36,414 bases of DNA from a virus. Positions 1 through 36,414 of this stretch are shown in pieces (position 1 is the stretch's first letter; every line of letters begins with the position of its first letter). Below the pieces are notes generated by a model that searched no databases, was not told the DNA's origin, and saw only the letters and a program-made list of their open reading frames with translations. The DNA lies in the IMG/VR virus record IMGVR_UViG_3300028654_000004, positions 1 through 36,414 of that record. One strand, 5' to 3'. The translations under genes were made by a program, and so were the position numbers.

Positions 1-127
1 AACGATCAGAACGTGCCGTGGAACTTCACGCACAACCTGCTGATCGTCAACCCCGACGACGAACGCAATGCCGCACAGATCAAGTCCAACCCGTGGGTTG
101 GCTTCTCCGCTGACCGCACCGTCAACC
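1..127. repeat. Terminal direct repeat, left copy (circular closure)
   Basis: These 127 bases are identical to the last 127 bases of the window (36288-36414). The repeat lies inside the capsid gene and the reading frame runs through it without a break. That is what a circular assembly with a 127-base overlap gives; 127 is a common maximum k-mer length. It is not evidence for physical terminal repeats on the virion DNA. Unit length is 36,287 bp. Confidence 0.95.
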
Positions 128-363
128 CGTACCAGGGCAAGGTGGACTACATCACCAGCCCTTACATCACCTCGGGTGGTTGGTACGTCGTGGACGAGAG
201 CCGCAGTGTCAAGCCAGTTTTGTTCGTCCTGCGCGAAATGCCCAACCTGCAAAGCGCCTGGTTTGATCCCGAAGGCCCCGACGGCGGCACGTACAAGTTC
301 AAGTTCTACGCCCGCTATAACGTCTTCCCCGGCGCTTGGCCCCTTATCATCAAGGGCAACTAG
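1..363 (+). CDS. Major capsid protein, C-terminal part (Mu gpT-like)
   Basis: This is the last 120 codons of the major head protein whose start lies at 35748. The open frame enters the window at base 1 in frame 1 and ends with TAG at 361-363. Read across the circular junction (180 + 120 codons) the protein is 300 residues, the usual size for the Mu gpT major head subunit family. Recognisable gpT-like text around the junction is VPWNFTHNLLIVNP, followed by an AWFDPEGPDGG-like stretch near the end. It forms the icosahedral shell. A GTG at 13 would open a false short ORF; the true start is across the junction. Confidence 0.88.
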   Translation, partial: NDQNVPWNFTHNLLIVNPDDERNAAQIKSNPWVGFSADRTVNPYQGKVDYITSPYITSGGWYVVDESRSVKPVLFVLREMPNLQSAWFDPEGPDGGTYKFKFYARYNVFPGAWPLIIKGN

Positions 364-374
364 GAGATTATCAC

Positions 375-1334
375 ATGACCACTGTTTCGGATGCTCTCTT
401 GCAATACGGCGGCGTGCCAGTCAGTGGTAATCTGCTTGGTTATGCCGCAGGCAAGGTGTATTTCTGCGACCCGACGAACGGTAGCGATACCTACGACGGG
501 CTGACCCCTGCCAAAGCAAAAGCAACCCTCAAGGCTGCTTACTTGCTCACCCGCGATGGCTACAATGACATCGTGTACTTCATCGGCGGCGCAACGGCGT
601 ACAATCCTTCCGTGGCGTTCACCTGGTCGAACAGCTACTGCCACCTGATCGGCGTTAGCAACAGCCTGCCCGGCATCGGCCAGCGCTGCCGCGTCGTCAA
701 CACCGCAGCCAACAGCTTGGCGACGCTCATCACGTTCTCTGGCTCGGGATGCCTCATTGCAAACATGCAGTTTTTCGACGGCAAGAATACCGCTGCTGAC
801 GGTGCGTGCACCCTGGTCTCTGGCGACCGCAACCACTTCGTGAATTGCTTATTCGCTGGCATGGGAGACGCCACCGCAAGTGGTCCGCAGACTCGCGCCG
901 GCTCCTACTCGCTGAAAGTCAGCGGGCAGGAAAACTGCTTTACCGAATGTGTCATAGGGTTGGATACAGTTGTGCGCAGCGCAGCCAACCACGAGCTGAT
1001 CGTGAGCGGCCCGCGCAACATGTTCCGCAAGTGCCAACTGCTCTCCAATTCCGTTACCGCTGGCAAGTTCCTGGTGCAGATCGACAGCACCGTGGACCTG
1101 CGGGAGATCATCTTCGAGGATTGCTCGTTCATCAATTATTCGGCCAACTGGGCCACGGGCATCACCAACGCGTTTGACATGACCGCAGTCACCAACACCG
1201 TGTTTGTGATTTTGCGCGGACAGTGCATCTTCGTGGGTACCGGCTTGACCGTTGCCGATACCGTCACGCGCATCTATGGTGCAGGCGCGGCTCCAAACGC
1301 CGGCATGTACATCGCCACTCAGCCGACCTCGTAA
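375..1334 (+). CDS. Predicted beta-helix virion protein after the capsid gene
   Basis: A 319-residue protein starting at ATG 375, 11 bases after the capsid stop, with a GGAGA ribosome site at 363-367; the longer frame from 336 overlaps capsid and is not chosen. Its N-terminal part (about residues 30-80) has the pattern YFCDPTNGSDTYDGLTPAKA, as in right-handed parallel beta-helix (pectin-lyase-like) proteins. The rest is rich in short beta-strand-like segments and N/G turns, including repeated FxxCxx steps (NCLF, ECVI, KCQL, DCSF). Position directly behind capsid and before a terminator suggests a structural, high-copy product, perhaps a surface decoration or fibre. No catalytic motif is seen. 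The fold is inferred from pattern only. Confidence 0.6.
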   Translation: MTTVSDALLQYGGVPVSGNLLGYAAGKVYFCDPTNGSDTYDGLTPAKAKATLKAAYLLTRDGYNDIVYFIGGATAYNPSVAFTWSNSYCHLIGVSNSLPGIGQRCRVVNTAANSLATLITFSGSGCLIANMQFFDGKNTAADGACTLVSGDRNHFVNCLFAGMGDATASGPQTRAGSYSLKVSGQENCFTECVIGLDTVVRSAANHELIVSGPRNMFRKCQLLSNSVTAGKFLVQIDSTVDLREIIFEDCSFINYSANWATGITNAFDMTAVTNTVFVILRGQCIFVGTGLTVADTVTRIYGAGAAPNAGMYIATQPTS

Positions 1335-1340
1335 CGAGAT

Positions 1341-1377
1341 AAAGCGGGGTAGCCAGAAACGGCTATCCCGCTTTTTT
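1341..1377 (+). terminator. Intrinsic terminator after capsid/beta-helix genes
   Basis: A 14-bp stem (1341-1354 with 1361-1374, one G-T wobble) closes a 6-base loop and is followed by a run of T (1372-1377). It starts 6 bases after the stop of the beta-helix gene. It separates the highly expressed capsid genes from the head-completion and tail genes, so probably sets their ratio by partial termination. Confidence 0.88.
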
Positions 1378-1388
1378 CAAGGTGAACT

Positions 1389-1784
1389 ATGTCAATCAAA
1401 ATGTCCGGCCCGTACAATTCCGGTACGCCCGTTGGCGCTAATGGTTCGGCCCTAGTCAGCACGGATTACACCGTGACGATCAATGGCGAGGTACGCGGTA
1501 TCTACGTGCGCTACAACGGCGCCAACCCACCCGCTACCGCCGACTTGACCATCAAGACCCTGGGCAGCGGCATCCCGTCCTACAACTTGTTGGTTATCAC
1601 AGACGGAAATACCAATGGGCTGTTTCTCGTCCGCAAAGGTGTAGTTGACGCCGCCGCTGCCGCGCTTACTTTCGACGGCACGCGCCTACAAACCGCCCCA
1701 ATTCCCGTGTTCGACGGCATCACCATTGCGCTTGCGCAGGGTAACGCCGCCAATACCGTTGATGTCTGGCTGCTCTACGAGTAA
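1389..1784 (+). CDS. Small head/decoration-like structural protein, 131 aa
   Basis: It begins at ATG 1389, 12 bases after the terminator, with an AAGGTGA-like site in front. The 131-residue product is acidic to neutral, rich in G/A/T and beta-prone, with no cysteine, signal peptide or membrane segment. I do not recognise the family. Size, composition and place between capsid and the head-tail connector genes fit a virion component such as a head decoration or stabilisation protein. Only the context supports this role. Confidence 0.55.
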   Translation: MSIKMSGPYNSGTPVGANGSALVSTDYTVTINGEVRGIYVRYNGANPPATADLTIKTLGSGIPSYNLLVITDGNTNGLFLVRKGVVDAAAAALTFDGTRLQTAPIPVFDGITIALAQGNAANTVDVWLLYE

Positions 1785-1787
1785 ACC

Positions 1788-2354
1788 ATGCCTACCCCGA
1801 CCCCTGGCACCAATTCGTATGGCTCTCTCTCTGGTGTGGCTGCATACGCCCGCGTGTATACGACCTCGGGCGCGTTTTCGGCCACCACCAACCCGAGTGA
1901 CCAGACGGTTGTCAACTGGATTGACCAACTGAGCGAGACCGTCAACGCCGCGCTTGGTGCGTATGGTTTTGTTACGCCAATTACGAACACACGCGCAAAG
2001 AATATCTTGGTCAGCGTGGTCGAGCAACTCGCAGGCGATCTGGCGCAGGCCGCCAACAGCGCCGGGCGGTTCTTCACCGACAAGGCGCTGCAATCGGGTG
2101 TGTCTCCGTGGGTCGCAGTCCAGAAAAATATCTACGACTGGGCGAAAATGTACGCGGGCGGCCTTGAGCAGTTGGGCGCATCTCGCAACGTCGTGGCGAA
2201 TGAGACTCAAATTGGCTTCCGTGGATCTGGCCCAAATGGGCAGTCTGTATTCCCCATCTTCCAGCGCGACGGCTTTGGTAACTCGTTTCAAGATTGGGAA
2301 ACTCAGCAGAATACCGCGCAATGGCCCGACGTTCCAAGCAACCCGAACGGATAA
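1788..2354 (+). CDS. Putative head-tail connector protein, 188 aa
   Basis: The start follows the previous stop by 3 bases. The product has a variable N-terminus (PTPTPGTNSYG), then a mainly helical middle (about residues 38-130: VVNWIDQLSETVNAALGAYG, RAKNILVSVVEQLAGDLAQAA) and an FPIFQRDGFGN tail. A helical protein of about 150-200 residues right after the head genes is typical of the gp6-like adaptor that joins portal to tail. The helical DQLSxTVNAAL element resembles that group, but I cannot assign a family firmly. Confidence 0.5.
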   Translation: MPTPTPGTNSYGSLSGVAAYARVYTTSGAFSATTNPSDQTVVNWIDQLSETVNAALGAYGFVTPITNTRAKNILVSVVEQLAGDLAQAANSAGRFFTDKALQSGVSPWVAVQKNIYDWAKMYAGGLEQLGASRNVVANETQIGFRGSGPNGQSVFPIFQRDGFGNSFQDWETQQNTAQWPDVPSNPNG

Positions 2355-2357
2355 CGA

Positions 2358-2852
2358 ATGGCAGACGGCGTACTGATCGTTGTTGAAGATAACGCGGAAG
2401 TGGTCAGGCAGGGTTTACAAAACCTGGCCCGCGATATTCCGCAGGTGGGCCGCCTGGGCATCTTTCGCGCAGCACAGCGCGCATTGACGCGCTTGCACAA
2501 TACGAGCGGCTCACCCAGCGAACACCCTGTAAAATGGGACAGTGAACGCCAGCGCAAGGCCTTCTTTGCATCGGACGGCTTTAGCGGCGGCATCCCGACC
2601 CAGCGCACCGGGCAGACTATGCGCGATTGGCAGCTGGTGCGCCTTGACAATGGATATAGCCTGTACAACGCAGACGACGCTGCGAGCCACGTATATGGCG
2701 ACATAAACGGCAAAGGTCAAAGCAGCATCCACGAGGGGCGCTGGCCTTTGCTGAACGACATTGTTATCGAAGAGATCGAGGCGCATTTGTCAGACGATGT
2801 GATTGCGGAATTACGGCTCTATGGCCTAGGCAGCGGGCTCGAGGTCCTATGA
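2358..2852 (+). CDS. HK97 gp10-like neck / tail-completion protein
   Basis: A 164-residue protein starting 3 bases after the previous stop. An N-terminal helical segment (EVVRQGLQNLARDIPQVGRL) is followed by a basic segment (DSERQRKAFF), a TQRTGQTMRDWQL stretch and then a short beta segment with YLYNADDAASHVYG-like turns. That order resembles HK97 gp10-type and other virion-morphogenesis proteins: helix, flexible arm, then a RTG-x-L-x-x-S/W-like beta part. It likely sits at the neck and helps connect the head to the tail. Its end overlaps the next gene by ATGA. Confidence 0.55.
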   Translation: MADGVLIVVEDNAEVVRQGLQNLARDIPQVGRLGIFRAAQRALTRLHNTSGSPSEHPVKWDSERQRKAFFASDGFSGGIPTQRTGQTMRDWQLVRLDNGYSLYNADDAASHVYGDINGKGQSSIHEGRWPLLNDIVIEEIEAHLSDDVIAELRLYGLGSGLEVL

Positions 2853-3331
2853 GTGAGGCACAGTGCAGGGCCAACCTGACGACATTGCTCCAGCAATTGA
2901 CGGCCTACTTTCCGTCATCTTCTCAGGTCAACACGGGCAACTATTCAGCGGTCGACATGGGCGTCAGCAACGCGGCGATTATGACAGTCGGGCAGTTTGC
3001 GCCTACTAACCCGATAGCGCGTGAACAGATGCGCGATTGGGACATCCCGCTCGACATCTTCCAGCGCTTTGGCGTCAACGACGCCGCGACCGACTGGGCC
3101 GCGTTCGGAACTTTCCGCGATGACCTGCTGGCGCTGATCGACGTTCACCCGCGACTGCTGCCCACCAATCACGCATCTGAGGACATCGGCGTTATCAAGA
3201 CCACTGTCAAATCAGACGCTGCGCCATACCTCGTAAAGCGCGATAAATCTGGCATCGTATTTATGTTTCAACCCCTGCGCGTGACCGTTACCCAGCGCAT
3301 TGCATTGACCGGCGGCGAATACCCGACCTAA
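2849..3331 (+). CDS. Putative tail terminator / tail-completion protein, 160 aa
   Basis: The start ATG overlaps the preceding TGA, so translation is probably coupled. The product is 160 residues without membrane segments. Order of genes (connector, gp10-like, this, tail tube) is the standard slot for the tail-terminator protein that caps the tube and joins it to the neck. I do not recognise a specific motif; the call rests on size and position. Confidence 0.45.
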   Translation: MSEAQCRANLTTLLQQLTAYFPSSSQVNTGNYSAVDMGVSNAAIMTVGQFAPTNPIAREQMRDWDIPLDIFQRFGVNDAATDWAAFGTFRDDLLALIDVHPRLLPTNHASEDIGVIKTTVKSDAAPYLVKRDKSGIVFMFQPLRVTVTQRIALTGGEYPT

Positions 3332-3343
3332 GGAGCACCACAC

Positions 3344-3580
3344 ATGACAGACAAACCGTATCTACAATACATCGGGGACGGGAGCGCCTTGCACGATGTC
3401 CCCGCCCGTGATCTCACGGAACTGGAAGCAAAAACCGCAGGCGTTGACAGGCTGATTGCTACCGGCCTGTACGAGCTGCCGCAGTACCCCGTAACCGACA
3501 CCATTGCAGCGCCAAAGAAATTGAAGCCCGCCAAACTCGTAGAAGAGACAGCAGAAGAGCACAAGGAAGGTGAAGCATGA
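3344..3580 (+). CDS. Small acidic protein before tail tube, 78 aa
   Basis: An AAGGAG site stands about 8 bases before ATG 3344. The product begins with a short ordered part (YLQYIGDGSALHDVPARDLT, GLYELP) and ends in a charged K/E tail (EETAEEHKEGEA). Such small proteins with a YIG-x-G...V-P-A-R-DL pattern are common in phages next to the tail tube gene; function is unknown. It overlaps the next gene by ATGA. Confidence 0.55.
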   Translation: MTDKPYLQYIGDGSALHDVPARDLTELEAKTAGVDRLIATGLYELPQYPVTDTIAAPKKLKPAKLVEETAEEHKEGEA

Positions 3581-4818
3581 CCGGTCTTTCGTCCACCAAT
3601 ATTGGCTTGAAGCCCCTGCGCCGTTGGCAATTCGGCAAAGAGGCGACACCCGGAACTGGCGTGATTGCTACCGCAATGATGCGCAGCGATCACAGTATGC
3701 AGGACGATTCGGTCATCTCCAGCCCGTCCGAGAACGTCGGCATCTATTGGGACACCACGCGCAACTATACCCCGATGCGCGGGAGCACGCTGACCTTGCC
3801 AGACGCGCCCGCCACGTTCGAGCAGTTGCCCTACCTTGCAGAGATGGGCGTCAAGGCGCTGGCAACTGGCGCGGCCGATGGCGGTGGAACCGGGAAGATT
3901 TACACCTACCCGTTCCCCACCACGCGCACCACGGCCAACGCGATCAACACCTATTCGTTCGAGACCGGCGACGATCTGGAAACGTGGTTCAACGCCTACA
4001 ACTTCCTCAAGTCGTGGAAGATTTCTGGCAAGTATGACAGCGCTGTGATGATGGGCGCGTCGTTCCAGGGCCGCACCGTTGCTCCGAACAAATACACCGC
4101 GTCGACCATCGCCTTTGACAATGCGCACCACATCACAGACAGCGCTAGCGGTCTGTTGATATACCCGGCTGGCTCAAAACTCATCGCTACTGGAACGGCC
4201 AACAACAACGCCACGTTCACCGTCACCGTCTCCACCGCCGGGCAGTTGACCGTGACTGAAACGACAGCCACGGAAGCGGCCGGGTCAGCGTTCACGCTGG
4301 CGCAGACCTATACCGGCGTTTCCGTTCCCGCCGTCAACACGATCCTGTTCAATCAGTCCAAGCTCTACATTGACCCAGTGGCTGGCGCGTTCGGCGGCAC
4401 ACAGAAAACCGGCACCTTCCTGTCATTCGAGCATAACTACACCAGTGGCTGGCAGGGTCAGCCCGCTGGGGATGGCCGGCTCGATTTCAGCTTTGGGCGC
4501 TTCTCGAAGCCCAGCGGCACAGCCAAACTCACGATGGTACACGAAGCCACCGCCGCCGCAGAGTATGCCTATTTCCGCAGCAACACGCCACGCCTATTCC
4601 GCATCATGAACCAGGGCGCTTTGTTGACCTCCGCCGGGACCACGTACACCTACTTCACCATGATCTTGGATTTCGTCGGCTTCTACACCAAGTTCGCACC
4701 GCCTGCCGACGATAACAACATGGACACCATCGCTGCTGACATCAAACTGGCTTACGACACGACCGCAGCCAGCGCCGGGCAACTCCTGATCGTCAACCAA
4801 CTAACGAGTCTGACATGA
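3577..4818 (+). CDS. Major tail tube protein
   Basis: A 413-residue protein starting on an ATGA overlap. The N-terminal GLKPLRRWQFGKEATPGTGV is the typical opening of siphovirus tail tube subunits (xxxxGKExTxGT). It then alternates beta-rich segments. A threonine/alanine-rich insert (about residues 185-250, with LIATGTANNNATFTVTVS) looks like an added Ig-like or surface domain, which would explain the length above 300. It is followed by the chaperone and tape-measure genes, the expected order. It polymerises into the non-contractile tube; no sheath gene is present. Confidence 0.8.
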   Translation: MTGLSSTNIGLKPLRRWQFGKEATPGTGVIATAMMRSDHSMQDDSVISSPSENVGIYWDTTRNYTPMRGSTLTLPDAPATFEQLPYLAEMGVKALATGAADGGGTGKIYTYPFPTTRTTANAINTYSFETGDDLETWFNAYNFLKSWKISGKYDSAVMMGASFQGRTVAPNKYTASTIAFDNAHHITDSASGLLIYPAGSKLIATGTANNNATFTVTVSTAGQLTVTETTATEAAGSAFTLAQTYTGVSVPAVNTILFNQSKLYIDPVAGAFGGTQKTGTFLSFEHNYTSGWQGQPAGDGRLDFSFGRFSKPSGTAKLTMVHEATAAAEYAYFRSNTPRLFRIMNQGALLTSAGTTYTYFTMILDFVGFYTKFAPPADDNNMDTIAADIKLAYDTTAASAGQLLIVNQLTSLT

Positions 4819-5147
4819 GCAAGACTATTACATCCGACATCAAAGGATTTACGGGCACGTTCGACCTGCCCGACTATCTCACTCTGCCGCAAGTTCTGGC
4901 ATGGGCAAGAGCCACGCGCCAGGTTGAGCAGACGCCGGATATGAAGCGATGGGAAGTCGACGCAGCGGTAATGCCCGTGGCGTTTACAATCATCGAACGG
5001 ATGGTCATTGAGCAGCAGCCAGAGCACCCGACGCTGGAGACCTTCCGCTTTACTCCGGCCCCTCGCGCCGATCAACTTATCTCCCTGATCGTTCTGGAGA
5101 TTACGAAACTGGTAATGACCGAGCGGGTCGAAGTCCCAAACGCCTAA
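4815..5147 (+). CDS. Tail assembly chaperone, short form (gpG-like)
   Basis: A 110-residue mostly helical protein between tail tube and tape measure, starting on an ATGA overlap with the tail tube gene. Position, size and helical content match the gpG-type tail assembly chaperone, which binds the tape measure and tube subunits during tail assembly and is not part of the finished virion. The gene ends with TAA 5145-5147 just 4 bases after a slippery heptamer that allows a longer product. Confidence 0.75.
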   Translation: MSKTITSDIKGFTGTFDLPDYLTLPQVLAWARATRQVEQTPDMKRWEVDAAVMPVAFTIIERMVIEQQPEHPTLETFRFTPAPRADQLISLIVLEITKLVMTERVEVPNA

Positions 5148-5422
5148 AGGCCGGGATCTTCCGCTACTACAGCGACCCGGCCAATAACCATCTACCAGAC
5201 GAACTATTTATATCCATCAGCATACGCAAGCACGGCATCGAGGCGGTACTTGGACGCAAAACTTTATCCTACAAAGAGATAAACCAGTTTGCGTACATAG
5301 ACCGCCTTGCCGCCATTATGACTGACCCGCTACGCAAGCAGGATGAAATAGAATGGATTTCACGCAATCAAGCCGCGTGGAAACTCTACGTAGAAGCAAT
5401 GACACTGGCTCACAATGACTGA
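4815..5422 (+). CDS. Tail assembly chaperone, -1 frameshift form (gpGT-like)
   Basis: At 5135-5141 the sequence C CCA AAC (zero-frame phasing) is a canonical X XXY YYZ slippery heptamer. A -1 slip gives CCC AAA and the frame then stays open to TGA 5420-5422. The fusion is 109 codons from the first frame plus about 93 from the second, about 202 residues. The second part begins RLKAGIFRYYSD and ends AMTLAHND; it has no start codon or ribosome site of its own near the front. This is the conserved lambda G/GT layout: the extension reaches the tape-measure start (5415). Upstream gene overlap and lack of any other ORF in 5148-5414 support it. Confidence 0.9.
5135..5141 (+). promoter_or_regulatory. 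-1 ribosomal frameshift slippery site CCCAAAC
   Basis: Heptamer in the right phase (C_CCA_AAC), two codons before the zero-frame stop. The GC-rich stretch after it (AGGCCGGGATCTTCC) could form a weak stimulatory fold, but I do not see a strong stem. Confidence 0.88.
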
Positions 5423-7184
5423 TGTAAATGTCGCAATCCGCACAATAGATCAATCGTCTGCTGCTATGGCGCAAGTCAATAGCAGCTATACGGCGTTTGA
5501 TGACAAACTAAAGCAGGTAGGGTCCGACTCGGGCGCATTTAGCGAGGGGATGGACAAGGCCCAAGCCGCTACTCACGGCTTGGGCGGCGCATCAGAGAGT
5601 ACCGGCCTGTCGGTGGAGAGCCTCAATCAAGGGTTAGAGGTCAGCAAGAAAGCCCTGGAGATGATGCGCCAGGCCTATGAGCAGACCATTGGCAAGGCGA
5701 TGGAGTATGACGACGTTATCGAGCAGCAGGCGCGCTTAGGCGGAACGAGCGCCGAGGCCGCTAGCCGCTTTGTCTCTGTGCTCAAGAACTGGCAGGTATC
5801 CGCCGACGACGTGCAGACGGCCACAAAAACGCTCACAAGGCAGGGCATGGAGCCCAGCATTGAAACGCTGAAACGGCTCTCCGGCGAATATCTCAACATC
5901 ACGGACAAGCAAGAGCAAAACGCCTTTGTGTTGAAGAACTTAGGCAAGGCCGGTTTGGAGTGGGAGCAGGTTCTTGAGCAGGGGCCAGCGGCATTGCAGG
6001 CGCAGGCGGACGCGGTAAATCAGAACTTGATCCTGAGTGATGCACAGCTTGAAAAGGCGGAAGAATTACGGCTTGCACAAAAAGAACTGAATGACACATG
6101 GCAGGGACTATCCATCACTATAGGCAATGACGCCATCCCGGCTATGACCGCCTGGGTGACGTTCACCGATCGCCTGATAAACAATACGGATGGTCTGCGC
6201 GATCACATCTTCGGCTTGGGAGTGCCATTTCATACCCTGTTTGATTTTGTAAAGGGGTATGGCGACGTTGCCAATGAGACGGCAGCTAAAACCGCTAACC
6301 TGTCCAGTGCCACGGACAAACTAGGCGCATCTGCCATGAGTGCAGCGGACGCAGAGAAGGCCGCAACGGACGCCGCGAAAGAAATGAGCGACGCCAATGT
6401 GGCGGAGCTGAGCACGATCAAGAGCATCCAGGCGGCAGACGATACCTACACCCAAAAGACAAACGCCAACGCCGACAAGCGCAAAGAGGCGGTTGACGCT
6501 CTTTACGACCTGCGCCAGCAGGGGTATAGCGAATACAGCGATCAAGTGAAGGGTGAACTTGCAAAGATCGCGGACCTCAATAAGGCAGACCAAGACCTGG
6601 CTGCCCAGCGCGAACTCGACAGTAAAAAGCGCATCTTGGATATGCTCCAGCAGAAACTTGCGCAGGACGGGCTAACCGATAACGAGATGAAGGGCCTCCT
6701 GAAACAGGGCGAGGCCTGGGGCGTCTACTCCGCAAAGACGGTAGAAGAGGCCAACAAAGCCATTGACGCGGCGGACAAACTGGCGTCTGAAATCAATGCC
6801 ATCCCCACGCCAAAGGCTGTGGACATCAACGTTACAACGCACTACAGCAGCACAGGCAACCCGCCGCCCGCTTATGGCACAAACACGGACGCCCGCGCCT
6901 CGGGCGGCCCCGTTGAGGCTGGCGCGGTGTATACCGTAGGCGAGCAGGGACCGGAGACGTTTATCCCGTCTACGAGCGGCACCATCTTGCCAAACGGTGT
7001 CACGCGGCTGGGCGGTGGGGCGTCATCGGCAAACGAAGGGGCCGGGGGAAGCGCCGGAATCGTGGTAAATCTGACCTACGCCCCCGCCGTGTCAATGCAG
7101 AGCAGCGACGAAATAAAGAAATTTGTCTACGCGGCTATTCGGCAACTCCAGGCTGACGGCCTGGTACCAACGAGGTCGCGATGA
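5415..7184 (+). CDS. Tape measure protein
   Basis: A 589-residue, largely helical protein beginning inside the end of the frameshifted chaperone. Long coiled-coil-like alanine/glutamine-rich segments fill residues 1-480. A stretch near residues 95-200 (IEQQARLGGTSAEAASRF and following) matches the typical TMP N-terminal core. The C-terminus carries the phage TMP signature ASGGPVEAGAVYTVGEQGPE followed by TFIP. It sets tail length and is ejected with DNA. At about 0.15 nm per residue the tail would be near 90 nm, short for a siphovirus. It overlaps the next gene by ATGA. Confidence 0.88.
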   Translation: MTDVNVAIRTIDQSSAAMAQVNSSYTAFDDKLKQVGSDSGAFSEGMDKAQAATHGLGGASESTGLSVESLNQGLEVSKKALEMMRQAYEQTIGKAMEYDDVIEQQARLGGTSAEAASRFVSVLKNWQVSADDVQTATKTLTRQGMEPSIETLKRLSGEYLNITDKQEQNAFVLKNLGKAGLEWEQVLEQGPAALQAQADAVNQNLILSDAQLEKAEELRLAQKELNDTWQGLSITIGNDAIPAMTAWVTFTDRLINNTDGLRDHIFGLGVPFHTLFDFVKGYGDVANETAAKTANLSSATDKLGASAMSAADAEKAATDAAKEMSDANVAELSTIKSIQAADDTYTQKTNANADKRKEAVDALYDLRQQGYSEYSDQVKGELAKIADLNKADQDLAAQRELDSKKRILDMLQQKLAQDGLTDNEMKGLLKQGEAWGVYSAKTVEEANKAIDAADKLASEINAIPTPKAVDINVTTHYSSTGNPPPAYGTNTDARASGGPVEAGAVYTVGEQGPETFIPSTSGTILPNGVTRLGGGASSANEGAGGSAGIVVNLTYAPAVSMQSSDEIKKFVYAAIRQLQADGLVPTRSR

Positions 7185-8746
7185 CCGATAACCGATGGGG
7201 CATAGGCTTATGGTCCGGAGATCACGGTGATCGCCTGTGGGGCGCGTCTACGCCCGTTCCGAATGTCGGCTACGGTCTCGAGATCGACTGGCATGATTAT
7301 GGCTCATTCACTGGAGACAGCGAGGCTAACCGCATGATTAGCTGGTCCATGTTCCGAGGTCGGCGCAACATGCTGCTGTCCACCGGCGGAGGTTTTGAGT
7401 CCATCCAAACCGGGTCGCTAACCATCGTGATGGACAACAGTGACGGACGGTACGACGGATGGAACGCGGCCAGCCCGTTGTATCCCAACGTCTCGCCTGG
7501 TCATGACGTGCGCTTTCGCATTCTCGACATGAGCACGAATACAAAGTACTCAGTGTTTTTTGGAACGCTCGTAGACATCATCCCGAGCGGGTATGGCACT
7601 AGCAAGCCCTGCGTGACGCTCAAAATCGAGGACGGCTGGCGCTATCTGCGCACAATTCCCGCTTCGGTGGCGGTTCAAACCACTCCGACCGTTGATGCGG
7701 CGGCGGCGTTGGTGCTCAGTAGCGCGAAATGGCCTACACGGTGGGGCAGCAGCCTTGACTCGTTCGCCGACGTGATCCCGTACTATTGGGCGCTGGGTGG
7801 TAATTTTGCGGGCGCGGAATTGGAAAACTTAGCCAATGCTTACCTGAGCCATTTCTACATTGACAATACGGGCAAGGCGCGGCTGCAGAACCGCACGACC
7901 ATCAGCGCGACTGTTCAGAATTATGACGAGGGAACGTCACTCAAAAACATTGGCAACCCCCAGCCGTGGACAAATCGCTTCAACGTTACCCGCATCAAAA
8001 CGCACCCGCGCAAAGCAGCGGCATCAGGGACAATTTACCAACTAAACGGGGCTACTCCGTCAATCTTACCTGGCGCGGCGCAGTCGCTGACCTTGCTAGT
8101 CGGCTACACCTATAACAACACGCCATGCCCGGCGATTAGCGTAATAACGCCCGTCGCTACTACGGACTATACGGCCAACTCCCTCGCCAATGGCAGCGGC
8201 ACGGACAAGACGGCCAACTGCTCCGTTGTGTACACGGATTTTGGAGATACCGGCAAGATCACCATCACGAATAACGACGCCTCGCTGGTGTATCTCACTA
8301 GTCTCAGGGTGCGCGGCTCCGCAATCTATGAGTCAAACGTATCAGACGTCACGTACCCCACGGACATGTCCACGGTCCCGCAGCCCCGGCAATTTGTGCT
8401 CGACCTATTGGCGCAGCAAGACATCAACGTAGGCTTGAGCTTTAGCCAGGTACTTGGGCCGTTCCTGGCACTGAATCATCCGTTCCCCGTCGTGCAGATC
8501 GAGTCTCGTCCCGCGCTACAGTACGCGCCCGACTTATTCGATATTGTCTCTGCGTCGTTTCCGACAATTGGCGTGAACGGTATATCGTTCCGTGTCGCCG
8601 GTATTGAACACAGCAGCGATACAACACTGGAAAATTGCCAGAAAGTGACCACTACTTTCTACCTCGAGCCGTATATCTCTCCCAATGCGTTCTGGCTGTG
8701 GGATACGGCGTCCACGTTCGATACACTCACGGTATTTGGATACTAA
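7181..8746 (+). CDS. Minor tail / baseplate protein (distal tail or hub), 521 aa
   Basis: It starts on an ATGA overlap with the tape-measure gene. The N-terminal third (LEIDWHDYGSFTG, ESIQTGSLTIVMDNSDGRYD, NVSPGHDVRFRI, FFGTLVDI) has the pattern of siphovirus distal tail/minor tail proteins, in which a measured patch of DNSDGRYD precedes a G-x-x-V-R-x-R strand. The middle part contains a beta-sandwich-like A/T/G-rich section and the end a hub-like portion. Likely forms the tail tip below the tube. Whether it is Dit, Tal or a fusion of both cannot be told from sequence alone. Confidence 0.68.
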   Translation: MTDNRWGIGLWSGDHGDRLWGASTPVPNVGYGLEIDWHDYGSFTGDSEANRMISWSMFRGRRNMLLSTGGGFESIQTGSLTIVMDNSDGRYDGWNAASPLYPNVSPGHDVRFRILDMSTNTKYSVFFGTLVDIIPSGYGTSKPCVTLKIEDGWRYLRTIPASVAVQTTPTVDAAAALVLSSAKWPTRWGSSLDSFADVIPYYWALGGNFAGAELENLANAYLSHFYIDNTGKARLQNRTTISATVQNYDEGTSLKNIGNPQPWTNRFNVTRIKTHPRKAAASGTIYQLNGATPSILPGAAQSLTLLVGYTYNNTPCPAISVITPVATTDYTANSLANGSGTDKTANCSVVYTDFGDTGKITITNNDASLVYLTSLRVRGSAIYESNVSDVTYPTDMSTVPQPRQFVLDLLAQQDINVGLSFSQVLGPFLALNHPFPVVQIESRPALQYAPDLFDIVSASFPTIGVNGISFRVAGIEHSSDTTLENCQKVTTTFYLEPYISPNAFWLWDTASTFDTLTVFGY

Positions 8747-8748
8747 CT

Positions 8749-9351
8749 ATGAAAAGCGTCGACTATATCGTCACGGCTAAACATTATTCAATCGCGGAGG
8801 GAGCAGACGGCACGGTGCGCGGGCGCATCCTACACATGCGCGATAAATTCCACCGCGAAAAGAATACTGCCATCCAAATCACGGACATAGACAGTCCCTC
8901 TGGAGATCCCGTGTATGCGCGCATTTGGCAGGGGCAATGGATTGCTGACTGCTCATGCAATGGCGCTCAGTTCGTTGATCCGAGCGAGCCGATCTTCTTT
9001 TGCTTCAACTGCCTGAACCGGGCGAACGCGGGCAGGCCTCGCCCCGTGGTATTCCCGTTGCCAGAAGAGCGCGCAGAGATTGAACGGATGCTGCTCGAGC
9101 GTCCCGTCGACGATCAAGCCGGAATGACCGACCTGGAGCGCGCCGGGATGGCGAGACCGATGATTGTTGTGGCTCTCTCTGACGGCAAATCGATCGAGCA
9201 CAAACTGCTAGGGCGCGATTGGACGCCGGGCGAGACCGTGGAGGACGTGCGCAATCAGAACTCCCCAATAGACAGTTGGAAGCGCGCCGTTTCGAAGGGC
9301 AAAGCGCCCAAGCCGATGATTGTGAAGATATCTAGAAAGGCCGGTAAATAA
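8749..9351 (+). CDS. Zinc-site protein within tail module, 200 aa
   Basis: Start is ATG 8749, three bases after the previous stop; the frame open from 8635 overlaps the tail gene and is not used. Cysteines C68, C70, C85 and C88 (CSC...CFNC) form a plausible zinc-binding knuckle in the first half. The second half is charged and rich in proline (PLPEERAEIERMLLERPVDD). Position between a baseplate protein and the fibre suggests a tail-tip or assembly role, though zinc-knuckle proteins are unusual there. I do not recognise the family. Confidence 0.5.
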   Translation: MKSVDYIVTAKHYSIAEGADGTVRGRILHMRDKFHREKNTAIQITDIDSPSGDPVYARIWQGQWIADCSCNGAQFVDPSEPIFFCFNCLNRANAGRPRPVVFPLPEERAEIERMLLERPVDDQAGMTDLERAGMARPMIVVALSDGKSIEHKLLGRDWTPGETVEDVRNQNSPIDSWKRAVSKGKAPKPMIVKISRKAGK

Positions 9352-10319
9352 TGGCATACAGCTCAGGCTTTACCGCCGCAACCGGCGCAACTTATACAGC
9401 GGCGCAGTACAACACGTACACCCGCGACAATTTCGCGGCAATATGGGTATTTACGACCGCTGGCGATCTTGTATACGCTACGTCTTCCACAACGGCGTCC
9501 AGGCTAGGACTAGGGGCGGCCGGCTACGTGTTGATAAGCAACGGGACGGCGCCTGCGTGGGTCTCTGTGGCGACGCTGTTATCTGGCAGCGGGCAGGCTC
9601 TAGTAACGGGCCAGACGACCGGAGATATATTCTACGCAGCGACTGCGGCAAATTTAGCGCGCTTGGCAATCGGAGCAGCCGGCTACGTGCTAATTTGTAG
9701 CGGGGGTTTACCCGCGTGGGTCCCGCTGGCGTCTCTAGCGTCCGGTAGCGGGCAGCCGCTGGTCACAAGCCAAGCAGCGGGAGATTGGTTTTATGCTGTA
9801 AACGGCAACAACCTGGGCCGCGTCGCCGGTGTGCCTTACGGCATACCCCACAATGACGCAGCCGGAACAGGCGCGGCAATCTTTACGCAGAACGAGACCA
9901 CACGCGCAAAACGGGCTACTGATTTCAATAGTACGCTGATCGCCGAAACTGCCCTGCAACTTGACGGCGAGGACATGGATGACGGCACCTGGCACAGCAA
10001 CACAGTTACGCCGGTGCGCATTACTCCGGTATCGTCGGGCCGCTATCAATCTAAGGCGCAGATGAAAATAACAAACGCCAGCGGCACAAACATAGATAGC
10101 ATTACCGTAAATGTTTGGTGCAGCGACGGCGACCTACTAGGCACCTGTAATGTGCTGGGGTTTATCACCGGCACCACTCTGTACATCGGTGTGCCGTGTA
10201 AGACAAAAGACCTTACCGCAACACAATATATATACCTGTCAACCAGCCGCTCAAATGTTAACAGTGGTGTTACAATAAATTCCACCGACACCTGGCTAGA
10301 AGTGGAGAGAGTAAGATGA
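9351..10319 (+). CDS. Tail fibre protein with 53-residue repeats
   Basis: A 322-residue protein overlapping the previous stop by one base (TAATG). From residue 38 it carries three tandem units of 53 residues starting GDLVYAT (38), GDIFYAA (91) and GDWFYAV (144); each has LGAAGYVLI-S-GxxPAW and SGSGQxLVT steps in the two complete copies. GAAGYVL..G..PAW repeats are typical of phage tail fibres and receptor-binding shafts. The C-terminal 170 residues are beta-rich and likely form a distal domain. Probable host-recognition fibre. Confidence 0.75.
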   Translation: MAYSSGFTAATGATYTAAQYNTYTRDNFAAIWVFTTAGDLVYATSSTTASRLGLGAAGYVLISNGTAPAWVSVATLLSGSGQALVTGQTTGDIFYAATAANLARLAIGAAGYVLICSGGLPAWVPLASLASGSGQPLVTSQAAGDWFYAVNGNNLGRVAGVPYGIPHNDAAGTGAAIFTQNETTRAKRATDFNSTLIAETALQLDGEDMDDGTWHSNTVTPVRITPVSSGRYQSKAQMKITNASGTNIDSITVNVWCSDGDLLGTCNVLGFITGTTLYIGVPCKTKDLTATQYIYLSTSRSNVNSGVTINSTDTWLEVERVR

Positions 10320-10411
10320 TAGAAAAAATTATTCAAACTGCCGTATTTGCGACGCTGCTGATTATTTTTGCGCTGTGCTTTACAACAATCGTCGCCAGCG
10401 TGGGAGGGTGA
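10316..10411 (+). CDS. 31-aa single-span membrane peptide
   Basis: ATG 10316 overlaps the fibre stop (ATGA) and TGA ends at 10411, 4 bases before the next gene start. The peptide is MIEKIIQT followed by a hydrophobic span of about 18 residues (AVFATLLIIFALCFTTIV) and ASVGG. The tight fit between two genes and a clean membrane span support it as real. A role in lysis or membrane attachment is possible but unproven. Confidence 0.55.
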   Translation: MIEKIIQTAVFATLLIIFALCFTTIVASVGG

Positions 10412-10415
10412 AACC

Positions 10416-11408
10416 ATGCCCACAAGCTACAGTAACTATATGGTAACCGATGGCGTCGACACTGTTCTCGCGGGTCAGTACAATCGCGTGCTAACATCTG
10501 CTCTCCTAGCCGCAATGGTAAACGTAGAGACGTTGAGCGCGACTAGGGCACTCGACGATAACGATTTCTCGGCAGAAATGTTCAACTGCAACGGAGCCAA
10601 TCGAATCGTAACGCTGCCGTATCCGTCGGCCGCAAATCACCCGTTTTATATTTACAACAATACAACGTCCGGGGCGTGGACGCTTCAGGTAAACGACTAT
10701 GCTGGCACCCCCCTGGCGATACTTGTCCCGGGCGAGTGTCGGATGTTTATATCAAATATCACTGGCTATTTTGCCTTCCCAATGGCCGCCACGAGTGGTT
10801 GGACCAGAGTATTGTCAACGTGGACATACGCCAGCCCTACAACAATAAACGTCCCATCTGGAGCGGCATCAATCTATACCGTTGGCCAGCGGATACAAAT
10901 TACACAAACCACCGTAAAGTATTTTTACGTCGTAGCGGTAGCAGACACGCTCTTGACCGTTCGCGGCGGGTCGAACTACTCCGTTGCCAATGCCGCCATT
11001 ACGGCTCCGGCGTACAGCAATATTACAAACCCGGTCGGCTTCCCTGACTGGCTATCCGTAACAAATCCAACGTGGACAACGAGCGGCACGGCGTTTACGA
11101 ACGCGCCGGCAGGCGGAACCGTCCAGTTCCGCATGGCGGGGCCATTAGTTATTGTTCGTAGTGGAATTTGGGCGTGTAACGCAATAAGCGGCGGAACAGG
11201 CGTTTTCATTGCTACGTTTACCGCTGGTCAATTGCCGCCAATTGCGACGTACCAACCGGGAGTGGCGATCAACATCAATACAAACGTGCTAGGCGTGTGC
11301 AGGTCTCATGGCTCGAACGATCTGTTGTATTTACACAACTACGCAGGAACTGCATTAGCAACAAATTCAGAAAATTTCTCATTCGCCATTCAAGTACCGA
11401 CCGTTTAG
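10416..11408 (+). CDS. Tail fibre / receptor-binding protein, 330 aa
   Basis: Start is ATG 10416 with a GGGAGGG site just before it; the frame open from 10368 runs over the 31-aa peptide and is not used. The first 40 residues (TSYSNYMVTDGVDTVLAGQYNRV-like) resemble the attachment part of the preceding fibre (SSGFTAATGATYTAAQYN), so both may bind the same baseplate site. The rest is beta-rich with many T/A/G/N residues and no catalytic motif. Likely a second fibre or tip protein. Confidence 0.62.
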   Translation: MPTSYSNYMVTDGVDTVLAGQYNRVLTSALLAAMVNVETLSATRALDDNDFSAEMFNCNGANRIVTLPYPSAANHPFYIYNNTTSGAWTLQVNDYAGTPLAILVPGECRMFISNITGYFAFPMAATSGWTRVLSTWTYASPTTINVPSGAASIYTVGQRIQITQTTVKYFYVVAVADTLLTVRGGSNYSVANAAITAPAYSNITNPVGFPDWLSVTNPTWTTSGTAFTNAPAGGTVQFRMAGPLVIVRSGIWACNAISGGTGVFIATFTAGQLPPIATYQPGVAININTNVLGVCRSHGSNDLLYLHNYAGTALATNSENFSFAIQVPTV

Positions 11409-11417
11409 GAGGTCACA

Positions 11418-11729
11418 ATGACTATCAATAAAACCGTACAGGCTTTGGCTGGCGCTCGCGCTATTCAGCGGGCATGTAACGCTATCGCGGGCGCACTAGA
11501 CGATCTGGTCGCAATCAATGAAACTATTGTCGCGGGCGGCATTGATCTCACGCAGTATGAGACCGAGATTGGCAACGACCCAGCCCTGCAACACTGCGAC
11601 GGGGCGACTTATGGATACCTTGTCAGCGACGCGATCCCGCTGGGGTTGTTGCCGGCGCTGAAAGCGTATTACAGCGGAACGCCCACCCAGCAGGCTTTTG
11701 CGGCACTGATGAAGGCTCGCACTCTGTAG
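11418..11729 (+). CDS. Small protein between fibre and endolysin, 103 aa
   Basis: GGAGG lies 7 bases before ATG 11418. The product is soluble and helical, with the pattern TVQALAGARAIQRACNAIAG at the front, and is A/L-rich. Function is not recognisable. Its place between fibre and endolysin suggests either a tail component or a fibre chaperone. Confidence 0.5.
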   Translation: MTINKTVQALAGARAIQRACNAIAGALDDLVAINETIVAGGIDLTQYETEIGNDPALQHCDGATYGYLVSDAIPLGLLPALKAYYSGTPTQQAFAALMKARTL

Positions 11730-11742
11730 AGAGGTGGAACGA

Positions 11743-12537
11743 ATGTCACTCCTAATCATGGACTTGTCACGCGGCGAGTGGGATCCGACGCACCCGAAAA
11801 CAAAGGTAGACTTTGCGAAGGCGAAGGCCGCCGGTATTGTTGCATGCTACTTCCGCGACGCCAACGGGAAATATAACGACGCCACGGCGCCCACGTTCGA
11901 GCAGGACGCAAGCGCGGCCGGGCTGCCGTGGGGCGACTTCCTGACCTTGTACCCGCCGTCCGCTGGCATGGGCACCATACAGCAGCAGACGGAAAAGTTC
12001 ATCGTCAACGCGGCCACGGTTGTTGTTGGAAATATGCCGCTCGTGGTGGATTGGGAAGTCGAGGGCGTGACCTGGAACATGGCATATCAGGCCATCGCGC
12101 TTATCCAGGCAGCATTCCCCGGCAAAGAGATTATCATCTACAGCCGCGCCGAATATCTGGCGCGTATGCTGCCGAATAAGTACCTGCAAGCCGCGTCCTA
12201 CAAGTGGTTCCAGCAATTCGCCATTTGGCAGGCCGCCTATGGCTTCGTTACGCCCCCCGCCCTTCCATCTGGCTTTACTCGGGTGCTGTGGCAGTTCACC
12301 GACCGCGCCGACGCCTCGTTGTACGGCATCAATCCGCTCGAGGCGAAGGGCGTTGACATGTCATACTTTGACGGGACGATTGACCAGTTCAATACCCGTT
12401 TCGGGTTGCTTCCCGTTCCGCCAATCACTACCGATCCCGTGATTATGCCCACGCTGACGGTCAATGGCGTCACGGTTAGCACAACGCTAACATTCCACGC
12501 CGACCAGACAGTTACCGGAACGTGGAGGCCTGCATGA
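11743..12537 (+). CDS. Endolysin, GH25 muramidase
   Basis: Start ATG 11743 has AGAGAGG about 7 bases ahead; an in-frame GTG at 11734 would overlap that site. The 264-residue product has the GH25 lysozyme pattern: IMDLSRG with D7, AKAAGIVACYFR, LVVDWE with D103 and E105 (the DxE catalytic pair of the family), IIIYSRAEYL, FAIWQAAYG, LWQFTDRA and DMSYFDG. It cuts the glycan backbone of peptidoglycan. About 55 C-terminal residues after the catalytic domain (VPPITTDPVIMP on) are beta-prone and may be a small binding module. No signal peptide, so a holin should release it. Confidence 0.9.
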   Translation: MSLLIMDLSRGEWDPTHPKTKVDFAKAKAAGIVACYFRDANGKYNDATAPTFEQDASAAGLPWGDFLTLYPPSAGMGTIQQQTEKFIVNAATVVVGNMPLVVDWEVEGVTWNMAYQAIALIQAAFPGKEIIIYSRAEYLARMLPNKYLQAASYKWFQQFAIWQAAYGFVTPPALPSGFTRVLWQFTDRADASLYGINPLEAKGVDMSYFDGTIDQFNTRFGLLPVPPITTDPVIMPTLTVNGVTVSTTLTFHADQTVTGTWRPA

Positions 12538-13175
12538 GCCGCCTATCCGCCAAATCTCAGAGCGCGAAAAACAAAGCCGCCTTTGCTCATACCGTCCGCT
12601 ACCCCCGCGTCGGTATCTGTCGCATCCTGCACGATCAGGAATGCAGCCAGAAGCGCGGCGGCGGACAGTACCCCTACCTGGCGCGCAACTACAGCCAGCA
12701 GAAAGTGCGGGGCCTACCAGAGACCGTGCGCTACAATGGCGGCTCCGGGCACGTGGTGCTCGACCCGCCGTATGTCCAGCTAATAAAGCAGAGCAATTCT
12801 GCGCAAGCGTTCGGCTACCTGATACGGCTCCAGTCGGGATGGGTCAACTATGGCCCCTGGCCCAAGATCGAGCAATTGGGCTTCGGCGGGGATTACGTGG
12901 TGGTGACGGAGATCGTCGGCGGGAAATGCTACATCGAGGCATACGATAACCATCGCTCCCCCGCCTGGTACCAGCGCGACTACCTACAACTATTTACGGT
13001 GGTGTATTCCGATGACACCTACGGCCAGCCCGATTGCGCCCCGGTCACGACCTGCGCCATCGCTAACCCTGGCGAGCGGCTGTGGGTGCACGACTACGAT
13101 CTAACGTTTGTCCGCCCGCTAATCACGACGCCCGAGCCGGTCACACAGCACGCTACGGTACTGATACCCGCATAG
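12534..13175 (+). CDS. Unknown protein coupled to endolysin, 213 aa
   Basis: ATG 12534 overlaps the endolysin TGA. The basic N-terminus (LSAKSQSAKNKAAFAHTVR) precedes a beta-rich body with repeated aromatic steps (FGYLIRLQSGWVNYGPWPKI, YIEAYDNHRSPAWYQRDYL). Aromatic-rich repeats of this sort occur in carbohydrate or cell-wall binding proteins, and the coupling to the lysozyme gene fits, but no family is recognised. It has no membrane span. Confidence 0.5.
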   Translation: MSRLSAKSQSAKNKAAFAHTVRYPRVGICRILHDQECSQKRGGGQYPYLARNYSQQKVRGLPETVRYNGGSGHVVLDPPYVQLIKQSNSAQAFGYLIRLQSGWVNYGPWPKIEQLGFGGDYVVVTEIVGGKCYIEAYDNHRSPAWYQRDYLQLFTVVYSDDTYGQPDCAPVTTCAIANPGERLWVHDYDLTFVRPLITTPEPVTQHATVLIPA

Positions 13176-13184
13176 GAGCCACAC

Positions 13185-13505
13185 ATGACAGCTACGACAC
13201 CACAAAATAATGAGACGCTCACCGAAGTCCGCTCCATCCTGGAGCATGACAAAAAGGTGCCGCAGACGGTCGTCAACCGGCTTATTCTGGCGCTCCTTGC
13301 CGACAACTCGGAGCGGCTCTCCGTGATTGTCGTGGCTCAAGAAGAGCAAGATGCGCGCATCGGGAAGCTCGAGGGGAAAAGTATTGTCATGTGGATCGAC
13401 GCGCATCCCAAGCTTTCCGTTGCCCTACTAACCGCCCTACTGGTGCTGTGCGCCGTCATCCCCGAGTATGGCCCGGCACTGGCTAAAGCAATCGGGATAC
13501 CCTAG
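13185..13505 (+). CDS. Holin-like membrane protein, 106 aa
   Basis: GGAG precedes ATG 13185 by about 9 bases. The first 65 residues are soluble and helical (SILEHDKKVPQTVVNRLILALL, EEQDARIGKLEGK); one strong membrane span lies at about residues 77-93 (LSVALLTALLVLCAVIP). One-span proteins of this size at the end of the late operon next to the endolysin are often holins or holin partners. Direction and lack of C-terminal charge make this less typical, so the role is likely but not sure. Confidence 0.55.
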   Translation: MTATTPQNNETLTEVRSILEHDKKVPQTVVNRLILALLADNSERLSVIVVAQEEQDARIGKLEGKSIVMWIDAHPKLSVALLTALLVLCAVIPEYGPALAKAIGIP

Positions 13506-13509
13506 CCTA

Positions 13510-13538
13510 TTGCATATCGCGGCACTCTGTTATATAAT
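13510..13538 (+). promoter_or_regulatory. Sigma70-type promoter upstream of phosphoesterase unit
   Basis: TTGCAT (13510-13515), 17-base spacer, TATAAT (13533-13538). Expected start near 13545. It lies just after the holin-like gene. A second weaker pair is TTGTAA (13603-13608), 17 bases, TATCAT (13626-13631), which would bypass the hairpin at 13569-13599. The 222-base gap 13506-13727 has no gene. Confidence 0.7.
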
Positions 13539-13568
13539 ATCTTTGTCTTTCATCTCCTCTCTCTGGAA

Positions 13569-13599
13569 AGCTCCCCCGGCTAATGCGACCGGGGGAGCT
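13569..13599 (+). terminator. Strong GC hairpin, late-operon terminator or attenuator
   Basis: A perfect 11-bp stem (13569-13579 with 13589-13599) around a 9-base loop. It is not followed by a long T run, so it may be a weak intrinsic terminator, an attenuator for the promoter at 13510-13538, or an RNA-stabilising end for the late transcript. Confidence 0.6.
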
Positions 13600-13727
13600 G
13601 CGTTGTAATCGTCCCCGTTTTATGCTATCATATACCATATATGGCAACATCCTGCATTGCAGCACCACGCATGGCGGTATCGGCTCTGAGGAGCTGGTGC
13701 CGCCGCATCGTTTGAGAGAGGAGTGAT

Positions 13728-14555
13728 ATGCTAGATAAACCAGGGACGATCACGGCGGTTTGGGGAGATCCGCAAATAGGCAGCCAAACGGGGCTTAGTC
13801 TGCCCGAATGGACGATCTACCAGAAGCCAGAACAGGAGATCAAATACACGGCCAGCAAGGCGCAGAACTGGATTTATGATAACTGGCTCGATTACTGGCA
13901 GTACGTCCGGGAATGTGCCGGGGTGCGGGGGAAACACCGTAAGCACCGCATCGTATCAATTTGCATGGGGGATATTATAGAGGGCACCCACCACGACGCG
14001 TCCGACCTAATGCACAACGTCAACGACCAGATAGACATGGCGGCGGAGCTACTCACGCCAGTCGCTAACTTGTCCGACGGTGGTATCTACGGCGTGATGG
14101 GCACCGAAGCGCACGGGGGAGCCAACAATACAAACGAGAAGCAGGTCGTCTCCCGCGTCGGCTTCAAGATGTACGACCAGGAGCTTTTGCTTGACATTGA
14201 CGGCCTGATTATCATGGCCTACCACCACGGCAAAGTGGGCGGGCAGGACTGGACGTCGGCAGCCGCAGGCGTAGCCGTGCGGGCGCAGCTCACCACCCTG
14301 CAAACAGGCGACCCCTGCCCGCGCCTGGTCTTTACGGCGCACAACCACATCGTCGACGACTCGGGAGAGAAGGTCATGGGCACCCGCGCCATTACCACCC
14401 CATCCTGGCAACTGCGCACGGCGTTCGGCTATCGAGTAGCTTCGGGGAAGCGCTCCGATATTGGCGGCCTGGTCGTTATGCCGGGCGGCTTCGTGGATTT
14501 CAGCCGGGCACGGTATCGCGCCGCGCCTGGGCAAAGAAAGTTGGTGACGATATGA
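13728..14555 (+). CDS. Calcineurin-like metallophosphoesterase
   Basis: ATG 13728 follows GAGAGAGGAG (13714-13723). The 275-residue protein shows the metallophosphoesterase order: GDPQ (D14, with Q16 where D-x-H is usual), MGDIIEG (D82), GTEAH (125-129, a variant of GNHE), YHHG (H166-H167) and AHNH (H205, H207). Phage members act on nucleotides or nucleic acid ends. The two unusual positions (Q16 and GTEAH) occur in a phage subgroup of the fold but would alter metal site 1. It overlaps the next gene by ATGA. Confidence 0.8.
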   Translation: MLDKPGTITAVWGDPQIGSQTGLSLPEWTIYQKPEQEIKYTASKAQNWIYDNWLDYWQYVRECAGVRGKHRKHRIVSICMGDIIEGTHHDASDLMHNVNDQIDMAAELLTPVANLSDGGIYGVMGTEAHGGANNTNEKQVVSRVGFKMYDQELLLDIDGLIIMAYHHGKVGGQDWTSAAAGVAVRAQLTTLQTGDPCPRLVFTAHNHIVDDSGEKVMGTRAITTPSWQLRTAFGYRVASGKRSDIGGLVVMPGGFVDFSRARYRAAPGQRKLVTI

Positions 14556-14824
14556 GTGAGATTACGGAAGATGATTTGACGGATGCACTAAAAGAAGAGA
14601 TGCGCCTATACTACGCAGTCGAAAAAGAGAAGGAGCGCAAACCCGGCGAATGGACACTTGACGACTACATGCGCGTCAATGACCTGGTCCCGGCGCAGCG
14701 GTCGAACGCTAACCGTACCGTCAAGGCAGGTGTCAACGCCGGAGCCATTACGGAGCGGCGCGGCGTCGTCAATGGGCGCTCGTGTACGCTGTACCACTTT
14801 GTCGCCCAAGAGTCGGGATCGTAA
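14552..14824 (+). CDS. Small winged-helix-like protein, 90 aa
   Basis: It starts on an ATGA overlap with the phosphoesterase gene. The product is helical then short beta: TLDDYMRVNDL, RSNANRTVKAGVNAGAITER, RGVVNGRSCTLYHF. This helix-helix-hairpin order (recognition helix with SNANRTVKAGV, followed by a basic wing RRGVVNGR) looks like a small winged helix-turn-helix DNA-binding protein. A role in control of the late genes or of its own operon is possible. Confidence 0.5.
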   Translation: MSEITEDDLTDALKEEMRLYYAVEKEKERKPGEWTLDDYMRVNDLVPAQRSNANRTVKAGVNAGAITERRGVVNGRSCTLYHFVAQESGS

Positions 14825-14826
14825 AG

Positions 14827-15024
14827 ATGAAAACAATTTACAAAGGATGGGAGATCGAAGCGCACCGGGAGCAGTCGTTGGGCGGTGACAAACTACTCTA
14901 CTTTTCTTTGTTTGATCCTAGCGGACGCGAAGTAGCCAGCGGACCATATACAGGGAGCGAAACTTCCCGCGAGTTCGTGGCGTTGCTCAAAAAACGAGTA
15001 GACAAGGAAATCGCCGGCGCTTAG
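14827..15024 (+). CDS. Small protein, 65 aa
   Basis: ATG 14827 lies 2 bases after the preceding stop; the frame open from 14782 overlaps that gene. The product begins MKTIYKGWEIEAHRE and alternates short beta strands with a C-terminal helix (EFVALLKKRVDKEIAG). No family is recognised. It is the last gene before the convergent terminators. Confidence 0.55.
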   Translation: MKTIYKGWEIEAHREQSLGGDKLLYFSLFDPSGREVASGPYTGSETSREFVALLKKRVDKEIAGA

Positions 15025-15027
15025 GTG

Positions 15028-15142
15028 TATAATAGCTTATCGGCGGTCGCACATCAAACTTGACCGACCCTCACACCCGGCGCATATTAGCGCCTGCCCG
15101 CCTCGGCCCCTGACGTTTCAGGACATCCGAGGCGGCGCTTTT
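15028..15142 (+). ncRNA. Candidate structured RNA with terminal hairpin terminator
   Basis: The gene-free gap 15025-15304 begins with TATAAT (15028-15033, no good -35 box). It is followed by three hairpins: GGTC...GACC near 15045-15066, GGCGC-atatta-GCGCC near 15079-15094, and CCGCCTCGG (15098-15106) with CCGAGGCGG (15127-15135), which encloses a small inner hairpin and is followed by CTTTTG. The last is a plausible terminator for the phosphoesterase unit. The whole could be a roughly 100-nt small RNA. The terminator is better supported than the independent RNA. Confidence 0.4.
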
Positions 15143-15248
15143 GTTTACATTGGTGCTGCAAAGTGTAACTAAGTAAGCACGAATGTCATAATTACGATTA
15201 TTATCTGACATATCCCCCGGATCATATCGGTGGCGCTGACACAATGAA

Positions 15249-15272
15249 AAACTCCCTCATGTGAGGGAGTTT
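15249..15272 (-). terminator. Convergent intrinsic terminator of the early operon
   Basis: A perfect 11-bp stem (15249-15259 with 15262-15272) with a very small loop. Read on the minus strand it is followed by a run of T, as expected at the end of the leftward operon 33 bases after the last gene. On the plus strand it is followed by only a short T-rich stretch. It separates the two converging transcription units. Confidence 0.88.
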
Positions 15273-15304
15273 ATGTTTACAAACTTTCCGGATATGTTTA
15301 CAAG

Positions 15305-15511
15305 CTACGCTGCAGGCGCGGCGGGCGGAGTGGGCGGTGCGCTGTCCTCAATACCGGTGCCGATGCTGTAAGCGGCCAGGGCGGCAACGGCCAGCGGGGC
15401 AGCCTGGACAGGCGTGAGCGCGCCGGAATAGATACCGCATCCGAGGCCAACCAGGGAGGCGACCAGCGCCCAGAACTTGCGACTTTGCAGAACTGACTTG
15501 ATTTTTTCCAT
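15305..15511 (-). CDS. Holin-like small membrane protein, 68 aa
   Basis: Start chosen at ATG 15511 because GGAGACAAAT stands directly before it; an in-frame ATG at 15523 lacks a ribosome site. The product begins MEKIKSVLQSRKFWALVASL and has two hydrophobic segments (about residues 13-30 and 38-54) and a proline/alanine tail. The opening (LQSRKFWALxAxLxGLxxG) followed by a second span ending in Y-x-I-G-T is a pattern common in small phage membrane proteins often called holins. It is last in the minus operon with a possible promoter of its own. Confidence 0.55.
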   Translation of the reverse strand: MEKIKSVLQSRKFWALVASLVGLGCGIYSGALTPVQAAPLAVAALAAYSIGTGIEDSAPPTPPAAPAA

Positions 15512-15547
15512 ATTTGTCTCCATTCGAATGTTTGTGACGTCTTGTAT

Positions 15548-15567
15548 ATTATACGCCAGAATTGGCG
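15548..15567 (-). promoter_or_regulatory. Possible promoter -10 box and dyad before the holin-like gene
   Basis: On the minus strand a perfect TATAAT (15548-15553) stands 37 bases before the chosen start. It is directly preceded by an inverted repeat, CGCCA...TGGCG (15554-15567), which could be an operator. No good -35 box is present. Confidence 0.4.
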
Positions 15568-15620
15568 CTACAGTACCCGAGTTCGTGATTTTCGCAGTAT
15601 AACAAGGCGGCTAATCTCGG

Positions 15621-15854
15621 CTACGGGTCATTCTGTATGGGTAGTTTGCCGTGGCCCTTCCTGGTGCCCTGTGGACGGTGTACCAGCCCATAGTCGGTAA
15701 TGCCTCCCCAGTTGATCTGGCTCACCGTCTGCCACCCGCGCCCGTGCTGCTTGCCGCGCATGTCGCTATTCAACGCCCGACAAAGCAGCCGACCGATGCA
15801 GCCAGCGACTAGCGCGCCGAAGATGGAGACCAGGGCGATACCGACGCAGATCAT
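15621..15854 (-). CDS. Small membrane protein, 77 aa
   Basis: The start overlaps the upstream stop by ATGA. One N-terminal hydrophobic span (MICVGIALVSIFGALVAGCI) is followed by a basic, soluble tail (GKQHGRGWQTVSQ...). It could be a signal-anchor protein with a short cytoplasmic or external tail. No family recognised. Confidence 0.55.
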   Translation of the reverse strand: MICVGIALVSIFGALVAGCIGRLLCRALNSDMRGKQHGRGWQTVSQINWGGITDYGLVHRPQGTRKGHGKLPIQNDP

Positions 15855-16156
15855 GGCTGCGGCTCCATTCCGAAATAATGCCGCGCTTCTTTCGCCGCCT
15901 GATGAGCGCCCGCTTGCATTTCCTGAAAGCCGTCAACATACGTCTCTGTTTCCCATCTCTCTAGCCAGCCGATTACATCTTCTCGCCCCTGGCGGGCGGA
16001 GGCGGAAAACTTGTCAGCGATGGCCTTGACATCTTCGGGGATGATCCACACTTGATACAGCGGACATGCTTCAGTAGCGCATATCAAACCCAGATCGGGG
16101 ATTGACTCTGGTGCCGTCTCCATCTCTTCTCCACACATCGGACATTTTGCATTCAT
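15851..16156 (-). CDS. Zinc-ribbon protein, 101 aa
   Basis: CPMC (C5, C8) and a second pair C26 and C31 form a zinc-ribbon-like head; the second half is helical (DVKAIADKFSASARQGREDV). Small phage zinc-ribbon proteins in early operons often modify host enzymes or resemble restriction-alleviation proteins of the Lar type; no specific match is claimed. It is coupled to the next gene by ATGA. Confidence 0.55.
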   Translation of the reverse strand: MNAKCPMCGEEMETAPESIPDLGLICATEACPLYQVWIIPEDVKAIADKFSASARQGREDVIGWLERWETETYVDGFQEMQAGAHQAAKEARHYFGMEPQP

Positions 16157-16186
16157 TCTGTCGTTCCTCTCTCGCCCCGTGGGGCG

Positions 16187-16537
16187 CTAAAAACGATGAC
16201 CGCGGGTAACGCCGCTGCGTTCCGGCTCCAGGTCACTAAACGTCGCCGCGTCCCGCTTGACGGCGTAGGCGCTGTTTCGTATCGCCTCGCGGCGCTCGGG
16301 CCAGGTGCGGGTATCGTTCGACTTGGCCGGCGTTTTGCGCAGGCGGGCACAGCGTAGCCGCTCGCTCTCTGCCCGGCTCTCTCTGTTGGCGCGCTGCGAA
16401 CACTCCTTGCAATACTTGCGATTGTTGCTAGTGGTGGCGACCGTGAACTCTGCGCCGCAGGTGTGGCCGTCGGGGTAGACGTAGACACAGTGGCGGGTAA
16501 TCCCGGCTTCGGTGACGTACTGGCAGGTGCGGGTCAT
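16187..16537 (-). CDS. Basic cysteine-rich protein, 116 aa
   Basis: Start ATG 16537 overlaps the methyltransferase stop (ATGA); the longer frame from 16639 runs inside the methyltransferase. Cysteines C5, C17, C27, C43 and C46 (KYCKEC) suggest a zinc-binding N-terminal half; the C-terminal half is strongly basic (SRAESERLRCARLRK). A nucleic-acid binding role is plausible. Another frame on the same strand (16153-16488) is a shadow. Confidence 0.5.
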   Translation of the reverse strand: MTRTCQYVTEAGITRHCVYVYPDGHTCGAEFTVATTSNNRKYCKECSQRANRESRAESERLRCARLRKTPAKSNDTRTWPERREAIRNSAYAVKRDAATFSDLEPERSGVTRGHRF

Positions 16538-17361
16538 AGCCCAAGCTCCTGATTGGTGTGGATATTCGGTGAGAGCCACAACGACTCGGTGCGGTCCCGC
16601 GCTCCATCCGCGTGCGCCATGTGGTTTATCTGTCTCCAATCGGCGTACAACTCGCGGTATAAATCGCAGTCGTAGCCGCTGACTATGGCCATACCTTGTA
16701 TCTGGTGGAGCTGCGCGGATAGTTCACGGTGCTTATCGTCTGGAAGTTCGTAGCGATAAGCAGAACTTACGCGCTGTTTTGCGGACCTGGTGGAGAGTGG
16801 GTAGGGAGGATCTGCATAAATAAGCGTTTCGGGCGTGTCGTGGTGTGCGATGACATCGGCGGCCGGGCGCTGCTCGATAACCAGTCCGCGCACGCGCTCA
16901 ATTACCTGCACTAGTGCTTGTGGGTAGTTTCTCCAGTCGTGCGCCGGCGTCGTCCCCGACCTATTGGAGTTACTGCGGAAACCGGTATTTTGACCGGATG
17001 CGGCGGCGCTTCCAAATCCCATAAAACTCCTAGTTACAGTTCGCCGGGCCTGCTCAATTTCGTCATCGGCGGGGACGTAAGATAACTCGAATTCCTCGCG
17101 GGAAAACGGTGTCAATTCTAATAATTTCACCAGGTCCGTGCTTTTATCCGGATCCCGTAGAACCCGAAACAGATTGACAATCTCCCCGTCCAGGTCGTTA
17201 TATATTTCCGCGTAGCTGCGGTTTTTTTGCAATAACACCGACGCCCCGCCTCCGAACGGCTCCACATAGACACGGTGCGCAGGAAAGTACGAGATGATCC
17301 ACGGCGCCAGTTTCCACTTCCCGCCGTGGTAACGCAGGACTGGCCTAAATGGCGTGCTCAT
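16534..17361 (-). CDS. D12-class DNA adenine-N6 methyltransferase (Dam-like)
   Basis: A 275-residue protein with the D12 class order: YHGGKWKLAPWI (residues 11-22), VEPFGGGASVLL (33-44, SAM-binding F-x-G-x-G), YNDLDGEI (54-61) and the catalytic DPPYPL (184-189). It transfers methyl from S-adenosylmethionine to adenine, probably in GATC or a related site. No restriction enzyme is adjacent, so it is an orphan enzyme that may protect phage DNA or time replication. It sits between ATGA overlaps on both sides. Confidence 0.9.
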   Translation of the reverse strand: MSTPFRPVLRYHGGKWKLAPWIISYFPAHRVYVEPFGGGASVLLQKNRSYAEIYNDLDGEIVNLFRVLRDPDKSTDLVKLLELTPFSREEFELSYVPADDEIEQARRTVTRSFMGFGSAAASGQNTGFRSNSNRSGTTPAHDWRNYPQALVQVIERVRGLVIEQRPAADVIAHHDTPETLIYADPPYPLSTRSAKQRVSSAYRYELPDDKHRELSAQLHQIQGMAIVSGYDCDLYRELYADWRQINHMAHADGARDRTESLWLSPNIHTNQELGL

Positions 17362-17489
17362 CTCTCCGCCTGCAACTCTGCGGCCAGCTTCGCCGCGTCG
17401 GCCCAGCGTCCCTCGCGCTGCGCCTGGAGCTGCGCGTCAACTAGCGCGGCGTGCGAGGCGGCGCGGGCGTCCTGCTCTGTGGTGCTCAT
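17358..17489 (-). CDS. 43-aa alanine-rich small protein
   Basis: This short ORF fills exactly the gap between the helicase and methyltransferase genes: its ATG (17487-17489) overlaps the helicase stop and its TGA (17358-17360) overlaps the methyltransferase ATG. The peptide is MSTTEQDARAASHAALVDAQ and on, ending AAKLAAELQAER, likely one amphipathic helix. Double ATGA coupling supports it as a translated gene. Function unknown. Confidence 0.6.
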   Translation of the reverse strand: MSTTEQDARAASHAALVDAQLQAQREGRWADAAKLAAELQAER

Positions 17490-19630
17490 TGGTCTGTCCA
17501 TGGCTTTATCTCCTCTTGTTTGGGATTCCTGATAACTTTTGCGGTGTAGTGTTCCTGCACTTCTTCAGTCAAAAACGGGCTACCACCCAAGCGGCTAAAG
17601 TGCAAGCGCCCGCCCGGTAGCGATTCGTCTAACTCTCTGCCTGCGGTGATGTGCAAGGTAACGAGCCGTTCATATTCGGCGGGCTTGTATTTCAGAGCTA
17701 CGCTATCGCTTTCGGCTTTTGCAAAGTGGGTCAGCATGTAGATAATATCCGCGTCGTGGATCTGCTGCCCGCTGCCTCGGACGTTGCTCTTGGCTACGTT
17801 ATCGTTGGTCGTGTCCATACCGACCTTGCTGACCGACGCGATTAGGACGATCGATAAATCTAGCTCTGAGCTAATTAGCTTCACCTCGCGGGATACAAGC
17901 CCGGTACGCTCGTTCTCATCCTTGCCGGGCGCCCCGATTAGATAGGCATAATCTAGCACGACCTGGCGCAGTCCGTACTTTACCTTGCGCTGCTTCAGGA
18001 TGGCCCGCAAGTTGGCAAGCTGTAGCGGCTGGTCATCGATGTATAGCGGCGAGTTGAGCAGCAGCGCCTTTGCGTCCCGCAGGCTTTCCCAATCCGCTGC
18101 GGTCATTGACCCGCTGCGCATGTTGCGCCCGTTCACCCCTAGCAACTGGTACAAGCGGCGCACGACCTGCTGCCGGCGCATCTCGCCCGACCAGTACATG
18201 ACCGGGGTACTCTCGTACACTGCGGCGTGCATGGCGTCCTGCAATGCCCACCACGACTTACCTACCTTCGGCTCACCAGCCAGCAGGATCAGTTCTCCCG
18301 GCTGTTTCCCGCCGGTCAATTCAGACAGACGCGGCCAGGCGTAGGGAATGCCCCACACGGGCGCGGGGTTGGCGACGCGCGCTTCGATTTCGGCGTCTAC
18401 CTGATCCGACACTTCGGAGATGGAAACGGTATCGTTGCGGGACACATCTACCGTCTTGTTGATGTCCATCAGCAGCCGGTCTACCCGCTCGGCGTCCGAG
18501 TTCAGCGCGGCTCGGTGGAGTTGCCCACCCAGCGCGGCTACCTGCTCGTAGTGCGCAAAGCTGCGGATTGCCGCCGCATAGTCGGGCATTCGGGGCACAA
18601 GGTACTCGTTGTATTTTGCAAACTCATCCAAGAGCCCAGCGTCCGCCGCCGCTGTCACGGCCGGCGCGCCACTCTGTAGCCGCTCCATGAACTTGGCAAG
18701 CCGCTGCTCAGAGAACAGGCCGGCTACCATCTCGGGGTAATCTACCAGATCATCGGGGTAGAGATATAGGCAAGTGCAGAATGCCCATTCAGCCAGCAGC
18801 CGGTCTTTGTTGGTGAGTTGCGGCGCGGCTGTCGGGTCGTAGCGCATGACGCTGGAGACGATGGCGCGCACTTCGCTCTCTGTAAGCGGGGGGACACAGC
18901 GGGCGAGGTTCTCAGCCTGGAGCGCCATAAATATGGCATCCTCGCTCATGCCCTTGCGCCGCATGGCCCCGGCCTGGCTGGTCAGGCTGCTGTTGCGCTG
19001 CCCGGTGATAAATGCGCCGTTTGTGGGCGTTCCCGTTGCCATGGGCGCGGGTTTGTTGTCAAGAAGCGCGTGCAGCATCCAGTCGGGCGCGCCCGCGAGT
19101 AGTGTCTTGCTCGGGGGGTTGATCCAGCGATAAGCGCGGCCCGAGGGGTGAATAGTAGGAGCTGCGCAAATGTAGCCGCCGGTCCCGCGTGTGTCCAGCC
19201 CTGCGCCCAACTTGCCGGCACTGTTGCCGATGTCTACGGGCGGATAGGAAAACAGGATATGACGCCCGCCTCCGCCAGTCTGTTGGATAACCGTCTCGGG
19301 GAGCGTGCCGCGCTGCTCGAGCAAGGCGGCCAGCGTGCTTTCGCCTCCATGGGCAGTATCCACATCCAGCGCCCAAAATCCGCTCTTCTTTCCGGTCGCA
19401 ATGCCGACGCCTGCGGTGGGATACTCCCCCCACCATGCGCGTATCTTGTCCGCGTCGATTGTGGCGTCGTGGAAGCCATGGCCTACCTTGCCGCATTCGC
19501 CATGGCAGGTATTTCCGGCTTCGTGTGCGCTCTTGAATAGCGGGTGCTTATCTCGAGGCAGGAGCGGGAAAACGGGCCATACTTTTTCGGTCGCATAGAA
19601 CAGGGCGGCGTCCAGGGGGGTGGGGTTCAT
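17486..19630 (-). CDS. Primase-polymerase / DnaB-type helicase fusion
   Basis: Start ATG 19630 with GGGAGAAGAA before it (714 residues); the frame extends to 19702 without a better site. Residues 1-190 are a prim-pol (archaeo-eukaryotic primase-like) domain: D89-V-D91, TGGGGRH with H124, and LDTRGTGG (146). Residues 205-265 look like the helical PriCT segment (RNSSLTSQAGAMRRKGMSED). Residues about 425-690 are a DnaB/RecA helicase: Walker A GEPKVGKS (452-459), Walker B VVLDYAYL (D560), and VRGSGQQIHDAD (617-628). It primes and unwinds DNA at the phage fork. Stop and start overlap both neighbours. Confidence 0.9.
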   Translation of the reverse strand: MNPTPLDAALFYATEKVWPVFPLLPRDKHPLFKSAHEAGNTCHGECGKVGHGFHDATIDADKIRAWWGEYPTAGVGIATGKKSGFWALDVDTAHGGESTLAALLEQRGTLPETVIQQTGGGGRHILFSYPPVDIGNSAGKLGAGLDTRGTGGYICAAPTIHPSGRAYRWINPPSKTLLAGAPDWMLHALLDNKPAPMATGTPTNGAFITGQRNSSLTSQAGAMRRKGMSEDAIFMALQAENLARCVPPLTESEVRAIVSSVMRYDPTAAPQLTNKDRLLAEWAFCTCLYLYPDDLVDYPEMVAGLFSEQRLAKFMERLQSGAPAVTAAADAGLLDEFAKYNEYLVPRMPDYAAAIRSFAHYEQVAALGGQLHRAALNSDAERVDRLLMDINKTVDVSRNDTVSISEVSDQVDAEIEARVANPAPVWGIPYAWPRLSELTGGKQPGELILLAGEPKVGKSWWALQDAMHAAVYESTPVMYWSGEMRRQQVVRRLYQLLGVNGRNMRSGSMTAADWESLRDAKALLLNSPLYIDDQPLQLANLRAILKQRKVKYGLRQVVLDYAYLIGAPGKDENERTGLVSREVKLISSELDLSIVLIASVSKVGMDTTNDNVAKSNVRGSGQQIHDADIIYMLTHFAKAESDSVALKYKPAEYERLVTLHITAGRELDESLPGGRLHFSRLGGSPFLTEEVQEHYTAKVIRNPKQEEIKPWTDQ

Positions 19631-19992
19631 TTCTTCTCCCGCTGCGTGATGTAGCTGCCGGTCTGCGTGAGCTTGTGCCACTGGTCGTGGTGAAAGTGGC
19701 ACAGGTAGGCCGTGGGCCAGTTATCCGCATCCTCGAACAAATGACGCGGGGCCATGTGGTGATACTCGCTGCCTGGGTTATGGCACCCCCGATAAGCGCA
19801 GGGCGCGGCATCCTTGGAGTAGTCCACGAATAGTGGCAAGCTGTCCCAATCGTAATCTTTGAGCGGTAGAAACGCTCGCGTTGCGTTTGGGTTACGCTTG
19901 CACTGCGGGCAACGCTCTACGACCACCTTTGAGCCGCTCGCGTTGACCTGGCGGTATATTACCGTCTCGATCCTGCATCTCTCACAGCGCAT
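19627..19992 (-). CDS. HNH endonuclease-like protein, 121 aa
   Basis: An N-terminal zinc ribbon (C3, C6, C28, C31) is followed by an HNH-type core: C65 and C70, EYHHMAPRH (H78, H79), then YLCHFHHDQWHKL (98-108). The layout fits a small phage HNH protein with two metal sites. It may nick DNA near the origin or act in packaging or homing. It overlaps the initiator gene by 11 bases and the primase gene by ATGA, so it belongs to the replication cassette. Confidence 0.75.
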   Translation of the reverse strand: MRCERCRIETVIYRQVNASGSKVVVERCPQCKRNPNATRAFLPLKDYDWDSLPLFVDYSKDAAPCAYRGCHNPGSEYHHMAPRHLFEDADNWPTAYLCHFHHDQWHKLTQTGSYITQREKK

Positions 19993-20815
19993 GTGCTTTC
20001 CTTTCTCCTGTGTACACTGCCGGGCTGGCAGCCAGGGCGATCACGGTTTTTTTGATAGACCATGGATCGGCCACAGTCATATTTTTGTGGACAAGCTGCT
20101 CGATTGCCTTCTGCACCATGGCGGGGGTAGCGCCGCCGGCTTTCATCTCGCGGAACGCCTGCGCCCAGCCCTTGCAATCACGCTTCCCCGGCAGGATGCG
20201 ACGGGTAGCGATAAAGGCATGGGCCATGGGCTCCAGGTCTGCCCCGTAGCGGCACACATTCATAACGGCTATGTCAGCATGTGCTTGCCATTCGGTATCC
20301 TCTGTAGGAAGTTCAAGTTTCTCTACACCATGACCGATTTGCCAATCGAGTGGCATCGGCGCTTTAGCGCCCAATGGTGTTTTACTGATGGTTACTTGAT
20401 GGTTATGGTCAAGTGGCTTGACTACCCCTAGTAAAGTGGCTTGACTACCCTGGTCAAGTGGCTTGACTACCTCGGGCAGTTCTGCGGCTTCGTCCCGCAT
20501 GGCTGGGAAACTGCGAATGTTGATGGTGTAGTCATTCGTGCCTAGTTTTGATGGTGATTCGGATACGGTAACAAGCCCATTGTATTTCAGAGCTTCCAGG
20601 GTATCGGATATGCCTTGCCTGCTCAGGCATGTTTTCTTTTCCAGTCGGGTGTAACCTGGATACGAGCTTTCCCCGTAGTCGTTGGCGTGATCTGCTAACG
20701 CCAATAGTAACAGCTTGGTTGTGCTGGCTTTCGCCTTCCGCTCTTCGCCGTCTTTGATGTATGGCAGGTCGTGCATTTCTGTTTCAAAGATAGCTGACAT
20801 CAGTTTTATGCTCAT
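19982..20815 (-). CDS. HTH replication initiator
   Basis: A 277-residue protein. Residues about 30-105 form a winged helix typical of phage replication initiators (KLLLLALADHANDYGESSYP, GYTRLEKKTCLSRQGISDTL, EALKYNGLVTV). A linker (residues 118-150) is encoded by repeated DNA. The C-terminal half is helical (WAQAFREMKAGGATPAMVQK), like the DnaD/O-type partner-binding part. The DNA inside the gene carries three iteron-like dyads, as in lambda O. It probably binds these and loads the primase-helicase encoded downstream. Confidence 0.75.
   Translation of the reverse strand: MSIKLMSAIFETEMHDLPYIKDGEERKAKASTTKLLLLALADHANDYGESSYPGYTRLEKKTCLSRQGISDTLEALKYNGLVTVSESPSKLGTNDYTINIRSFPAMRDEAAELPEVVKPLDQGSQATLLGVVKPLDHNHQVTISKTPLGAKAPMPLDWQIGHGVEKLELPTEDTEWQAHADIAVMNVCRYGADLEPMAHAFIATRRILPGKRDCKGWAQAFREMKAGGATPAMVQKAIEQLVHKNMTVADPWSIKKTVIALAASPAVYTGERKAHAL
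20408..20467 (-). repeat. Three iteron-like dyads, candidate replication origin
   Basis: The 15-base dyad GTCAAG-TGG-CTTGAC occurs at 20408-20422 and 20453-20467, and with one change (GTAAAG) at 20431-20445. A 16-base core AAGTGGCTTGACTACC is identical in all three. Spacing is 23 and 22 bases, so the middle copy is in another reading frame, which means the DNA rather than the protein is conserved. Just beside lies a 9-base direct repeat TGATGGTTA (20386-20394 and 20397-20405). Position in an initiator gene fits a lambda-type origin. Confidence 0.75.
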
Positions 20816-21036
20816 GCTTCCCCCTCCGCGCCCCCGCTGGGCCGGGGCTGTGACTCTGGGTCAGTGTGGCACGTCAGAATAAACTCGGGAACGGGTACGG
20901 CTTCCACGTTCATCACTCCGTGACACTCCGGGCATTCGTAATCGAAGTATGTTCCAGGCATCTGGCCGCGAAAGTAGCGGATCAGCCGTTCACCGATTAC
21001 TGCGTTGCAATATGGGCATTCGTCCATTGCGTCCAT
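20812..21036 (-). CDS. Zinc-ribbon protein, 74 aa
   Basis: Start ATG 21036 with GGGAGAAGG directly before it. C7-x2-C10 and C35-x2-C38 make a clear zinc ribbon with ERLIRYFRGQMPGTYFDYEC between. The tail is acidic and proline rich. Small zinc ribbons next to initiator genes may bind nucleic acid or host polymerase; the exact role is unknown. It overlaps the initiator start by ATGA. Confidence 0.6.
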   Translation of the reverse strand: MDAMDECPYCNAVIGERLIRYFRGQMPGTYFDYECPECHGVMNVEAVPVPEFILTCHTDPESQPRPSGGAEGEA

Positions 21037-21063
21037 CCTTCTCCCGTTACGGGGTGCTGCGGG

Positions 21064-21777
21064 TTATGATCTAAGAACCTTTTTGCGTTCTGGGAATGTT
21101 CCCGAGACCATTTGCACCTTGATAATATGGCTGCATAAATTTTCGTTGTCTTCTTTGGCGTACCTGTAATTGCATCGCAATGTTTCGCCACTTCCCGCCA
21201 AGATATGGGTGCTGTCTCCGCCCCACACTACCCAGCGACCGTCCATCATTAGATTGGCAAAGAGTTGGTGTCGGGCATATTCGCGTTGCCGTTGTGAGCC
21301 TGGGAGCGGAGGAAAGTAGAATAAGTTTTTCTTGGCTTTGCGCTTTGTTTTTCGTGCGGCCCGCTTGGCTTTGATTTCTTTTCTGACTTCCGCGTCCTCA
21401 ACGGCGGATTTCTTGAGCATCGGTAAGTCGTGACTTTCAAGAAGCTCGTTTATAAAAATGTGCAAATCCATCCATGCGGCGATTTCAACCAGACGCACTT
21501 TTCTTCCATAGCAAAGGTCTCTCTTTTCCTGGTCGCGCCGCTGTTGTGCCTCAAAGTCTGCATAGGTTTTGTGAAAGTGTGGCGTAAATTCGTAGTGCTG
21601 CAATCCCTGCACCTCGATGGCCGTATTGATTTCTTCGATGTACAAATCAAGTTCCAGCCTAGTCAGGTTACTGGACAATAGCCAGTCGGGGTGTAGGTTT
21701 TCCCGAATAGTAAACTGGGGAAAGTGTTTGGTAAGTTGTTTATACGTTTCGTCGTGCAGTGTAGAGTAAGCGCCCAT
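21064..21777 (-). CDS. PD-(D/E)xK endonuclease-like protein, 237 aa
   Basis: Residues 40-100 have the Vsr/homing-type nuclease pattern: LELDLYIEEINTAIEVQGLQHYEF with D44, E55-x-Q57 and H61, followed by RRDQEKRDLCYGRKVRLVEI. A lysine/arginine-rich linker (about 131-150) leads to a C-terminal part with CNY...LCSHIIKV, similar to the end of a SWIM-type zinc finger with one cysteine missing. The gene is visibly more AT-rich than its neighbours, suggesting separate acquisition. It may be a free-standing homing nuclease or a DNA repair enzyme. Confidence 0.6.
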   Translation of the reverse strand: MGAYSTLHDETYKQLTKHFPQFTIRENLHPDWLLSSNLTRLELDLYIEEINTAIEVQGLQHYEFTPHFHKTYADFEAQQRRDQEKRDLCYGRKVRLVEIAAWMDLHIFINELLESHDLPMLKKSAVEDAEVRKEIKAKRAARKTKRKAKKNLFYFPPLPGSQRQREYARHQLFANLMMDGRWVVWGGDSTHILAGSGETLRCNYRYAKEDNENLCSHIIKVQMVSGTFPERKKVLRS

Positions 21778-21785
21778 GAAATAAA

Positions 21786-21881
21786 AATCACCTTCTTTCG
21801 GTCATCGCTCTTGCCGCTCTTGGATTGGCAGTCCTACCAGAAGGATAGCAAAACAAGAGCGAAGCCCGAAAAAGGGTGATT
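21786..21881 (-). promoter_or_regulatory. Long leader hairpin that includes the ribosome site of the nuclease gene
   Basis: A 96-base imperfect inverted repeat. AATCACC (21786-21792) pairs with GGTGATT (21875-21881), the next 9 bases pair with one bulge, and TCGCTCTTG (21805-21813) pairs perfectly with CAAGAGCGA (21854-21862). On the minus strand the 3' arm contains AAGGTGATT, the only Shine-Dalgarno-like site before ATG 21777, and it is followed by TTTTTATTT. It may act as an attenuator, as a translational lock, or be a small inverted-repeat element. Confidence 0.65.
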
Positions 21882-21938
21882 CGTTTTTCTGGTATTTATA
21901 GCCGCTGCCATTCGGCTGTCTCGTAAGAGACCTAAACT

Positions 21939-21951
21939 GATTGACTCAATC
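21939..21951. promoter_or_regulatory. Perfect 13-bp palindrome at leftward promoter, candidate operator
   Basis: GATTGA-C-TCAATC overlaps the -10 box (21949-21954) and the expected start point (about 21942) of the leftward promoter, a classic place for repressor binding. The same palindrome was not seen at the divergent promoters near 24.8 kb. Confidence 0.6.
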
Positions 21952-21977
21952 TTACTCGTTTTCTTATCCGCTGTCAA
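21949..21977 (-). promoter_or_regulatory. Second early leftward promoter
   Basis: On the minus strand TTGACA (21972-21977), a 17-base spacer and TAAGAT (21949-21954). It reads into the nuclease, initiator and primase-helicase genes. The leader of about 165 bases has further small hairpins (GTCTC-ttac-GAGAC and AGCCG...CGGCT at about 21900-21932) before the long one. The gap 21778-21998 holds no gene. Confidence 0.85.
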
Positions 21978-21998
21978 CTGGCAATATCTCCCCGCCTG

Positions 21999-22181
21999 TC
22001 AAGCGTTTTCGGCGGGAGGCTTCTCAATTGCGCCGCACTCTAGATAATACGTCACGCGGGTATGGTATCGCTTCGCCAGTGCTTCGGCGCACATCTCTGC
22101 GGCTTCGTCGCTCAGGAAGCCTGCCTGCGACAAAAGGTCGTCGTTATCGTCGAAGAACATGTACCAGGTTATATCGCTCAT
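21999..22181 (-). CDS. Small acidic protein, 60 aa
   Basis: Start ATG 22181 overlaps the upstream stop (ATGA). The product MSDITWYMFFDDNDDLLSQA and on is acidic with an amphipathic helix (DEAAEMCAEALAKRYH) and a short strand (TRVTYYLE). It resembles other small soluble early phage proteins; no family recognised. The frame open to 22373 overlaps two other genes and is not used. Confidence 0.5.
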   Translation of the reverse strand: MSDITWYMFFDDNDDLLSQAGFLSDEAAEMCAEALAKRYHTRVTYYLECGAIEKPPAENA

Positions 22182-22321
22182 TTCTCGCCTCGCATCCGCT
22201 TCCACGCCCGCCGCGCCAGTTGCCACAGCAAGTACAGCGCGGGGATGACGACGGTCACGGCCACGTAGCCGGCAATGATGACCACCAAGACCAGGGCGGC
22301 CAGGTAGAGGTAGGTTGTCAT
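22178..22321 (-). CDS. 47-aa single-span membrane protein
   Basis: ATG 22321 overlaps the upstream TGA and the gene's TGA overlaps the next ATG. The peptide starts MTTYLYLAALVLVVIIAGYV and ends with a basic tail (RRAWKRMRGEK), so the tail is expected in the cytoplasm. Function unknown. Confidence 0.55.
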   Translation of the reverse strand: MTTYLYLAALVLVVIIAGYVAVTVVIPALYLLWQLARRAWKRMRGEK

Positions 22322-22719
22322 TCTGCGCCATCCTTCGGGGAGAGGGCGGCAGCAGCGCGGCGCAGGTCGCCAACTGTCAGCGCCCATTCGATGTCAACGT
22401 CGTCAAGCGGGGTGTTATCTAAGTTGCTATTTACCCATGTCCCGCGCAGCGCAAACGGTTGCAGCGCCGCTTCTAGCACATTGACGCGGGAGGCCAGGCG
22501 GGCTGCGTCGGCGCGAAGAGTGTCCACGTCGCGGACTAACGATTGCCGCTCTTTTAGCGCATCGTAAGCAAGTGCGCGCTGAAATTCGAAGTTAGAGTGA
22601 TGAATATAACCGTATATGAGTTGCTTTGTGCCGGAAAGCAGGTGTTCGCCCACGAGGTTATACCACCGCTGCGCCGCGTCTGCTTTTCTTTTGTCCTCGA
22701 CGTCCGTTGTGTTTCTCAT
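22318..22719 (-). CDS. Coiled-coil protein, 133 aa
   Basis: Start ATG 22719 has a strong GGAGGAGGTAAC site; the longer frame from 22821 is rejected. Residues about 50-95 (YDALKERQSLVRDVDTLRAD, AARLASRVNVLEAAL) are a clear coiled coil. The C-terminus (DVDIEWALTVGDLRRAAAAL) is helical. No enzyme motif is visible. The role is unknown. Confidence 0.55.
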   Translation of the reverse strand: MRNTTDVEDKRKADAAQRWYNLVGEHLLSGTKQLIYGYIHHSNFEFQRALAYDALKERQSLVRDVDTLRADAARLASRVNVLEAALQPFALRGTWVNSNLDNTPLDDVDIEWALTVGDLRRAAAALSPKDGAE

Positions 22720-22783
22720 TCTGTTACCTCCTCCGGCCCCCGCACCAGGGCCGGCTACCGTTTCGCGGGTGCGCGCGTGGGGA

Positions 22784-22972
22784 TTACTTGCCGTGATTTT
22801 CTTCCGCCCGCTTGACGACATCGGGGCGCAAGATGACGATACGCGCTTCGTGTTTCGACGGTTGCGCCATGGGCTCGGCTACTACGTTCGTGCCGTCTCG
22901 ATTTGCCATGACCGTTGGTACTCTTGTGGCGCGCTCGTGGTTCGTTCTGTGTGCTGCTGACCAGTCGTTCAT
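22784..22972 (-). CDS. Small basic protein, 62 aa
   Basis: ATG 22972 has GGAGG seven bases ahead and overlaps the previous stop (ATGA). The product starts MNDWSAAHRTNHERATRVPT and ends KHEARIVILRPDVVKRAEEN. It is histidine- and arginine-rich and likely soluble. Not recognised. Confidence 0.45.
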   Translation of the reverse strand: MNDWSAAHRTNHERATRVPTVMANRDGTNVVAEPMAQPSKHEARIVILRPDVVKRAEENHGK

Positions 22973-23175
22973 TTCTTTGCCTCCGTGAGTTGATCCTCTG
23001 CGAACGTCCACGTGCCAACAAATCCAGCGTGCGGCGTGTCGCAGTTTGCGTCCTGTAGGTGTGGCCGCGTCGTGTCGTTGATCGGCAGCCGTACCATCCA
23101 CCCGCCGATAACTTTGCCCTGAACCGTGCCCTTGCCTAGCGGGGTCATTACGGTGGCGTTCGTGGTGACGTTCAT
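22969..23175 (-). CDS. Small beta-rich protein, 68 aa
   Basis: Start placed at ATG 23175, which overlaps the stop of the 44-aa ORF upstream and has AGGA eight bases ahead; an ATG at 23184 is the alternative. The pattern ATVMTPLGKGTVQGKVIGGW, MVRLP resembles a small SH3-like barrel, a form found in several phage early proteins (G-x-G-x-V-x-G turn). The C-terminus is acidic and helical. Function unknown. Confidence 0.5.
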   Translation of the reverse strand: MNVTTNATVMTPLGKGTVQGKVIGGWMVRLPINDTTRPHLQDANCDTPHAGFVGTWTFAEDQLTEAKK

Positions 23176-23306
23176 GCGATCCATCCTGTCAGTGGTAGCG
23201 CCGCACCGATAACGCCAAACTTGCACAGTAGCGCCGCAATCAGCAGCAGGGCGAAGATCACCAGGATAATGCAGCCGGCCTCGGGGGTGCTTGTGTCGCG
23301 GGGCAT
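23172..23306 (-). CDS. 44-aa single-span membrane protein
   Basis: This short ORF runs from ATG 23306 to TGA 23172-23174, and its stop overlaps the next ATG. The peptide MPRDTSTPEAG is followed by a hydrophobic stretch of about 25 residues (CIILVIFALLLIAALLCKFG) and ends LPLTGWIA. It fills an otherwise empty gap and is coupled, which supports it. No ribosome site stands out. Confidence 0.5.
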   Translation of the reverse strand: MPRDTSTPEAGCIILVIFALLLIAALLCKFGVIGAALPLTGWIA

Positions 23307-23307
23307 G

Positions 23308-23679
23308 TTACACGCGCCTGAACGATACGGACGGTTCGCCGGTTTTCTGCGCGTCCTTGATCTGGGGGATGAAGCTCATCATGCCGTCCAGCTTCTTGCT
23401 ATCCCAACTCGTGCGGCCCTTATTCCAGACGGCCATGTAATATGCACCCTTGATGGTCGCGGCGCTCGCCAGGACCTCGGCAGAGATTTCATCTTTCAGC
23501 GTGGCGATATTCGCGGCGACGGCTTCGGCCTTCCCGCCAAACTCCGTCTTGATTTCGGCCATGCGTGCTTTGACTTCGGCGGGCATGGCTTCGTCGAGTA
23601 ACCGCTGCTGCTCGGCGTTCAGGTGGTCAAGCTCGCTTTCGTACTCTGCGATTGCGTCAAGTTTTGCTGTGGTGTCCAT
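23308..23679 (-). CDS. Coiled-coil early protein, 123 aa (possibly Gam-like)
   Basis: AGAGAGG stands about 6 bases before ATG 23679. Residues 1-75 are a long coiled coil (LDAIAEYESELDHLNAEQQR). The C-terminus contains YYMAVWNKGRTSWDSKKLDG and GEPSVSFRRV, a combination I associate with small phage proteins next to single-strand binding genes, sometimes called host nuclease inhibitors. The link to Gam is a guess. Confidence 0.55.
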   Translation of the reverse strand: MDTTAKLDAIAEYESELDHLNAEQQRLLDEAMPAEVKARMAEIKTEFGGKAEAVAANIATLKDEISAEVLASAATIKGAYYMAVWNKGRTSWDSKKLDGMMSFIPQIKDAQKTGEPSVSFRRV

Positions 23680-23742
23680 GTGATACCTCTCTCCGCGTGT
23701 ACCATGCGCGGCCCGGTGTGTCTGATTGCAAAGCTCCGTGTG

Positions 23743-24198
23743 CTACTGGTTGATGAGCGCGCCCAGGGCCTTGCCGAAGTCGCCGCCGTTTTCCTTCAGG
23801 ACAGCGCGGCCCTCGTCAGGCGTCAGGAACATCTCGTTGGCCTTGCTCCAGAATGCGTCAATGGCGGCCTGTTTCTCGTTGATCTGCTTGACACGGATAC
23901 CGGGGGTAGGCTTGCCCTGGAATGCGGTCATTTCCACATGCAGGGTGATCTTCTTCCCAATCCAGGCCACGTCAACGTTCTTATCTCCGAACATGGCGCC
24001 GATGATAGATGCGTTGGTCTTGTTCAGGACCAGGGACTTGTCAGTCTCGTCAAACGCCAGTACCGGCTTCGGTTCCGGCGCGCCTTCCTGGCCGATGTCG
24101 CGGATCTCCACCTTTTTGATGGTCAGGACCATCTCGGGCGTCTCATCGAAGTCGGCGGATTTCAGGCTGGTGCTCGGGTACATATCGTTCAGGTTCAT
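23743..24198 (-). CDS. Probable single-strand-DNA-binding-like early protein, 151 aa
   Basis: Start ATG 24198 has GGAG seven bases ahead; the frame open to 24321 is longer without a site. The body MYPSTSLKSADF, VLTIKKVEIRDIG, KPVLAFDETDKSLVLNKTNA, WIGKKITLHVEMTAFQGKPT, GIRVKQ follows the pattern of a widespread phage beta-barrel protein. That family has MFPSKYLKxxDL at the front, then KPVLYF, LVLNKTN, and WxGKxIxLY. It occurs in recombination and replication regions and is thought to bind single-stranded DNA. A helical tail (about 110-151) follows. Confidence 0.62.
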   Translation of the reverse strand: MNLNDMYPSTSLKSADFDETPEMVLTIKKVEIRDIGQEGAPEPKPVLAFDETDKSLVLNKTNASIIGAMFGDKNVDVAWIGKKITLHVEMTAFQGKPTPGIRVKQINEKQAAIDAFWSKANEMFLTPDEGRAVLKENGGDFGKALGALINQ

Positions 24199-24323
24199 GG
24201 TGTGGCTCCTTGTGCCGTTCCCGTGGGATTGGCTCGTGAATGTTTCGCGCAGGATTGCGCTATTGGCGGCCCCGGCTCTCGTAGCCGGTCGCGGCGCATG
24301 GGTACGCCGGTAGCCGCGCATGA

Positions 24324-24617
24324 TTACTTTGCGACGCGCAAGCCGCCAGTGTATAACATTGGCTTGGTCAGATTGCGGACCAGGGCGGCGCGGTAGTTGG
24401 TCTGGTTGGTGTAATAACGCTTCGTTCCGTTGCGCGTGATTTCAATGCAGTATCCGCGGGGGCCAGGACTGACATAGGCCAGGAGTACGGTGCGGGAGTC
24501 TGTGCGATGCTGGGCGCACGTGCAGCTTGTGATGGGTAGCCCGGTCTCGTAGCACAGGCCAATCGAGGCGTACAGCGCGGCGGGGTCTTTCGCGGTCATC
24601 GGGTTCTTGGCTCTCAT
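24324..24617 (-). CDS. Small early protein, 97 aa
   Basis: Two starts are possible: ATG 24617 (GGGAGGG six to seven bases ahead) and ATG 24623 (overlapping the upstream stop but too close to that site). The first is chosen. The product has cysteines (CYETGLPITSCTC) and a basic beta segment (YCIEITRNGTKRYYTNQTNY). No family recognised. A short gap of about 125 bases (24199-24323) after it has no gene. Confidence 0.5.
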   Translation of the reverse strand: MRAKNPMTAKDPAALYASIGLCYETGLPITSCTCAQHRTDSRTVLLAYVSPGPRGYCIEITRNGTKRYYTNQTNYRAALVRNLTKPMLYTGGLRVAK

Positions 24618-24619
24618 TG

Positions 24620-24742
24620 TCATCCCTCCCGGCGCAGGATTTCTTCGGCGGTCCATTCGCTCTTGTCGTGCTTGCGGGCGCGGCATACCAGTGCCGTGAT
24701 GATGATTACGACTACGATTGTAATTGCGATTGCTGCGATCAT
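24620..24742 (-). CDS. 40-aa single-span membrane protein, first gene of the early operon
   Basis: ATG 24742 has GGAG about eight bases ahead and is the first start after the leftward promoter (-10 at 24789-24794). The peptide MIAAIAITIVVVIIITALVC is a membrane span, followed by RARKHDKSEWTAEEILRREG, an amphipathic tail. Its stop overlaps a downstream ATG. A first-expressed membrane peptide could act in superinfection exclusion, but that is inference. Confidence 0.6.
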   Translation of the reverse strand: MIAAIAITIVVVIIITALVCRARKHDKSEWTAEEILRREG

Positions 24743-24788
24743 TTTGTCATCTCCTGTTTGGTTGGTTGCGTTTCCTAAGTACAAAGAT

Positions 24789-24817
24789 AGTATATACCCT
24801 GGCGGCTAGTTTGTCAA
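24789..24817 (-). promoter_or_regulatory. Main early leftward promoter
   Basis: On the minus strand TTGACA (24812-24817), 17-base spacer, TATACT (24789-24794). It faces away from the repressor promoter; the -35 boxes are 38 bases apart. Between them GGGTCTT occurs twice in direct order (24819-24825 and 24851-24857), 32 bases or about three helical turns apart, a possible operator pair. Confidence 0.88.
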
Positions 24818-24855
24818 GGGGTCTTACCAACAAATAAGCAAAGTGACATTGGGTC

Positions 24856-24884
24856 TTGACACTGCGCCCGATAGAGAGTAAGAT
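24856..24884 (+). promoter_or_regulatory. Repressor promoter with leaderless start
   Basis: TTGACA (24856-24861), 17-base spacer, TAAGAT (24879-24884). The repressor ATG is at 24891, about 7 bases after the -10 box, so transcription should begin at or next to the start codon. A dyad TATGT-atggtc-ACATA (24886-24901) overlaps the start and may serve self-control. Confidence 0.88.
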
Positions 24885-24890
24885 CTATGT

Positions 24891-25130
24891 ATGGTCACAT
24901 ATAAGTTTGCTTTGCGAGACATTGCACAAAATAAGGGCCTGAATAGTAACCAGGTGGCCGGGAAAGTTCATATGTCCCGCCAGGCTGTTTCTATGCTCAT
25001 GCGCCCCGACGTTCAGCAGGTGCGAGTGGAGACGATTTCGAAGCTCTGCGCCGGCCTGGACGTAACGCCTGCTGAACTGTACGTTCCCGCCGCGCCGGAT
25101 GCGCAAGGGACGCAAGAGAGAGAGGGTTGA
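24891..25130 (+). CDS. XRE-family (Cro/cI-type) repressor, 79 aa
   Basis: A short HTH protein: FALRDIAQNKGLNSNQVAGK (helices 1-2), VHMSRQAVSMLMRP (recognition helix about residues 26-38), VETISKLCAGLDVTPAELYV (helices 4-5, residues 46-65). This is the common HTH_3 layout, with no added dimer domain. There is no ribosome site because the transcript likely starts at the ATG, as with lambda cI from PRM. It lies between divergent promoters and should repress the early operon. ATG 24887 is in a frame that stops at once. Confidence 0.85.
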   Translation: MVTYKFALRDIAQNKGLNSNQVAGKVHMSRQAVSMLMRPDVQQVRVETISKLCAGLDVTPAELYVPAAPDAQGTQEREG

Positions 25131-25134
25131 GACA

Positions 25135-26037
25135 ATGATTGAAATAAAGGACATCAAAATCGGCAACAAGAAATTAGCCACGATCTTGAAAAATCATCAG
25201 AAGTGGCTCAATAACGAACCGGGGGGGGTGCGTGCCGACCTGAGCTCCGCCAACCTGAGCTCCGCCAACCTGAGCTCCGCCGACCTGAGCTACGCCGACC
25301 TGAGCTCCGCCAACCTGATCTCCGCCAACCTGAGCTCCGCCAACCTGAGCTCCGCCAACCTGAGCTCCGCCGACCTGAGCTACGCCAACCTGAGCTACGC
25401 CAACCTGAGCTACGCCAACCTGATCTCCGCCGACCTGCGCTACGCCAACCTGCGCTCCGACCTGAGCTACGCCAACCTGAGCTACGCCAACCTGAGCTAC
25501 GCCAACCTGATCTCCGCCGACCTGCGCTACGCCAACCTGCGCTCCGCCAACCTGAGCTCCGCCAACCTGCGCTCCGCCGACCTGCGCTACGCCAACCTGA
25601 GCTCCGCCAACCTGCGCTCCGCCGACCTGCGCTACGCCAACCTGAGCTCCGCCAACCTGCGCTCCGCCATAAACTTATCTGATCTCATGGTTGCAATGAC
25701 GAAAATCTCACCGGATACCGGCGAGTTCACCGCATGGAAGAAAGTCAATACCTCGGGCGGAAGTGCGATTGCACGGCTCGTGATCCCCGCCGATGCAAAA
25801 CGCAGCAACTCTACGGGCCGTAAGTGCCGCGCGTCGAGCGCTATTGTCATCGCTCTCGAGACTGTCACGGGCGAAGCGCTCCCTGCTGATACCGTGGCCT
25901 GGTCGAAACGGGATAAAGCATTTCCGTATCGCGTCGGCGCTACGCTTGTACCCGACTCGTGGGACGAGAACAGATGGGGCGAATGCTCGCACGGCATCCA
26001 CTATTTCATCACACGGGAAGAGGCGGTTGATTTCTAG
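25135..26037 (+). CDS. Pentapeptide-repeat protein with DUF5758-like C-terminus
   Basis: Start ATG 25135 after the repressor stop; the longer frame from 25099 overlaps the repressor. Residues 1-33 are a short lead (IEIKDIKIGNKKLATILKNH). Residues 34-177 are 29 A(N/D)L(S/R/I)(S/Y) repeats, one of them a four-residue unit, expected to fold into a right-handed square beta-helix. The remaining 120 residues (MVAMTKISPDTGEF..., WDENRWGECSHGIHYFITRE) match the domain often found behind pentapeptide repeats (DUF5758 type). Pentapeptide proteins may mimic DNA and block gyrase. Cotranscribed with the repressor, so possibly expressed in the prophage state. Confidence 0.85.
   Translation: MIEIKDIKIGNKKLATILKNHQKWLNNEPGGVRADLSSANLSSANLSSADLSYADLSSANLISANLSSANLSSANLSSADLSYANLSYANLSYANLISADLRYANLRSDLSYANLSYANLSYANLISADLRYANLRSANLSSANLRSADLRYANLSSANLRSADLRYANLSSANLRSAINLSDLMVAMTKISPDTGEFTAWKKVNTSGGSAIARLVIPADAKRSNSTGRKCRASSAIVIALETVTGEALPADTVAWSKRDKAFPYRVGATLVPDSWDENRWGECSHGIHYFITREEAVDF
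25234..25665 (+). repeat. 29 tandem 15-bp units (pentapeptide code) with higher-order copies
   Basis: 432 bases equal 29 units of 15 minus one lost codon (unit 16, 25459-25470, lacks GCC). Units 10-15 (25369-25458) are copied as units 16-21 (25459-25545). A 45-base block (units 22-24, 25546-25590) recurs as units 25-27 and again in part as 28-29. Codon choice is almost constant (GCC, AAC/GAC, CTG, AGC/CGC/ATC, TCC/TAC), so the array expanded recently. Confidence 0.93.
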
Positions 26038-26064
26038 GCGATACCGGCCTCCGGGCCGTGAGCA

Positions 26065-26272
26065 GTGGCGGCGGCGAGACTGGCGCGCGATAGCGTGTAC
26101 CAAGAAGCGAAAGCGATGCACTGCCACTTTAGAAAGCCTGCGCCGTGTCTATCGGGACACAAGCCACTAAGCTGGCACCGAGCGGCGCAGGCAACAGATG
26201 GGCGGCTGGGATTATCGCTACCTGGCACGGCATGAGATAGGACTAGCCGCCCATCACTTTGGAGAACAATGA
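26065..26272 (+). pseudogene. Possible small frameshifted gene before VRR-NUC gene
   Basis: The gap 26038-26268 has no clean gene. One frame from GTG 26065 reads DSVYQEAKAMHCHFRKPAPC and on to RAAQATDGRLG, stopping at 26235. The +1 frame, open from 26171, reads GGWDYRYLARHEIGLAAHHF and ends in a TGA (26270-26272) that overlaps the next ATG. Both halves look protein-like and abut near 26190-26200. Either one small gene is broken by a frameshift, or the second is a separate 24-residue ORF from ATG 26198. Confidence 0.3.
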
Positions 26273-26628
26273 CAGAACACGCAGAGCAAGCCGCATTTTG
26301 TGATTGGATGAACGTACAGTATCCAGATGTGCTGTACTTCTCTATTCCAAACGGCGGATGGCTGGCTGGTGACGCGGGCCAGCGCGCTGGGCAAATGAAC
26401 AAGCTCAAAGGTGAAGGATTGTTGCCTGGCGTCGCCGACCTGTTCATTGCAGAACCGCGCGGTGAGTTCAAGGGGATGTTCGTGGAAATGAAGCAGCGCG
26501 GCGGGAAACTAAGCGACAATCAGAAGTGGTTTCTTGCCGAGGCTGAGAAACGCGGATACTTTACGGCGGTCGCCATGAACGGCTTCGATGACGCGCAAAA
26601 TATAACCGAGTGGTATCTAGCACAGTAG
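26269..26628 (+). CDS. VRR-NUC domain nuclease, 119 aa
   Basis: The product shows the VRR-NUC (PD-(D/E)xK) order: SIPNGGW (26-31), NKLKGEGLLPGVADLFI with D57, MFVEMK with E73 and K75, and RGGKLSDNQKWFLAEAEKRG. Single-domain VRR-NUC enzymes are common in phages beside terminase and structural genes and cut branched or single-strand junction DNA. It is the first gene of the late block. Confidence 0.88.
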   Translation: MTEHAEQAAFCDWMNVQYPDVLYFSIPNGGWLAGDAGQRAGQMNKLKGEGLLPGVADLFIAEPRGEFKGMFVEMKQRGGKLSDNQKWFLAEAEKRGYFTAVAMNGFDDAQNITEWYLAQ

Positions 26629-26651
26629 CCGCACAGCGGCGAGGAGATGAG

Positions 26652-26855
26652 ATGATGCGCAAAGAACCAAGTGATGAGTTGTTGGATGCGCTGGGGAAAA
26701 TTGCAGATAGCATTGACAATATCATGGCGGCTACTGAATTGCCGCTACCGCCCGCGATGCACCTCGAGCAGATCAAATACCGCTTGCCTGAATGGTCGGC
26801 ACAAATCAAGGGAATTTATGTTGAATTGTGCGGCGAAAACCCCTGGGAAGAATGA
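26652..26855 (+). CDS. Small protein, 67 aa
   Basis: Start ATG 26652 with GAGGAG five bases ahead; the longer frame from 26610 is not used. The product is helical and acidic (DELLDALGKIADSIDNIMAA, PEWSAQIKGIYVELCG). No family recognised. Its stop overlaps the next ATG. Confidence 0.55.
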   Translation: MMRKEPSDELLDALGKIADSIDNIMAATELPLPPAMHLEQIKYRLPEWSAQIKGIYVELCGENPWEE

Positions 26856-27763
26856 CCCGCTACTTAACTCTCTCCCTGCTCCTTCTCTGCGCCTCCTGCG
26901 CCCCCGTGACCGCCGGCGCATCGGTGCCGCTTTCCAGCCCGCAGGCCTCGCCCGTGCTGCTGACCGCGACGCAGTTTGTCACGCCGACCGAGACGCCCAG
27001 CCCGACGGTTGACTACCAGGCCACGACCAACGCGGCACAGGCGACCAGCGACTATACCCGGCTCCAGGCCGTCCAGATCGCAGCGACCGCCAGCGAGGCC
27101 GCAGCGACGCGCACGCAGGCAGCGTTCGGCCTGGCGCTGACCAGCGACGAGAGCAACCGGGCAGCGGGGGCCACGTCTCAGAGCATCCGGGCCACGCAGG
27201 CTGTGATCGAAGCGACGCGCACGGCGGACGGGGAAGCAATGGCGATTGCGGCGCCGACGATAATTGCGGCGATGACGGCAGCGACGTTCACGCAGGCACA
27301 CGAGGTGACGGGCTTTGTATTCAACGGGATCGCGGCGCTGATTGCGCTGGCCGCTGTGTTGGTGGCCGTTGCGTGGAGCGTCGCAAAGCTGAGGCAGCCG
27401 GTCGACGTCAACGTAGCGGACGGCTGGCAGCCGATCCCGCCCGAGCCAGTAGAGCGCGCGGTCAACACGGTAGCGCCTGGCGTGTACGACCTAGACACGG
27501 TGCCGCCGGGAGATCCCGCGAAGTTTGGCGAGTTTTGCCGGTATGCCCTGAGTGGCAGCCCGCTTGGTTCCGTGGCCGTGGTTGGCGCGGGAGTGTATGG
27601 GTCGTACAGTCAGTACAACCCCGTGCGTGATTGGCTCAAGAAGAAAGAATATATCTTGCTGGGCGCGGATGGCGCGGGAAGTCTATCCAAGAGCGGAAAA
27701 GAGTTCTGCCATGATTGGATGGCAGCATCCTCCTCCCCCGTCCCGCCAGATGGCCAAAAATAG
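26852..27763 (+). CDS. Membrane-spanning lipoprotein with C-terminal winged-helix-like domain
   Basis: ATG 26852 overlaps the previous stop; GTG 26828 would add a basic front. Residues 1-16 are a lipoprotein-type signal with cysteine C16 (LLLLCASC). Residues 27-52 form a P/T-rich stalk (TPTETPSPT), 53-150 an alanine/threonine/glutamine-rich helical section, and 153-178 a membrane span (FVFNGIAALIALAAVLVAVA). Residues 218-290 (AKFGEFCRYALSGSPLG, VRDWLKKKEYILL, LSKSGKEFCHDWM) resemble a small winged helix. The order outside-membrane-inside suggests a surface-to-DNA signalling or anchoring protein. The stalk type is common in Chloroflexota. Confidence 0.6.
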   Translation: MTRYLTLSLLLLCASCAPVTAGASVPLSSPQASPVLLTATQFVTPTETPSPTVDYQATTNAAQATSDYTRLQAVQIAATASEAAATRTQAAFGLALTSDESNRAAGATSQSIRATQAVIEATRTADGEAMAIAAPTIIAAMTAATFTQAHEVTGFVFNGIAALIALAAVLVAVAWSVAKLRQPVDVNVADGWQPIPPEPVERAVNTVAPGVYDLDTVPPGDPAKFGEFCRYALSGSPLGSVAVVGAGVYGSYSQYNPVRDWLKKKEYILLGADGAGSLSKSGKEFCHDWMAASSSPVPPDGQK

Positions 27764-27848
27764 CCCCCTATTGGTTATGTTTGCAACAATAACGATCATA
27801 ACTACGCTAGGGGGGTGGGCGGAGACGCCCGGAAAGGTCGAAAAATGA
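27750..27848 (+). CDS. 32-aa single-span membrane peptide
   Basis: ATG 27750 to TGA 27848, overlapping the previous gene's end by 14 bases and the next start by ATGA. The peptide is MAKNSPLLVMFATITIITTL followed by GGWAETPGKVEK. No ribosome site is seen, so it may depend on coupling. Confidence 0.4.
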   Translation: MAKNSPLLVMFATITIITTLGGWAETPGKVEK

Positions 27849-28015
27849 GCAGATACTTGGCTTTTATGTCGGTGTGTTTTGTCGCGTCAACTCTCATTAC
27901 CCTGATTATATTGGACCGGAGCGCAGCGTACTTCATCATGGCGATTTCCGCGTGCCTGGCGCTGGCGTCAATTGCCTGGAGTTTGGCTAATCCAGTGGAA
28001 GGCCCTAATGCGTAA
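27845..28015 (+). CDS. Two-span membrane protein, 56 aa
   Basis: ATG 27845 overlaps the stop of the preceding peptide. Hydrophobic segments lie at about residues 3-23 (YLAFMSVCFVASTLITLIIL) and 28-47 (AYFIMAISACLALASIAW). Function unknown. The next gene starts within its last codons. Confidence 0.5.
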   Translation: MSRYLAFMSVCFVASTLITLIILDRSAAYFIMAISACLALASIAWSLANPVEGPNA

Positions 28016-28679
28016 ACTCCCGACCTACCTGACCGCTATAATTCTGACCTGCACCGTGCCGCGCGTGGCTGATTTCGGTATCGTCTACATGCACGCCTGG
28101 CCGGTCATTGCCTGGGCGTTCTCGCTTGTCATCGCTCTCGGCGTATGGGCGTCAGCTTACTTTACCCGCGAGCACGTGACCAGCGATGACCCGAAACGCC
28201 GTCGCCAGTCTGACCAGGTGCGCAGGCAAGCAGGCGCGTGGATGCTGTTATTCGTCATTGTTGACGGCGGCTTCAACTTGCTTGACGTGTGGCTGGCGTT
28301 ACCAGGAGGAAGTGTCCCGGTTTTGCAATTCGGCGCGCTGGTCTACGGAGCGTTCCCAACCGTTGCGTCAGCGGCGCTAGGGTCGCTCCAGGGCGCTGTA
28401 GATAGATTGCCAGCGGGGGCGCAGCATAAGTACCCGCTGCTTATCTCGCTCAAGTCGCTAGCGCAACGGCGCATCAACGACGCGCTAAAGCGGCCAGCGA
28501 AGGCAACGAAGCCAGCGGCCGCAGCGGAGCCGATATTAGCAAGCAGCGAAGGTTTATTCAAGTGCTCCCGCTGTGAGTACAAGACCGACCCGGCGGACAG
28601 CGATTTCATCCAACAGAAGCGCATGGCGGGACACAGCAGCAGCCATACGCGAGCAGACGCGAGAAGGGTGACGAAATGA
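28008..28679 (+). CDS. Multi-span membrane protein with C-terminal C2H2-like zinc finger, 223 aa
   Basis: Start ATG 28008, overlapping the previous gene. Hydrophobic segments at about residues 8-25, 31-52, 77-99 and 104-127 form the N-terminal two thirds; basic segments (KRRRQSDQVRRQ, 63-74) lie between. After an alanine/proline linker there is a C2H2-like finger: C186-x2-C189 with H209-x3-H213. The finger should lie in the cytoplasm. A membrane-bound nucleic-acid or protein binding role is suggested. With the lipoprotein upstream it forms a set of membrane proteins with binding tails. Confidence 0.5.
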   Translation: MRKLPTYLTAIILTCTVPRVADFGIVYMHAWPVIAWAFSLVIALGVWASAYFTREHVTSDDPKRRRQSDQVRRQAGAWMLLFVIVDGGFNLLDVWLALPGGSVPVLQFGALVYGAFPTVASAALGSLQGAVDRLPAGAQHKYPLLISLKSLAQRRINDALKRPAKATKPAAAAEPILASSEGLFKCSRCEYKTDPADSDFIQQKRMAGHSSSHTRADARRVTK

Positions 28680-28885
28680 GCGACGGCGACCCGCTCCATG
28701 GCACGTCTGCGTTCAATCGCAACGGCTTCTTCGCCGCCATGCAACTGACTGGCGGATACAAGGCGCTTCGTCTATTCCTCGCCGCATCCTACCAGCCGAA
28801 CTACCGCGCCGAGACATCGGACGTGCGGGAAGCGGTCGAGATATGGCCGCGCAATGGGAAGGCATGGACGGGAGAAACGCGATAG
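28676..28885 (+). CDS. Small protein, 69 aa
   Basis: ATG 28676 overlaps the upstream TGA. The product (AFNRNGFFAAMQLTGGYKAL, RLFLAASYQPNYRAE) is soluble with aromatic residues and an acidic end. Not recognised. It is the last gene before a promoter-like site. Confidence 0.45.
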   Translation: MSDGDPLHGTSAFNRNGFFAAMQLTGGYKALRLFLAASYQPNYRAETSDVREAVEIWPRNGKAWTGETR

Positions 28886-28906
28886 GCAACACATGTTGTT
28901 TTGTTG

Positions 28907-28912
28907 TATAAT
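28907..28912 (+). promoter_or_regulatory. Possible promoter -10 box upstream of terminase
   Basis: A perfect TATAAT 11 bases before ATG 28923. The best -35 is weak (TAGGCA at 28883-28888, spacer 18). It could be an activator-dependent late promoter for the packaging and head genes. Confidence 0.4.
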
Positions 28913-28922
28913 GAGGGGTGAC

Positions 28923-29198
28923 ATGACAAAGAAACGCGTTCCAATCGTTGTAGAGTTTGATGCCTATCTTCCCCCGGTGACTTCCGCTATCCTAATAAGC
29001 GGGACGGGGGATGAAATGCAAATCAAGTTATCCATAGCACTCAATCAGTCCCCCGGCGCGTTGCGTATGTCGAGCATGACCGGCAAGCGCCTTCACATAG
29101 TAATTACGGAACTCCCCGACCTATCGCCAGCGGAAAACATAAAAACGAATGACAAACACAGCAGAGCAAACCCCCTCTACGCTCCCAAAACTAAGTGA
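28923..29198 (+). CDS. Small beta-rich protein before terminase, 91 aa
   Basis: ATG 28923 with AGGGGTG just before it; the longer frame from 28854 is not used. The product KKRVPIVVEFDAYLPPVTSA, MQIKLSIAL, KRLHIVITEL is beta-prone. It overlaps the small terminase gene by 50 bases. No family recognised. Confidence 0.5.
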   Translation: MTKKRVPIVVEFDAYLPPVTSAILISGTGDEMQIKLSIALNQSPGALRMSSMTGKRLHIVITELPDLSPAENIKTNDKHSRANPLYAPKTK

Positions 29199-29745
29199 AC
29201 AACACTTAGTTTTTGCCGAGGCTTATTTGCGCTGTCTCAACAGGACGGATGCTTATCAAGAGGCGTACCCAAAGGCGACTAGAGAGACGGCGCGGCGCGG
29301 TGGCTCTGCACTTATGACAAACCATGACATTGCGGCGTACATTGACGCCCGCATGGCTGAACTAACCATCAAGCCTGCCGAAATTCTGCGGCGCATGTCG
29401 GACATGGCGACGGCCAGCCTCAAGCCGTTTATCCGCATCACGGGCGAAGGCTTTGTATACTTCGACTTTTCGGACCCCGAAGCGCAGGACTACCTTTATC
29501 TCATAAAGAAGATTGAGAGCAAGCGCACCCGGCGCTGGGAAGGTAGCGGGGAGAACGCGCAAGAGTGGGAAGACGAGTGGGTAAAGGTTGAGTTATACGA
29601 CGCGAAGGACGCACTGGAGAAATTGGGCAAGCAACATAAACTCTTCACGGATCACGTAGACTTGACCAGCGATGGCAAGGCGCTCCCCCTAGAAGTCCAT
29701 CTGTACATGCCAGAGAACAAACGGGAAGACGATGGCGGAGAATAG
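29149..29745 (+). CDS. terS: Terminase small subunit
   Basis: A 198-residue protein with the Terminase_2-like front: KLSEQHLVFAEAYLRCLNRT, DAYQEAYPKATRETARRGGS, ALMTNHDIAAYIDARM, the usual HTH-containing DNA recognition region (residues about 14-72). The middle is variable and the end charged. It recognises the packaging site and hands DNA to the large subunit, whose gene overlaps it by 14 bases. Confidence 0.85.
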   Translation: MTNTAEQTPSTLPKLSEQHLVFAEAYLRCLNRTDAYQEAYPKATRETARRGGSALMTNHDIAAYIDARMAELTIKPAEILRRMSDMATASLKPFIRITGEGFVYFDFSDPEAQDYLYLIKKIESKRTRRWEGSGENAQEWEDEWVKVELYDAKDALEKLGKQHKLFTDHVDLTSDGKALPLEVHLYMPENKREDDGGE

Positions 29746-31189
29746 CGTTATTGAGTTGCGCCCCCAGCCCGGCAGACAGGAGCAGTTCCTTTCCTCGTCT
29801 GCCGATATTGTTATATTCGGCGGGGCGGCCGGCGGTGGAAAAACCTGGGGGCTGCTGCTTGAGCCGTTGCGGCACATCAACAACCCGAAGTTTGGCGCGG
29901 TCATCTTCCGCCGCACCGTCCCCGAGTTGACCCGAGAGGGCGGTATATGGGATGAGGCCGGGGATATGTACCCGCTGTTGGGCGCCGTGCCAAACCAGAA
30001 TGAGCACGCCTTCAAGTTTGCGAGTGGGGCGAAGATTGGTTTTGGCGCTATCCAGTATGATACGGATTTACAGAGCTGGCGTAGCGCTCAAATCCCGCTG
30101 ATCGGCTTCGATCAGTTAGAGACGTTCACGGCCAAGCAGTTCTTCTACATGATGAGCCGCAACCGCTCCATGTCGGGCGTTCGTGGCTACATTCGCGCAA
30201 CCTGTAACCCGGAGCCGGGCTGGTTGGCTGACTTCCTGGCGTGGTGGATTGCGGATGATGGCTACGCCGATTTATCCCGTGTTGGGAGATTGCGTTATTT
30301 TGTGCGCCTGCAGGATGTGACGCACTGGGCAGACACGGCGCAAGAGTTGATAGACCGATTCCCCGGCAGTCTGCCAAAGTCTGTTACGTTCATCGTATCG
30401 ACAATCTTTGACAATAAGATTTTGCTGGCTAAAGACCCCGGCTATCTCTCCAACCTTCAGGCGCAAGACCTGGTAGACCGCGAGCGGCTGTTGGGTGACG
30501 CAAAGCGCGGCGGCAACTGGAAGATACAGCCGACGGCGGGCAAGGTATTCAATCGAGCCTGGTTCCAGATTGTTCCGGCCGCGCCCGCCAATGGTTCGAT
30601 TGTGCGTTTTTGGGATCTGGCCGCCACTGAGAAGAAAATAGGCGGGAAGAAAAAGAACGATCCCGACTATACCGCCAGCACGAAGATGCAAAAGACGGGC
30701 GGTATTTACTACATTCTGGATGCGACCGCTGACCAGATCGACCCAGCGCAAACGGACACGCAAATCAAGAACCTGGCGGGCCAGGATGGCAAGCAGGTAG
30801 CAGTGCGCTTTGAGCGCGAGGGCGGCGCAAGTGGAAAGCGGGACAGTGTACACAATGTAACGATGCTGGCCGGCTACGATGTGGTTGGCGTAGAGCCGCA
30901 GGGCGACAAAGTGACACGCGCTAAAGCTTTCAGTGCCCAGGCACTAGCGGGAAATGTCAAAATCGTTGAGGGCGCATGGAATGAGATGTGGCTTGTCCAG
31001 ATGCACGGCTTCCCCGAGTTGCCGCACGACGACATACCAGACAGCGCCAGCGGGGCGTTCAATGAGCTGGTGGAGATCGAGATTGACTGGGGAGAAAGCA
31101 CTGGCGCTGGACAGGTTGAGGAGTATAATAACCCGTGGCAGATCGGAGGCGGCGATTTTACCCCGCCCTGGCTGGAAGGTAATCAATGA
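29732..31189 (+). CDS. terL: Terminase large subunit
   Basis: 485 residues. ATPase: Walker A GGAAGGGKT (30-38), RRT (60-62), Walker B LIGFDQLE (D127, E130), CNPEP (158-162). Nuclease: FWDLAAT (D295), FEREGGASG (E361/E363) and PHDDIPDSASGAF (D433/D434/D437). This is the complete motor for packaging. The pattern GGAAGGGKT...RRTVPEL and the DDIPDS end match terminases paired with Mu-like portals. Its stop overlaps the portal start (ATGA). Confidence 0.95.
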   Translation: MAENSVIELRPQPGRQEQFLSSSADIVIFGGAAGGGKTWGLLLEPLRHINNPKFGAVIFRRTVPELTREGGIWDEAGDMYPLLGAVPNQNEHAFKFASGAKIGFGAIQYDTDLQSWRSAQIPLIGFDQLETFTAKQFFYMMSRNRSMSGVRGYIRATCNPEPGWLADFLAWWIADDGYADLSRVGRLRYFVRLQDVTHWADTAQELIDRFPGSLPKSVTFIVSTIFDNKILLAKDPGYLSNLQAQDLVDRERLLGDAKRGGNWKIQPTAGKVFNRAWFQIVPAAPANGSIVRFWDLAATEKKIGGKKKNDPDYTASTKMQKTGGIYYILDATADQIDPAQTDTQIKNLAGQDGKQVAVRFEREGGASGKRDSVHNVTMLAGYDVVGVEPQGDKVTRAKAFSAQALAGNVKIVEGAWNEMWLVQMHGFPELPHDDIPDSASGAFNELVEIEIDWGESTGAGQVEEYNNPWQIGGGDFTPPWLEGNQ

Positions 31190-32745
31190 CACGTAAACGA
31201 CACGCAACAAAAACAGTGAACTTGGAAGCCGCGCCCATGCCGTCCCTGTCTCCACTCGGGGCGCATAGCACGCTGAACAACGCCAATCCAGGCGTAGCGC
31301 AGCCAGCGACCACGGATGACGGTACTCAGATCATGCTCTACGAGCGCGGCACATCCGGCCTGCGTGCGTTTGCGGGCTTCGTTACCGAGGCCTACAATAC
31401 ACAACTCACCTGGCCGACCGTAGAGCCGCTATATCGCCGCTTGATTCGCAGCACCCCGGAGATGGTAGTGGTGCGCCAGGCGTTCACGACTTGGGCGCGT
31501 GGCACAGACATGATCTGTGACTTGCCCGAAGATGCGAACGACGATGACAAGAAATTTCAAGAGTTTTTCTATCAGTGCATGAACCAGGACTTAGAGGGCG
31601 GCCTTGACCGCTTCAAAGAGACGATGGTTGCCAACGTGCCGTTCTACGGCTGGGGATGGTGGGAAGTCGTGCCGGGTATCCGTAGCTCGAAGTGGGTACC
31701 TCCGACAGTGGACGATAAAAGTCCAGACCCGTGGCGCTCTCGATTTGACGATGGCCTGATTGGCTTCCGCCGCCTGGCGTTTCGCTCCCCGTCGTCCTTC
31801 TACCGCTGGGAGTTCGACACCCGCAAGCACCTAACGGGCATGATCCAGCGCGACTGGCCCGCGTTTACCCCTGTGGCTATCCCGCTCAACGAATCGCTAC
31901 ATATGACGTTCGGAGATCCCAACAACCCCGAAGGCCTGTCACCACTCGAGGCCGTTTGGCGCTTGGAGCGTTTGCGCTTCGGGTTGGAGGTAGTGCAGGG
32001 GATTGGCTTCGAGCACAGCGCTGGGTATCTGGACATTACCAAGAGCACGCCGGGAGCGTTTGGCGCTACGGACCTGAAAAATATCAGCGATGCGGCCCGC
32101 GCCATTTTGAGCGCGCAGGCTGGAAATTATGCAGTCTGGCCCAACGGCGTTGTGGGTGCCGTAAAGGATACGCCATTTGCCGCAGCCGCCACGATCCTTG
32201 ACGCGATCAAACACTACAGCGTGCTGATGCTGACCGTCTACATGATGTCATTCCTCGGGCTCAATAGCATGACCAATGGCGGCAGCCGGGCCGCGACCGG
32301 CGACGTGTCGCAGCTGGGCGTCGTCAACTTCAATAGCATGATGGAAGGCTTCGCCGGCCAGTTCTACAATCAGGCATTCCGTCGCCTGTGGAACTGGAAT
32401 AAAGCCAGCTTCCCGCAGTCGCAAGGCCTGCACTCAATCCGCTTTACTGAAGTTTCGAAAGATTACGCGCTGACCGAATTGAGCCAGTTTATCACCGCGT
32501 TCAGCGGCGTGTTTGCCGTGAGCGATGACGACAACAAGGCCGTCCGCCAGCGCAGCGGCTTCCTCCCTGAGACCGTGCCGGACACGACCGAAGAACCAAC
32601 CCCGCCACCAGACGCAACGGATGAGAACCAACCTCCGGCTGATGGCGGCGCGGAAGAGCAGCCCAAGCCGGGCGAGTTCTCGCACCGGGCGCAATTGGCA
32701 CAGCTGCTCATGCAGGAAGAAAACCATGCCCGCGCCCGCCGTTGA
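31186..32745 (+). CDS. Portal protein (Mu gp29-like, DUF935)
   Basis: 519 residues, directly after the large terminase. Family features: FVTEAYNTQLTWPTVEPLYR and AFTTWARGTDMICDL near the front, FYGWGWWEVVPG (about 150-161), SFYRWEFDT, then SPLEAVWRLERLRFGLEVVQ and FEHSAGYLDI (a helical stem), NSMTNGGSRAATGDVSQLGV (the conserved loop of this family) and FRRLWNWN. The C-terminal 75 residues are P/D/E-rich. It forms the dodecameric DNA gate. It overlaps the next gene by 20 bases. Confidence 0.88.
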   Translation: MTRKRHATKTVNLEAAPMPSLSPLGAHSTLNNANPGVAQPATTDDGTQIMLYERGTSGLRAFAGFVTEAYNTQLTWPTVEPLYRRLIRSTPEMVVVRQAFTTWARGTDMICDLPEDANDDDKKFQEFFYQCMNQDLEGGLDRFKETMVANVPFYGWGWWEVVPGIRSSKWVPPTVDDKSPDPWRSRFDDGLIGFRRLAFRSPSSFYRWEFDTRKHLTGMIQRDWPAFTPVAIPLNESLHMTFGDPNNPEGLSPLEAVWRLERLRFGLEVVQGIGFEHSAGYLDITKSTPGAFGATDLKNISDAARAILSAQAGNYAVWPNGVVGAVKDTPFAAAATILDAIKHYSVLMLTVYMMSFLGLNSMTNGGSRAATGDVSQLGVVNFNSMMEGFAGQFYNQAFRRLWNWNKASFPQSQGLHSIRFTEVSKDYALTELSQFITAFSGVFAVSDDDNKAVRQRSGFLPETVPDTTEEPTPPPDATDENQPPADGGAEEQPKPGEFSHRAQLAQLLMQEENHARARR

Positions 32746-33364
32746 ACTGACTGCTAAAATCCTGGTAGAACTGGGGCTTGGTAACTATTCCTCGACCCGC
32801 TCCGACCTATGGTACAGCGTCTATTCTGCGGTGTATGGTGCGGCTGGGCAGAACGACATGAGCGGTTTCCGCTACGCCATGAAGAAGGCCATCACTACAG
32901 CATTCCTTGATGCGGCAGAGACGGCCTGGCAGGACGGTGGCAATCGGCTGCCGCTAGAAAAAGACGTTCAGGAAGTTTACCAGGCCATGCTTGACCAGCA
33001 GACGGGCGCGATCGACGACCTAGTGACGACCGTAAAGGCGTTTGCGCGAAATGACGATAACACCGACCAGCAGTATCACGCATTCGCCACTGCCCGCGCT
33101 GATGGGTATGCCGACGGCCTGGACGGGCTGTATGGCAGGATCAAAGTTTTGTCAGCGGGCAACAAGATGCTGACGTTCGACGGCGACGACGGCGCGGAGA
33201 GTTGCGCGGATTGCCAGCGCATGAAGGGCCAGCGCCATCGCGCTTCATGGTGGGAATCGCACGGGCTTGTCCCGCGGCCCGGAAACGATAACTATGAATG
33301 CGGGAACTGGAAGCACTGTCACCATTTTCTCAGAGACGACGAAGGAGCGATGTATACATTATGA
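32726..33364 (+). CDS. Minor head protein (Mu gpF-like)
   Basis: Start ATG 32726 (GGAAG about 8 bases ahead); the frame from 32525 lies inside the portal gene. The 212-residue protein is helical in front (RYAMKKAITTAFLDAAETAW). It ends with the gpF-type cysteine/histidine cluster: C160-ADC163, H171, YECGNWKHCHH (190-200). In this family the motif follows a TFDGDDGAES-like turn, as here. It sits inside the portal and helps head assembly and DNA release. Confidence 0.8.
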   Translation: MPAPAVELTAKILVELGLGNYSSTRSDLWYSVYSAVYGAAGQNDMSGFRYAMKKAITTAFLDAAETAWQDGGNRLPLEKDVQEVYQAMLDQQTGAIDDLVTTVKAFARNDDNTDQQYHAFATARADGYADGLDGLYGRIKVLSAGNKMLTFDGDDGAESCADCQRMKGQRHRASWWESHGLVPRPGNDNYECGNWKHCHHFLRDDEGAMYTL

Positions 33365-33597
33365 ACACTTACAATGCTGTGGCTACACCAGAAACTACGT
33401 CCACGACCGCTGTCATTGCCGATGGGTACGGAAAAGGCAAACTGCGCGATGGTAAAAAGTTCTACCGCGCGCGTTTTGTCGTGATGGGCGCAGAGCGCTA
33501 CTCCAGGCGCATTGCCAAAACCGCCACCACCGCGCTGGTCTATGGGCGCATGGTTCTGGCGCGACTGGGGCGTCTCCAAAAGGTAGCGAATGCTTGA
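33361..33597 (+). CDS. Small basic protein, 78 aa
   Basis: ATG 33361 overlaps the previous TGA. The product GYGKGKLRDGKKFYRARFVV, MGAERYSRRIAKTATTALVY is basic and helical. Not recognised; it lies within the head operon and may be an assembly factor. Confidence 0.5.
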   Translation: MNTYNAVATPETTSTTAVIADGYGKGKLRDGKKFYRARFVVMGAERYSRRIAKTATTALVYGRMVLARLGRLQKVANA

Positions 33598-33778
33598 CGC
33601 TGAACGCGAGTTTTGGATAACCCAGCGGGCCGCGCTTATCAAGCGGGCTTTGGCGTTGCAGGAAGAACGCGCCGCGCTGCTGGAGCAGGTCGCCGCAATT
33701 GAGCGGGCGTATGGATTGAAACCGCACGCCACACGCACAGAAAGATACCCTGCGCCAATTACCCTTGTTGAAGATTGA
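33590..33778 (+). CDS. Small coiled-coil protein, 62 aa
   Basis: It overlaps the previous gene by 8 bases. The peptide MLDAEREFWITQRAALIKRA, LALQEERAALLEQVAAIERA is a coiled coil over nearly its whole length. Last gene before the terminator at 33846. Function unknown. Confidence 0.55.
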   Translation: MLDAEREFWITQRAALIKRALALQEERAALLEQVAAIERAYGLKPHATRTERYPAPITLVED

Positions 33779-33793
33779 TAGTTGTGGTAGTAT
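33765..33793 (+). promoter_or_regulatory. Possible promoter before head protease/capsid genes
   Basis: TTGTTG (33765-33770), 17-base spacer, TAGTAT (33788-33793); shifted by three, TTGAAG and TATCTT fit equally. The leader 33800-33908 carries a terminator hairpin. Confidence 0.5.
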
Positions 33794-33845
33794 CTTGACA
33801 TAGCGGTACGCATTCGTGCGGCCCGCACAATAACAGGAAACGCGC

Positions 33846-33889
33846 AAGCGGTGCCCGTTTGGTCTCAGGACCAGCGGACACCGCTTTTT
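33846..33889 (+). terminator. Intrinsic terminator or attenuator before head protease gene
   Basis: AAGCGGTG (33846-33853) pairs with CACCGCTT (33879-33886), extended by CCG with CGG after one mismatch, with an inner TGGTC-tca-GGACCA hairpin. TTTTT (33885-33889) follows. Only 20 bases separate it from ATG 33909. It splits packaging genes from shell genes. Confidence 0.85.
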
Positions 33890-33908
33890 GTTTTCAGGAG
33901 CCAATACA

Positions 33909-35276
33909 ATGCCGCGTAAAGTAAAAGAGATTAGCAACGTCATGTTTGTGGAGCTTGCTTCGGGTGCGCCTGATACCGTCGCAACGATTGACGGTATGGC
34001 CCCCGGCTCATTCGTCTCCATGAGCGGGAAGCGCATCACGATCAACGCGGCGGAGTTTGGGGAGTACATCGCCCATACTCAGAGCGTGCTCGATAGCACG
34101 AAAGACAGCAACGGTAATATCGTTGGCCTGCCGATTGACCAGGACGGGCACGACCACAAGGGCGGCGCGGGCTGGATTGTCGGCGTGGAGCGTGACCCAT
34201 CCCGCAGCATCCTGCGCTTTGCAGTGCGCTGGACACAGATAGGCGCTGATCTGATCGGCGGCAACATCCGGCGCTTTTTCTCTCCCAGTTTCGACCCTGA
34301 GCAAAAAGTTATCTTGGGCGGATCCATGACCAACAGCCCAGCCAGCCGCGACAGCCAGTATCGTATGATGCTACGCCCCACCGAATTGTCCGCCAATATC
34401 CAGGCGTTCGCAATCAGCGATAGTATGGGCTCAATTGTCGCCGGCGTGTGCGATGAGTTCCACGAGCAATTCGGATGTATGGACATGATGAACATAGTGG
34501 ATGAAGACGCTTATTTCCGTGTCTTTCAGTGGCCGTCATCCCCAGAGGTCTACGATGATTACTTGGTTGCCGTCTCGTATGACGGAGACGATTTATACAA
34601 GGTCGGTTATACCGTTGATGGCACGACCGGCGAAGTTGTATTCACCCCCCGCCCCGAATGGGTGGGCTTGAAAATCACTTATCAGGAGCAGCCCCAAATG
34701 GTTGAACAATCCGCTTTTGTAAAGGATTTGACCAAGCTTTTGCAGCGTTTCACCGGGCAGAAACCGACGCCCGATAACGGAAAAAACGAACAAGGAGCAA
34801 GCGATATGGCTAACGGTGCAACACCAACCACTGCCGATCTGATGGCTTCACCCGAGGCCGTCGCATTGATCGAAGAGCGCGTCAATCAGCGCGCTGCTGA
34901 ACTCGCCAAGCAGGCCGAACGCAAGGGCCAAATTGAAGACTTTGCCGCAAAGATGACCGGCGGCGAAACTGGCAAGGGCTACGGTCTCGCTTATCCCAAA
35001 GACAAAATGGTTGCCACCCTGCTGGCTATGCCGGAAGCGCAAGCCGCCGAGATCATGGCGATGCTCGAGGCAAAGGCCGTCAAGTTTGTGGAGTTGGGCC
35101 ACGGCCACGATTTCACCGACAACAAAGAAGCCGTCCCCGCGCAGTATGTCCAGCTCCTGAAGGAGTGGGTCAAGGGCGGGAAGACTGCCGATGAGTTTTT
35201 CTCCGTCAATCCCGAGATCGGCAAAGCCGAACAATTCGACCTGTCGGCCTATGAGCCGAAGAAGGAAGGCAAATAA
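33909..35276 (+). CDS. Head maturation protease/scaffold (Mu gpI-like)
   Basis: Start ATG 33909 has AGGAG eight bases ahead; the frame from 33888 covers the terminator. Of 455 residues, the first 150 are the protease: LPIDQDGHDHKGGAGWI (H81, H83), LRFAVRWTQIGADLI, RRFFSPSF (S125), the H and S of the phage I-like protease family. A middle insert (residues 190-260) follows the MNIVDEDAYFRVFQWP segment. The last 156 residues are a helical scaffold with charge-rich coiled coils, which may also be made alone. It cleaves itself and scaffold during head assembly. Confidence 0.85.
   Translation: MPRKVKEISNVMFVELASGAPDTVATIDGMAPGSFVSMSGKRITINAAEFGEYIAHTQSVLDSTKDSNGNIVGLPIDQDGHDHKGGAGWIVGVERDPSRSILRFAVRWTQIGADLIGGNIRRFFSPSFDPEQKVILGGSMTNSPASRDSQYRMMLRPTELSANIQAFAISDSMGSIVAGVCDEFHEQFGCMDMMNIVDEDAYFRVFQWPSSPEVYDDYLVAVSYDGDDLYKVGYTVDGTTGEVVFTPRPEWVGLKITYQEQPQMVEQSAFVKDLTKLLQRFTGQKPTPDNGKNEQGASDMANGATPTTADLMASPEAVALIEERVNQRAAELAKQAERKGQIEDFAAKMTGGETGKGYGLAYPKDKMVATLLAMPEAQAAEIMAMLEAKAVKFVELGHGHDFTDNKEAVPAQYVQLLKEWVKGGKTADEFFSVNPEIGKAEQFDLSAYEPKKEGK
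34806..35276 (+). CDS. Nested in-frame scaffold protein (Mu gpZ-like)
   Basis: Within the protease gene an ideal ribosome site AAGGAG (34792-34797) stands eight bases before an in-frame ATG (34806, residue 300 of the long protein). It would give a 156-residue product (MANGATPTTADLMASPEAVA and on) that is helical, A/E/K-rich and acidic at the end, as expected for a scaffold. Mu gpZ within gpI and lambda Nu3 within C use the same device. It should be made in excess over the protease and removed before DNA enters. Confidence 0.8.
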   Translation: MANGATPTTADLMASPEAVALIEERVNQRAAELAKQAERKGQIEDFAAKMTGGETGKGYGLAYPKDKMVATLLAMPEAQAAEIMAMLEAKAVKFVELGHGHDFTDNKEAVPAQYVQLLKEWVKGGKTADEFFSVNPEIGKAEQFDLSAYEPKKEGK

Positions 35277-35734
35277 TGACCACGCTTGCAAACGATATCA
35301 GCATCCGTGTGCTGGGTGACGAGTTCACCCGCGACTATCCGGCCTCCGTTGTGGCTGGGCAGACCATCTACAAAGGCGCGCCCGTCATCATCGACCAGAG
35401 CGTCGACACCACCAACCTCGTGACCGCCGATGGCGTGACCTGCGTTGACGGTGACGTCTTCGTTGGCATTGCGGCCGGCAAAGTCACAACGACCACGGGC
35501 GGCGCTGCACAGCGCGTGACCGTTCACGGCTACCCGGAAATCATCGGCATCCCGTCGACCGTCTTCACCGTGGCCGACCTGGGCAAGACCGTGTACGTCT
35601 CTGCGTTCACCGCTACCGGGCTGACGCTCTCCGCCTCCAATGGCGCTTACCCGAAGATCGGCACCCTGTTCGATGTCTACAACGGGTATGCCTGGATCGA
35701 GTTGGTCGCCCCCGCCGTGTTGGATGTCCCGTAA
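35276..35734 (+). CDS. Capsid decoration / cement-like protein, 152 aa
   Basis: One-base overlap (TAATG) with the scaffold gene. The product VAGQTIYKGAPVIIDQSVDT, GVTCVDGDVFVGIAAGKV, RVTVHGYPEI, ADLGKTVYVSAFTATGLTLS resembles the beta-rich DUF2190-type and other phage decoration proteins with GxxxYKGxPV and D-x-F-x-GIA steps. Position between protease/scaffold and capsid is usual for this class. It likely binds and stabilises the shell. Confidence 0.72.
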   Translation: MTTLANDISIRVLGDEFTRDYPASVVAGQTIYKGAPVIIDQSVDTTNLVTADGVTCVDGDVFVGIAAGKVTTTTGGAAQRVTVHGYPEIIGIPSTVFTVADLGKTVYVSAFTATGLTLSASNGAYPKIGTLFDVYNGYAWIELVAPAVLDVP

Positions 35735-35747
35735 AGGAAAATGACAA

Positions 35748-36414
35748 ATGACTATTACCACGAACGTTCCCGATTTCATGGTGATTGGCGCTCGCACGGG
35801 CTTCCTGGCCGCGATTGACCTGGACGCGCCTTCCGATTACAAGCGCTTTGCCACCACCGTAAACATGACCAGCAAAGAATTGACGCTGGTTGACCTGGGC
35901 GGCGCGCCTATGCCTGTTTCCGCAAAGGGCAGACGTGAACAGCAAGACTTCATCGAAAAGACCATGAAGATCAACTCCCTGCCCTGGGAAATCACCGTTC
36001 CGATTTCTTGGAACGCGATTCAGGACGACCAAACCGGCACCCTGAACAACAAGGTCCGTGCAGCGGGCGAGAACTTCATGATCGACATGAACCGCCTGTG
36101 CTTCGACATGCTCGATAAGGGCAACGTCACCACGACCTACCCCGCCGGCTACGATGGCCTCGCTTTATTCTCCGCTTCGCACGTTGACAGCGGCGGCAAG
36201 TACACCACCGTGCAGAGCAACACCAACAGCAAGAGCCTGACCCCCGACAACTTCAACACCGTCCGCGCTGCTGGCCGCAAGTTCGTCAACGATCAGAACG
36301 TGCCGTGGAACTTCACGCACAACCTGCTGATCGTCAACCCCGACGACGAACGCAATGCCGCACAGATCAAGTCCAACCCGTGGGTTGGCTTCTCCGCTGA
36401 CCGCACCGTCAACC
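35748..36414 (+). CDS. Major capsid protein, N-terminal part (Mu gpT-like)
   Basis: ATG 35748 is chosen over ATG 35741, which lies in another frame; AAAGGAAA stands 8-15 bases ahead. The frame MTITTNVPDFMVIGARTGFL is open to the window end and continues at base 1 (the end copy 36288-36414 repeats 1-127). Features of the gpT family: TVNMTSKELTLVDLGGAPMP, FIEKTMKINSLPWEITVPIS and YDGLALFSASHVDSG. Together the two parts make 300 residues. It forms the head shell. The terminator at 1341 ends its unit. Confidence 0.9.
   Translation, partial: MTITTNVPDFMVIGARTGFLAAIDLDAPSDYKRFATTVNMTSKELTLVDLGGAPMPVSAKGRREQQDFIEKTMKINSLPWEITVPISWNAIQDDQTGTLNNKVRAAGENFMIDMNRLCFDMLDKGNVTTTYPAGYDGLALFSASHVDSGGKYTTVQSNTNSKSLTPDNFNTVRAAGRKFVNDQNVPWNFTHNLLIVNPDDERNAAQIKSNPWVGFSADRTVN
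36288..36414. repeat. Terminal direct repeat, right copy (circular closure)
   Basis: Identical to bases 1-127, in frame with the capsid gene. Joining 36287 to 1 gives one continuous capsid reading frame. Confidence 0.95.

Follow-up and report, generated by a model that had tools for sequence, protein, structure and literature searches.

A conserved pair of predicted membrane protein genes in two uncultivated phages and its possible link to DNA

The phage and its gene cluster

The stretch of DNA analysed, here termed the window, is the complete IMG/VR record IMGVR_UViG_3300028654_000004 (36,414 bases; 36.4 kb), which reads as a tailed phage known from sequence alone. Replication genes on the minus strand encode a DNA methyltransferase, a primase-helicase, an O-like initiator and an HNH protein, and the set is of the DnaB/primase type. 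The lysis region (11734–13505) encodes a GH25 endolysin together with a small protein of one span. No integrase or other sign of a temperate life cycle appears among the genes scanned.

The genes of interest belong to a plus-strand run headed by an HTH regulator (24891–25130), with a promoter-like site at 24856–24884 directly 5′ of it. The regulator is followed by a pentapeptide-repeat/DUF5758 protein (25099–26037), a VRR_NUC nuclease (26269–26628), the A–D cluster, the small and large terminase subunits, a portal protein (weak match) and head genes. Another promoter-like site (28883–28912) is found between ORF E and ORF F; these sites are consensus matches only, and four are present where shuffles lead one to expect 2.2. 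The large terminase subunit is 62–64% identical to that of a 6.6-kb contig, DYIV01000104.1 (L028), from a mine MAG. This MAG, labelled Slackia heliotrinireducens, provides the closest terminase in any named genome (a 62% match), and both its label and its binning look doubtful. The Chloroflexota host implied in the original prediction is conjectural.

Four reading frames with overlapping starts were proposed in the original prediction, and these were confirmed with corrected limits, all on the plus strand: gene A (26852–27763, 303 aa), ORF B (27750–27848, 32 aa), ORF C (27845–28015, 56 aa) and gene D (28008–28679, 223 aa). ORF E (28676–28885) follows; it encodes a soluble 69-aa protein for which no family was found. 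Overlaps are 4 bp between A and the small gene before it, 14 bp for A/B, 4 bp for B/C, 8 bp for C/D and 4 bp for D/E. As all adjacent genes, from the small one preceding A through E, overlap by 4–14 bases, translational coupling is plausible. A Shine-Dalgarno match of at least three bases precedes A, C, D and E, and no such sequence was seen upstream of ORF B.

B and C had been described as two tiny membrane proteins. Their hydrophobic stretches (one in B, two in C) agree with this, but B is a doubtful gene, and neither frame has a counterpart in the relative described below. The conserved unit is therefore A plus D, and a role for B and C as parts of a device is unsupported.

A relative contig

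One relative was found, IMGVR_UViG_3300032893_000099 (G001, 44.8 kb). Its homologues of A (L002:4593–5483) and D (L002:6001–6714) are 51% and 59% identical to those of the window, and their order is kept. A pentapeptide/DUF5758 protein (63% identical and in the same place) and a nuclease precede A, and further genes and an unrelated terminase come after D. The nuclease is a DUF559 protein (L002 4228–4596) whose stop overlaps the A start, and it is unrelated to the VRR_NUC protein of the window. The presence of non-homologous nucleases in one slot suggests that the slot itself is functional and has been kept. Where B and C would lie, the relative has a gene for an 89-aa protein and another homologous to the distant window gene at 14827–15021. 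No similarity between the terminases or portals of the two phages was detectable. The lysis region is conserved in the relative at a site separate from A–D. The two phages also share a gene next to the endolysin gene (76%) and one on the minus strand (78%). These are thus mosaic phages in which A and D stay together while the genes around and between them change. The homologues are in this weak sense not scattered, as A and D stand together in the one relative known.

Some of the smaller shared genes deserve mention in their own right. The endolysin-adjacent gene (12522–13175) overlaps the endolysin gene and encodes a 217-aa protein of no known family, which keeps its high identity in an otherwise divergent relative. 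The minus-strand gene (23308–23679) encodes a 123-aa protein whose Pfam and PHROG matches are not above chance. Queries with the lysis gene and the conserved minus-strand gene returned no further relatives. A gene for a protein of 65–70 aa beginning MKTxYKGWEI, 73% identical between the phages, follows the lysis region of the window (14827–15021) but comes directly before D in the relative (L002 5796–6008); this small gene has moved between accessory sites.

Gene A

The A protein has, in order, a signal/lipobox-like start, a P/T-rich stalk (residues about 20–55), an Ala/Thr-rich helical stretch (about 56–148), a single strong membrane span (about 151–180; 149–182 by hydropathy, KD 2.63), a linker and a winged-helix tail. 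Residues 56–150 are 32% Ala and 17% Thr, with one Pro and three Gly. About 130 residues are predicted to be extracytoplasmic and 120 to form a cytoplasmic tail. The stalk and the single span are as first proposed.

The description of A as a lipoprotein holds in part. The protein has a start of the expected kind, LLLLCASC, and this motif is identical in the relative. However, the lipobox, LCASC, has a Cys at −3 in both phages and fails the pattern [LVI][ASTVI][GAS]C at the signal peptide end. Lipobox deviations occur in many real lipoproteins, and lipidation of A through a non-canonical lipobox is plausible. The combination of signal and span also brought to mind a spanin; this was rejected since the cytoplasmic part of A includes a folded domain of ~70 residues and the lysis genes are elsewhere.

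The tail had been described as winged-helix-like, and modelling supports this. Residues 222–294 (27515–27733, plus strand) were modelled by AlphaFold2 from a two-sequence alignment with a pLDDT of 80–88. The predicted order is H-H-H-E-E-H, with helices at 29–40, 47–53, 59–71 and 87–101 and strands at 75–77 and 83–85 in the numbering of the modelled piece. The confident model thus has the three helices and two-strand wing (H-H-H-S-S) of a winged helix. Foldseek matches in the PDB are the winged-helix repressors DtxR, MepR, OhrR, MntR, MarR, CggR and AspA; the probability is 0.97–0.99, but E is only about 0.08–0.1 and TM about 0.5 for a query of 110 residues with disordered ends. The viral matches include wH/HTH and DNA-binding proteins. 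Pfam, PHROGs and PDB sequence searches for a named winged-helix family were empty or gave chance matches only. The model and the Foldseek matches support a winged-helix fold, but neither a family nor DNA binding.

Codon comparison with the relative gives a dN/dS of ~0.41 for A and ~0.27 for D, rough ratios as dS is near saturation. Within A, the winged helix evolves fastest and is the least conserved (dN 0.58). It is nearly neutral in charge (+8/−6) and has no conserved basic face. Selection therefore gives DNA binding by A no support, and the domain may well bind protein rather than DNA. Conservation is found elsewhere in A: an extracytoplasmic stretch at residues 84–110, AATRTQAAFGLALTSDESNRAAGATSQ (27101–27181, plus strand), is near-identical in L002, and the linker adjoining the winged helix is conserved (PGVYDLDTVPPGDPAKF) and nearly invariant immediately before the fold (APGVYDLDTVPPGDPAKF).

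These features raise the question of whether A is an envelope-sensing regulator that senses the cell surface and acts through its winged helix on transcription or on D, in the manner of one-component regulators such as ToxR/CadC. Like these proteins, A joins in one polypeptide a region outside the cytoplasm, a span and a winged helix on the cytoplasmic side, and the conserved outer stretch and the conserved linker beside the fold are in keeping with such a role. The domain order is reversed, however: the winged helix of ToxR/CadC is N-terminal and sequence-specific, whereas that of A is C-terminal, behind a secretion-signal-like start. With a generic fold match, near-neutral charge and little conservation in the domain itself, a sensing role appears quite unlikely.

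Gene D and its finger

The D protein has four hydrophobic stretches, in agreement with the four spans first proposed. The N terminus has two K/R residues, the loop between spans 2 and 3 is +7/−4 and the tail is +18/−9, whereas the short loops on the opposite side are uncharged. By the positive-inside rule, both ends of D are predicted to be cytoplasmic.

A C2H2-type finger is encoded at the end of the tail (residues 183–217; 28554–28658, plus strand). All elements of the classical core are present, as F184-x-C186-x2-C189-x10-F200-x5-M206-x2-H209-x3-H213, and a zinc ion may be bound. The second Cys and second aromatic residue are separated by 10 residues versus the classical 3; the additional 7 would give a longer hairpin loop. 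In the classical register, Q202, K204 and R205 (−1, 2 and 3) and G208 fall at contact positions. The search pattern for the finger is unique in the window and has no matches in 100 shuffles. Pfam zf-H2C2_5 gives 12.0–13.7 bits, below its 27-bit cut-off, and the AlphaFold2 model of D has a mean pLDDT of 43 (35–41 across the finger) and is unusable as a fold, only its helices being taken into account. Because this model failed, the case for the finger is made by its sequence and by selection. The finger first proposed is upheld for its core and its conservation, but not by profile score.

Purifying selection on the finger is very strong. Of its 35 residues, 33 are identical in the relative despite nine synonymous codon changes, with a dN of 0.06; elsewhere in D the dN is 0.30–0.73, the upper value being that of the linker before the finger. 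No other part of A or D is under as much constraint, which makes the finger the best-supported functional element.

Protein binding is common among winged helices and C2H2 fingers, and both domains might be protein–protein modules with no DNA role, acting in late functions such as the timing of lysis or the membrane-associated assembly of virions. The lack of a conserved basic face in A and the adjoining small membrane genes are consistent with this. On the other hand, Q, K and R are kept on the finger helix, and the phage has a separate lysis region with its own endolysin and one-span protein, which in the relative too lies apart from A–D. We consider a pair with no DNA role to be on the improbable side.

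Distribution

Outside of the one contig, the pair was not found. Among cultured and GenBank phages no relative of A or D was found, and plasmids, searched with D, gave none either. In IMG/VR, queries with the proteins one at a time, with two-row alignments, with a DNA pattern for the finger and with sequences taken from the relative itself returned only the one contig; six other matches to the finger pattern are not D relatives. Pattern scans of GTDB showed no A or D relative and returned only two terminase fragments; pattern scans reach close relatives only, and with no Chloroflexota genome as centre, rarity may be overstated. Within the phylum to which the best terminase MAG belongs, 397 genomes were searched by profile, and A gave no match. 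In the same 397 genomes a weak D match (E 2e-4) proved to be a shadow frame that overlaps a ParA-like protein's reading frame on the other strand, and it was rejected. Profile and feature scans of terminase relatives L005–L023 showed no A- or D-like genes. As only two phages have the pair and close terminase relatives do not, A and D are accessory and outside of the core packaging machinery.

Exclusion of rival phages is compatible with the accessory distribution, with the HTH regulator at the head of the run and with the conserved stretch in the outer part of A. In superinfection exclusion or abortive infection, the pair would be in the membrane of an infected or lysogenic cell and block entry or replication of rival DNA; the extracytoplasmic stalk of A would meet the incoming phage, and the cytoplasmic tails would seize its DNA. 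The near invariance of residues 84–110 is in keeping with such contact, and there is precedent in the membrane-anchored nucleic-acid-binding immunity proteins PdpSau and AbiP and in excluding lipoproteins such as Llp of T5. Against this, PADLOC defence models gave no match, the genes scanned have no temperate signature, and the pair is just before the terminase, away from the host-range and lysis genes. We view this role as somewhat unlikely.

A possible membrane anchor for DNA

The molecular reading that the data best support is a membrane anchor in which the D tail contacts nucleic acid. D would be held in the inner membrane by its four spans, with the basic, fingered tail contacting nucleic acid in the cytoplasm. 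A would reach from the outer face through its one span to the cytoplasmic winged helix and, if it interacts with D, would help assemble or position the complex by contacting protein or DNA. Along with the nuclease encoded immediately before A, the complex would keep phage DNA at the membrane. This DNA would most likely be the phage's own, in the form of concatemers that are replicating or maturing shortly before they are packaged.

Several observations argue for an anchor. The finger is constrained and has Q, K and R at classical DNA-contact positions, the D tail is basic, and the A tail is a predicted winged helix. The order of A and D, and their place between a nuclease and the terminase, are kept even though the terminases are dissimilar; this location speaks for a role in handling DNA of the phage itself. 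The nuclease slot is itself kept, and phi29 p16.7 and p1 offer a precedent. Other observations argue against it. The ~130 extracytoplasmic residues of A, with their conserved stretch, are more than a plain DNA tether needs, the winged helix is fast-evolving and nearly neutral, and the pair is an accessory of two phages with an uninformative model for D. An anchor for DNA, whether the phage's own or that of an excluded rival, is thus put forward tentatively and as short of probable.

The envelope-to-DNA device of the original prediction is partly supported, and in a weak sense it withstands both of the checks set to refute it: the winged-helix model is confident, and the homologues stand together. 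Both tails look like binding domains, and the pair is kept in the relative, but B and C are not conserved parts, A draws no support from selection as a DNA binder, and the findings suit sensing, exclusion and tethering alike. It is doubtful that A, D and the neighbouring nuclease hold or process DNA at the membrane as an undescribed gene pair and architecture linking envelope to DNA. If DNA is held there, an uncultivated phage group would have either a defined site at the membrane where DNA is handled or a new means of exclusion, and a C2H2-type finger would have been fixed to the bacterial membrane by a phage. In either case A and D represent two orphan protein families, each with a clear domain that lends itself to testing: a winged helix of 73 residues in A and a finger of 35 in D.

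Comparison with known systems

The SpdB/DUF2637 plasmid-spread proteins of Streptomyces are multi-span membrane proteins with a cytoplasmic DNA-binding tail. D resembles them in its multiple spans and cytoplasmic tail, but it has no match to DUF2637 (PF10935), and identity with SpdB was rejected.

By the sequence tests made, none of phi29 p16.7 and p1, PdpSau, AbiP and Llp appears to be a homologue of A or D. Llp of T5 is among the phage lipoproteins that exclude superinfection (PMC9586334). Llp and Cor share with A a possible lipidation and an outer-face position; however, they are small lipoproteins with no second span or cytoplasmic domain, and the lipobox of A is non-canonical. PdpSau of S. 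aureus prophages is a membrane-anchored, nucleic-acid-binding immunity protein (PMC10127798), and AbiP of Lactococcus is cited there as another. These phage-linked proteins likewise combine a membrane anchor with a cytoplasmic domain of nucleic-acid-binding type, but they have one N-terminal span and an OB-like fold, with no winged helix, finger or paired gene.

In Bacillus phage phi29, p16.7 and p1 act as membrane organisers through which replication of the viral DNA is tied to the membrane (PMC4974454). Searches showed no sequence relation between p16.7 and A or D, its spans and fold are different, and phi29 replication is protein-primed, in contrast to the DnaB/primase-type set of the window phage. 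The likeness is one of role, which for A and D would be that of p16.7: a phage-encoded membrane protein linking the replication of viral DNA to the membrane.
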